A stretch of DNA of 44,892 nucleotides from Bacillota bacterium (lineage in GTDB: Bacteria; Bacillota; Limnochordia; Limnochordales; ZCTH02-B6). The stretch lies in NCBI GenBank assembly GCA_017656145.1, contig JACDOI010000018.1:1-44892 (forward strand). The letters run 5' to 3'. Positions 1 to 44,892 of the stretch are shown here, in pieces; position 1 is the first letter of the stretch, and each line of letters starts with the position of its first letter. Both the position numbers and the translations under genes were made by a program. A model generated the notes under the pieces. That model was not told where the DNA came from. It made no database searches and saw nothing but the letters and a program-made list of their open reading frames with translations.

Positions 1-827
1 ACGTCCAGCTCGGGCTGGGGCAGGCGAAGACTCCTCTCGACCAGCCGCACCTCCACGCCCTCGCCGTCCCGGGCCGTCACCCGGGCCGGGATCAAGTTGG
101 CCGTCCCGATGAAGCTCGCGACGAACCGGTTGGCCGGCCGGGTGTAGATCTCGATCGGCGTGCCCACCTGCTCGATTCTGCCGTCCCGCATCACGACGAT
201 CCGGTCCGAGAGGGTCATCGCCTCGGACTGATCGTGGGTCACGTAGATGCTGGTAATGCCCAACCGCTGCTGCAGCGCCCGGATCTCGTGGCGCATCTGT
301 TCCCGGAGCTTAGCGTCCAGGTTGGAAAGGGGCTCATCGAAAAGCAGCACGCTCGGCTCATTGACGATGGCCCGGGCCAGGGCCACCCGCTGCTGCTGGC
401 CGCCCGAAAGTTGTTCCGGCGACCGGCTGGCCATGCCGCCTAATCCCACCATCTCCAGCATCCGCTTCACCCGCGTCTCGATCTCCTGCTCGGAGAGTCG
501 CTTCAGCCGCAAGCCGAAGGCGACGTTCTCCTTGACGGAGAGGTGCGGGAAAATCGCGTAGCTTTGAAAAACCATGGCCGTATCCCGCTTGTTGGGCGGC
601 AGGAAGGTGACGTCTTGGCCCCCAATGCTGATCCGCCCCTCGGTGGGCAACTCAAAGCCGGCCACCATGCGCAAGGTGGTCGTCTTGCCGCAACCCGACG
701 GCCCCAGGAAGGTGACCATCTCCCCTTCCTTGATGTCCAGGCTCACGTTGTTGACGGCCACGACGCGCCTGGACGGATCGTCGGGGCTTTCGAACACTTT
801 GGTGACGTGATCGATGACGACGCTCAC
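1..827 (-). CDS. ABC transporter ATP-binding protein, Fe(III)/polyamine-type importer (3' end beyond window)
   Basis: Cytoplasmic ATPase that energises the importer encoded just upstream. The frame is open to the window edge, so the C-terminal TOBE region is cut. Visible: Walker A GPSGCGKTT at residues 42-50, the signature LSGGQQQRVALARA, Walker B LLFDEPLSNLDAKLR and the H-loop in YVTHDQSEAM, followed by the IGTANLIPARV entry into the C-terminal domain. This order is typical of the FbpC/PotA/CysA group. The start is GTG at 827 with GGAGGG six bases upstream. It lies 26 bp after the permease stop, so it is the last visible gene of the SBP-permease-ATPase operon. The substrate cannot be read from the ATPase; Fe(III) is likely from the binding-protein family, but phosphonate or thiamine uptake is possible. 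Confidence 0.9.
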   Translation of the reverse strand, partial: MSVVIDHVTKVFESPDDPSRRVVAVNNVSLDIKEGEMVTFLGPSGCGKTTTLRMVAGFELPTEGRISIGGQDVTFLPPNKRDTAMVFQSYAIFPHLSVKENVAFGLRLKRLSEQEIETRVKRMLEMVGLGGMASRSPEQLSGGQQQRVALARAIVNEPSVLLFDEPLSNLDAKLREQMRHEIRALQQRLGITSIYVTHDQSEAMTLSDRIVVMRDGRIEQVGTPIEIYTRPANRFVASFIGTANLIPARVTARDGEGVEVRLVERSLRLPQPELD

Positions 828-853
828 GGCCAGCCCTCCACAAGAAACTCGCG

Positions 854-2572
854 CTAAAACCGGGTTTCCACCCGAACGCGGAACGCTTTGTTGACCACCA
901 CACGGATGATCCCGATGGCCATCATGATCATCAGGATGAGGACCACGCTGAAGGCCGCGGCCGCGCCCAGGCGTCCCGAGCTGACCTGGGAGAGGATGTG
1001 GACGGTCATCAGCTGCCAGTCGGCGGAGACCAGAAAGATGGCGGCGCTGATGGCGGTCATGGCCCGCACGAACGAGTACACCAGCCCCGAGAAGAACGCG
1101 GGGGTGATCAACGGCAGCACCACCTTGCGGAAGGAGGTGGCCGCATCAGCGCCCAGATCGACCGCCGCTTCCTCGATGGCCGGATCGATCTGCTTCAAGG
1201 CCGCCACACCGCCCTGGATCCCGACGGGGATGTACCGAAAGACGAAGTTGGCGATGAGGATCAACGCCGTGCCCGTCAGGAGCAAGGGCGGGGTGTTGAA
1301 GGCCAGGACGTAGCCAATCCCCACCACCGTCCCCGGAAGCGCATAGCTGAGCAGCGACGTGAACTCCATCGCGCTTCGCCCGAGGAAGCGCCTGCGCACG
1401 ACCAAAAACGCGATGATCATCCCCAGGATGCCGGCCACGGGCGTTGAGGTGACAGCGATGAACAAGGTGTTCTTCACCGCCTGCCATCCCACGTCGAGAA
1501 CGTACTGGAAGTTCCGCAGGGTGAAGGAATGGTCCACGCCCCAAACCCGAGAAAAGGCACCGATGATGATGATCCCGTAGAAGAGCGTGATCATGATCGC
1601 CACCAGCATGCAGGCGCTGAAGATCACCCACTTCATCGCAGGGCTGACGCTCTGGATCCGGGGTTTCGTTGGCTTTCCCGTCACCGTCACGTACCCTTTG
1701 CGGGAAACCCAATACTTTTGCACCACAAAGGCGGTGAGGGCTGGGATGAGCAGCACCATGGCCAGCGCCGAGCCGCCGGGAAGGTCGTACATGCCCGTGA
1801 TCTGCAGGTACGCCTGGACGGCCAGGGTGGGAAAGTGGCTGCCCGACAGGACCAGGGGATTGCCGAAGTCGGCCAGCGACTCGATGAACAGCACCAGCAT
1901 CGCGCTCGCGATTCCCGGGACAGTCAGTGGCAGAAAGATGCGCCGGAAGACTTGCCAGCGGCTGGCGCCAAGATCCAGAGCGGCTTCTTCCATCACGGGG
2001 CTGATGGACTCCATGATGCCCTTCAGGTTCAGGTACGCTACCGGAAAGAAGGTGACTACCTGTGCGAGGAGCAGTCCCCGAAGGCCGTAGATCGGATAGT
2101 TGTAGATCCCCAGCAGCTTGCTGGTGATCAGACCGTTGTTGCCAAAAAGGAGCAAAATCGAGACCGCACCCACAAAAGGCGGCGAAATGACGGGCATGAT
2201 GGCCGCCAGGTTGAAAAACGGCTTCAAAGGCATGTCGGTCCGGGTGATGCCGTACGCGAAGAGGAAGCCGATGGCCGTGCCCAGCACAGCCGCCAGCAGC
2301 CCGATGAGGAGCGAGTTGTATAACGCCCGGCGCATGTACCAGCTGGAAAACGTTTTTTCGTACACGTCCAAGCCGATGCCGTCCGGCGTCTGAATGCTGA
2401 CCAGGAAAACCTTGACCAACGGGTAGATGATGAAGACAGCGATGAGGGCGAAGATGGCCAGGATTCCCAAAAACAACAGCGGGTCTTTCAAAAGCTGGCG
2501 CAGCGCGCCCCGGGCCTCCCGCAACCGCCGGGACCAGACCGAGGAGGCGACCACCTCTGTGGACGCGGTCAC
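854..2572 (-). CDS. ABC transporter permease, fused two-domain FbpB type
   Basis: Inner-membrane channel of the importer. About 572 residues with two homologous permease halves in one chain, as in FbpB/AfuB iron permeases. Each half carries an EAA loop that docks the ATPase: EEAALDLGASRWQVFRRIFLP in the first half and EEAAVDLGADAATSFRKVVLP in the second. Many hydrophobic segments are visible, starting with FLGILAIFALIAVFIIYPLV. The open frame can be extended to a TTG at 2596, but the GTG at 2572 has a GGGGGGA run at SD distance and gives the better start. It follows the binding-protein gene with 68 bp between, most of which is a 26-bp palindrome. Confidence 0.9.
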   Translation of the reverse strand: MTASTEVVASSVWSRRLREARGALRQLLKDPLLFLGILAIFALIAVFIIYPLVKVFLVSIQTPDGIGLDVYEKTFSSWYMRRALYNSLLIGLLAAVLGTAIGFLFAYGITRTDMPLKPFFNLAAIMPVISPPFVGAVSILLLFGNNGLITSKLLGIYNYPIYGLRGLLLAQVVTFFPVAYLNLKGIMESISPVMEEAALDLGASRWQVFRRIFLPLTVPGIASAMLVLFIESLADFGNPLVLSGSHFPTLAVQAYLQITGMYDLPGGSALAMVLLIPALTAFVVQKYWVSRKGYVTVTGKPTKPRIQSVSPAMKWVIFSACMLVAIMITLFYGIIIIGAFSRVWGVDHSFTLRNFQYVLDVGWQAVKNTLFIAVTSTPVAGILGMIIAFLVVRRRFLGRSAMEFTSLLSYALPGTVVGIGYVLAFNTPPLLLTGTALILIANFVFRYIPVGIQGGVAALKQIDPAIEEAAVDLGADAATSFRKVVLPLITPAFFSGLVYSFVRAMTAISAAIFLVSADWQLMTVHILSQVSSGRLGAAAAFSVVLILMIMMAIGIIRVVVNKAFRVRVETRF

Positions 2573-2607
2573 ATCGATCCCCCCAAGGTTCCTCAATTCA
2601 GAAGAAA

Positions 2608-2633
2608 CCGGGCGGGGCGATCGCCCCGCCCGG
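2608..2633 (-). terminator. 26-bp perfect palindrome between binding protein and permease genes
   Basis: Arms ccgggcggggcga and tcgccccgcccgg abut with no spacer, followed on the minus strand by TTTCTTCT. It begins 7 bp after the binding-protein stop codon. Such intercistronic GC-rich hairpins commonly stabilise the upstream mRNA or act as partial terminators so that binding protein exceeds permease. This role is inference from position and symmetry. Confidence 0.6.
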
Positions 2634-2640
2634 CCAGCCG

Positions 2641-3654
2641 TCAGTTGCTGCGAAGCACCTCGTCGATCCAGCGGTTGACCAACCGTTCCCGCTGCTGGCC
2701 CGCCCAGATGGCGTCGTACTCGATCAGGGGGATGTCCGACACAGAGGGCAACCCCTCGCCCGTCTCAGCCTCAGGATGAACCGGGAAGAAGAAGGTCTTC
2801 TCACGGCTCAGCACGTTCTGCCCCTCTACCGAAAGGAGCCAGTCGACCAGCTTCTTGGCGCCCTCCAAATTGGGCGCGCCCTTGATGATGGAGACGGCCG
2901 GCGCCTCATAGCCGACGCCCTCAGCGGGGAAGACCAGTTGAAGCGGATAGCCCTCGTCCATCAACTTGAGGAAGGCCGGGGTGAACTGGATGGCCACGCC
3001 CGCCTGGCCCAGCGCCACCCCTTGAGAGGGAGCGGTGCCGCTCTGGGTGTACGTTTGAACGTTGGCGTTGAGTTTCTTCATGTAGGCGAAGGCGTCCTCC
3101 TCGCCCCACATGAGCACCAGGCTGGCCACCAGGTTGTAGGCGGTGCCCGAAGACTGGGGCGTAGGCATCTGAATTTGACCCCGGTACTCAGGCTTCAGCA
3201 GGTCGGCCCAAGTCTCAGGCACGGAGGCCCCGCTCCGGTTGAGCCACTGGGTGTTGATGGCCACGCCCATGGGATTCATGTAGAAGGAGTGCCAATAGCC
3301 TTCCGGATCCCGAAATTGGTCGGCCAGCACTGCTGCGTTGGGCGAAACGTACGGCTGGGTCAGGCCCCGCTCCTTGGCCAGCACGTGGTTCTCGCTGGGA
3401 GCGCCCAACCACACGTCCGCTTGCGGATTCCGGGCCTCGGCCTGAATCCGAGCCAGGGCCGGTCCCGACGACAAAAACACGAAACGAACGTCAACCCCTG
3501 TATCTTCCGTGAACGCGTTGAGGATCTTGCGCGCGTTCTCCTCATCGACGCTGGAGTACACCGTGATGGATTCGGCAGCCGCACCCACAGACGTGACGGC
3601 CAAGACGGTGGCCAGGCACACGACGGCCCAAAGAAGGCTCATGCGGGCCTTCAA
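2641..3654 (-). CDS. Extracellular solute-binding protein, Fe(III)/AfuA family
   Basis: Captures the substrate outside the cytoplasmic membrane for the ABC importer that follows. About 337 residues with a clear signal peptide (MKARMSLLWAVVCLATVL, cleavage near GAAAES). The mature protein begins ITVYSSVDEENARKILNAF, the family-1 binding-protein start seen in FbpA/AfuA and the 2-aminoethylphosphonate binders. Other family segments are QADVWLGAPSENH, GVAINTQWL, AYNLVASLVLMWGEEDAF and a C-terminal KKLVDWLLSVEGQ. The start is TTG at 3654 behind GGGAGGGG, five bases away; ATG at 3642 is an alternative. A much longer open frame upstream overlaps gmhA and is spurious. Iron is the most likely ligand, but the binding residues were not verified. 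Confidence 0.88.
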   Translation of the reverse strand: MKARMSLLWAVVCLATVLAVTSVGAAAESITVYSSVDEENARKILNAFTEDTGVDVRFVFLSSGPALARIQAEARNPQADVWLGAPSENHVLAKERGLTQPYVSPNAAVLADQFRDPEGYWHSFYMNPMGVAINTQWLNRSGASVPETWADLLKPEYRGQIQMPTPQSSGTAYNLVASLVLMWGEEDAFAYMKKLNANVQTYTQSGTAPSQGVALGQAGVAIQFTPAFLKLMDEGYPLQLVFPAEGVGYEAPAVSIIKGAPNLEGAKKLVDWLLSVEGQNVLSREKTFFFPVHPEAETGEGLPSVSDIPLIEYDAIWAGQQRERLVNRWIDEVLRSN

Positions 3655-3815
3655 AAGAACCCCTCCCGAGTAGAACGAAGAATGACGAGCCGGCCTTTCC
3701 ACGATAGACAGCGCTGCTAGAAAGGGAAAGACACAGTTTCTCCTTTCGGGCACCCAAGGTGCATTTCCTGCACCGATGTCTTGGCAGGTGTATCCAGCCC
3801 GATCGTATCCCCCGT
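3655..3815 (-). promoter_or_regulatory. Leader of the ABC importer operon with a small perfect hairpin
   Basis: The 161 bp between gmhA and the binding-protein gene contains no gene. On the minus strand it holds a hairpin GGTGCA-GGAAA-TGCACC (3758-3774) and alternative pairings: CCTGC upstream with GCAGG inside the hairpin, and GAAAGG with CCTTTC further down. No known riboswitch consensus (TPP, GEMM, Moco) is recognisable, and no good -35/-10 pair was found. Confidence 0.3.
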
Positions 3816-4460
3816 TCACACCCCGAGCCACCCGGAAACAGCCCTGTCCACAAGAGCACAGATCACATGGACGGCCAGGATGTGTCCTTCCTGAATCCGG
3901 GCGGTGATTCGGGACGGCACACGGAGAACCTGGTCGAACGCCAAGCCGTCCGGGGCTCCCGCACCCGTGAAGAGGATGGTGCGCGCGCCGGCCCGACGGG
4001 CCGCCGCCAATGCGAGCAGCACACTCCTGGAGCGGCCCGAAGTGGAAAACCCCCAGGCCACGTCGCCCGCCTGGATGAGGGCAGATAGGGGTCGTGCGAA
4101 GACCTCTTCGTACCCGTAGTCGTTGGCGATGGCGGTGACGGCCGCGCTGTTGGCCGTCAGGGCCACCGCCGGGAGCGCCACCCGATCCCACTGAAAGCGG
4201 CCCACCAGCTCTGCCACCAGGTGTTCGGCGTCGGAGGCGCTCCCGCCGTTCCCGAAAGCGTAGAGCCGCCGGCCCGACCGGAAGGCCCCGGCCACCAAGC
4301 TGGCAATGGCCGCTACCTGCTCTGCCGCCTGCTCGCCGAAGGCGGCCGTGGTCCGGCTCGCCTCTTCCAGCTCGGCCGCGGCCATCTCGACCGCATCCAT
4401 CTCCACGAACTCTGCCGGACCCCGTCTCGCCGGGTCGCCCACGGGCCTCGTCGTCCCCAC
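3816..4460 (-). CDS. gmhA: D-sedoheptulose-7-phosphate isomerase (SIS domain, GmhA/DiaA family)
   Basis: GmhA converts sedoheptulose 7-phosphate to D-glycero-D-manno-heptose 7-phosphate, the first step to ADP- or GDP-heptose for LPS core or S-layer glycans. The frame encodes 214 residues with the SIS phosphosugar motif GNGGSASDAEHLVAEL, then AVALTANSAAVTAIANDYGYEEVFARPL and the serine loop STSGRSRSVLLAL, closely following GmhA order. The GTG at 4460 has GGGGGAG upstream; an internal ATG around residue 21 could be the true start. The homologous DiaA, a replication-initiation factor, cannot be excluded because it shares the fold, but the conserved glutamate/histidine pattern EH in the SIS motif favours GmhA. 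No other heptose genes are visible here. Confidence 0.8.
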   Translation of the reverse strand: MGTTRPVGDPARRGPAEFVEMDAVEMAAAELEEASRTTAAFGEQAAEQVAAIASLVAGAFRSGRRLYAFGNGGSASDAEHLVAELVGRFQWDRVALPAVALTANSAAVTAIANDYGYEEVFARPLSALIQAGDVAWGFSTSGRSRSVLLALAAARRAGARTILFTGAGAPDGLAFDQVLRVPSRITARIQEGHILAVHVICALVDRAVSGWLGV

Positions 4461-4695
4461 CGCTCTCCCCCGTCGCCGGCACCCGGTCTCGGATCCCCAA
4501 TGGGGCCCGGAGCGCCGGCGCTACTACCTTCGCCGCGGGAGCGATCGAGCCCTGCGGCTTTGCGATGGACATCGTTATCGACCAAGAGATCGATGAGAGC
4601 TTCTTCTCTGTCCGCAGCCTGGAACGGATCCCATAGCCGTACCCAACAGGAGGCGTCTCTCATGCGGTTCGCGCGGGAGGGACGGCGGAAAGATC

Positions 4696-5479
4696 GTGCA
4701 TGACGCTTATCGACTGGCCGACCTGGCCATGTACGCCTCGAGCTCCGCGGCCGGATGGTACGTTTCGACCGCCGCCAACAGCCGAAACACCGGCAGCGGG
4801 GCCCTGGAAGGGCTTGAGATATCGTTGCGGGAGGCCTACGTCGACTGGTACTTGACCAAAACGGACGTGCGGGTGGGCAGGCAGGTGCTCGCATGGGGTA
4901 CCGTGGAAGCCAACAACGTGGTCGACAATCTCAATGCCGTGGATCGGACCCTCGCAGCAGGCTCCGCGGATCCGGCCGATCTGAAACATCCCGTCGCGGC
5001 ACTGAGGGCCGTTTCGTATTGGGGCGCAAGCGGGGACGTGCGGGCGGAGTTGGTGCTCTTGCCGGAGTTTCGCGGGGACACTCTGCCGGAAGATTTGTCG
5101 CCTTCAGTTTCGGTGAAGAATCCGGACGTCGGGCTGAGCCACCGGAACCGCCGAATACCGCCCGATCCGGGTTGTTGGCGTGGAAGGGGCCCTGTTTGAT
5201 CTGGGAAACACCGTCTTCAACATGGACCGCCAGGCTGTGGCCGTCGTCTACCGGGATAAGTTCCTCCGTCAAGATGACCGGCCCGTCTCCCTCTCCTGGC
5301 ACGGGCTTTTCGGCCTCGAGCGGGGAGGCTTTTTTACTTCAGCCGAGTTCGATTTCTTCGTCAGTGACGGCGTCTCCGTCATTGTAGGAGCCAGCACCGC
5401 GAACGGGCCCGACAACAGCGGCTTTGCCGAGATGCCGGGAGCGAGACGGTTGTGGACCGCACTGAAGACTTCCTTCTAG
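4696..5479 (+). pseudogene. Broken porin-like outer-membrane beta-barrel gene (DUF1302-like)
   Basis: Two pieces in different frames look like parts of one barrel protein. Piece one (4696 to about 5130) contains SLREAYVDWYLTKTDVRVGR followed by QVLAWGTVEANNVVDNLNAVD, the strand-and-turn pattern of DUF1302/porin-like proteins. Piece two, in another frame from about 5138, reads GVEGALFDLGNTVFNMDRQA and VSLSWHGLFGLERGGFFTSA with alternating strands and ends LWTALKTSF. A C-terminal Phe is the usual assembly signal of outer-membrane barrels. A stop at 5135 separates the frames. There is no signal peptide, and the total is far shorter than a full barrel, so an internal deletion plus frameshift is likely. 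An upstream stretch in a third frame (about 4500-4637, FAMDIVIDQEIDESFF) may be further debris. Sequencing error alone would not explain the missing length. Confidence 0.6.
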
Positions 5480-5515
5480 GGAAGGCCCGGGAAGTTGCGG
5501 CTTGCGACATGCAAG

Positions 5516-5551
5516 GCCCCTTTCCCGGCCTTTGAAGGCCGGGAAAGGGGC
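5516..5551. terminator. 17-bp perfect hairpin between converging genes
   Basis: Arms gcccctttcccggcctt and aaggccgggaaaggggc with a two-base turn lie between the plus-strand barrel remnant and the minus-strand His-rich gene. It can form in transcripts from both sides. There is no clear U-tract, so it may work as a bidirectional terminator with help from Rho or simply as a 3'-end stabiliser. Confidence 0.65.
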
Positions 5552-5583
5552 TGGTTGCCGGCTGGCTTCAACAATTGGGCGGC

Positions 5584-6066
5584 TCAATCGCCCACGTAAA
5601 CCGTGACGGAGTCGGCGATGACCTCGCCCTCGTACAGGTACTCACCGTGGTTGTTCGCGTTCAAGGTCACCCGAATCTCGTTGGCGCCGGGCTCCAGATG
5701 GGCGATGTGGTACCAGGGCCCATACAACCGGGCGACCTTCTCCCCGTTGATGTACAGGTGGGCGTGCCCTTCGCCGGGATAAACCGGACCGCCGGCAAAC
5801 TCAGGCGCCCAGCGGAATTGCGTTGTGAGCACGTGCAGGTTCCAACCAGACAGGGGATCTTCGATGATGGTGATATCGATTGTCGGCACAGGCATGTCAT
5901 CCGGCACCGTCACCGGTATGTGGTCATGGCCGTGCCCGTCATGGCTGTGATCGTGCTCTTCATCGCCGTGAGCGGCGACGGGCACCGCGGCGAAAGCCAA
6001 GGAGCCTAGAGCGAATAAGGCCAGGATGAAGACGACCGCAATGGAATGGGCACGAGTCGACCGCAA
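5584..6066 (-). CDS. Secreted histidine-rich protein, probable metal binding
   Basis: About 160 residues. A signal peptide (RSTRAHSIAVVFILALFALG, cleavage near VAAHG) is followed at once by a metal-ligand tail, HGDEEHDHSHDGHGHDH. The folded part reads HLYINGEKVARLYGPWYHIA and LEPGANEIRVTLNANNHGEY, which looks like a small Ig-like or cupredoxin-like beta domain in a family of unknown function. The start is TTG at 6066 behind AGGGAG; the longer open frame to 6180 lacks an SD and would bury the signal peptide. An extracytoplasmic role in binding copper, zinc or nickel is inferred from composition only. The preceding 200 bp form an unusually structured leader. Confidence 0.7.
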   Translation of the reverse strand: MRSTRAHSIAVVFILALFALGSLAFAAVPVAAHGDEEHDHSHDGHGHDHIPVTVPDDMPVPTIDITIIEDPLSGWNLHVLTTQFRWAPEFAGGPVYPGEGHAHLYINGEKVARLYGPWYHIAHLEPGANEIRVTLNANNHGEYLYEGEVIADSVTVYVGD

Positions 6067-6098
6067 ACGATTCTCCCTCTTTCTTTGACCGGTTTTTC

Positions 6099-6262
6099 CC
6101 CGCGCTTGCAGCAGGCCGCGCGGGCTTCTGAAGCCCCCTTCAGCCAGGCGGGTTGCCCGCCCGCGGCTTTGGTCGGGCAACAGCCCAAGCGGCGAAGGCG
6201 GACCGCAACGCTTGGGGCACGATGGGATAAAAGCTGCCGCAGCCCGCTCCCCCTACATTGTA
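6099..6262 (-). promoter_or_regulatory. Hairpin-rich leader and -10-like element upstream of the His-rich protein
   Basis: On the minus strand a TACAAT -10-like hexamer (6257-6262) precedes four successive stem-loops: ccaagcg/cgcttgg (6185-6215), ggcggg/cccgcc (6147-6161), ctgaag/cttcag with a cccc loop (6128-6143) and cccgcgc/gcgcggg (6099-6124). The start codon is 33 bp after the last. No -35 hexamer at proper spacing was found. This occupies most of the 291-bp gap 6067-6357; no gene is seen there. The structure does not match a riboswitch class I can name. Confidence 0.4.
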
Positions 6263-6357
6263 CGGGAAGGGACCATGGACTCCTCCTCGATCCGGGCAAC
6301 CGGCGAGAGCGTCGCACGAGTGCGAAAAGCCGTTAGGGGGAGAAGCGGCCTAAAGGC

Positions 6358-7551
6358 TCACCGGAGTTGCTTCAAATCGAGATTGAACAAATGCGGGTAC
6401 TTCAATCCGGTCCCGGTGTTGAGCACCACGACCTCATCATCGGGCTTGATCCACGCAGATTGCACCAATTTTTCGAGCCCTGCGACGGCCGCCGCGCCTT
6501 CTGGACAAATGATCATGCCTTCCAGACGGCCGGCGGTCCGGTGGGCCGCCCGGATCTCGTCGTCGCTGACCGCCACGGCCGTTCCGCGGCTTTCCCGCAA
6601 CGCCTGCAGCATGAGTTTGTCCCCTTTTGGCTTTGGAACGCACAATCCGCTCGCGATGGTTTCCGCGTTGTCCCAATGCTGCGACTCAGAACGGCCTTCT
6701 TGCCAGGCTCGCACGATCGGGGCACAACCGGTGGCTTGGACGGCGACCATGCGGGGCAAGTCGCCCGTCACCCAACCCAGTTCCCGGAGCTCTTGAAACG
6801 CTTTCCACATGGCGATGAGGCCGACCCCTCCGCCGGCGGGGTAGACGACGACATCCGGCAATCGCCAATTCAACTGCTCGGCGATCTCCAGGCCCATGGT
6901 CTTCTTTCCTTCCAGGCGGAACGGCTCTTTCAATGTCGACACGTTGAACCAACCGTTTTCCTGGGCCAATTTGTCGGCAATCTTGCCCGCGTCGGAGATG
7001 AGACCGTCCACGACGTACGTTTCGGCGCCGGCCAGCTCGGCTTCGCCCTTGTTCACGTCGGGCGCGCGCTGCGGGACAATTACGACGATGCCAACACCCC
7101 CGCGGCTGCCGTAGGCGGCCCAAGCACCGCCGGCGTTGCCGGCGGTTGGAAGAATCGCCTTTTTGACCTGAAGCTCCCGCAGCCTCGTGATGCCCAGCGC
7201 CGCTCCCCGGGCCTTGAACGATCCGGTGGGATTGAGGCCCTCGTCCTTTATCCAGAGTTTGCCGGCCTGCATCCCCAAGGCCTGAGCCAACCGGTCCGCC
7301 TTTAGCAACGGCGTCATTCCCTCGCCCAGGCTCACCGGAGACGACCGTTCGCTAAGCGGCAACAACTCCCGGTACCGGAACATCGTGTTCGGCCGATGTA
7401 CAAAGTCGGCGGGACTCAGATCCCGCCTTACGGCATCGAGCCGATATCGGGTGAGCAGGGGCTCCCCGCACCGGCACGTCCCGATGACTTGGTCCAAGTC
7501 GTATGTGGTGGAACAGACCGAACACTCAAGATGAGAAGCGTACATCATCAT
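6358..7551 (-). CDS. thrC: Threonine synthase
   Basis: PLP enzyme that converts O-phospho-L-homoserine to threonine, the last step of threonine synthesis. About 397 residues. The N-terminus has a zinc-ribbon-like C-x2-C and C-x-C pair (LECSVC at residues 8-13 and GTCRCGE near 24-30), as in the threonine synthases with an N-terminal rubredoxin-like knuckle. The PLP lysine is K113 in NPTGSFKARGA, and the phosphate-binding GGGVG lies in VVYPAGGGVGLIAMW. The frame begins with four consecutive ATG codons (7554, 7551, 7548, 7545) behind AAGGAG; 7551 has six bases of spacing and was chosen. It stands alone on the minus strand, diverging from the YceI gene. A cysteate or diaminopropionate-type relative is less likely given the full motif set. 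Confidence 0.85.
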   Translation of the reverse strand: MMMYASHLECSVCSTTYDLDQVIGTCRCGEPLLTRYRLDAVRRDLSPADFVHRPNTMFRYRELLPLSERSSPVSLGEGMTPLLKADRLAQALGMQAGKLWIKDEGLNPTGSFKARGAALGITRLRELQVKKAILPTAGNAGGAWAAYGSRGGVGIVVIVPQRAPDVNKGEAELAGAETYVVDGLISDAGKIADKLAQENGWFNVSTLKEPFRLEGKKTMGLEIAEQLNWRLPDVVVYPAGGGVGLIAMWKAFQELRELGWVTGDLPRMVAVQATGCAPIVRAWQEGRSESQHWDNAETIASGLCVPKPKGDKLMLQALRESRGTAVAVSDDEIRAAHRTAGRLEGMIICPEGAAAVAGLEKLVQSAWIKPDDEVVVLNTGTGLKYPHLFNLDLKQLR

Positions 7552-7800
7552 CATTGGCTCCTTAGGTCCATGATCTGGCGTGAGCCGCCCGAGCCTCCAC
7601 TTCGGTTCGCTTCTCCCGAACTCCTTTACGCCCGACCCTTTAGGCCGCCCTGCCGTGTGTGGGATGCGGGTTCCATCGATCTCGTTGAACATTCTCCAGA
7701 AAGCGCTCGTCCAATCAATCGGAGGTGGTCACCCCTAGCCCGGCTATGTCCTCGCAGCCCAACACGTTTCGATTCACGCCATCGAAAGGAGAGGTTACCG

Positions 7801-8454
7801 CTGAAAGTACAACTCGTCGCTCTCGCGTTGCTGCTCTCGCTAGCTCAAAATGTGTCCTTTGCTGCGGCCTTGTCGGATTCTCCCGCCGCTGTGGCGTCGA
7901 CCGCCGGCCCCGCCGTGGCCTATACCGCGGTGACCGGCGAGAGCACGGCCCGCTACCGAGTGGGGGAACGGTTGGTGAATATCCCCCTCCCTGTAGAGGC
8001 AGTCGGAGTGACCCAGGACGTTTCCGGAACTGTCTACTTTGACAAGACCGGTCAGCCTGCGGCCGAATCGGTCGTCCGCGTCGAGCTGGGATCCCTGCGG
8101 AGCGACCAGTCCCGGCGGGACAACTTCGTGCGCAACAACGTCCTGCAGGTCCGGCAGTACCCGCAGGCAGTCTTCGTGCCGACAGAGATCCGGGGGATGC
8201 CGTGGCCGGTCCCGGAATCCGGCCAGGCGGACATCACCATCGTCGGCCAGCTGACCATCCGGGACGTTACCCGGGAAGTGGAATGGACCGGTCAAGCCGC
8301 TTTCGACGGGGAAACCATGAGAATCACCGCGGCGACGTCCGTCACCTTTGACGACTTCAACCTGTCGCAGCCCCGGGTGCCCATCGTCCTCAGCGTCGAT
8401 GAGGTGATCCGCCTGGAGGCCGACATCGTACTCCAACGGACCGGCGACGCTTAA
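7801..8454 (+). CDS. Secreted YceI-family protein
   Basis: YceI proteins have a lipocalin-like fold that binds polyisoprenoid or similar lipids outside the cytoplasm. About 217 residues: a signal peptide (KVQLVALALLLSLAQNVSFA), then YTAVTGESTARYRVGERL, GTVYFDKTGQPAAESVVRVE, SDQSRRDNFVRNNVLQV, ADITIVGQLTIRDVTREVEW and FDDFNLSQPRVPIVLSVDE, which match the YceI order. No ATG, GTG or TTG lies at a useful position before the signal peptide. The only in-frame codon with a proper SD (AAAGGAGAGG) is CTG at 7801, so initiation at CTG is likely. The wider open frame back to 7396 overlaps thrC antisense and is rejected. The gene has no obvious partner. Confidence 0.8.
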   Translation: MKVQLVALALLLSLAQNVSFAAALSDSPAAVASTAGPAVAYTAVTGESTARYRVGERLVNIPLPVEAVGVTQDVSGTVYFDKTGQPAAESVVRVELGSLRSDQSRRDNFVRNNVLQVRQYPQAVFVPTEIRGMPWPVPESGQADITIVGQLTIRDVTREVEWTGQAAFDGETMRITAATSVTFDDFNLSQPRVPIVLSVDEVIRLEADIVLQRTGDA

Positions 8455-8603
8455 CCGCCGCGGGGTTCTTCGGCAGCCTTTCCCGCCAAGCCAAAGGTAT
8501 CGCCGGTCTTTTCGGCGAATGCCCTTAACAAGCGCAGGAAAGGCAGACCGGTCTCATTGTCTTGTCCTTTTGCCCTCCGGGGCGATCGCGGGGGTGAACG
8601 CCG

Positions 8604-9251
8604 TTGAGAAGCGCAACAGTGGCCCAACTGGCCGAGATCGGCGTCATACCGGTCATCCGGGTCGATTCGGAAGAACTGGCTCTGAAGATCAGCGAAGCCA
8701 TTCTCGCGGGCGGCGCGCGGACGGTGGAGATCACCTTCTCCGTACCCGGTGCCCCCAAAGTCATTTCGGCCTTGCGGCACCGGTTCTCCGAGCTCATCGT
8801 CGGCGCGGGGACGGTTTTGGACGAGCCGGGGGTCCGTGCGGCCATCGATGCCGGAGCGCAGTACATCGTCAGCCCGGGGCTTTCGCCGGGGGTCGTCCAT
8901 GCCGCCCATCGGTTCGGTCTCCCGGTCATGCCGGGGGTCATGACACCCACCGAGGCGGTTCAAGCTCTTGAGCTGGGAGCCGATGTCTTAAAGCTTTTTC
9001 CTGCCTCGGCGCTGGGCCCCGGTTACCTGAAGGCCCTGCGGGCGCCGCTGCCCCAGGCCGTGTGGTGCCCCACCGGCGGAGTGGATTTGGACAACTTGGA
9101 AGGATGGGTTTCCTCAGGGGCCGACATGGTGGGCGTGGGAAGCCCGCTCCTGCGGGACGTAGCGACAAGCGGGGACATGGCCGCCTTGACCGCCCGGACC
9201 CGGCGGTTCGTCGAAGAGTGGGCTCGCCTGCGGGCGCGTCGTGCCCGCTGA
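8604..9251 (+). CDS. eda: 2-dehydro-3-deoxy-phosphogluconate (KDPG) aldolase
   Basis: Class I aldolase that cleaves KDPG to pyruvate and glyceraldehyde-3-phosphate. 215 residues, a normal length. Catalytic Glu42 is in RTVEITFS, the Schiff-base Lys130 in ADVLKLFPAS, and the phosphate-binding loop in CPTGGVDLDN. The start is TTG at 8604 with GGGGGTG about seven bases upstream; GTG at 8619 is an alternative. It converges on the KDG kinase gene, so the last two steps of the pathway are encoded side by side but in separate transcripts. The 149 bp before it holds no gene; a weak cgccg/cggcg hairpin at 8501-8517 is all I see. Confidence 0.9.
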   Translation: MRSATVAQLAEIGVIPVIRVDSEELALKISEAILAGGARTVEITFSVPGAPKVISALRHRFSELIVGAGTVLDEPGVRAAIDAGAQYIVSPGLSPGVVHAAHRFGLPVMPGVMTPTEAVQALELGADVLKLFPASALGPGYLKALRAPLPQAVWCPTGGVDLDNLEGWVSSGADMVGVGSPLLRDVATSGDMAALTARTRRFVEEWARLRARRAR

Positions 9252-9287
9252 ACCCGTGCCGGTGCCGTGCTGGTGCCGTACGCCGAT

Positions 9288-9331
9288 GCCGCTGGTGCGG
9301 ACCCATCGCGGGGTGAGCCCGCATCAGCGGC
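9288..9331. terminator. Possible hairpin between converging eda and kdgK
   Basis: Arms gccgctggtgcgg and ccgcatcagcggc pair over 13 positions with one G-U, around an 18-base loop. It overlaps the last codons of kdgK. There is no U-tract. A weak candidate for a shared 3'-end structure. Confidence 0.3.
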
Positions 9332-10319
9332 TGACGCCGCCGGTAATGCCGTTCGCCAGGCGGCGCACGTCGTCCGGGTCCGCCAGGCACACATCGCCGC
9401 GGTATGTGCATTTCAGGGCCATCATTGCGCTGCCGAGCCGCACACCTTCCCGGACGTCCCCCGTCTCCAAGAGAGCCCAGAGAAAGCCGGCCGCATACGC
9501 GTCGCCCGCCCCCACCCGGTCTACGGTCTGCACAGGAGCCGTTTCGTCATGGAAAACGTATCTGCCCTCGCACCACGCGGCCGCCCGCCAGCGCACCGCG
9601 GGATCTGCATCGGGCGGGTTGTACACCATCGTCGCGCAGCGCAAGGAAAACTGGCGGGCAAGCCACTCCAACAGCGTCTCCGGGGAATCCCCCGGGGCGC
9701 CCAAAACGTCGACCGCGTCGTCCCAGGACGTAAACAAATACTGGACGCGCTCAAGCAACGGCAAAAGAACCCGCCGGGCCTCGCTGGCCGGCCACAGCTT
9801 GGAACGGTAATTCACGTCGAACGCGATCAATATTCCGGCCTGATGCGCCGCCTCCATCGCAGCCCGAATTCCGCCCGCCGCTTCCGGGCTGAGCGCGGCG
9901 GTAATGCCTGTGGTAAACAGAACGCCCGCGGGCGCGACGGCCTTGGACCAGTCGAACCGGGTCCACGGATAGCGGGAAAAGGCCGAGCCGTCCCGGTCAT
10001 ACGTGACCACAGCGGGGCGAGGAGGTACCCCGGGCTCGTAGTAATACGTCCCCATCCGGCCGGGGGCGGCCATATCTCCGGCCAAGACGACGCCGTAGGA
10101 GGCGATCTTCCGGCGCGCCAGCGCCCCCAGGGGACTTGCGGGCAACGCCGTCACCATCCGGACCCGCTGCCCGAGGTGGGCCAAGCTGGCAGCCACATTC
10201 AGCTCGGAGCCGGCCACGTGCACGTGAAACCGGTGAGCGTCCCGGACCCGTTCACCCGGGTCTGTCGAATAGCGCAGCAGTACTTCGCCGAACGTCAGCA
10301 CTTCCCGTCGATTTCCCAT
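9324..10319 (-). CDS. kdgK: 2-keto-3-deoxygluconate kinase (PfkB family)
   Basis: Phosphorylates KDG to KDPG, feeding the aldolase encoded next door. About 331 residues of the ribokinase/PfkB fold. The N-terminus EVLTFGEVLLRYS and GSELNVAASLAHLGQRVRMV form the sugar-binding region; the catalytic base and anion hole are in DRVGAGDAYAAGF. A KDG-kinase-like YRSKLWP motif (FDVNYRSKLW) is present. ATG at 10319 is preceded by GGGCGGGG at five bases; the GTG six bases upstream is less well spaced. It is the last gene of the minus-strand sugar-acid cluster, 47 bp after the Ldh2-type dehydrogenase. Other PfkB substrates such as fructose are possible, but the neighbourhood favours KDG. Confidence 0.85.
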   Translation of the reverse strand: MGNRREVLTFGEVLLRYSTDPGERVRDAHRFHVHVAGSELNVAASLAHLGQRVRMVTALPASPLGALARRKIASYGVVLAGDMAAPGRMGTYYYEPGVPPRPAVVTYDRDGSAFSRYPWTRFDWSKAVAPAGVLFTTGITAALSPEAAGGIRAAMEAAHQAGILIAFDVNYRSKLWPASEARRVLLPLLERVQYLFTSWDDAVDVLGAPGDSPETLLEWLARQFSLRCATMVYNPPDADPAVRWRAAAWCEGRYVFHDETAPVQTVDRVGAGDAYAAGFLWALLETGDVREGVRLGSAMMALKCTYRGDVCLADPDDVRRLANGITGGVSR

Positions 10320-10366
10320 CTCCACCCCGCCCGTCGTTGCCGGTTGGACCGTGAAACCGGTTCGAT

Positions 10367-11434
10367 TTACGCATCAACTGCCGGCAGTCCCAAGCGCCGC
10401 TCCAGGTCCTCAAGGGCCTTGACAACCCCCGGCGGCAGCACGACGCCCTCGTTCCGGCGGCGTTCTTCTTTCCGCCACTCGGGCTCTCCCGGCAATTGGA
10501 CCCGCTCAAAGCCTTCGGCCGGCGGCAACGCCCTCACCGCCCGGATGCTTTCGTCCACTTGCCGCGCAAACTCGCGCGGGTCCGCAAACGCCCCGACATC
10601 GATGGCCAGAAACAAATGCCCCAGGCCTTGCGGGCGATCCATACCGCTGTAGAGCGGGGCGATGTGCGGTCCGGTGAGGGCGCCGGCCAGCGGGCCGCAA
10701 AGCAAATCGATGACAAGGCCGATGGCCGAACCCTTAGCCCCGCCGAACGGCAACAGCGTGCCGGCCAAAGCCGCCTCCGGGTCGGTAGTCGGCCGCCCGT
10801 TTTCGTCCAGCGCCCAGCCGGGCGGAATGGTCTCGCCCCGCTCGCGGGCCAGCACAATGCGACCGTGGGCGCCGGCGCTTGTGGCCATGTCCACGGCTAC
10901 CGGCGGCTCCTCGCCGGCGGGAATGCCCACCGCCAGCGGGTTCGTCCCCAGGTACGCCTTTCGAGCTCCCCACGGCGCCACCAGGGCGTCCGCGTTGGAA
11001 CAGGCGACGCCCACCATTCCCTGCTGCACCGCCCGGCGGACGAAATACCACCCGATGCCGAAATGGTTCGAACGCCGCACCGCGGCCACGCCCACGCCGC
11101 ACCGGCGCGCCTTGGCAATGCACACATCCATCGCCTTCACCCCGGCCGGGATCCCGTGACCGTTGGCCGCGTCAAGGACGGCCGCCGCGGGCGTCTCGCG
11201 CACGATCCGGACCTTCGCCCGCGGGTCCAGCACTCCCCGTTGGATGCGCTCCACGTAAACCGGCAGGCGCAAAAGGCCGTGCGAGTGCACCCCTCGCAAA
11301 TCGGCCAGCACGAGAGATTCGGCGACAAGCCTGGCATCCTCGTCGTCCATGCCGACCCGCCCAAGCACCCGCCGGCACCGTTCTTCCAGCACCGGTCCCG
11401 GCCACCGGCGACCGCCACTATCTTCCGCGGACAC
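10367..11434 (-). CDS. Ldh2-family (malate/L-lactate/YiaK-type) NAD(P)-dependent oxidoreductase
   Basis: About 355 residues of the Ldh_2 fold, which includes malate dehydrogenase, ureidoglycolate dehydrogenase and 2,3-diketo-L-gulonate reductase YiaK. Visible motifs are ADLRGVHSHGLLRLPVYVER with the conserved Ser-His pair, VAAVRRSNHFGIGWYFVRRA, PLAVGIPAGEEPPVAVDMAT and LLPFGGAKGSAIGLVIDLL. The start is GTG at 11434; its SD (AGGGAGG) is rather far, at 12 bases. In a cluster with a TRAP transporter, KDG kinase and KDPG aldolase, a sugar-acid or 2-oxo-acid reductase or dehydrogenase role is likely, similar to yiaK with yiaMNO. The exact substrate cannot be told from sequence. Confidence 0.82.
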   Translation of the reverse strand: MSAEDSGGRRWPGPVLEERCRRVLGRVGMDDEDARLVAESLVLADLRGVHSHGLLRLPVYVERIQRGVLDPRAKVRIVRETPAAAVLDAANGHGIPAGVKAMDVCIAKARRCGVGVAAVRRSNHFGIGWYFVRRAVQQGMVGVACSNADALVAPWGARKAYLGTNPLAVGIPAGEEPPVAVDMATSAGAHGRIVLARERGETIPPGWALDENGRPTTDPEAALAGTLLPFGGAKGSAIGLVIDLLCGPLAGALTGPHIAPLYSGMDRPQGLGHLFLAIDVGAFADPREFARQVDESIRAVRALPPAEGFERVQLPGEPEWRKEERRRNEGVVLPPGVVKALEDLERRLGLPAVDA

Positions 11435-11453
11435 AGGCTCGCTCGTCCTCCCT

Positions 11454-11491
11454 TTTCGCCACCGCTTTCCGCTTTCGCCACCGCTTTCCGC
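11454..11491. repeat. 19-bp perfect tandem duplication
   Basis: The unit tttcgccaccgctttccgc occurs twice back to back (11454-11472 and 11473-11491). It fills most of the 61-bp gap between the SDR stop at 11496 and the Ldh2-type gene start, just upstream of its SD. It looks like a recent slippage duplication. Confidence 0.9.
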
Positions 11492-11495
11492 CGGT

Positions 11496-12269
11496 TCACC
11501 ACGGCTCGCCCGCGGTGAATCCCCCGTCCACGTACAAAATGTGGCCCGTGACGTAGTCCGACGCGCGGGAGGCCAGGAAAACGACCGCCCCGTCCAAGTC
11601 ACCGGCGGCTCCCGGCCTTCCCAGGGCGATGCGGGCCGTGAGCCGTTCCACCCACGCGGGATCCTGGAACAGCGTCTCGTTCAGCCTCGTGCGGAAAAAG
11701 CCGGGGGCGATGGCGTTGACATTGATCCGCCAAGGACCCCATTCCTGGGCCAGCGAGCGGGTGAGCATGGCCACCCCGCCTTTGCTCGCCGCATACGCCG
11801 CACGGCGGGGGAGACCGTGCGCGCTCATGACAGAACCGACGTTGATGATCTTCCCGCCGCCCTGGTCCCGCATCACCGGCGCCACCGCCCGGGCGCAAAA
11901 AAACGTCCCCGTCAAGTTCACATCGATGACCTGTTTCCAGTCTTGAATGTCCAGCTCATGGGAAGGCCGGATGGCATGGGTTCCGGCGGCGTTGACAAGA
12001 ACATCGATCCGCCCGCGCCAAGCCCGGGCCGCCTCCACCGCCTCCCGGACTTGCGCGTCATCGGTCACGTCGGCGACCAGCGCCTGGGCGCCTTCTCCAA
12101 GCTCGGCCCGGGCGCGCGAGAGAGCGTCCTCCCTGCGGCCCATCAGCACAACCCAAGCTCCCGCGCGCCGAAGCGCTTTAGCCATCGCCAGCCCCAGACC
12201 GCCGCTGGCGCCGGTCACCACCGCCACCCGGCCCGTCAAATCGAAGAGGTTTTCCCCATGCTCTCCCAC
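11496..12269 (-). CDS. SDR-family oxidoreductase, gluconate/KduD-like
   Basis: Classical short-chain dehydrogenase, 257 residues. The cofactor motif is TGASGGLG (residues 19-26), NAAG follows near residue 93, and the catalytic set is Ser146, Tyr159 and Lys163 (YAASK). The N-terminal NLFDLTGRVAVVTGASGG and the tail DYVTGHILYVDGGFTAG resemble gluconate 5-dehydrogenase and 2-deoxy-D-gluconate 3-dehydrogenase (KduD). The start is GTG at 12269 with GGAGGAGG seven bases upstream. It follows the other SDR by 27 bp and probably shares its transcript. It may interconvert a keto-sugar acid and its alcohol on the way to KDG. The assignment below family level is inference from the neighbours. Confidence 0.85.
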   Translation of the reverse strand: MGEHGENLFDLTGRVAVVTGASGGLGLAMAKALRRAGAWVVLMGRREDALSRARAELGEGAQALVADVTDDAQVREAVEAARAWRGRIDVLVNAAGTHAIRPSHELDIQDWKQVIDVNLTGTFFCARAVAPVMRDQGGGKIINVGSVMSAHGLPRRAAYAASKGGVAMLTRSLAQEWGPWRINVNAIAPGFFRTRLNETLFQDPAWVERLTARIALGRPGAAGDLDGAVVFLASRASDYVTGHILYVDGGFTAGEPW

Positions 12270-12296
12270 GCGATGTCCTCCTCCGAAGCGCCGGGG

Positions 12297-13037
12297 TCAA
12301 CCCATCCAGGCCCCGCCGTTGATGTCGAGGGTGGCGCCGGTGATAAACCCCGCCTCATCGGACGCAAGGAACGCGACCGCGGCGGCCACCTCCTCCGGCC
12401 GGCCCATCCGCCCCAGCGGGATGCCCTGCAAAACTTGCCGGCGCCGCTCCTCCGACCACTGGGCGCTCATATCCGTTTCGATGGCGTGCGGGGCCACGGC
12501 ATTGACCGTAATGCCGTACGGTGCCAGCTCCCGCGCCAAAGTCTTCGTCAGGTTGACAAGACCGGCTTTCGACGGCCCATAGCCGGGCGCGGACGTGATG
12601 TCTCCTGTGTGGGCGGCGATGGAGGCCACGTTGACGATGCGGCCCCACCGCTGTTCCATCATGACCGGGGCCACAAATTTGCAGCAGTTGAACGGCCCTT
12701 TCAGATTGACCGCCATCACCGCATCCCAATCGCTTTCCGTCACCGACAGCAACGTCCCCCGCCGGATGACCGCGGCGTTGTTCACCAAAATGTCGATGCG
12801 GCCGTATTCCTTCTTGACTTGTTCCACAAACTGTTCCACATCTTTGTAGCGGGCCACGTCCACGGAGAATCCCCGGGCCTGCCCGCCCGTGCGGGCGATG
12901 GCTTCGGCCGCGTCCTCGGCAGCTCCCGCCCGGACGCTTACCAGCACGACCCGGCACCCGTCTTTCGCCAGCCGCTCCGCGACAGCCCGCCCGATTCCCC
13001 GGCTGGCGCCGGTCACCACCGCCACGCGCGCTTCCAC
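12297..13037 (-). CDS. SDR-family oxidoreductase, FabG-like
   Basis: Second classical SDR of the cluster, 246 residues. TGASRGIG at residues 9-16, NNAA near 86, and the catalytic Ser139, Tyr153 and Lys157 (YGPSK) are intact; the tail TGATLDINGGAWMG is typical. Overall it resembles 3-oxoacyl-ACP reductase FabG, but there are no fatty-acid genes nearby. In this position, between a TRAP transporter and KDG enzymes, a sugar, sugar-acid or DEH-type reductase is more likely. The start is GTG at 13037 behind AAGGAGGG at eight bases. It is 81 bp after the TRAP large-permease gene. Confidence 0.85.
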   Translation of the reverse strand: MEARVAVVTGASRGIGRAVAERLAKDGCRVVLVSVRAGAAEDAAEAIARTGGQARGFSVDVARYKDVEQFVEQVKKEYGRIDILVNNAAVIRRGTLLSVTESDWDAVMAVNLKGPFNCCKFVAPVMMEQRWGRIVNVASIAAHTGDITSAPGYGPSKAGLVNLTKTLARELAPYGITVNAVAPHAIETDMSAQWSEERRRQVLQGIPLGRMGRPEEVAAAVAFLASDEAGFITGATLDINGGAWMG

Positions 13038-13118
13038 CGTGCAATCCCTCCTTCACTGCCCGCCGGGCTCCTTCGCCTCGTTCCGGCAGCCCACCCTGGA
13101 CCCCGCCATTTTGCCGCT

Positions 13119-14399
13119 TTATCCGAACAACAGCCGCGGGAAGAAGGTGACCAGCCCTGGAAACAGCGCCAAAATGATCAAGACGAGGAGGAGGCCCAGA
13201 AGGAACGGCCACCCTTCCCGGAAGTACTCCCCGATGGAACATTCCATGATCGAACACACGGCGTACGCGGCTAACCCTACCGGGGGAGTGAGCAGGCCGA
13301 AAGCGCACGTCAGAACCATCATGACTCCAAAAAACACAAGGTCCACGCCGAGGTCCCGCATGACGGGCACAAGCACCGACGTCAGGACCAAGATCATGAC
13401 TGTGGAGTCGACGACCGTCCCCAACACCAACAGAAACAAGAGGACAACACCGACGACAACGGCGGGCGAGTCGTGCAGTCCCACGAGAAACCCTGCCAGC
13501 CGCTGGGGCATCATCTCCCACTTGATGCCGTAGCTGATCAACGCCGACATCGAGATCAAAAGCATAATCATCCCGACGTCCCGGACGCTTTGCCGCAGCG
13601 CGCGGGCCAATCCCTCCCGGGTCAGCGCCCGGTGCACGAACCACCCGATGACAACGGCATAGACCGCCGCCACGGCGCCCACTTCCGACGGCACGAGCAG
13701 GCCGAACCGCAGCGCGACCAAAAGGAGCACGGGAAACAGAAGCGCCCAGACGCACCGACCGGCCATGGACGTCACCTCCCGCCAGGACGCCCGCTGATCG
13801 CTCTCCGCGGCGTATCCCCGGCGACGGGCGGTAATGGCGACGCCGATCATCAACACGCCGGTGATCAACAGGCCCGGAACGATGCCGCCTGCGAACAGCC
13901 GTCCGATGGACACCTCGCCGATACTGCCGTACAAAACCAGGCCGATGCTGGGCGGGATCGCCACGGTAATCAGAGCCGATGCGCCGTGGATGGCCGCGCC
14001 GTACCCGCGGCTGTACCCCCGCTTGACCATCCCCGGCCCCAGGATACGGGACTCCATCGACGCGTCCGCGATGGCCGAGCCGCTGACGCCTCCCATCAGC
14101 GTGCTGAGCACCACGCTCACCTGGGCCAGGCCGCCTTGCATGTGGCGGGTAATCACCGAGGCAAACGCCAGCAACCGGTCCGTAACTCCGGTCTCGTTCA
14201 TGAGGTTTCCGGCCAAAACGAACATGGGGATGGCCAGCAGAGCGAAATTTTGCGTTTCCGACAGCGCCAGCTGCACGGGCATCGTGAGCGGCAGAAACGG
14301 ATCCCTCAAGAAGAAGACGAGGCCGGCAATGCCGATGGCGAACGCCACGGGCATACCGAGCAAGAGCAGAACGCCGAAGATGATAAGCACGACGCTCAT
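13119..14399 (-). CDS. dctM: TRAP transporter large permease (DctM)
   Basis: The sodium-coupled transport subunit of a tripartite ATP-independent periplasmic transporter. 426 residues, about 12 membrane segments, standard for DctM/YiaN/SiaM. Family segments are NFALLAIPMFVLAGNLMNETG, STLMGGVSGSAIADASMESR, SALITVAIPPSIGLVLYG and FGLLTPPVGLAAYAVCSI. Its ATG overlaps the stop of the small permease by four bases (ATGA), so the two are translationally coupled. With the binding protein upstream it makes a complete DctPQM system, here probably for a sugar acid. Confidence 0.93.
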   Translation of the reverse strand: MSVVLIIFGVLLLLGMPVAFAIGIAGLVFFLRDPFLPLTMPVQLALSETQNFALLAIPMFVLAGNLMNETGVTDRLLAFASVITRHMQGGLAQVSVVLSTLMGGVSGSAIADASMESRILGPGMVKRGYSRGYGAAIHGASALITVAIPPSIGLVLYGSIGEVSIGRLFAGGIVPGLLITGVLMIGVAITARRRGYAAESDQRASWREVTSMAGRCVWALLFPVLLLVALRFGLLVPSEVGAVAAVYAVVIGWFVHRALTREGLARALRQSVRDVGMIMLLISMSALISYGIKWEMMPQRLAGFLVGLHDSPAVVVGVVLLFLLVLGTVVDSTVMILVLTSVLVPVMRDLGVDLVFFGVMMVLTCAFGLLTPPVGLAAYAVCSIMECSIGEYFREGWPFLLGLLLVLIILALFPGLVTFFPRLLFG

Positions 14400-14944
14400 G
14401 CCCGTTCCTCCAGCACGGGGCGGTCATTCCCCGTTTCTTCCCGGGCGACGCCGGGGGCTTGGCCGCCGTCTCGCCAGGCCTTAAGCGTCTCGCCCATCTT
14501 GCGCACCGTCGTGACGGCCAACAGCAAACTGCCCGCCGGAACGCTCAAGGTGACCCACATGTAACTGAATCCGGGGATGCCTTGAAATGCGCGGAAGCGG
14601 CTGATGAAGGCGATGGATGTACCATACCAGATCATGATGCCGAGAAATCCCAGGATAAGGGTATAGTTGAACAGCCGCAGCGCGCACCGGGCCCCGTGGG
14701 GCAACCGCTGGACGAGAATCTCCACCGCGACGTGCCGGTCGTGGCGCATGGCCACATCGGCGCTGAGGAACGCCGCCCAGGCGAAGAAAAATCCCGCCAT
14801 CTCAGTGGTCCAGTTGAGTGGATGACCCAATCCCCGGGCCAGCGCGCCCGCGGTCACGATGACGGCCGACACGATGAGGCAAACCTGGGCGACCATCTCT
14901 TCGGCGTCGCAAATGATGCGATACAGCCTCCCCAGTCTGTTCAC
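14396..14944 (-). CDS. dctQ: TRAP transporter small permease (DctQ)
   Basis: Four-helix partner of DctM, 182 residues. Hydrophobic segments include VCLIVSAVIVTAGALARGLG, GFFFAWAAFLSADVAMRHDR (with the typical RHDRHVAVEILV motif), YTLILGFLGIMIWYGTSIAF and YMWVTLSVPAGSLLLAVTTV. The start is GTG at 14944 with GGAGGG six bases upstream. A strong intercistronic hairpin separates it from dctP, and its stop overlaps dctM. Confidence 0.9.
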   Translation of the reverse strand: MNRLGRLYRIICDAEEMVAQVCLIVSAVIVTAGALARGLGHPLNWTTEMAGFFFAWAAFLSADVAMRHDRHVAVEILVQRLPHGARCALRLFNYTLILGFLGIMIWYGTSIAFISRFRAFQGIPGFSYMWVTLSVPAGSLLLAVTTVRKMGETLKAWRDGGQAPGVAREETGNDRPVLEERA

Positions 14945-14978
14945 CGCCGTCCCTCCGGCCCTTGAAGTACCGGGCGGC

Positions 14979-15006
14979 CCCCGGCCCGCCAGGATGCGGG
15001 CCGGGG
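14979..15006 (-). terminator. Intercistronic hairpin between dctP and dctQ
   Basis: Arms ccccggcccgc and gcgggccgggg with a six-base loop lie 31 bp after the dctP stop. There is no U-tract. As in many TRAP and ABC operons it probably protects the dctP message or attenuates the permease genes. Confidence 0.6.
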
Positions 15007-15037
15007 CACTGCCTACCCACCGGTGAAACCTCTTGCG

Positions 15038-16027
15038 CTAGGGCGTGCGGCCCAGCTGGCGGTAGAGCTCCGCCCGCACTTCGGCCAATCCGAGACGCTC
15101 GTAGGCCGCCTCGCCGGCGATGCGAAACGCCTCCAGATCGACGTCTTCGACGATCGTCATCCCCAGGCGCTGGACTTCCTCCTTCACCCGGGCGGTATTC
15201 TCCTGGATGGCGTAGGACGTCTCCAGGCCGGCCCGGTCGGCCTCCTCGACCAGAATCTGCTGGTACTCCTCGGGCAGGCTGCGGAACCACTGCTCGCTGA
15301 TGACTTCGAAGTTGATCAGCAGGAAGTGTCCCGTCTCGTTGACGTACTTCAGCACTTCGTACAGGCTTCCGTCGATGATATTGTCGTAGACGAGCTCCGC
15401 GCCGTCAACGGCTCCCTGCTGCAAACCCGGATAAATGTCGCCGAAGTTGAGCGCGGTGGGCACCGCTCCCAAAGCCCGGACCGACTCTTGCCAAATGGGC
15501 GCAGGGGGCGTGCGAATCCGCAACCCGGCCAAATCGGACGGATGCCGGATGGGCTTGTTGGTCATAAAGTGCCGGAACCCTTGGACCCATGTGAACGAGA
15601 GCACCCGGATGCCGTACTTCTCAGCCAGCTCGTCGATCCACCCTTGGACGACTGGCAAGTCTTTGAGGGCCACCACGTCCTCGATGCTTTCGACGAAGTA
15701 CGGCCCGTTCATGACACCGATGGCCGGAACGTAGTTGGCCAGGCGGGCGGAGTCCGTGTTCTGACCCACCGGAACGCCCTGCCGGATCTGCTCCAGGATG
15801 TCCTCTTCTACGCCCAGCTGGGAGCTGTGAAAGACAAGAATCTGCAAATCCCCGTTCGTTCGCTCAAAGACCCGCTCGGCCCATCGCTCAAGCCCGGCAT
15901 GATACGGGTGGTTGGGTCCCAGGACGTGATTGAACCGCAACACATAACGGGGTTGTGCATCGACCGATGTCCCGGCCAGCACGACCAGCGCCACCAGCAA
16001 CATGACCGCCGACAGCTTCCTCGACAT
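15038..16027 (-). CDS. dctP: TRAP transporter substrate-binding protein (DctP)
   Basis: Extracytoplasmic receptor of the TRAP system, about 329 residues. A signal peptide (SRKLSAVMLLVALVVLAGTS) is cut near VDAQP. The mature protein follows the family order: YVLRFNHVLGPNHPYHAGLE, FERTNGDLQILVFHSSQLG, the DLAGLRIRTPPAPIWQESVR segment with the carboxylate-binding Arg, and ALNFGDIYPGLQQGAVDGAE. The conserved arginine and aspartate/tyrosine pattern fits uronates and other organic acids. ATG at 16027 was chosen; the open frame extends to 16072 without a better SD. It is the first gene of the IclR-controlled operon, with a 178-nt leader from the predicted promoter. Confidence 0.9.
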   Translation of the reverse strand: MSRKLSAVMLLVALVVLAGTSVDAQPRYVLRFNHVLGPNHPYHAGLERWAERVFERTNGDLQILVFHSSQLGVEEDILEQIRQGVPVGQNTDSARLANYVPAIGVMNGPYFVESIEDVVALKDLPVVQGWIDELAEKYGIRVLSFTWVQGFRHFMTNKPIRHPSDLAGLRIRTPPAPIWQESVRALGAVPTALNFGDIYPGLQQGAVDGAELVYDNIIDGSLYEVLKYVNETGHFLLINFEVISEQWFRSLPEEYQQILVEEADRAGLETSYAIQENTARVKEEVQRLGMTIVEDVDLEAFRIAGEAAYERLGLAEVRAELYRQLGRTP

Positions 16028-16377
16028 CGACCCGACCCCCTTCTTCTCGAACCTACAGACTGCCGCCTTCACGCGTGCTCTGCTCCTGCCCCGCGCGTTC
16101 CCTCCATCGGCTCGCCCCGGCCGAGCCCGTCTGAGTACGAGGCGAGCCGCCTCCGAATCCCCCCTCTCCCCTCCCGCGGCTAGATCGCTGCCCCTTGCCG
16201 CGGGTGTATCGTATTACGATACACCGTCTCGTGATTGCTCAATTCTTTCTCCTAGAACCGTGTGAATTCCTTCAGTTCTGATCCACTTCGTTCGCCCGGA
16301 AAGAAAAATATCTCGCACAGCGGGGACAAGCACGGGGTCTTCGGGTTTCCAGAAGCGGCGGCGGACCGGAACGCCGG
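16028..16377 (-). other. Intergenic region between iclR and the TRAP/catabolic operon
   Basis: 350 bp with no gene. It holds the probable dctP promoter and the 23-bp operator (separate entry). The predicted leader contains two possible stems, ccgcgg with ccgcgg around the first 30 nt and gctcg with cgagc near 16110. The part between 16243 and the iclR stop shows nothing recognisable. Confidence 0.6.
16203..16242 (-). promoter_or_regulatory. Probable IclR operator overlapping the dctP promoter
   Basis: A perfect inverted repeat, ggtgtatcgta then one base t then tacgatacacc (16203-16225), is AT-rich against a GC-rich background. On the minus strand a TTGAGC -35 (16237-16242) is followed after 18 bases by CGTAAT (16213-16218), which sits inside the palindrome. 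A dimeric repressor bound here would block RNA polymerase. The adjacent iclR gene is the obvious candidate regulator. The hexamers are only 4/6 matches, so the promoter call is weaker than the operator call. Confidence 0.65.
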
Positions 16378-17232
16378 TTAGGCAGTGCCGGTCCACCCCA
16401 TAGCCTGCGAGATTCGCTCCGCCGTTTCCTTGACCGTCCGGCCCAGATCCGGAATTTCCTCTTCATGGACCGAGAACAACGGGCCCGACGCGCTGATGGC
16501 GGCCACCGCCTGGCCGCCGTGGCCGAACACCGCGGCGCCCACGCAGCGAATGCCTTCTTCGTTTTCCGCATTGTCGACGGCAAACCCGCGGCGGCGGGTG
16601 ACGATCAAGTCCTGCCAGAGGGCTTGCGGGTCGGATAGCGTCGTCGGCGTGCGGGGCACGAGTTTCACCCGCCCGATGACCTCCCGGGCTCTTTCGCCGG
16701 GCATAGCGGCCAACAAAGCTTTGCCCAGCGCCGTGCAGTAGACCGGGTTGCGGGTGCCCACATGCGAGGCCATCCGCAAGTTCGCGGGCGAATCCAACTT
16801 TTCGATGTAGACGACGTCGGTGCGGTCGAGGACTGCCATGTGCACCGTGAGCCGGGTCCGATCCCGCAATTCCCGGAGAAAGGGCAGCGCCACCTCGCGC
16901 AAGTCCAACCGGGCCAGCGCCTTGCCGCCGAATTCGGCCAGCCTCAAGCCTAAGCGGTACTTGGTCCCGTCGGGCACCGTCTGCACTAGACCGGCGCTCG
17001 CCAGCGTCCGGATGAGGCGATGGACCGTAGCCTTGTGAAGGCCGGTCTCGCGCGCCAGATCGGAAACGCCCGCGTCCCGGTCGGCCAACACCTCAAGGAG
17101 GTGGATGGCCCGCTCCACCGCCTGAACCCCGCCGCCCCGCGCGGGCGGGAACGCACCTTCCCGCCCTTGCGCGCGAGCCGGCAACGGCCGGCTGGAACCC
17201 GTCGCCCCGGCCGGCGATACGGGACGTTTCAT
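16378..17232 (-). CDS. IclR-family transcriptional regulator
   Basis: Dimeric helix-turn-helix regulator that responds to a small metabolite, typically a sugar acid or its KDG-type intermediate (KdgR is in this family). About 284 residues. A basic, low-complexity N-terminal tail of about 35 residues precedes the winged HTH (AVERAIHLLEVLADRDAG then LARETGLHKATVHRLIRTLA). The ligand domain has YIEKLDSPANLRMASHVGTR, CTALGKALLAAMP and the family C-terminal SASGPLFSVHEEEIPDLG. ATG at 17232 has GGAAGG eight bases upstream. It starts four bases after the aldo/keto reductase stop codon, so both are probably cotranscribed. Its likely target is the palindrome upstream of dctP. Confidence 0.9.
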   Translation of the reverse strand: MKRPVSPAGATGSSRPLPARAQGREGAFPPARGGGVQAVERAIHLLEVLADRDAGVSDLARETGLHKATVHRLIRTLASAGLVQTVPDGTKYRLGLRLAEFGGKALARLDLREVALPFLRELRDRTRLTVHMAVLDRTDVVYIEKLDSPANLRMASHVGTRNPVYCTALGKALLAAMPGERAREVIGRVKLVPRTPTTLSDPQALWQDLIVTRRRGFAVDNAENEEGIRCVGAAVFGHGGQAVAAISASGPLFSVHEEEIPDLGRTVKETAERISQAMGWTGTA

Positions 17233-17236
17233 CGGT

Positions 17237-18190
17237 TCATCCTTCCCTTGCGGCGGCAAGAATCGAGTCGATCCTCGCCCGCTCGTCGTCGGAGAGCCGC
17301 CAGCCGACGGCTCCGGCCGCTTCCCGGATCTGGTCGGGCCGCCGCGCTCCCCACAAGCCCACGGTCACCCCCGGCTGGTCCAGCACCCAGCGAAACGCGA
17401 GCTGGGCCACCGTCCGGCCCAGTTCCGCAGCCAAGGCCCGGAGTCCCTCGACGACCTTCAGGTGGGAGCGAAGCGCGCCGGGTTGAAACCGGGCGTCCTG
17501 GGCCCGGCTATCCCCGGCGGGAAATTGCGCGTCGAGGCCGTACTTGCCGGTCAAAAGCCCCCGGGCCAAGGGGCTGTATGCGAGCACCGCCACGCCGTGC
17601 TCCCGGCAATAGGGCAAGACATCCGCCTCGATCTGCCGCTCAAGAAGGTTGTAGCGGGGCTGGCACGAGTGAAGGGGCGCCACTTGCCGCCACCGTTCCA
17701 TCTGCTCCACGGTGAAGTTGCTCACGCCGATGGCCCGGATCTTGCCTTCCTCGTACAACTCCTTCAACACGGCGGCGGTGTCCTCGATGGGCGTGTCCGG
17801 GTCCGGCCAGTGAATCTGGTAAATGTCGATGTAGTCGGTTTTCAGCCGCCTCAGGCTATCTTCGATCTCTTGCCGCAACCGCTCGGGTTTGGAGTTGCGC
17901 CGCACGTTCTCCTGCTCGTCCCATTCCATGCCGGCTTTGGTGGCGATGATCACCCGGTCACGGCGGACCGCCCGCCGGGACAGAGCATCGGCCAGAATTT
18001 CCTCCGCGAGCCCGAATCCGTACACCGGCGCCGTGTCGATGGTGGTGATGCCGAGGTCGAGCGCCTCGTGAATCGTCCGGATCGAGTCCTCGACGTCGGT
18101 GCCGCCCCAAAGCCAGCCGCCGATGGCCCACGTCCCCAGGGCCACGCGCGAGACCTCCATGTCCAACGAACCAAGGCGCGTGAATTCCAT
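17237..18190 (-). CDS. Aldo/keto reductase
   Basis: NADP-linked (beta/alpha)8 oxidoreductase of about 317 residues. The N-terminus MEFTRLGSLDMEVSRVALGT and the catalytic tetrad are readable: Asp in TTIDTAPVYGFGLAEEIL with the Tyr, Lys in IIATKAGMEW, and His in YQIHWPDPDTP. It resembles the YajO/YhdN-like and L-fucose-dehydrogenase-like aldo/keto reductases. ATG at 18190 has GGAGGG five bases upstream and a good promoter 40 bp away. It is divergent from an amidohydrolase and leads the iclR message. An aldose-1-dehydrogenase role, making a lactone for the neighbouring hydrolase, is possible but is inference. Confidence 0.85.
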   Translation of the reverse strand: MEFTRLGSLDMEVSRVALGTWAIGGWLWGGTDVEDSIRTIHEALDLGITTIDTAPVYGFGLAEEILADALSRRAVRRDRVIIATKAGMEWDEQENVRRNSKPERLRQEIEDSLRRLKTDYIDIYQIHWPDPDTPIEDTAAVLKELYEEGKIRAIGVSNFTVEQMERWRQVAPLHSCQPRYNLLERQIEADVLPYCREHGVAVLAYSPLARGLLTGKYGLDAQFPAGDSRAQDARFQPGALRSHLKVVEGLRALAAELGRTVAQLAFRWVLDQPGVTVGLWGARRPDQIREAAGAVGWRLSDDERARIDSILAAAREG

Positions 18191-18229
18191 AATTTCCCTC
18201 CATCTCGTCTCGTTCGGCTCGGCATGTTC

Positions 18230-18257
18230 ATTGTAGCACAGCGGTCGCAACGGGCAA
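18230..18257 (-). promoter_or_regulatory. Sigma-A-type promoter for the aldo/keto reductase-iclR unit
   Basis: On the minus strand TTGCCC (18252-18257), 16 bases, TACAAT (18230-18235). The -10 is a 5/6 match. The transcript would start about 33 bases before the aldo/keto reductase start codon. Confidence 0.65.
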
Positions 18258-18300
18258 GGAAACCCCGGGAACCCTTGCGAATAGTGAACGGGGGAGGCGA

Positions 18301-19278
18301 ATGGCTCCGATGGACGTCGAACTCGTTGAGCGGGCCGCGGCGGAAAAGTTCCGCCGCCCGCCCCGGCGCAAGGTGGACTGTCCCATTGTGGACATCCACG
18401 CCCACTCGATGGCCGTCGACACCGCGGCGCCGCTGTACGAGGCGGCCCGCCTGTACGGCATCACCCGCCTGGCGGCCATTGCTACGCTGGAGACGGGCCT
18501 TGAGCTCCAAAAGGCCTATCCTGAAACTGAGATCATCCCTTTTCTGGACTTTACGCACGTGTCGGATCCGGGCCGGTTTGCCGAAGTGAACGTCGGCATC
18601 GTCCGAAGGGCCCAGGCCGCGGGCGCCCGCCTCATCAAGCTCTGGTTCGCGCCCCGTTTCATCGCTCGCACCGGCTTGCGGCTGGACGACCCGCGCCTTG
18701 ACCCGATCTTTGCTGAAATCGACCGGTTGGGGCTCGGCGTCCTTGTGCACGTCTCCGATCCGGACGTTTGGTTCGAGCGGGTGTACACGGACCGGGCGCT
18801 TTACGGCACGAAAGCCGACCAGTACGCGCAGCTTGTGGCCCGCCTGGCGGCCCATCCCCGCATCCCGTTTTTGGCCGCGCACATGGGAGGCGATCCGGAA
18901 CACCTGGATCATTTGGCCCAGCTGCTCGAACAATACCCCAATCTCTACTTGGACACATCCGCCACAAAATGGATCGTGCGGGAGCTGGGCAAGCAACCGG
19001 ATGCGGCCAGAGCGTTCTTTCAGCAGTTTAAGGACCGAATCCTCTTCGGCACCGATCAGGTGGCCATCCCCGATCCCGAGCCGAACCGGTACACGTCCCG
19101 CTACTGGATCCACACCCTGTTTTGGGAAACGGATACGGTCTGCCCCTTGCCCATCGAGGACCCGGACTCGGACGGGCCGCCGGTGCTTCGGGGCATCGAC
19201 CTGCCCGCGGACGTGTTGCCCTGGATTTACTATGTCAACGCCCAGCGCGTATTCGGTGTCCCGCCTGCAAAAACGTAA
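18301..19278 (+). CDS. Amidohydrolase-family metal-dependent hydrolase
   Basis: TIM-barrel hydrolase of the amidohydrolase_2 group, 325 residues. Metal ligands are the HxH of CPIVDIHAHSMAVD (near residues 33-35), later His in VLVHVSDPDVW and FLAAHMGGDPEH, and the final Asp in RILFGTDQVAIP. ATG at 18301 has GGGGGAGG just upstream. Members include lactonases for L-fucono- and L-rhamnono-lactone, decarboxylases and others. Lying divergently from an aldo/keto reductase beside a KDG pathway, a sugar lactonase is a reasonable guess, not a demonstrated one. No clear promoter was found in the 110-bp divergent gap on this strand. Confidence 0.8.
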   Translation: MAPMDVELVERAAAEKFRRPPRRKVDCPIVDIHAHSMAVDTAAPLYEAARLYGITRLAAIATLETGLELQKAYPETEIIPFLDFTHVSDPGRFAEVNVGIVRRAQAAGARLIKLWFAPRFIARTGLRLDDPRLDPIFAEIDRLGLGVLVHVSDPDVWFERVYTDRALYGTKADQYAQLVARLAAHPRIPFLAAHMGGDPEHLDHLAQLLEQYPNLYLDTSATKWIVRELGKQPDAARAFFQQFKDRILFGTDQVAIPDPEPNRYTSRYWIHTLFWETDTVCPLPIEDPDSDGPPVLRGIDLPADVLPWIYYVNAQRVFGVPPAKT

Positions 19279-19351
19279 GCCCCGGACGCCCCCAGGCCGC
19301 GCCCTGCCCGGCCAATCGCGAACGAAGCCGAAAACGGTTGCCGAACAGCAA

Positions 19352-19379
19352 CGGGGAGCGGAACAGGATCCGCTCCCCG
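19352..19379. terminator. 11-bp hairpin between converging amidohydrolase and oppF
   Basis: Arms cggggagcgga and tccgctccccg with loop acagga lie in the 179-bp gap between two converging genes. It can form from either side. No U-tract follows, so the terminator call rests on position and stem strength. Confidence 0.55.
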
Positions 19380-19457
19380 GGCTGTCACCGGCCAGCTGCC
19401 GCCGGGTGCGCCCGCATGGGCTGAGGCGGGAGGTCTGCGCGCAGCGGGGTTTGCCGT

Positions 19458-20519
19458 TCAGGCGGCAGGCGCCTTGCCTTGCGCCTGCACGGCTTTGTCG
19501 GGCGTCGGATTTTCGCCCCGGGCGATGATCTCCGGCGTGGCGAAATGGCAAGCCACGTGGTGGCCGCCTCCCACATCGATGAACGGCGGCTCCTGTTGCC
19601 GGCACACGTCGGCCGCAAACGGGCAGCGGGTGTGGAACCGGCATCCGGAAGGAGGATTGAGGGGGCTTGGCACGTCCCCTTGCAGGATGATGCGCTCCCG
19701 CTTCACGTCCGGGTCCGGAATGGGGATGGCCGAAAACAGCGCCTGGGTGTACGGGTGGAGCGGGTTCTTGTACAACTCCCGCTTGTCGGCCATCTCCACA
19801 ATCTTGCCCAGGTACATGACGGCTACCCGATCGCTGATGTGCTCCACCACTGCCAGGTCGTGGGCGATAAACAGGTATGTGAGCCCGAACTCCCGCTGCA
19901 AGTCCTTGAGGAGATTGATGACCTGAGCCTGGATCGAAACGTCCAGGGCCGATACTGGCTCGTCGCACACGATGAGCTTCGGGTTCACCGCCAGCGCCCG
20001 GGCGATGCCGATGCGCTGCCGTTGTCCGCCGCTGAACTCGTGCGGGTAGCGTCGAGCGTGGTAACCGCTCAAACCGACGACCTCGAGCAATTCCTGGACG
20101 CGCTTCTCCCGCTCCCGGCCGCGGGCAAGACCATGGATGACCAACGGCTCGCCGACGATATCCCCGACGGTCATGCGGGGGTTCAGCGAGGCGTACGGGT
20201 CCTGGAAGATTATCTGCATCTCCTTGCGCAGCTCTCGCATTTCTTTCCGGTTGAGCTGCAGGATGTTGCGGCCCTCAAACCGGATTTCGCCCGACGTCGG
20301 CTCCATGAGGCGCAGGATGAGCCGTCCCGTAGTGGACTTGCCGCAACCGCTCTCGCCCACAAGCCCCAGCGTCTCGCCCCGCCTCAAGTAGAAGCTGACG
20401 TCATCGACGGCCTTGACCGCCCCCACCTGCCGGGAGAAGATGATCCCTTTTGTGACCGGGAAGTGCTTGACCAGCCGATTGACTTCCAACAAAACCGGCG
20501 CTTCCTGACCGCCCGCCAC
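19458..20519 (-). CDS. Oligopeptide-type ABC transporter ATP-binding protein (OppF/DppF)
   Basis: Second ATPase of a peptide/nickel-type (PepT family) importer, 353 residues. Walker [16 protein letters not shown]-loop [20 protein letters not shown], signature [16 protein letters not shown], Walker [21 protein letters not shown] and the C-terminal oligopeptide-binding element with cysteines ([20 protein letters not shown]) are all present; the cysteines may bind an iron-sulfur cluster in this family. GTG at 20519 starts one base after the oppD stop codon. No permease or binding-protein gene adjoins it, so its membrane partners must be elsewhere. Confidence 0.9.
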
Positions 20520-20520
20520 G

Positions 20521-21516
20521 CTAGCTCACCTTCTCCCTTATCGGCTGAAAGTTCGTATTCCGGAAACACGCGGCCAAATGACCGCCCTCCACCGCCATGA
20601 GTTCGGGCTCCTCCTGCCGGCAAATCTCCTCGGCGTACCGGCAGCGCGGGTGAAACCGGCAGCCTTTGGGCATCTGGAAGGGGCTCGGTACGACCCCTTC
20701 GATGGACTCCAGCCTTTCCTGCTGGGCGTGGAGCCGGGGGAGGGAGCCCAGCAAGCCTTCGGTGTACGGGTGCTTGGGGCTTCGGAACAGCGACCGCACA
20801 TCGGTGTGCTCCACGATCTTGCCGGCGTACATCACGATGACTTCCTCGACCATCTCGGCGATGACGCCCAGATCGTGAGTGATCAAAATGATGGCCGTTC
20901 CCAGTTCATCCCGCAGCTTGCGCATAAGATCGAGAATTTGCGCTTGAATGGTCACGTCCAGGGCCGTGGTCGGCTCGTCCGCGATGAGCAGCTTCGGGTT
21001 GCACGACAGCGCCATGGCGATCATGACCCGCTGCCGCATGCCGCCGCTCATCTGATGAGGGTAGTCGTCGACCCGCTTTTCGGGCGACGGGATGCCGACC
21101 AGGCGCAACATTTCGATGGCCTTGTCGCGGGCTTCTTTCTTGCTCAACTTTTGATGAAGGATGATGGCCTCCATGATCTGGTCGCCGACAGTGAACACAG
21201 GGTTCAGGGAGGTCATCGGTTCCTGAAAGATCATGGAAATCTCATTGCCCCGGATGCGACGCATCTCCGCCGGCGATTTCTTCAGGAGATCCTCGCCCTC
21301 AAACAGGATTTCGCCGTCGAGAATCCGTCCCGGCGGGGTCGGGATCAGCCGCATGATGGACAGCGAGGTGACGCTCTTGCCGCTTCCCGACTCGCCGACG
21401 ATTCCCAGAGTACCTCCCCGATCGAGGTCGAAGCTGATGCCGTCCACGGCCGGCACAAGGCCATCCTCGGTTTCAAAGTATGTTTTGAGATTACGCACCG
21501 ATAAAAGCGGGGCCAA
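20521..21516 (-). CDS. Oligopeptide-type ABC transporter ATP-binding protein (OppD/DppD)
   Basis: First ATPase of the pair, 331 residues. Walker [17 protein letters not shown]-loop [19 protein letters not shown], signature [16 protein letters not shown], Walker [21 protein letters not shown] and the [15 protein letters not shown]-terminal element give the OppD pattern. The start is TTG at 21516 with GGGGAG nine bases upstream; no better codon exists. Peptide or sugar-oligomer import is likely, since this ATPase type also serves oligosaccharide transporters in thermophiles. The gene follows the nicotinate phosphoribosyltransferase gene by 72 bp. Confidence 0.9.
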
Positions 21517-21588
21517 GTGCTTCTTCTCCCCTTTCTACAGCCCAGCGTCCTTCCTGAAAGAGGCCGGCGTTCAGACCGGCCGTGCCCG

Positions 21589-22629
21589 CTAAAGGAGCCG
21601 TTCCAGGCGAGGTGCAGGAGTCCGCCCGGGAATACGCCCCCGTTTCGCCACCGGGCGGCCGTCCACCTCTTTGATGTCCATCGTCATGTCGATGGGCGGC
21701 GCCGCCGAGATGTAGCTGCCCACCCCGAAGGCGTCGGCCCCGACTTGGGCCAACGCCCGGATTCGTTCGGGTGTCAGGCCGCCCGACACAAAGATTCGCA
21801 CGTGCTGGAAACCTGCCTGATCCAACCGGGCCCGGACTTCCGCCACAAGGCCCGGCGTAACGCCCCCGCGCTCTCCCGGCGTGTCCAGCCGGACCCCTTG
21901 CAACCGCTCCCCGAGGGCCAGGGCGACCCGGAGGCTTTCTTCCGCTTCGTCTTTGAACGTATCCACCAGCACTGTCCTGGGCGCTCCCGGCGGCATGAAC
22001 CGATCGTAGGCGAGCGCGGCCTCCACCGAGTCGCCGACGATGAGAAACAGCGCATGGGGCATCGTCCCTACCGGCTCTCGCCCCAGCAACTTCGCGCCGA
22101 GGATGCAGGCGGCTCCGTCCGCGCCGCCCACCATCGCGGCCCGCTCCATGACCGGGGCTACCGCCGGATGGACGTGCCGAGCGCCGAAGCAGAAGACAGG
22201 CTTGTCTCCCGCAGCTTCCTTTACTTGCCGGGCTGCGGTAGCCCAGCCGCTCGCGCTGGCGAGGCTGCCCAACAGAGCCGTCTCGTACGGGCCGAACCGG
22301 CCGTAGGGTCCTTCGATGCGCATCACCACCTCCCGGGCGTTGAAGCTCGCACCCTCCGGCAGCGACCACACCTCGACCCCACAGCCGGCCAAAAGATGCC
22401 GGCATTCCGCCACGCCTGCCAAGATACCGTCGGTTCTGGCAAAAATTTCCGCCACCACCGGCTTTTCGTCAAGCCCCAGATTGCGCAACACTTCCAGCGT
22501 TTTGAGGAAGTAAATATCGGTCGTCGCGCCGGCGGCGATCTCCTCATGGGTTGCCGAATGAAACCGAGCCGACGGGTCGACGTGCCACTTGGACACGTCC
22601 GCGAGCGTTTGCAACCGCAAGCCCACCAC
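21589..22629 (-). CDS. Nicotinate phosphoribosyltransferase
   Basis: Makes nicotinate mononucleotide from nicotinate and PRPP in NAD salvage. 346 residues, the short form found in archaea and some thermophilic bacteria rather than the 480-residue PncB. Family segments are the DIYFLKTLEVLR start after a metal-like THEEIAAGATT stretch, the CFGARHVHPAVAPVMERAAM helix with the catalytic His, VGTMPHALFLIVGD, TVLVDTFKDEAEESLRVA and the phosphate loop FVSGGLTPERIRAL with GVGSYISAAPP. The start is GTG at 22629 behind GAGGGAGGG. It lies 10 bp after the lytic transglycosylase stop. The related NAMPT-like or quinolinate enzymes are less likely from the GARHVHPA motif. Confidence 0.82.
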   Translation of the reverse strand: MVGLRLQTLADVSKWHVDPSARFHSATHEEIAAGATTDIYFLKTLEVLRNLGLDEKPVVAEIFARTDGILAGVAECRHLLAGCGVEVWSLPEGASFNAREVVMRIEGPYGRFGPYETALLGSLASASGWATAARQVKEAAGDKPVFCFGARHVHPAVAPVMERAAMVGGADGAACILGAKLLGREPVGTMPHALFLIVGDSVEAALAYDRFMPPGAPRTVLVDTFKDEAEESLRVALALGERLQGVRLDTPGERGGVTPGLVAEVRARLDQAGFQHVRIFVSGGLTPERIRALAQVGADAFGVGSYISAAPPIDMTMDIKEVDGRPVAKRGRIPGRTPAPRLERLL

Positions 22630-22639
22630 GGGCCCTCCC

Positions 22640-23293
22640 TCATCCCCTCGCCGCCCGGTCCGCCTCCCGGGCAGCGGTACCTGCTTCGATCCGTCCCATA
22701 TATGTTCTGGCCGACGCCGTCAAAACCTGCCACCACCCGTCGCCGTACAGCCACCGGTAGGCGTCCCTGGCAAACAAAACCCGGCGAACGTGACCCCGGG
22801 TTTCGGCAAACGGGATCCGGTCCAGCGTGTCCTTCCGGCCGTCCCACGTGCCGTCCGCCAGCCACTGGGACACTCGCGCTCGGCCGGCGTTGTAGGCGGC
22901 CAAGGCCGCGAGCTCGTTGCCCTGAAACTCGCCGACCAGATGCTGTAAGTACCAGGCCCCCAGCCGCAGGTTGAGCTCAGGCTCGAATAGCCGGTCCGGG
23001 TGCGGGGTTTCCAAGCCCAACTGGCCGGCGATCCATGAAGCGGTGTCGGGCATGAGCTGCATGAGGCCCCGGGCTCCCCGGACCGAGACCGCCCTGGGCC
23101 GAAAGCCGCTCTCGGCATGGACGACCGCCGCCACAAGAAACGGATCCAGGTCCGCTTCCCGGGCTGCGGCGGCGATCTCCCGGGCGTATTGGATGGGAAA
23201 CAACCAGCGCAGTGCAGGTTTCACGAGCAAGGCGGCCGCGAGGAAAAGCGCCAGCGCAAGCCAAAGCACCCTGCCGCGGAACGGGCCGCCCAA
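22640..23293 (-). CDS. Membrane-anchored lytic transglycosylase (SLT domain)
   Basis: Cleaves peptidoglycan glycan strands with formation of anhydro-muramic ends. About 217 residues. A single membrane anchor (GRVLWLALALFLAAALLVKP) is followed by the lysozyme-like domain: catalytic Glu in VVHAESGFRPRAVS, GARGLMQLMPDTASWIA, NLRLGAWYLQHLV and LAALAAYNAGRARVSQWL. This is the compact Slt/YjbJ-type enzyme common in Bacillota. TTG at 23293 has GGGAGG ten bases upstream; the longer open frame invades mgsA and is unlikely. It is 41 bp after mgsA. Confidence 0.88.
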   Translation of the reverse strand: MGGPFRGRVLWLALALFLAAALLVKPALRWLFPIQYAREIAAAAREADLDPFLVAAVVHAESGFRPRAVSVRGARGLMQLMPDTASWIAGQLGLETPHPDRLFEPELNLRLGAWYLQHLVGEFQGNELAALAAYNAGRARVSQWLADGTWDGRKDTLDRIPFAETRGHVRRVLFARDAYRWLYGDGWWQVLTASARTYMGRIEAGTAAREADRAARG

Positions 23294-23334
23294 CGGTTTC
23301 GTACCTCCCGATGCTGCTTGTGTGGTGGGAAACC

Positions 23335-23706
23335 TTATGCTTCCCCAAACGCGGAGATGATCAGCTCCGCGGTGGCCAGATTGGTCGCGAGCGGGACGTT
23401 GTGAACGTCGCACACCCGAAGCAAGGCGGTGATGTCGGGTTCATGGGGCTGGGCCGTCAGCGGATCCCGCAAAAACAGCACCGCGTCGATTTCCCCGGCG
23501 GCCACCCGGGCGCCGATCTGCTGGTCGCCGCCGTAGGGGCCCGACTGCACCCGCTCGACGGGCAAGCCGGTAGCCTCGGCGATGATCCGGCCCGTCGTTC
23601 CGGTAGCGATCAGGCGAAACCGGGACAACGCGTCCAGCCGGCGCCGGACGAACTCGACCATATCATCTTTCTTCTTGTCATGGGCGATGAGAGCTACGGT
23701 TCGCAC
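23335..23706 (-). CDS. mgsA: Methylglyoxal synthase
   Basis: Converts dihydroxyacetone phosphate to methylglyoxal and phosphate, a bypass of lower glycolysis. 123 residues, the short form usual in Bacillota. Motifs are [15 protein letters not shown], the phosphate loop ATGTTGRII, catalytic Asp region [15 protein letters not shown] and [20 protein letters not shown]. Its first 29 bases overlap the end of coaE in another frame, so it is probably translated from the same message by coupling. Allosteric phosphate control is known in the family but is not visible here. Confidence 0.93.
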
Positions 23707-24367
23707 GTCGCGACAACTCCTCCCAAACGCGCACTACCTGCAAGCGGGTTTCCTCCCGGCTGGCGCGATTGTCGATGACGAAGTCGGCCATGCGCGCCTT
23801 TTCGTCCAGCGGCAGTTGGGCCGCAAGCCGGGCCTCGGCCTCGCCCCGGCTGAAGCCGTCCCGGCCGATAAGGCGCGCAAGCTGCGTCTCCCGGTCCACA
23901 TACACCACGACGGTCGTATCCACGAGCTTCCGGCTGGCGGGGCGCTCACCCAGCAACGGGATCTCGGCGACCACGATGCGACCTTGATCCTTTGCGGCTT
24001 GGATGCGGTTTGCGAGCCGCTGCCGGATGATGGGATGGAGGATGGATTCCAAGGCCCGTCGCCGGTCCGGATGGGCGAACACGATCGCGCCCAGCTTCCG
24101 CCGGTCAAGCTGCCCGCCTGCGGTGAACACATCGGGACCGAACACCCGGCGAATCTCCGCCAAGGCCGGTTCGCCCGGCTCCACCACCTCCCGGGCGATC
24201 TGATCCGCGCTCACCACCGCAGCACCGAGGTCGGAGAACATGGCCGCCACCGTCGACTTGCCGCTGGCGATGCCGCCCGTCAAGCCCACCGCCAGACCCG
24301 GGCCCGCGGGCGTGCGGCCAGCGCCGTTCCCGCGACCTGGGGCCGCTTGTCCGCCGCGCCCGTTCAC
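23678..24367 (-). CDS. coaE: Dephospho-CoA kinase
   Basis: Last step of CoA synthesis, phosphorylating the ribose 3'-OH of dephospho-CoA. The P-loop [14 protein letters not shown] is followed by [17 protein letters not shown], the [20 protein letters not shown] segment, [12 protein letters not shown] and [20 protein letters not shown], in the normal CoaE order. The GTG at 24367 overlaps the mutM stop codon (GTGA) and gives about 229 residues, roughly 30 more than usual; the extra N-terminal part is Gly/Pro/Arg-rich and may not be translated, but no better-supported start was found. The 3' end overlaps mgsA by 29 bp. Confidence 0.9.
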
Positions 24368-25191
24368 CTCTGGCACCCCGGGCACCAATGCCAGCTGCGC
24401 CCGCTCCGCACGATCCTGGCGACGGCCGTGCCGCACCGGGGACACGGACGGCCGGACCGTCCGTAGACCGCCAACCATTCCTGAAAGCGGCCGGGCGCGC
24501 CCTCGCCGTTGACGTAGTCCCGGATCGTGGTGCCGCCGTTCGCCAAAGCGTCGCCGAGCACGGCCCGAACGGCGCGCCACAGGCGTTCGATTTCTGCCGC
24601 GGACAAAGACCCCGCGGGTCTTCGAGGATCGATCCCCGCCCTAAAGAGCGCCTCGTCCGCGTAGATGTTGCCAAGACCCGCAACCTGCCGCTGATCCAAG
24701 AGAAACGCCTTGATAGGCGCCCGCCGGCCGGAAGCCAGCGACGCCAAAACTTGCGGGGTGAACTCTTCCGAAAGAGGTTCCACACCCATGCGGGCCAGCC
24801 CCGGCGGCCCGGCGGGGTCGTTTCGGCCGCTCAGCCAGTGGACGGTGCCCAACGTTCTTGTGTCCGTGAAGCGCAGCTCATCGCCGCCTTCGAGGACAAA
24901 GACCACCCGGGTGTGCGGATGCCGCACCGCGTCCTGGGCATCGACGGTCAACCGGCCAGTCATCCGAAGGTGCACGACGATGCAGCTCCGGTCGTCCAAG
25001 TCCAACAGCAGGAACTTTCCCCGGCGGCCGACCCCGGCAAACCGCCTGCCCCGCACCCCGGCCGCAAACGCCCCGGGTTCGGCGTTGCGGACGATCCGGG
25101 GGAGCAGGACTTCCACGTCCGCCACCTGCCGGCCGGGCAGCGTTCCCGCCAGGTGCCGCCGGACCGTTTCCACCTCGGGCAGTTCAGGCAT
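24364..25191 (-). CDS. mutM: Formamidopyrimidine-DNA glycosylase (Fpg)
   Basis: Base-excision repair enzyme that removes 8-oxoguanine and nicks the abasic site. About 275 residues. The mature N-terminus PELPEVETVRRHLAG supplies the catalytic Pro and Glu, RRGKFLLLDLDD carries the conserved Lys, GLGNIYADEALFRAGIDPRR is the H2TH motif, and the C-terminal zinc finger is CPRC...CPGC (near residues 249-273). ATG at 25191 lies inside the last codons of polA (8-bp overlap). The order polA-mutM-coaE is widespread in Bacillota, which supports all three calls. Confidence 0.95.
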   Translation of the reverse strand: MPELPEVETVRRHLAGTLPGRQVADVEVLLPRIVRNAEPGAFAAGVRGRRFAGVGRRGKFLLLDLDDRSCIVVHLRMTGRLTVDAQDAVRHPHTRVVFVLEGGDELRFTDTRTLGTVHWLSGRNDPAGPPGLARMGVEPLSEEFTPQVLASLASGRRAPIKAFLLDQRQVAGLGNIYADEALFRAGIDPRRPAGSLSAAEIERLWRAVRAVLGDALANGGTTIRDYVNGEGAPGRFQEWLAVYGRSGRPCPRCGTAVARIVRSGRSWHWCPGCQR

Positions 25192-28015
25192 GCGCCCCGT
25201 GCCCTTTCTCGATCGGAACTGTGTCCAACCAGTTCGGTCCCGCCGCGACGTCCACTTCCAACGGGACCGAGAGCTGGACGACGTTGGCCATGCAGTCCCG
25301 GACCAGGGCGGCGGTTTGCTCCAGCTCCTCGCCGGGCACCTCAAGAACCAGCTCGTCGTGGACCTGCAGCAGCAGCCGGGCCCTCAAGCCCTCCTTCCGC
25401 AGGCGGCGCTGGACTTCCACCATGGCCAGCTTGATGATGTCCGCCGCGGTGCCCTGGATCGGCGTGTTCATCGCGGTCCGTTCCGCGAAGCTGCGCCGGG
25501 CGTAGTTGCGGGACTTGAGATCGGGCAAATAGCGGCGGCGCTTAAACAGCGTGGTGACATATCCCTGTTCCCTGGCGGCCGCCACCACGCCGTCAATGTA
25601 ACGGCGCACTCCCGGGTATCGCTGAAAATAGTCGTCAATGTACTTTTGGGCATCGGCCTGGCTCAGGCCCGTCCCCCGGGCCAGGCCGTAACTGCTGATC
25701 CCGTAGACGATGCCGAAGTTGATGGCCTTGGCCGCAGTCCGCATGTCGCCGGTGACCTGCTCGGGCTTGACGCCGAACACTTCCGACGCGGTGCGAACGT
25801 GGATGTCCTGGCCCCTGCGAAAGGCGTCGATCAACACCTCGTCGCCGGACATGTGGGCCAAAACCCGCAACTCGATCTGGGAATAATCGGCTTTGAGCAA
25901 AACCCATCCGGGCCCCCGGGGAATGAAGGCCTGCCGGATGCGCCGGCCCGCTTCGGTGCGCACCGGGATGTTCTGCAGGTTGGGATTCGCGCTGCTCAGG
26001 CGCCCGGTCGCGGTCACCGCCTGGTTGAAATGGGTGTGCAGCCGGCCGGTGGCCGGGTTGATCAGGGACGGCAAAGCGTCCACGTACGTGCTTTTGAGCT
26101 TGGAGACGAGCCGAAATTCCAGCAACCGCTCAACCACGCGGTGCTCGCCCGCCAGTGCCTCCAGCACCTCATGGTCGGTGGACGGCCCCGTCTTGGTGCG
26201 CTTGATGACCGGCAGCTTCAGTCTTTCGAACAATATGCGGCTTAGCTGGCGCGGAGAGTTGATGTTGAACGGCTCCCCCGCCAGCTCGTGGATCTCAGCG
26301 GTGAGGCGGGCGATCTGGGCGTCCATCTCCTGGGAGAGGGCGGCAAGGTAATCGGTGTCCAGGGCGACGCCTTCCATCTCAGCTTCCACCAGCACGTCCA
26401 CGAGCGGCTGTTCCATGCCGGCGTACAGCTCCCAAAGGCCGTCGCGCCGCAAGCGCTCAAGGAGCACCGGACCGGTCTCCAGAACCGCGCGGAGTTCCTC
26501 ACCCAGAAAACGGCCCACCTCCTCCGGCGACAGCTCGGACGGATCCGGTGCCCGGCGGCCGCCTGCGTTTTCGCTTAGCCGCTGCTTCCACGAAGCGAGG
26601 TAGCGACCGGCAAACTTCATGCTGACGTCCGGCAGCGAGTGGTCGCCTTGCTCGGGATTGATCAGATAGGACGCGAGCATCAGGTCGAGGGCAAGCCCTT
26701 TGAGGTCGGTGCCGTGCCGGCGGAGGATGATGCGCAGCCGCTTGGCGTCGTGGCACCATTTCCCCGCATTCGGATCTTCCAAAAGCGGCGCCAGAACCGG
26801 CTGGGCATCTTTCCACGAAATCCCGGCACCGGTCCGCTGCCCCTGATGCCCGACAGGTACGTAGAGCGCAGTGCGGCCTGCGGCCAAGGCGATCCCCACA
26901 AGTCCGGCCTGCATCCGGTCTTCCGCGGTCGCGGCAAGCGCCACCGCCACCGGTCCTGCCGGTGCGGCCCGGCGCAAGCCATCCATGGCGGCTGCAAGGC
27001 TTTCCCGATCGCGGACGACCTGCACCGCCGCCTCGGGCGCCGCCGGCCGGACCGGTTGCCTGGGGGCCGGAGCCAGCGTCGCTCCCATCTTGTTCAACCG
27101 GTCGAGCAAGCCCTTAAACTCGAGTTCCTGAAAGAGCGCGCTCAAGCGCTCGCGGTCGGCGGGCTGTCTGCGGATTCGCTCGGGTTCAAAAGTGACCGGC
27201 GCGTCGGTGCGGATGACCGACAGCTCCCGGCTGAGCCTGGCTTGTTCCCGGAACGCCCTGAGATTCTCGCCGACTCGCCCCTTGATCTGATCGGCCTGGC
27301 GGAGCACCTCTTCCAGGGACCCGTACTTTTTCAACAACTGAACGGCCGTCTTGAGACCTACCTTGGGCACTCCGGGAATGTTGTCGGAACCGTCGCCCAT
27401 GAGGCCCTTCAAGTCGGGCACCTGTTCGGGCAAGACCCCCAGCTTGTCCACGACGCCCTGCACGTCGAGCCGCTCCATGTCCCGGATTCCCTTGCGGGTC
27501 AACAGCACCGTGACCCCATCGGCCACAAGCTGCAGGCAGTCCCGGTCGCCGGTGACGATGAGCACTTCAAGCCCCCGCTCCCGGCCTTGCCGGGCCAAAG
27601 TCCCCAAGATGTCGTCGGCTTCGTACCCCTCGACCCCGTACACGGCCAGATTCAACGCATCCAGCAACTGTTCCACCCGGGCGATCTGGGGCCGCAGGTC
27701 GTCGGGCATGGACGGCCGGTTCGCCTTGTAGTCGGCATACAGCTCATCGCGGAACGTCGGCCCAGCCCGGTCCAGCGCCACCGCCGCGTACTCGGGCTGC
27801 TCTTCGTCCAGCAACGCCAACAGCATCTGGGTAAAGCCGTACACGGCGTTGCTGGGCTCGCCCGTGGACGTGGTTAGGCTGGGCAAAGCGTAGTAGGCCC
27901 GGTGGATAAGGCTATAGGCGTCGATGAGGACCAGTTTCCCTTGCCGGACGGAACGGGCCGGGCCGGTTCGGGCGTCCTCGCCCTGGATCGTGCGGGCACG
28001 GTGCGTGTCCGCCAT
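25184..28015 (-). CDS. polA: DNA polymerase I
   Basis: Repair and Okazaki-fragment polymerase, about 943 residues. The 5'-nuclease domain starts at VLIDAYSLIHRAYYALPSL and includes GYEADDILGTLARQ and GLMGDGSDNIPGVP. The middle domain has lost the 3'-5' exonuclease DxE motif (VAVALAATAED where active enzymes have a D-x-E), so proofreading is probably absent, as in Taq and Bacillus Pol I. Polymerase motifs are intact: A in KADYSQIELRVLAHMSGD, B in MRTAAKAINFGIVYGISSYG, C in LLLQVHDELVLEVP. ATG at 28015 has GGGAG at eight bases and is preferred over the ATG six bases upstream. The open frame to 28408 is spurious. It starts the polA-mutM-coaE-mgsA run of overlapping genes. Confidence 0.96.
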   Translation of the reverse strand: MADTHRARTIQGEDARTGPARSVRQGKLVLIDAYSLIHRAYYALPSLTTSTGEPSNAVYGFTQMLLALLDEEQPEYAAVALDRAGPTFRDELYADYKANRPSMPDDLRPQIARVEQLLDALNLAVYGVEGYEADDILGTLARQGRERGLEVLIVTGDRDCLQLVADGVTVLLTRKGIRDMERLDVQGVVDKLGVLPEQVPDLKGLMGDGSDNIPGVPKVGLKTAVQLLKKYGSLEEVLRQADQIKGRVGENLRAFREQARLSRELSVIRTDAPVTFEPERIRRQPADRERLSALFQELEFKGLLDRLNKMGATLAPAPRQPVRPAAPEAAVQVVRDRESLAAAMDGLRRAAPAGPVAVALAATAEDRMQAGLVGIALAAGRTALYVPVGHQGQRTGAGISWKDAQPVLAPLLEDPNAGKWCHDAKRLRIILRRHGTDLKGLALDLMLASYLINPEQGDHSLPDVSMKFAGRYLASWKQRLSENAGGRRAPDPSELSPEEVGRFLGEELRAVLETGPVLLERLRRDGLWELYAGMEQPLVDVLVEAEMEGVALDTDYLAALSQEMDAQIARLTAEIHELAGEPFNINSPRQLSRILFERLKLPVIKRTKTGPSTDHEVLEALAGEHRVVERLLEFRLVSKLKSTYVDALPSLINPATGRLHTHFNQAVTATGRLSSANPNLQNIPVRTEAGRRIRQAFIPRGPGWVLLKADYSQIELRVLAHMSGDEVLIDAFRRGQDIHVRTASEVFGVKPEQVTGDMRTAAKAINFGIVYGISSYGLARGTGLSQADAQKYIDDYFQRYPGVRRYIDGVVAAAREQGYVTTLFKRRRYLPDLKSRNYARRSFAERTAMNTPIQGTAADIIKLAMVEVQRRLRKEGLRARLLLQVHDELVLEVPGEELEQTAALVRDCMANVVQLSVPLEVDVAAGPNWLDTVPIEKGHGAHA

Positions 28016-28078
28016 GGGCATCGCTCCCGGTGCGCGAAACGCTTGGAAGGGGCAACTGGCCCCCGCCAAGCTGCGTTC

Positions 28079-28087
28079 AGTATAGCA
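28079..28087 (-). promoter_or_regulatory. Extended -10 promoter element for polA
   Basis: On the minus strand TGC followed by TATACT matches an extended -10 (TGn-TATAAT type), about 64 bases before the polA start codon. There is no good -35, which extended -10 promoters tolerate. The remaining gap up to the SLH gene has no gene. Confidence 0.45.
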
Positions 28088-28268
28088 TGAGCCCGGGGGC
28101 AAATCCAGCCAGACCCGGTTCGGCCGACGGGCGCCATTTCTGGACGCCCCCCCCTCCGGTGCCTTGACTTGCTTGAAGGACTCCTCCTGCGGCCCAGGAA
28201 TCGCCCTAAGTGATAGAAGATGCAGTGTCTCCCCATCCATTATCGACGTGCGGGGAGTGTGAGCGGAG

Positions 28269-29537
28269 ATGTTGAGATTGAACCGCAAGCTCCGGATGCT
28301 CGCCGGGATCGGCTTGGTCACCGCCTTGCTGCTTGTGCCGGCCTGGACCCTCCTGTCCGCGGGCGCGGCCGTCCCTCCCACCGGCTGGGCAGCCAGCCCG
28401 GCGGGCACCGGCCAAAACCCGGGGGGAACTTCCGCCGCGGGTACCCGAGAGACCCCAGACGCCGGACGGGTTCAAGACGACGGGCTGCAGGCGGGTGAAC
28501 CCGACGACCGCTTGTCCCGCGCGGAACTGGCGGTCATGCTGGCGGAATCCCTGGACCTGGACAGCCCGGCATCGTCAACATTCGCCGACGTGACCGGACA
28601 TTGGGCCGGGCCGGCCATCGCGGCCGTAGCCGCCGCAGGGCTGATGGACGGTCAGCCCGACGGGACGTTCCGGCCGGAGCGGGCGGCCACCCGGGCCGAA
28701 GCGGCCATTGCCGTCTTGCGGGCCGCCAAGCTCGATGAGCTTGCCGACGCGGCAGCCGTCCACCTGTCGGCGGAAAGCCCGTTTCCCGACGTCCTGCCTG
28801 TCCACCGGGCGTTTCCGGCCATCGCCTTGCTGGAGCACATCGGCGCCTGGCCGGTCCCCGCCGGTGAACCATTCGGCCCCGAAGAGCCGGTCTTTCGGGA
28901 CGAGGCCGCCCAAGCACTGGAGGCCGCGCTCCGCATGGAGATCGCCAGCGGCCGGCTGGTTCAGGTCAACGCGCCGGGAAGAAGCTTGAGCCTGGAGGAC
29001 GAAAACGGTCGGCGCCGGGCGTTCGTCCTCGGGCCGGACACGCTCATCGTGCGCAACGGCGCCGCCGTCGAAGCCAGCGAGCTTCTTCCAGGAGACCAAG
29101 TCCAGGCGGTGGCCGACGCCACCGGCCAGCTGAAAGCGGCCGCAACGTCCGGCCAGGAGCGAACGCGGGCCGCCGAAATCGGTGCGGCGGCCATGGAATT
29201 GCTCCAGGAACTCTTGACGCCCGAGCAAACCGCCGCGATCCTGGCACGGGACTGGGACCGGGCAGGCCAGGAGCTCCGGGAGTCGCTCTACAACCAGCTT
29301 CTGGCCCGCGGGGCCACTCCCGACGAGGCGGCGGCTATCCTGTCGCAGGATTGGGACGCCCTCGAGGAGCACGGCAAGGAGCGGCTGACTGCCCTGGCCA
29401 CCCAGCGGCTGCCGGTCGATCCGTCTCTCATCCGGGCTTTGCTGGATCAAAACTGGGAGGAGGCCCGGAGCCAGGCGGAAGTGGAGGTGCTGGAATACTT
29501 GCTCAACCGGCTCCTCCAGACCTCCGCCAACGCTTGA
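28269..29537 (+). CDS. Secreted SLH-domain protein with C-terminal DW repeats
   Basis: Cell-surface protein of 422 residues. A signal peptide (about residues 1-33, MLAGIGLVTALLLVPAWTLL) is followed by a Gly/Thr/Pro-rich linker, then SLH modules: DRLSRAELAVMLAESL, TFADVTGHWAGPAIAAVAAA with GLMDGQPDGTFRPERAATRAE, and a degenerate third. SLH domains bind pyruvylated wall polymers or, in diderm Bacillota, peptidoglycan. Residues about 228-290 (SGRLVQVNAPGRSLSLEDEN) look like a small beta domain. Residues 317-349, 350-382 and 383-416 are three copies of a 33-residue unit starting TPEQTAAILARDWD, TPDEAAAILSQDWD and VDPSLIRALLDQNWE. The ATG at 28269 abuts GCGGAG; TTG at 28278 has better SD spacing. 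The function of the repeat is unknown. Confidence 0.8.
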   Translation: MLRLNRKLRMLAGIGLVTALLLVPAWTLLSAGAAVPPTGWAASPAGTGQNPGGTSAAGTRETPDAGRVQDDGLQAGEPDDRLSRAELAVMLAESLDLDSPASSTFADVTGHWAGPAIAAVAAAGLMDGQPDGTFRPERAATRAEAAIAVLRAAKLDELADAAAVHLSAESPFPDVLPVHRAFPAIALLEHIGAWPVPAGEPFGPEEPVFRDEAAQALEAALRMEIASGRLVQVNAPGRSLSLEDENGRRRAFVLGPDTLIVRNGAAVEASELLPGDQVQAVADATGQLKAAATSGQERTRAAEIGAAAMELLQELLTPEQTAAILARDWDRAGQELRESLYNQLLARGATPDEAAAILSQDWDALEEHGKERLTALATQRLPVDPSLIRALLDQNWEEARSQAEVEVLEYLLNRLLQTSANA

Positions 29538-29701
29538 GCATCCAAGCGCGTCCGTCCGTTCCGGGATCGCGCCGGCCGGACTGGCTCTGGGGGGATGTCT
29601 CGACTGATGCACCGGGTGATTTCCGGTACAACAGGCTAACGGACACCGAGGATCAGCTTCCTGCCCCGAAGGGCTTGACTCAGACGGCATGGACCGGGCC
29701 C

Positions 29702-29730
29702 TTGAATCCGGCGGTGCTCTATGTTATGAT
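29702..29730 (+). promoter_or_regulatory. Sigma-A promoter for tRNA-Leu
   Basis: TTGAAT (29702-29707), 17 bases, TATGAT (29725-29730). The -10 matches 5/6. Transcription would begin near 29737, about 58 bases before the tRNA. The stretch 29538-29701 after the SLH gene shows no gene. Confidence 0.7.
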
Positions 29731-29794
29731 GGATTCCGTCCGCAAGGGCTCGAACCGGGGCCGACAAGTCCAGCCAGCCGGGACGGGTCAGCAC

Positions 29795-29880
<86 letters not shown>

Positions 29881-29887
29881 GGATGGA

Positions 29888-29921
29888 AGGGCGTTCCGGG
29901 AAACCGGGCGCCCTTTGCTTT
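29888..29921 (+). terminator. Intrinsic terminator after tRNA-Leu
   Basis: Stem gggcg-tt-ccgg, tetraloop gaaa, ccgg-g-cgccc, then tttgcttt. It begins 8 bp after the tRNA CCA end and fits a Rho-independent terminator with a short interrupted U-tract. Confidence 0.75.
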
Positions 29922-29989
29922 CCGATGCCGGGCGATGCACGAGGGGCAAGGGGAATTCCGGGCGGATCGGCTGCCGAAGTCCGGGCTGT

Positions 29990-30796
29990 TCACGCCGGGC
30001 GCATGCTCAACAACAAGATGATTGCCGCCACCGCCCATGTGTAGTAGGCAAACGGCGCAAGGCGCCCGCGCGCAACGAACCGAACGAACGCCGCTATGGC
30101 CGTGTAGCTCGACACCGCCGCCGCGGCGGCGCCGGCGGCCAAAATCCGCAGGTCGCCATTGGAAAACAGCCCTTCAGCCCACAGCCCGGCCGCCTCCACC
30201 GCGGCTGCGCCGAGAATGGCTGGAACAGCCATCAGGAACGCGAACCGGGCCGCGGCCTGACGTTCGAGGCCGCTCAACACGCCCGCTCCGATGGTAACGC
30301 CGCTGCGGGAAAGCCCCGGCAAGACCGCCATCGCCTGCGCAAGCCCCATGGCCAGCGCCTGGCGCCAGCCGGGCTCCCCCTTCCGCTGCCCAAAGGTAGC
30401 CCGGTCGGCGAAAAGGAGCAGCGCGCCGGTGAGGATCAGCATGAGCGCCGTCACCCGCACCGAACCGAAGACCGCCGCCACCGCGTCCCGAAACAGCAGC
30501 CCGGCGACAGCCAGCGGGACGGTGGCCATAACCAAGAGCCAAAAAAGCCGGCGGCCTTCGGCCGCGCCGGCTCCCTGCCCGCCCAATACTCCCGCCGCCA
30601 TCCGGACGAGATCCCCCCGGAAATACACCGCTACCGCCGCGAGGCTGCCCAAATGGACCATGACGTCGAAGGTCAGCGCGTAGTCGCTGGCCCCTAAGAG
30701 ATGCCGCGCGATGACCAGGTGCCCCGAACTGCTGACGGGAAAAAACTCCGTCACGCCCTGGGTAATTCCGAGCAAGACCGCCTGCCACATCGTCAT
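29990..30796 (-). CDS. uppP: Undecaprenyl-diphosphatase (UppP/BacA)
   Basis: Integral-membrane phosphatase that recycles undecaprenyl pyrophosphate to the carrier lipid for peptidoglycan and glycan export; confers bacitracin tolerance. About 268 residues. The two active-site motifs are GITQGVTEFFPVSSSGHL near the start and PGLSRSGVTIGAGVLSGL in the second half. About eight hydrophobic segments are visible, the last being YYTWAVAAIILLLSMR. ATG at 30796 has GGGGGA seven bases upstream; the longer open frame to 30967 reaches the palindrome and is not supported. Confidence 0.95.
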   Translation of the reverse strand: MTMWQAVLLGITQGVTEFFPVSSSGHLVIARHLLGASDYALTFDVMVHLGSLAAVAVYFRGDLVRMAAGVLGGQGAGAAEGRRLFWLLVMATVPLAVAGLLFRDAVAAVFGSVRVTALMLILTGALLLFADRATFGQRKGEPGWRQALAMGLAQAMAVLPGLSRSGVTIGAGVLSGLERQAAARFAFLMAVPAILGAAAVEAAGLWAEGLFSNGDLRILAAGAAAAAVSSYTAIAAFVRFVARGRLAPFAYYTWAVAAIILLLSMRPA

Positions 30797-30936
30797 CGGC
30801 CGGTCCCCCAACAATAGCCGCAACGCCGGTTGCGGCCCGATTCCGCCGTTCAGATTACCATACATCACCGGCCTTGGCCATATCCCACAAGCCCGGTCGG
30901 GTTCGACGGTCCTGGCAGGCAAGGGATCCCGTCGAA

Positions 30937-30961
30937 TGTACGGAACAATATGTTCCGTACA
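30937..30961. promoter_or_regulatory. 25-bp palindrome between uppP and pepF
   Basis: Arms tgtacggaaca and tgttccgtaca with centre ata form a perfect inverted repeat in the 198-bp divergent gap. It is 33 bp before the pepF start and 141 bp from uppP. The symmetry and length suit a dimeric repressor operator. The core GAAC-n5-GTTC resembles a LexA box but with the wrong spacer. The regulator is unknown. Confidence 0.6.
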
Positions 30962-30994
30962 GGCCAACGCATAAGACGAACAGGGGTGAAGGCT

Positions 30995-32803
30995 TTGAGC
31001 AGTCCGTCAGCGCCCGCGACTGTGCCCAAGCGGGCCGACATACCCGAGCAGTACCGCTGGCGCCTTGAGGACCTGTACCCGGACGACAACGCCTGGGAGG
31101 CCGACTTCCGAAAAGTGAAAGACGCCCTGCCGCGTCTTGCGGAGTTCCAGGGTACCTTAGCCCAATCGCCGGCCCGGCTGGCGGAATGCCTGCGGCTGCG
31201 GGACGAAACGGCAGAGCGGTTTGAGCGGGTGTTCGTGTACGCCTTTACCCGCATGGACGAAGACAGCACCAACGCCACGTATCAGGCCCTCCACGACCGG
31301 AGCCAGCGGCTGGCGGTGGAACTGCACACCGCAATAGCCTTTATCGAACCCGAACTGCTGCAAATGCCCGACGATCGAATCCGGGAATACCTGGAAAGCC
31401 CCGAGCTTTCCCTCTACCGGCACCACTTGGAGGACATCGCTCGCCACAAACCCCACACGCTCTCGCCGGCCGAGGAAGCGATTCTCGCCGCGGCCGGCGA
31501 GGTGGCCCAGGCGCCGGCCAACGTGTTCGACATGTTTCACGACGCCGACCTGAAGTTCCCCTCCATCCGGGACGAAAACGGCGAGGAAGTAGAGGTCACC
31601 CACGGCCGCTACATCCGGCTCATGGAAAGCCGGGACCGCCGGGTCCGCCGGGAGGCGTTCCTAGCCCTGCACGGCACCTATCAGAAGTGGCGCCACACCC
31701 TGGCGGCTACCTTGTCCGCCAGTGTTCGGAAAGACGTGTTTTTCGCCCGGACTCGCCGGTACGGCTCGGCGCTGGAAGCCGCCCTGCACCGGGACAACAT
31801 CCCCGTTGAGGTGTACACGAATCTCATCAACACCGTCCGGTCCCGGCTCGACCTGCTGCACCGCTACGTAGAGCTGCGGCGCCGGCTTCTCGCCGTGGAC
31901 GAGCTGCACATGTACGACTTGTACGTTCCCCTGGTGCCGGAAGCGGACATCCGCATCCCTTACGAACAGGCGACCGATATGGTACTGGCGGGGCTGAAGC
32001 CGCTTGGCGACGAGTACATCCGCATCGCCCGGCAAGGTCTTTCGGACCGTTGGGTGGACGTTTTGGAAAACGCCGGCAAGCGCAGCGGCGCGTACTCCAT
32101 CGGCGCCTACGGCGTGCACCCGTACATTCTCATGAACTACGAGCCCAACCTCGACAACGTGTTTACACTGGCGCACGAATTCGGCCACGCGGTCCACAGT
32201 TATCTTGCCGACAACGCCCAGCCGTACGTGTACTCCCAGTACACCATTTTCGTGGCTGAGGTGGCTTCCACCCTCAACGAGCACCTTCTCTTTCACTACC
32301 TGTTGCGGGAAACCGAGTCGCCCCTAAAGCGGCGATACTTGATCAACAAGTACCTGGACAACGTGCGGGGGACGGTATTTCGGCAGGTGAAGTTCGCCGA
32401 GTTTGAAAAGCTCATCCACGAACGGGTGGAAGCCGGGGAAGCCCTGACGCCCCAGTACCTGTGCGACGAGTACCACCGGCTCGTCCGGGAGTACTACGGG
32501 TCCAGCATTGTGGCCGACGACGAGATCGCTGTGGAATGGGCCCGCATCCCCCACTTTTACCGGGCGTTTTACGTGTACAAGTACGCCACGGGCTTCGCGG
32601 CGGCGACCGCCCTCGGTCAAGCCATCCTCGAGGAAGGCGAGCCCGCGGTCCGGCGCTACTTGGATATGCTGCGGGCAGGCGGTTCCGACTACTCCTTGAA
32701 CCTCTTGCGCAACGCCGGCGTAGACATGACGAAACCCGACCCCATCTTGAGGGTGATGGACATCTTCGAAGAGATGTTGAATGAGCTTGAGGCCCTCAGC
32801 TGA
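30995..32803 (+). CDS. pepF: Oligoendopeptidase F (M3 metallopeptidase)
   Basis: Cytoplasmic zinc peptidase that cleaves peptides of roughly 7-17 residues. About 602 residues, the standard PepF length. The zinc motif HEFGH is at residues 394-398 (LAHEFGHAVHSYL) and the third ligand Glu lies in FVAEVASTLNEHLL. The N-terminal IPEQYRWRLEDLYPDDNAWE and the C-terminal DPILRVMDIFEEMLNELEAL match the M3B family ends. TTG at 30995 has AGGGG eight bases upstream; GTG nine bases earlier overlaps the SD. A 25-bp palindrome precedes the gene, and a strong hairpin follows directly after the stop. Confidence 0.94.
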   Translation: MSSPSAPATVPKRADIPEQYRWRLEDLYPDDNAWEADFRKVKDALPRLAEFQGTLAQSPARLAECLRLRDETAERFERVFVYAFTRMDEDSTNATYQALHDRSQRLAVELHTAIAFIEPELLQMPDDRIREYLESPELSLYRHHLEDIARHKPHTLSPAEEAILAAAGEVAQAPANVFDMFHDADLKFPSIRDENGEEVEVTHGRYIRLMESRDRRVRREAFLALHGTYQKWRHTLAATLSASVRKDVFFARTRRYGSALEAALHRDNIPVEVYTNLINTVRSRLDLLHRYVELRRRLLAVDELHMYDLYVPLVPEADIRIPYEQATDMVLAGLKPLGDEYIRIARQGLSDRWVDVLENAGKRSGAYSIGAYGVHPYILMNYEPNLDNVFTLAHEFGHAVHSYLADNAQPYVYSQYTIFVAEVASTLNEHLLFHYLLRETESPLKRRYLINKYLDNVRGTVFRQVKFAEFEKLIHERVEAGEALTPQYLCDEYHRLVREYYGSSIVADDEIAVEWARIPHFYRAFYVYKYATGFAAATALGQAILEEGEPAVRRYLDMLRAGGSDYSLNLLRNAGVDMTKPDPILRVMDIFEEMLNELEALS

Positions 32804-32834
32804 CCGCCCGGCGGGGATCTCGCCCGCCGGGCGG
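32804..32834. terminator. 12-bp hairpin immediately after pepF
   Basis: Arms ccgcccggcggg and cccgccgggcgg with a seven-base loop start at the base after the pepF stop. The AIR-synthase-like gene converges from the other side. There is no U-tract. Confidence 0.6.
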
Positions 32835-32902
32835 CCCCCGGCCTCCCACGGACACCTGCCGCTTGAGCCCCAACCGGCCCATTGCCCGGTCCGCTTCGCG
32901 CG

Positions 32903-33907
32903 CTAACCCCCGTCCCGAACCTCAAGGAAGCGCCAGAGCTCATCCTGAGGGTACGGTGCGAGCGGTCGCCAGCGGCGGTCCCGGCCGCGGATGCGCCGTC
33001 CCGCGGAGGGTTCGACAAACCGGCCCACCGTTGCTGCCGGGATCCCGGCCCGCCCTAGGGCGTTCACCATCGCCGCCCCATCGGGAGCCGCAATGATCAT
33101 CATTCCCGACGACAACAGCCCAAGCGGGTCCAGGCCCAGGTGCCGGCAAATTTCGGCCGTCTCTGGCCGTACCGGTACCGCGTCTTCCCAAAGCTCGCAG
33201 CCAGCGCCCGACGCTTCGCACATCTCGTCCACCGCGCCGAGCAGCCCGCCCTCGGTCGCGTCGTGCATGGCCCGGGCACCGGCCTCGACGGCCACCAGCC
33301 CGTCCTTGACAACGCTGATCTCTTGGCCGAAGGCAACCGCCCGGGACACCACGTCCGGGCCCAGCGCGCGGGCAAGCTCCTCGCGGAAGTCCGCGGCCAG
33401 GATGGCGGTCCCCTCAAGACCGGCGGCCTTGGTCACCACCATATCAAAGCCGGGCACGGCGCCGGCGGGGGTGACGTAGCGGTCCTTCCGCGCGCGGCCG
33501 ATCGCGGTCACCACCGCCACCGTTTCCCGCACCCGGGACGTCACCTCGGTGTGGCCGCCGAGGACACTTATCCCAAGCCGGTCGGCTTCGACGTGAATGT
33601 CTGCCATGAGCTCTTCGAGTTCCGCGTCCTTCGCGCCCTCGGCCAGCAGGAGAACGGCCTGCACGCCTACGGGTGCCGCTCCGCAGGCGGCCACATCGTT
33701 GGTGGCCACCAGCACTGCCAACCGCCCCGCGCCCTTGGCGGCGCCGGTGATCGGATCGCTGGAGACGACGCACACTTCCTGCCCGAAATCGACCACCGCC
33801 GAGTCAAGCCCGATGCCCGGGCCGACCAGAACGTCCGGCCGGGAGCGACCCCGGTAGGGCAGCACCAGCCGGCGCAGCTGGGCCGCGCTCAACTTCCCCA
33901 CTTTCAT
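32903..33907 (-). CDS. AIR synthase-related (PurM/HypE-like) ATP-binding protein
   Basis: Member of the PurM/HypE/ThiL/SelD superfamily, which phosphorylates an amide or thio-acid oxygen with ATP. 334 residues. The N-terminal half has VGPGIGLDSAVVDFG, VVSSDPITGAAKGAGRLAV, LVATNDVAACGAAPVGVQAV and LGGHTEVTSRVRETVAVV; the C-terminal half has the HDATEGGLLGAVDEMCEASG glycine-rich loop and SSGMMIIAAPDGAAMV. The C-terminus ends FLEVRDGG and lacks the terminal Cys that HypE uses, so a hydrogenase-maturation role is unlikely. Its ATG overlaps the stop of the aminotransferase gene (ATGA). The substrate is unknown; it is presumably linked to the aminotransferase and nitrilase-family enzyme upstream. 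Confidence 0.8.
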   Translation of the reverse strand: MKVGKLSAAQLRRLVLPYRGRSRPDVLVGPGIGLDSAVVDFGQEVCVVSSDPITGAAKGAGRLAVLVATNDVAACGAAPVGVQAVLLLAEGAKDAELEELMADIHVEADRLGISVLGGHTEVTSRVRETVAVVTAIGRARKDRYVTPAGAVPGFDMVVTKAAGLEGTAILAADFREELARALGPDVVSRAVAFGQEISVVKDGLVAVEAGARAMHDATEGGLLGAVDEMCEASGAGCELWEDAVPVRPETAEICRHLGLDPLGLLSSGMMIIAAPDGAAMVNALGRAGIPAATVGRFVEPSAGRRIRGRDRRWRPLAPYPQDELWRFLEVRDGG

Positions 33908-35265
33908 GCCAGGCCCTCCCGCTTAAGCCGCGCAAGCGCCCTTTCGAACGCGGCCACGGTCTCCTCCACGTCGGCAGGCGAATGGGCCGCGGACAAAAAG
34001 CCGCCGCTGCGCATCAGATCGACCCCTTCCAAAAGCATCGCCTTGCGCAGCGCCACGGTGCGGGGACCTTTGGCTGCCTGTTCGAGCAGCCCCGGATCCA
34101 TTCCCCGGGGAGGCTCCCCGTCGGCCGGGCCGGGCGGCTCAACGCCGAGAGCGATGTGGAACATCGAAGCTTGCCGGTACGCGTACCCGGTCACGCCGGA
34201 TCTGGCAAGCGCCCCGTTCAACCCGTCGCACAAGCGCCGGCACAATTCCGCGGCCCGGCGGATGAGCCGGCCGTCCCGCAGCTGCTTCAAGGTGGCCACC
34301 GCGGCGGCGGCCGTCAACGGGTTCCCGTTGAACGTGCCTTGGTGCGCGATCTTGCGCCGCCGGTTCCACTCCTCATCCCGGTATTCCAGGTACGCCATCA
34401 TCTCCGCGGGCCCGGCCACGGCGGCGCCGGGAAGCCCGCCGGCTACGATCTTTCCCAGGCACACCAGGTCGGCCCGGATCCCGTAATGCTCCTGGGCCCC
34501 GCCCCGGGCAAGGCGGAATCCGGTGATCACTTCATCGAAGATGAGCACCGCACCGGCTCGCCGGGTCTCTTCCCGCACCAAGGCGAGAAACTCGCGCTCC
34601 ATCGGCACAGCCCCCCAGCCCCCGCCTCCGGGTTCCACGATGACGGCCGCAACGTCCAGATCCGATAGGGCGCGGCGAAGGGCATCGGCATCCCCCGCCG
34701 GCAATGCCACGGTGGCGGCCAGCGCCGCGGGCGATGCCCCGGTCGAGGCGGTCACGCCGAAGGGTCCCCGGTTGCCGGTGACCGCCTCGTCGTGCCACCC
34801 GTGGAAGTGACCGGCGAACTTGGCCACCCGGGTTCGGCCGGTGTGGGCCCGGGCCAGCCGCATGGCCAGCTGTGTCGCTTCGGTGCCCGAATTGACGAAC
34901 CGGACCCGCTCGGCCCCCGGAACCATTTCCGTCACAAGGCGGGCCCATTCCACCTCCAGCGGGTGGCTCGCCCCGAAGTGGGTGCCCCGCTCCAGCTGCT
35001 CGGCGAGAGCCCGGCGGACGGACGGATGGCCGTGACCCAGGATGAGGGCTCCGTGACCCATCCAGTAGTCGATGAGCCGCCGGCCGTCGACCGTCCACTT
35101 GTATGGGCCTTCGGCCCGGTCGACGAACACCGGAAACGGTTCCAGCCAGCGGGAATCGTGGGTGAGCCCGCCCGGCATATGCTCCTTGGCCTCGCGGAAC
35201 AGCTCCCGGGACCGCGCGAACGTCTCCGAAAAGTCGCGCTCCAGGTCGGTTGCCTCAACCCTCAT
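33904..35265 (-). CDS. Class III aminotransferase, glutamate-1-semialdehyde-aminomutase-like
   Basis: PLP enzyme of about 453 residues. MPGGLTHDSRW near residue 30 and VDGRRLIDYWMGHGALILGH give the HemL-like N-terminus; FVNSGTEATQLAMRLARAHT binds PLP phosphate; Asp244 in LIFDEVITGFRLARGG and Lys272 in LGKIVAGGLPGA are the PLP-binding residues. It is not clearly HemL: there are no heme genes nearby, and the family contains many 1,2- or omega-aminotransferases. ATG at 35265 lies 11 bp inside the end of the nitrilase-family gene; its SD is weak, which fits translational coupling. The stop overlaps the AIR-synthase-like gene by four bases. Confidence 0.83.
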   Translation of the reverse strand: MRVEATDLERDFSETFARSRELFREAKEHMPGGLTHDSRWLEPFPVFVDRAEGPYKWTVDGRRLIDYWMGHGALILGHGHPSVRRALAEQLERGTHFGASHPLEVEWARLVTEMVPGAERVRFVNSGTEATQLAMRLARAHTGRTRVAKFAGHFHGWHDEAVTGNRGPFGVTASTGASPAALAATVALPAGDADALRRALSDLDVAAVIVEPGGGGWGAVPMEREFLALVREETRRAGAVLIFDEVITGFRLARGGAQEHYGIRADLVCLGKIVAGGLPGAAVAGPAEMMAYLEYRDEEWNRRRKIAHQGTFNGNPLTAAAAVATLKQLRDGRLIRRAAELCRRLCDGLNGALARSGVTGYAYRQASMFHIALGVEPPGPADGEPPRGMDPGLLEQAAKGPRTVALRKAMLLEGVDLMRSGGFLSAAHSPADVEETVAAFERALARLKREGLA

Positions 35266-36070
35266 GGTCCGGTCGGTCCTCCAGACGGTACGCATCCGGG
35301 CGCCGGTCCGACAAGGACGGCAGCTCGGCCCGGATCCGGTCCGCTTCTTCCAAGGACACTGTCACGGTAACGACGGCTTCTTCACCTTCCGCCGCGTCCT
35401 GCACGACCCCCCACGGGTCGATGATGCGGGAGCCGCCCGCGTACGTCAGGCCTTTCCACGAGCCCACGGTGTTGGCTGCCACGACCCAGCACTGGTTTTC
35501 CACAGCCCGGGCGGCCAAGAGCGTCTCCCAGTGCCGCTGGCGGGCAGCGGGCCACTGGGCGGCGTACAGCAGCATGCGGGCCCCGGCGGTTGCCAGGATG
35601 CGGGCCGGTTCGGGAAACCGCAAATCGTAACAAATGAGGCCCCCGACCGGTCCCGCCGCGGTTTCAAACAGCGTCAGGCCGCGACCGGCTCGAAAGTGGA
35701 GATGCTCGCCGGTCAACGGAAACAGGTGAATCTTCCGGTACGTTCCCGTGATCTGCCCGCCGGGGGCCACGTGAACCAGCGCATTGTACACCCCGCCGTC
35801 CCGGAATTCGGGAATGGATCCGAACACGGACATCCCGGCACCGGTGGCGAAGTCCCGGAGCAAGTCCAGGGTGGGTTCCCACGCTTCTTTGGCGAGGCGG
35901 TCCAGCTCGCCGTAGGCAAAGCCCGTATTCCACATCTCCGGTAACAGCGCGATCCCAGACCGGCGCCGGGCCGCCTCCTCCAGCAGGCGGCCGGCCCGGG
36001 CAATGTTTGCCCGAACATCGCCGGCTACGACCGGCATCTGGATGGCGCTTACCGTGATGCGGCGTTCCAT
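35255..36070 (-). CDS. Carbon-nitrogen hydrolase (nitrilase/omega-amidase family)
   Basis: Hydrolyses an amide or nitrile through a Glu-Lys-Cys triad. 271 residues. The triad is Glu45 (LLPEMWNTGF), Lys113 (YRKIHLFPL) and Cys147 (LICYDLRFPEPARIL). It resembles omega-amidase/YafV-type enzymes, which act on alpha-keto acid amides, but beta-ureidopropionase- and N-carbamoylase-like members share this pattern. It is 78 bp after the alanine dehydrogenase gene and overlaps the aminotransferase start, so an amino-nitrogen metabolic role in the same pathway is likely. Confidence 0.85.
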   Translation of the reverse strand: MERRITVSAIQMPVVAGDVRANIARAGRLLEEAARRRSGIALLPEMWNTGFAYGELDRLAKEAWEPTLDLLRDFATGAGMSVFGSIPEFRDGGVYNALVHVAPGGQITGTYRKIHLFPLTGEHLHFRAGRGLTLFETAAGPVGGLICYDLRFPEPARILATAGARMLLYAAQWPAARQRHWETLLAARAVENQCWVVAANTVGSWKGLTYAGGSRIIDPWGVVQDAAEGEEAVVTVTVSLEEADRIRAELPSLSDRRPDAYRLEDRPDHEG

Positions 36071-36148
36071 CGGTTCACGCTCCTTGGGTCTCCCCCTTGA
36101 GGTTGCCGCTGCCCGGTTCAGACCGCTTTGGCTCCCTGCGGCCAGCCG

Positions 36149-37270
36149 CTAGCGGGGCAAAAGCTCCGGCAGCTCCGTAAAGGGCAGGCCGTGGGCGTCG
36201 GCCACCGCCTGCAAGGTCACGTGGCCGTCGTAGCAGTTGACGCCCTTGGCCAGAGCGGCGTTTTCCTGCACGGCCCGGACGAATCCTTTGTCGGCCACCT
36301 GCTGGATGAACGGCAAGGTGGCGTTGGTCAGCGCCAGCGTCGACGTGCGGGGTACCGCGCCGGGCATGTTGGCCACCGCATAGTGGATGACGCCGTGCTT
36401 TTCATACGTCGGATTCCGATGGGTCGTCACCCGGTCCGCGGTTTCCACGCATCCGCCCTGGTCGATGGCGACGTCGACGATGACCGCGCCTTGCTTCATT
36501 TGTCGAACCATGTCCTCTGTGACTAGCCGGGGCGCCCGGGCGCCGGGAACCAGCACCGCACCGATGAGCAGGTCCGCGTACGCGACGGAGCGCTCGATGT
36601 TGTACCGGTTCGACATGACGGTGATGCGGTTGCCGTGAAGAACTTCTTCCAGGTAGCGCAACCGGCGGGCATCCTTGTCGATCAAGGTCACATGGGCCCC
36701 CATACCGAGGGCGATGTGGGCCGCGTTGGTACCGACGGTGCCGGCGCCGATGATGACGACGTTGGCCGGAGGCACACCGGGCACACCTCCAAGGAGCACC
36801 CCTCGGCCGCCGCGGGACTTCTCGAGAAACTGTGCTCCAACCTGCACCGCCATGCGCCCGGCAACCTCGCTCATGGGGATGAGAAGCGGCAGCGACCCGT
36901 CAGCCAGTTGAATGGTCTCATACGCAATGGCCGTCACCCGGGCCTCCAGTAGCCTCCGGGTGAGGGGTTCGAACGCCGCCAGGTGCAGGTAGGTGAACAA
37001 GATCTGCCCTTCCCGGAGAAATCCGTACTCGCTGGGTTCAGGCTCTTTGACCTTGACGATCATGTCGGCCCGTTCATACACCTCCGGGCCGTCAGTGGCC
37101 AGTTCGGCCCCGGCAGCCACATACTCGTCGTCCAGCATGGCGCTGCCTGTACCGGCTCCCCGCTCGACGATGACCCGGTGGCCGGCCTTGACCAGCTCCT
37201 CGACACCCGCGGGCGTCATGGCCACCCGGTTTTCCCCTTCCTTCAGCTCCCGCGGCACACCGACAATCAC
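36149..37270 (-). CDS. ald: Alanine dehydrogenase
   Basis: NAD-dependent interconversion of L-alanine and pyruvate plus ammonia. About 373 residues, the family length. The N-terminus IVGVPRELKEGENRVAMTPA, the catalytic His in LFTYLHLAAF, Lys in VKVKEPEPSEY, the dinucleotide motif IIGAGTVGTNAAHIALGMGA and VANMPGAVPRTSTLALTNAT are diagnostic. GTG at 37270 has GGGAGG about eight bases upstream. It follows pyk by 73 bp, so pyruvate kinase and the pyruvate-aminating enzyme sit in one run. Confidence 0.95.
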   Translation of the reverse strand: MIVGVPRELKEGENRVAMTPAGVEELVKAGHRVIVERGAGTGSAMLDDEYVAAGAELATDGPEVYERADMIVKVKEPEPSEYGFLREGQILFTYLHLAAFEPLTRRLLEARVTAIAYETIQLADGSLPLLIPMSEVAGRMAVQVGAQFLEKSRGGRGVLLGGVPGVPPANVVIIGAGTVGTNAAHIALGMGAHVTLIDKDARRLRYLEEVLHGNRITVMSNRYNIERSVAYADLLIGAVLVPGARAPRLVTEDMVRQMKQGAVIVDVAIDQGGCVETADRVTTHRNPTYEKHGVIHYAVANMPGAVPRTSTLALTNATLPFIQQVADKGFVRAVQENAALAKGVNCYDGHVTLQAVADAHGLPFTELPELLPR

Positions 37271-37343
37271 CCGGCATTCCTCCCTGAACGGGTGCCGTCT
37301 CGACGGACCGGTTGCCCGGGCCGGCGGCACCGTCTCGTTAACG

Positions 37344-38759
37344 CTAGCCCCCGTTGACGGTGTAGACTTGGAGCAAATTGGTGGACCCCGGCTCTCCGGT
37401 CTTCACGCCTGCAGTGATGATCACCCGGTCTCCCTTGCGCACGTAGCCGTGGCGCTCGGCCGCATCGACAGCCACATCGATCATGTCGTCGATGTTGCGG
37501 GTATACGGCACCACGATGGGCTCTACTCCCCACACCAGCGACAGGCGGCGGGCCACCTCCGGGAAAGGAGTCATGGCCAGGATCGGCGTCCCCGGCCGGA
37601 ACTTGGACACCATCCGGGCGGTGCTGCCCGACTGGGTGGACGTCAAAATGGCCGCCGCGTGCAAATCGGACGCCGCCCGGCACGTCGCGTAGCTGATGGC
37701 CTCGGCAATGGACGGCGACGGGCCGCTGGTGCGGCCGGCCAGCAACTGATCATACACGATGGCTCCTTCGGTGCGGCGGGCGATCCGGTCCATGACCCGG
37801 ACCGCGGCCACCGGGTAGCGCCCCGCCGCGGTTTCGCCCGAAAGCATCACAGCATCGGTCCCGTCGAAGATGGCGGTGGCCACGTCGGTGACTTCGGCCC
37901 GGGTGGGTCGAGGGTTGTGCACCATCGATTCGAGCATCTGGGTCGCGGTGATGACCGGCTTCCCCCGGCGGTTGCACGCCGCGATGATCCGCTTTTGCAC
38001 GAGGGGCACTTCCTCAGCCGGGATTTGCACGCCCAGATCGCCCCGGGCCACCATCAGGCCGTCGGCCTCGTCCGCGATCTCTTCGAGATGCCGCACCCCT
38101 TCGTGGTTCTCGATCTTCGCGATGACCGGCTGCTCTCCGCCCGCTTCCCGAATGGCCTGCTTCACCTGAACCACGTGCTCCGGGCGCCGGACGAACGAAG
38201 CCGCCACGAAGTCCACTCCGTGGGCGACGCCGAACCGGATGCACTCCCGGTCCGTTTCGGTGAGGGCCGGCCAGTCCAGCTCGGCCCCCGGCAGCGTCAC
38301 GCCCTTGCGCGATCGCAGCTGGCCGCCGGTGACGACCCGGCAGTGCGCGAGTCCTCCTTCGATGCGCTCGACCCGCAGTTCGATGAGGCCGTCGTCCAGG
38401 TAGACAGTGCCGCCCGGCTGTAGCAGGCGGGCAAAGGACGGGTAGCTGACCGAGGCCCGGGACGCGTCCCCGGTGATCGGCTCGCTGGTGAGAGTAAAGG
38501 TTTCTCCGGACTCCAAGAAAACAGGATCGGGCTCGAGATCGCCGATGCGGATCTTCGGGCCCTGAATGTCCAGCAAAATGCCGATGTGGCGCCCCGCCTG
38601 GGCCGCCGCTTCCCGGATCCGTTGGATGCGGGAGGCCTGCTCCTTTAGGCTGCTGTGGGAAGCGTTCAACCTGGCCACGTCCATGCCGGCCCCGATCAGC
38701 TCTTGCAGCAGGCCGTCGCTGGACGGACCAATGGTACAGACGATCTTGGTGCGGCGCAA
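37344..38759 (-). CDS. pyk: Pyruvate kinase
   Basis: Last step of glycolysis, phosphoenolpyruvate plus ADP to pyruvate plus ATP. About 471 residues. RRTKIVCTIGPSSDG begins the barrel; IAKIENHEGVRHLEEI holds the active Lys and Glu, ARGDLGVQIPAEEVPLVQK the metal Asp, ITATQMLESMVHNPRPTRAE the signature, and AVMLSGETAAGRYPVAAV follows. It lacks the extra C-terminal PEP-utiliser-like domain of Bacillus enzymes. TTG at 38759 has a perfect AAGGAGG eight bases upstream, better than the GTG overlapping the accA stop. It is 29 bp after accA. Confidence 0.95.
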   Translation of the reverse strand: MRRTKIVCTIGPSSDGLLQELIGAGMDVARLNASHSSLKEQASRIQRIREAAAQAGRHIGILLDIQGPKIRIGDLEPDPVFLESGETFTLTSEPITGDASRASVSYPSFARLLQPGGTVYLDDGLIELRVERIEGGLAHCRVVTGGQLRSRKGVTLPGAELDWPALTETDRECIRFGVAHGVDFVAASFVRRPEHVVQVKQAIREAGGEQPVIAKIENHEGVRHLEEIADEADGLMVARGDLGVQIPAEEVPLVQKRIIAACNRRGKPVITATQMLESMVHNPRPTRAEVTDVATAIFDGTDAVMLSGETAAGRYPVAAVRVMDRIARRTEGAIVYDQLLAGRTSGPSPSIAEAISYATCRAASDLHAAAILTSTQSGSTARMVSKFRPGTPILAMTPFPEVARRLSLVWGVEPIVVPYTRNIDDMIDVAVDAAERHGYVRKGDRVIITAGVKTGEPGSTNLLQVYTVNGG

Positions 38760-38788
38760 GCCCCGAACCTCCTTCGGCTGCCGCCGGG

Positions 38789-39793
38789 TCACGCCTCCGC
38801 CTGCCCGCTGCGGATGGCTTCGAGCCGCTCCGCCGTTTGTTCCTGCAGGCGTCCCATGGCCCGATACTTCTTGAGCCGGCGATCCAGCAGCTCGTCGGGG
38901 TCCAGGGCCATAAGCTCCCGGAGATGGCGCAGCACCGCTTCCTTGAGCCGCCGGGCGACTTCCTCCCGGTCCCGGTGCGCCCCGCCCAGCGGCTCGGGAA
39001 TGATCTCGTCGATCACGCCCAGCTCCAGCAAATCCCGGGCACCGAGCTTCAAAACGCCCGCCGCCTCCGGGGCCCGGCCGGTATCCTTCCACAGGATCTC
39101 AGCGCACATCTCGGGGGAGATCACCGAGTACCACGCGTTTTCCATCATCAGCACCCGGTCGCCGACACCGATGGCCAGCGCCCCGCCGCTGCCCCCTTCG
39201 CCGGTGATGACGCACACGACGGGTACCCGCAGAAACGACATGCGCCGGATGTTTTCGGCGATGACCACCCCTTGCCCCCTCTGCTCGGCCTCAATGCCCG
39301 GGTACGCACCCACCACATCAATCAAGGAAAGAATGGGCCGGCCGAACTTTTCCGCCTGAACCATGAGGCGCAGGGCCTTGCGGTACCCCTCCGGATGGGG
39401 AAGCCCGAAGTTTCGGCGGATGTTTTCCTTGGTGTCCCGGCCCTTTTGCGGTCCGACGACCGTGATGGGAATGCCGTCCAAGAGCGCCACGCCGCCCACC
39501 ATCGCTTCATCGTTCCGGACGCACCGGTCGCCAGACAGCTCGAGAAAGTCGGTGCAGATCATGCCGATGTAGTCCAACGTGGTCGGACGGCGAGGATGCC
39601 GGGCCAGCTGAACCCGCTGCCACGGAGTGAGATTGCTGAAAATCTCGGCCCGCAACCGGTCGGCCTTCCGCTCCAAGGTGGCGATTTCCTGGCTGAAATC
39701 GATGCCCTTCTCCTTGGTGAACGCTTGCAGCTCCCGGATGCGGTTTTCCAGTTCCACAAGGGGGCGCTCCCACTCAAAGACGCCGTTGACCAC
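38789..39793 (-). CDS. accA: Acetyl-CoA carboxylase carboxyltransferase subunit alpha
   Basis: With AccD forms the carboxyltransferase that makes malonyl-CoA. About 334 residues. The N-terminus FEWERPLVELENRIRELQAF and the FSNLTPWQRVQLARHPRRPT segment, GGVALLDGIPITVVGPQKGR, LSLIDVVGAYPGIEAEQRGQ and CVITGEGGSGGALAIGVGDR are the AccA landmarks. GTG at 39793 has GGAGG seven bases upstream. It starts 11 bp after accD. The open frame extends far into accD but is not translated there. Confidence 0.95.
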   Translation of the reverse strand: MVNGVFEWERPLVELENRIRELQAFTKEKGIDFSQEIATLERKADRLRAEIFSNLTPWQRVQLARHPRRPTTLDYIGMICTDFLELSGDRCVRNDEAMVGGVALLDGIPITVVGPQKGRDTKENIRRNFGLPHPEGYRKALRLMVQAEKFGRPILSLIDVVGAYPGIEAEQRGQGVVIAENIRRMSFLRVPVVCVITGEGGSGGALAIGVGDRVLMMENAWYSVISPEMCAEILWKDTGRAPEAAGVLKLGARDLLELGVIDEIIPEPLGGAHRDREEVARRLKEAVLRHLRELMALDPDELLDRRLKKYRAMGRLQEQTAERLEAIRSGQAEA

Positions 39794-39804
39794 CCGGAGG
39801 CCTC

Positions 39805-40695
39805 CTATCTTGCGTGAAGACGCAGGATCTGCGCCAGGACGGGCCGCAGCTCCTTGCGTTGCACAATCCGGTCGATCATGCCGTGTTTCAAGGCGAACTC
39901 GGACGTCTGAAACCCGCTGGGCAACGGCTGGCGAATCGTGCGTTCGACGATGCGGGGACCGGCGAACCCGATAAGGGCTCCCGGTTCCGCGAGGATGTAA
40001 TCGCCGAGGGACGCGAAGCTCGCGTACACCCCGCCCATGGTCGGGTTGGTGAGAACCGAAACGTACGGCCGGCCGGAGCGCCCGAAACGCTCCACGGCCT
40101 GGCACGTCTTGGCCATCTGCATCAACGATAAAATGCCTTCCTGCATGCGGGCGCCGCCGCCGCCGCCTGACACGACGATCACCGGCAGGCACCGCTCGGC
40201 GGCCCGTTCGAACAGCCGGGCCAGCTTTTCGCCGACGACCGAGCCCATGCTGCCGCTGAAGAAGGCGAAGTCCAAAATCCCAACGGCCACGGGGTAGTTT
40301 TCCAGCCGGCCGACCCCCGTGACGATCGCCTCCCGCAGGCCGGTCTTCTCCTGCGTGCGGGCCAGCTTCTCCTCATAGCCCGGGAATCCCAAAGGGTTAA
40401 CGGTGGCGACTTCCCCGTCCCATTCTTCGAACGTCTCGACGCTGTCCAAAATCTGCGCCAGGCGTTCCATAGCGCCGACATGAAAATGGTGGCCACACCG
40501 GGAGCATACGTGCAAGTTTTTGGACAGCTCCCGCTGGTACAAGATGCTCTGGCAGCCCGGGCACTTGGCCCACAGGCCATCGGGCACCTCTTTGGGCTTC
40601 GGAGCCGGAGGCCGGACCGGGCCGGCCTCCCCTTGGACCGGCTTGACCGTCACGTATTTCGGCTTCGTGCGGAACAGATCTTTCAACGTCGCCAT
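39805..40695 (-). CDS. accD: Acetyl-CoA carboxylase carboxyltransferase subunit beta
   Basis: Biotin-carboxyl-transferring partner of AccA. 296 residues. Zinc ribbon Cys45, Cys48, Cys64 and Cys67 (AKCPGCQSILY and HVCSRCGHHFHV), then GRLENYPVAVGILDFAFFSG, PVIVVSGGGGGARMQEGILS, LTNPTMGGVYASFASLGDYI and FAGPRIVERTIRQPLPSGFQ are in the normal order. The zinc ribbon is known to bind accDA mRNA in E. coli; whether that applies here is unknown. The small DUF2007-like gene lies 18 bp upstream. Confidence 0.96.
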   Translation of the reverse strand: MATLKDLFRTKPKYVTVKPVQGEAGPVRPPAPKPKEVPDGLWAKCPGCQSILYQRELSKNLHVCSRCGHHFHVGAMERLAQILDSVETFEEWDGEVATVNPLGFPGYEEKLARTQEKTGLREAIVTGVGRLENYPVAVGILDFAFFSGSMGSVVGEKLARLFERAAERCLPVIVVSGGGGGARMQEGILSLMQMAKTCQAVERFGRSGRPYVSVLTNPTMGGVYASFASLGDYILAEPGALIGFAGPRIVERTIRQPLPSGFQTSEFALKHGMIDRIVQRKELRPVLAQILRLHAR

Positions 40696-40713
40696 GGTTC
40701 CACCGCTCGCCCT

Positions 40714-40908
40714 TCAGCGCCCCAGGGTCTCGGCCAAAACCTCATGGGCTTCTTCCGCCTCCGCCTCCGGCACGAGCAGCTCTACGGCCTCCGCGTTGCG
40801 GGGCTCACCCACCGGCCGCATCCGCACCAGAAGACCTTCTCGCTCCAGCACCTGGCGGACCCGCTGGCCCGCGGCCAGGTTGCGCGCGATGTAAATCACC
40901 GTCCACAT
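40714..40908 (-). CDS. Small DUF2007-like protein
   Basis: 64 residues: MWTVIYIARNLAAGQRVRQV, then LVRMRPVGEPRNAEAVELLV and a C-terminal helix with PEAEAEEAHEVLAETL. The ferredoxin-like beta-alpha-beta pattern resembles the DUF2007 'signal transducing' family, members of which I recall in front of accD in other Bacillota. ATG at 40908 has GGAGGGGAG upstream. It is 18 bp before accD and 83 bp after mtrB. The function is unknown. Confidence 0.65.
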   Translation of the reverse strand: MWTVIYIARNLAAGQRVRQVLEREGLLVRMRPVGEPRNAEAVELLVPEAEAEEAHEVLAETLGR

Positions 40909-40991
40909 GCCCAGGCGTCTCCCCTCCGGCCCGTCAACTCGGATTGCGACGGACTGCCCGACCGGGCCGTTGCCCCCGCGCCCCGGGCCGC

Positions 40992-41219
40992 TTACGCGCC
41001 AGCTTCGACCCGCCCGTGACGGGTGAGGATCTCTGCCCGGCCCCGGACCTTGATGGCCGATGTATGCTCGGTGAACTGGGCCACCATGACCTCGCCCTTG
41101 TCCAGTTTCTCGCTATGATGGAACCGGGTTTCCTTGCCCCGGGTGAGGCCGATGATGGTCACCCCGTCCTGCAACGCCTTAATGACGACGAAGTCGCCCT
41201 GAATGGCGGTCTCAGCCAC
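40992..41219 (-). CDS. mtrB: Transcription attenuation protein MtrB (TRAP, trp RNA-binding)
   Basis: Forms an 11-subunit ring that, with tryptophan bound, wraps RNA containing spaced GAG/UAG triplets and attenuates trp genes. 75 residues from GTG at 41219, exactly the Bacillus length. The body [40 protein letters not shown] and TSAIKVRG is strongly conserved, and the RNA-binding Lys38, Lys57 and Arg59 (Bacillus K37, K56, R58) are present. GGAGG lies eight bases before the GTG; the open frame to 41291 would add an unrelated tail. It is the first gene of the accDA unit. No trp genes are in the window. Confidence 0.93.
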
Positions 41220-41319
41220 GTAGCCCGCCTCCGCGCCGGCATCAATACAACAAGGCGGGTGCCCGAGGCGGGTACCCTGCCTTACAGACAAAACCCTTTG
41301 CCGTGTGGATTTCGCCCCA
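41220..41319 (-). promoter_or_regulatory. mtrB leader able to sequester the mtrB ribosome binding site
   Basis: About 95 nt of predicted leader. On the minus strand two copies of CCCGCCT (in GTACCCGCCTCGG and GCACCCGCCTTG) lie upstream of the SD region GGAGGCGGG. CCCGCCTC pairs perfectly with GAGGCGGG, which covers the SD. The first copy can also pair locally with AGGCAGGGTAC. These mutually exclusive pairings suggest translational control of mtrB. No run of GAG/UAG triplets is apparent, so direct TRAP autoregulation is not supported. Confidence 0.45.
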
Positions 41320-41349
41320 ATTATATCCCCCGGCCGCGCGCGGTGTCAA
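41320..41349 (-). promoter_or_regulatory. Consensus sigma-A promoter of the mtrB-accDA operon
   Basis: On the minus strand a perfect TTGACA (41344-41349), an 18-base spacer and a perfect TATAAT (41320-41325). The -35 overlaps the pgpA stop codon. It is the strongest promoter match in the window and would start the mtrB, DUF2007-like, accD, accA, pyk message near 41313. Confidence 0.85.
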
Positions 41350-41846
41350 CCGGACGCGGCCTGCCGGTCCGGGCCGGAGGGGCCTACGCCTGCCCGCTGG
41401 TGGGCAACCCGGGCGGCCGCAGCCGCGGCGATACCGGCTACGAGATCGTCGAGGAATGTGTGCACCTGTCCTGACCGGTGGCTGTTGAGCTTACCAATGA
41501 TCCCCAACTTTCGCTTGTCGAGATACCCGAAGCTCGTCAGCCCGACCGACCCGTAGAGATTGGTGATGCCCAGGGCGAGAATTTCATCCACCCCATACAG
41601 CGGCTCGTCCCGCCGGACGATGGCGTTGAGCGGCTCCGGCAGCCCGTTGCGCTCGGCCAGCACGTCCAGGGCAATGCCCGTCAGAATCGCGTGTTGCGCC
41701 TCCCGCTTGCCGATAACCGTCTCGACGCTCCGGACGCACTCCTCAAGGGGCACATCGTCGGGACCGCACAGTTCGGCCACGATCTGCGCGATGTCCGTCA
41801 CCTTTACGCCTCGTTCCTCAAGCAGCCTGAGGACGACGTCTTTCAT
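41346..41846 (-). CDS. pgpA: Phosphatidylglycerophosphatase A (YutG type)
   Basis: Dephosphorylates phosphatidylglycerol phosphate in membrane lipid synthesis. About 166 residues. The open reading contains VTDIAQIVAELCGPDDVPLE, SVETVIGKREAQHAILTGIA, VRRDEPLYGVDEILALGITN and LYGSVGLTSFGYLDKRKLGI, which match the YutG/PgpA family of Bacillota. ATG at 41846 has GGAGG eight bases upstream; the longer open frame overlaps dnaE. It follows dnaE by 62 bp. The low-similarity LtpC-like relatives share this fold, so the enzymatic assignment is by family. Confidence 0.82.
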   Translation of the reverse strand: MKDVVLRLLEERGVKVTDIAQIVAELCGPDDVPLEECVRSVETVIGKREAQHAILTGIALDVLAERNGLPEPLNAIVRRDEPLYGVDEILALGITNLYGSVGLTSFGYLDKRKLGIIGKLNSHRSGQVHTFLDDLVAGIAAAAAARVAHQRAGVGPSGPDRQAASG

Positions 41847-41908
41847 CCGAATCACCTCCGGGAGCCGCTTCACCGCGGGGACCGGCCTTGGGCTTTCCCC
41901 TACGCAAA

Positions 41909-44875
41909 CTACGGGAGCCGGGTAAAACCGGTGATCCCTCCATCCCGCGCCAAGCCCGAAAGCGCCTCCCAAAGCTCCGGTGCCGGTCGCACCCACCAGT
42001 TTCTCCCAGCCAAAACGCTGACTTTGGCCCCGCCCGCCGGAAGCCGGACGATGACGGGCACCGGTCCCCGGTTCCGGCCCAACACGCGGCGCAGGCGTTG
42101 CACGGCGGGGCCAGCATCCGCCGGCAAGTCGATGACTACCGCCGGGCCTTCCCCGTCCAGCATATCAGAATCGGCCGGCGGTTCGCCAACCGGTCGATGT
42201 TCCGCCTCCGCAGAAGCGAACATGGCCGTCTGCCCGAAAGGGGTGGAACCGCTGGGCCCATCCAGGAGAGCGCCCGCCGCGGCCGCCATCCGTTCGCGGC
42301 TTTCCCCGAAGCAATCGCAGGCGCCGGCGGACACCAGCGCAAGAAGAGCCGGGCGGCTCAACCGTCCCCCTACCCGCCGGCACAAGTCCGCCAACGATTC
42401 GTACGGCACGGCCCCCCGGGCGGCCACGATAGCTTCGGCCAACGGCCGGCCCACGTGCCGGATGGCCGCCAGGCCGAACCGGATCTCGCCATCTCCGGTG
42501 ACGGTGAACTCGACGTCGCTTTCATTGATGTCCGGAGGCAACACCCGCACGCCCATTCGACGGCAAGCGGCCTCGTAGCGGCGGATCCGGTCGGGATCGC
42601 CTTTCGCCGAAGACAGCTGCGCCGCCAGAAATTCGGCCGGGTAGTGGGCCCGCAAGTAGGCGGTTTCATAGCTGATGAGCGCGTAGGCTACCGAATGGCT
42701 TTTGTTGAACCCGTAACCGCCAAACCGGACCAACTCCGCAAAAACCTGCTCGGCCACCTCCCGGCTCACGCCCCGGGCCGCCGCCCCGGACACGAACCGG
42801 TTCCGCTCGGCGGCCAGCAGTTCCGGTTGCTTTTTGGCCATGCCCTTTCTCAAGTTGTCGGCCTGCTCGGGACTGAAACCGGCCATGTCCATGGCGATGC
42901 GCATGACCTGCTCTTGATACAGGATGATCCCCTCAGTCTCCCGGAGAATCGGTTCCAACAGCGGGTGGAGGTACACCACCTTCTCCTGGCCCCGCCGCCG
43001 GCGCAAAAACGTCTCGATCCGGTGCCCGGGTCCGGGCCGGCCCAAGGCCAACAGCGCCACCAGGTCCGCAAACCGGGCCGGCCGCATCCGTTCGGTGAGC
43101 CGTCGAAACGCGCGCGTCTCCAGCTGAAAGACGCCCTCGGTGCCGCCGCTGGAGAGCATCCGGTACACCGCCGGGTCGTCCAGCGGCAACGGCTCCGGCA
43201 CGGTGCCGCCCCGGTGGGCGATCAAGTCCTTGGCCCGGCGGATAACGGTCAACGTTCGCAGGCCAAGAAAGTCCACCTTCACATATCCGAGGGCTTCCAG
43301 GTCTTCCATCGGGTACTGGGTCAATTGAGGACCGCCGGCGCCCTGGATGAGCGGCAACTCGAGCTCGAGGGGACCAGGACCCACCACCACCCCGGCGGCG
43401 TGCACCGAAACGTGCCGCGGGGCGCCCTCCACCAGGAGGGCAGCGGCCAGCAAACGTCCCAATTGCGGATCCCGGCGGGCTTTGCCCAGCTCGGGCACCG
43501 CGTCGATAGACGCTGCCAGGGTCATCCCCGGCTCTTTTGGGATGAGCCGGGCTAGGCGGTCGACCCGTTCCGCAGGTACGCCCATGGCCCGGCCCGTCTC
43601 CCGCACTGCCGCGCGCGCCGCGAAGGTCGCGAAGGCCGCGATGTGGGACACCCTTTCCGGGCCCAATCGCTGGCGGACGTATTCGAGCACCTCGGACCGG
43701 CGATCGTCACAGACGTCGATGTCGATGTCGGGCATCTCGCGGCGGGTGGGATTCAAAAACCGCTCAAACAAAAGGCCGTGGGCCAGCGGGTCCACCTCGG
43801 TGATCCTCAGGCAGTAGGCAACCAGGCTCCCCGCGGCCGACCCTCGCCCGGGGCCCACCGGGATCCCCCGGTCCTTGGCCCAGCCGACCACATCCGCGAG
43901 AAGGAGGAAATAGTCGGCCATGCCCATCCGGCCAATGATCGAAATCTCGTGCTCCAAACGGCGCTCGACCGGATCGGGCAGCGCATCCCCGAACCGGCGC
44001 CGGGCGCCCTCGCGCGCGGCGCGCGCCAGCGCGACGTCGGACCGCTGGCCGCCCGGCGAAAACGACGGCAGGCGCCAGATGCCCAAGCCCAGATCGAGCT
44101 GGCACATCTCCGCGATGCGGGCGGTGTTGGACAGCGCCTCGGGAACGTCCTCAAACAGCGCCGCCATTTCAGCGCCGCTCTTGAAATACGCCTCCCGGGA
44201 CTCCGGCCCCGCCGGGAACGTACGATCTGTCTGGGAGGCCAGGCGTCTTAGCGCGGCGTAGGCGGCAGCCTGCCCGGGGTGAATGAAACGCACGTCATTG
44301 GTGGCCACAAGGCCTACATCGGCGCGGCGGGCAAGCTCGATCAGCTTCCGGTTGAGATCCCTCTGGCCCGGGAGGCCGAGATCTTCCAGTTCGATGTAAA
44401 ACCCGTCAGGACCGAACCGCTCCCGGAACGCCCGGGCCGTCTCCCAGGCTTCCTCCTCTCGCCCTTGCGCAACAAGCCCGGCGAGTTCTCCCTCCCGGCC
44501 GCCGCTCAGGACGATGAGCCCGTCGCCAAAGCGCCACAAGTCGTCGCGGCTCACCCCCGGTCCCTGCCGGACGGAAGCCGTAGCTGCGACGGTGGCCAGC
44601 CGGCACAGGTGGCGATAGCCCTCCATGTCGCGGGCCAGGGCGACCACCGACCCGCGGCCGGGTCCGAGCGACAATTGGCAACCGAGGATGGGCCGCACCC
44701 CGGCTTCCACCGCTTCCCGATAAAACCGGGCCGCACCGAACATGCCGTTCCGATCGGTCAACGCCACGGCGGGCATGCCGAGTTGGGCTGCCCGGCGCAC
44801 CAGGTCGCGGGGTGAGGGGACCGCTTCCAGCAGGCTGAAATGGGAATGGTGTGCCGGGGGACCAAACCCGGCCCC
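41909..44875 (-). CDS. dnaE: DNA polymerase III alpha subunit (DnaE), 5' end at window edge
   Basis: Replicative or repair polymerase of family C. The PHP domain starts at AHHSHFSLLEAVPSPRDLV and LTDRNGMFGAARFYREAVEA. Polymerase motifs are intact: GPGRGSAAGSLVAYCLRI, the DxD metal pair in MPDIDIDVCDDRR (about residues 381-391 of the open frame), the third Asp in YVKVDFLGLRTLTVIRRA and FGGYGFNKSHSVAYALISYE. About 988 residues are open, against the usual 1100-1200. After the helix-hairpin-helix region (SAGACDCFGESRERMAA) the chain skips the LSGHPL segment and OB fold and goes to a tail ending TGFTRLP. No start codon lies between 44875 and an in-frame TAG at 44876-44878; GTG at 44800 would cut into the PHP domain. 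The C-rich window end suggests a truncated or misread N-terminus. Confidence 0.9.
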   Translation of the reverse strand, partial: GAGFGPPAHHSHFSLLEAVPSPRDLVRRAAQLGMPAVALTDRNGMFGAARFYREAVEAGVRPILGCQLSLGPGRGSVVALARDMEGYRHLCRLATVAATASVRQGPGVSRDDLWRFGDGLIVLSGGREGELAGLVAQGREEEAWETARAFRERFGPDGFYIELEDLGLPGQRDLNRKLIELARRADVGLVATNDVRFIHPGQAAAYAALRRLASQTDRTFPAGPESREAYFKSGAEMAALFEDVPEALSNTARIAEMCQLDLGLGIWRLPSFSPGGQRSDVALARAAREGARRRFGDALPDPVERRLEHEISIIGRMGMADYFLLLADVVGWAKDRGIPVGPGRGSAAGSLVAYCLRITEVDPLAHGLLFERFLNPTRREMPDIDIDVCDDRRSEVLEYVRQRLGPERVSHIAAFATFAARAAVRETGRAMGVPAERVDRLARLIPKEPGMTLAASIDAVPELGKARRDPQLGRLLAAALLVEGAPRHVSVHAAGVVVGPGPLELELPLIQGAGGPQLTQYPMEDLEALGYVKVDFLGLRTLTVIRRAKDLIAHRGGTVPEPLPLDDPAVYRMLSSGGTEGVFQLETRAFRRLTERMRPARFADLVALLALGRPGPGHRIETFLRRRRGQEKVVYLHPLLEPILRETEGIILYQEQVMRIAMDMAGFSPEQADNLRKGMAKKQPELLAAERNRFVSGAAARGVSREVAEQVFAELVRFGGYGFNKSHSVAYALISYETAYLRAHYPAEFLAAQLSSAKGDPDRIRRYEAACRRMGVRVLPPDINESDVEFTVTGDGEIRFGLAAIRHVGRPLAEAIVAARGAVPYESLADLCRRVGGRLSRPALLALVSAGACDCFGESRERMAAAAGALLDGPSGSTPFGQTAMFASAEAEHRPVGEPPADSDMLDGEGPAVVIDLPADAGPAVQRLRRVLGRNRGPVPVIVRLPAGGAKVSVLAGRNWWVRPAPELWEALSGLARDGGITGFTRLP

Positions 44876-44892
44876 CTACCGGACCCCCCCCG

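Follow-up and report, generated by a model that had tools for sequence, protein, structure and literature searches.

A conserved aminotransferase–PurM-like gene pair behind pyk in Limnochordia, and the unassigned superfamily branch to which its PurM-like member belongs

The window analyzed here is a 44,892-nucleotide stretch of DNA from a Limnochordia bacterium (contig JACDOI010000018.1). On its minus strand, pyk and then ald lie upstream of three overlapping genes that encode a nitrilase-superfamily hydrolase, a class III aminotransferase (AT) and a protein of the PurM/HypE superfamily, referred to below as PurM-like. The features discussed in this work are the following.

29795–29877, plus strand: tRNA gene (57 bits), the sole Rfam match in the window
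32903–33907, minus strand: PurM-like protein of the PurM/HypE superfamily ('AIR synthase family', DEL(W/Y) family), 334 aa, with PF00586 and PF02769
33904–35265, minus strand: class III aminotransferase, GSAM/D-phenylglycine-aminotransferase-like, with PF00202; start set by orthologues
35255–36070, minus strand: nitrilase-superfamily C-N hydrolase of the omega-amidase/YafV-like branch, with PF00795
36149–37270, minus strand: alanine dehydrogenase (ald), TIGR00518; GTG start inferred from the match
37344–38766, minus strand: pyruvate kinase (pyk), TIGR01064, 555 bits

The longest open reading frame of the AT covers 33904–35295, and alignment with relatives placed the orthologue-matching start at the ATG at position 35265. 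Counted from this codon, the AT overlaps the nitrilase gene by 11 bp; its overlap with the PurM-like gene is 4 bp (ATGA). The pyk reading frame reaches position 39092, with the conserved portion starting near residue 110. The Pfam assignments were all far above cut-off: AIRS (PF00586, 54 bits) and AIRS_C (PF02769, 62 bits) for PurM-like, Aminotran_3 (PF00202, 204 bits) for the AT and CN_hydrolase (PF00795, 184 bits) for the nitrilase; ald scored 535 bits with TIGR00518 (cut-off 392). A first-pass annotation of the window had described the two overlaps, the three domains and the alanine dehydrogenase upstream, and this anatomy is borne out by the open reading frame positions, the junction sequence, the orthologue-based AT start and the profile matches.

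Gene order was compared across 61 genomes, comprising the source genome and 60 others from the same family, order and class. In the class, the order dnaE-accD-accA-(pfkA)-pyk is followed by variable genes ending in PurM-like, and the space between pyk and PurM-like holds ald, fxsA, the AT, combinations of these or nothing, depending on the genome. The nitrilase, AT and PurM-like genes occur together in the source genome alone and in none of the 60 relatives. In the nearest relatives (G002 and G004, with AT orthologues at 73–74%), the order is pyk-ald-AT-PurM-like and the nitrilase is absent. The top nitrilase orthologue among the relatives (48%) was found in a single other genome, G015, from a different family, where it stands in the order pyk-ald-nitrilase at the same operon position (dnaE, accA, pyk); neither a PurM-like match nor an AT orthologue was found in this genome. 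Based on these gene orders, the nitrilase travels with ald and the AT with PurM-like. The trio belongs to two conserved pairs, ald-nitrilase and AT-PurM-like, that are independent of each other and happen to be neighbours behind pyk.

Thirteen of the 61 genomes, from families f1, f2, f3, f5 and f12, encode an AT orthologue with 52% identity or more, and each of the 13 has it immediately upstream of PurM-like. No further AT copy was found at E ≤ 1e-100 across 73 genomes of the class; the next-best matches have at most 44% identity and include the true HemL of the source genome. PurM-like is found in 45 of the 61 genomes, 32 of which carry it without the AT. Its position was inspected in 41 of them, and it is always downstream of pyk (in G039 the contig begins at ald). 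Thirteen of the 45 PurM-like carriers have the AT versus none of the 16 non-carriers, a difference with p ~0.01 if shared ancestry is ignored. PurM-like is absent from two genomes of the same family (G001 and G003). The AT and PurM-like genes form a tight, conserved two-gene module in the class. In G011 (C2:8644-9517), PurM-like is split over two frames next to an intact AT, through either a frameshift or a sequencing error.

The PLP-binding lysine of the AT (K282) is invariant in the orthologue alignment and the active-site motifs are conserved. Its closest solved relatives are D-phenylglycine aminotransferase, the nearest, and GSAM (2cy8 with 309 bits and 2epj with 257 bits). Identity with HemL (GSAM) itself was rejected: the AT scores 326 bits with the HemL model TIGR00713 (cut-off 527), it does not keep the C-terminal PP(A/S)QFE motif of HemL, the QFE stretch being replaced by DLMR.GG, and a true HemL scoring 630 bits is encoded elsewhere in the genome.

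The nitrilase retains the Glu, Lys and Cys residues of its superfamily in LLPEM, YRK and GLICYD. These motifs are common to the omega-amidase/YafV/Nit2 branch, which provides its best family model, although the score with the YafV (PRK10438) model NF007757 is below cut-off (143 versus 249 bits) and no MtnE-type glutamine transaminase partner was established. Nit1C/sll0787-type clusters combine a nitrilase-superfamily protein with an AIRS protein, the same pairing as in the window, but the scores with their models TIGR04049 (46.5 versus 321 bits) and TIGR04048 (23.4 versus 503 bits) are far below the cut-offs. Most probably, the nitrilase provides a side activity of its own, of omega-amidase type, and accompanies ald.

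A scan of the sequence collection for PurM-like returned at least 591 stretches, of which at least 580 were confirmed. Hundreds of loci make up the family, which is distributed over Clostridia, Halanaerobiales, Chloroflexi, Armatimonadetes and archaea; the first two groups account for most of the best 80 of the at least 591 stretches, and the other three are also represented among them. Further homologues reside on plasmids of Haloferax, Haloarcula and Halobacterium. Members are named 'AIR synthase family protein' by NCBI and nothing more, and we found no named function for the family in the literature. A phage family without known function, phrog_36592, matches PurM-like with 106 bits, so viral relatives exist. 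One relative, G006, has two additional diverged copies (~39%; L076:7563-9470, plus strand, and L077:8442-10337, minus strand) located in long open reading frames, in which the ~280 residues in front match no Pfam family and could represent a fusion or just a long open frame.

Both the N- and the C-terminal AIRS domains of the PurM superfamily, with their Asp/Asn-Asp/Gly-Gly motifs, are present in PurM-like. Among 112 aligned members, G4, K5, D35, D51-P-I-T54, N70-D71, GGH119 (including G117 and G118), E121, E165, H215-D216, E219, S267-G268 and D322 are invariant. The last of these, found in 112 of 112 sequences, is the first residue of a conserved C-terminal DEL(W/Y) motif. The cysteine that terminates HypE, noted as missing from the window protein in the first-pass annotation, is absent from all 112 aligned tails, the Cys near the end of the L102 protein being a chance occurrence. 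No close solved structure was found in the PDB. The AlphaFold model (pLDDT 92.7) has its best fold match in Thermococcus kodakarensis HypE (3vys, TM 0.80), followed by SelD and ThiL.

PurM-like falls below every equivalog cut-off in NCBIfam, including those of HypE (TIGR02124, 97.8 versus 251.6 bits), ThiL (TIGR01379, 75 versus 184 bits) and SelD (TIGR00476, 80 versus 125 bits). ThiL and SelD belong to the same superfamily and a GGH motif is common to SelD-type proteins and PurM-like, but, besides these low scores, the source genome has a separate ThiL and a separate SelD, assigned by their sequence motifs. As it also carries purM/purL-type copies, PurM-like is left without a role among the known members. 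Since the cut-offs are missed, ThiL and SelD are accounted for separately, and HypD, CobS and CobT are absent, we assign the PurM-like family to an unassigned branch of the superfamily, distinct from HypE, SelD, ThiL, PurM and CblS.

Outside the class, the neighbours of PurM-like vary by lineage, and genomic context thus yields no single pathway. In Halanaerobiales, Thermofilum, ANGP1 and other Bacillota MAGs, PurM-like directly follows an ECF S component whose sole PDB sequence match is chain S of 4hzu, the HmpT complex. Judged by this match, the S component resembles HmpT, a pyridoxamine/pyrimidine transporter. In Enterococcus, a relative of the S component is flanked by a ThiD-type kinase gene and a second gene. 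In one Halanaerobiaceae MAG (L100:1797-1929, plus strand), an FMN riboswitch (106 bits) and a terminator precede the ECF S component and PurM-like genes; a scan with permissive settings at four further Halanaerobiales loci detected no riboswitch at that position, and among the FMN riboswitches of 19 carrier genomes this is the sole case at a PurM-like gene. Control of the ECF-PurM-like operons by TPP or other riboswitches was considered and dropped, the lone FMN riboswitch being the one found there.

In several lineages, PLP enzymes of different families are encoded within three genes of PurM-like. Such neighbours numbered 31 of 550 near versus 4 of 652 far, or 5 of 240 versus 0 of 359 when counted at the family level, but because the near clusters themselves supplied the profiles, which biases the enrichment, and the loci share ancestry and are not independent, we treat it as a lead only. 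Three other features were observed near PurM-like genes. A cobalamin riboswitch (L093:11489-11636, plus strand) lies between PurM-like and a gene of class I aminotransferase type, perhaps CobD-like. An OLE RNA (L085:12475-13071, minus strand, 405 bits) is located ~1.5 kb past PurM-like in the MAG UBA5435. In one family of the class, a CofE-like gene (F420 gamma-glutamyl ligase family) follows PurM-like at ~13 loci, for example L057:9323-10114 and L061:9817-10533 (plus strand).

How the genes behind pyk relate to each other can be read in several ways. The first-pass annotation proposed a single system in which the three enzymes activate, aminate and hydrolyse one compound. Such a pathway agrees with the 11-bp and 4-bp translational overlaps found in the source genome and with the catalytic motifs retained in all three enzymes, but the trio is confined to this genome among the 61 compared, which is the outcome that the annotation itself had named as refuting its proposal, the nitrilase is not found between ald and the AT in G002 and G004, and its orthologue in G015 stands behind ald with neither AT nor PurM-like. 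With the AT and PurM-like paired, and PurM-like mostly occurring without either partner, the three-step pathway loses its main support and we consider it very improbable; the remark that the combination matches no described pathway holds up. A much more serious possibility, if one we doubt on balance, is that the AT and PurM-like share no metabolite at all: PurM-like would be a housekeeping enzyme kept beside pyk by ancestral order, and the AT an independent insertion stabilized by its position. The 32 genomes with PurM-like and no AT would fit this, as would the presence of fxsA, ald and the nitrilase in the same slot. Against it, the AT orthologue is never found away from PurM-like in 73 genomes over several families, unlike ald and the nitrilase, which do occur without PurM-like.

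As for PurM-like itself, its top PDB sequence and fold matches are HypE proteins, with which it has the motifs ND.A..GA.P and HD/RD.T.GG in common, and a HypE paralogue serving NiFe-hydrogenase maturation might be expected from them. However, the family has the invariant Asp of DEL(W/Y) instead of the C-terminal Cys, and HypD, present in 12 of the 61 genomes compared with 45 for PurM-like, is missing from the source genome and from most carriers. In relatives that do encode HypD, G005 and G006 among them, HypD has its own HypE-like gene next to it. HypE identity was rejected, and a paralogue of this kind seems hardly credible. The ECF S neighbour also suggested CblS, an alpha-ribazole kinase partnered by the ECF S component CblT: CblS of the L. 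plantarum plasmid pMF1298-5 has a weak AIRS match and adjoins an ECF S gene, a parallel to the PurM-like loci, and CobT is absent from the source genome. CblS (252 aa versus 334 aa) gave no significant BLASTP alignment with PurM-like, though, and the source genome lacks CobS too, leaving it without a nucleotide-loop assembly that such a kinase could feed; this identification was likewise rejected and has next to no plausibility. Salvage of vitamin B6 or aminomethylpyrimidine, with PurM-like phosphorylating a B6 or pyrimidine vitamer that PLP/PMP-dependent aminotransferases use or make, is unlikely but deserves more weight. It draws on the HmpT-like S component directly upstream in several bacterial and archaeal lineages, on the binding of pyridoxamine by HmpT (PMC4860826), on the PLP enzymes close by and on the source genome having a single strong PF08543 kinase. 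Against it, the enrichment of PLP enzymes among the neighbours is weak as well as biased, the FMN riboswitch on one S-component operon points to flavins, and a ThiD-type kinase is kept in the source genome.

The explanation we favour, tentatively and at somewhat less than an even chance, is that of a variable slot holding a PurM-like kinase or activating enzyme and an AT that acts in the same route. The slot behind dnaE-accD-accA-(pfkA)-pyk is filled by separable modules: ald, ald-nitrilase, fxsA and AT-PurM-like. Within the last of these, PurM-like, as a member of the HypE/ThiL/SelD superfamily, may use ATP to phosphorylate or activate a small metabolite of vitamin or cofactor type. The dedicated AT would aminate or deaminate a compound of that route, with pyk and ald supplying its pyruvate/alanine pool. 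What the data show is how the genes are ordered and paired, the predicted fold, the motifs shared across the family and the misfit of the known members; a kinase-type reaction, a vitamin-type substrate and a link between the two enzymes are inferred. B6, pyrimidine and flavin are all kept as candidate substrates. RibF and ThiD/PdxK-family genes are present in the source genome and in most carriers tested, so PurM-like is not a simple replacement of a missing vitamin kinase, and the idea that it stands in for a lost riboflavin kinase or ThiD/PdxK was not supported.

Of the first-pass description, the anatomy, the missing cysteine and the lack of a described pathway that fits stand, and the single three-gene system does not; the locus is left with the conserved AT-PurM-like module and, in PurM-like, a member of an orphan family. 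As an outside chance, the DEL(W/Y) family could represent undescribed kinases of vitamin precursors (B6, aminomethylpyrimidine or flavin) in Clostridia and archaea, with the AT recruited in this class as a second salvage enzyme. Automatic naming masks this ATP-binding family, which numbers hundreds of members across gut Clostridia, thermophiles and archaea, behind 'AIR synthase' and HypE labels. Its pairing with the AT on the one side and with the ECF S component on the other offers two handles on the substrate of PurM-like.
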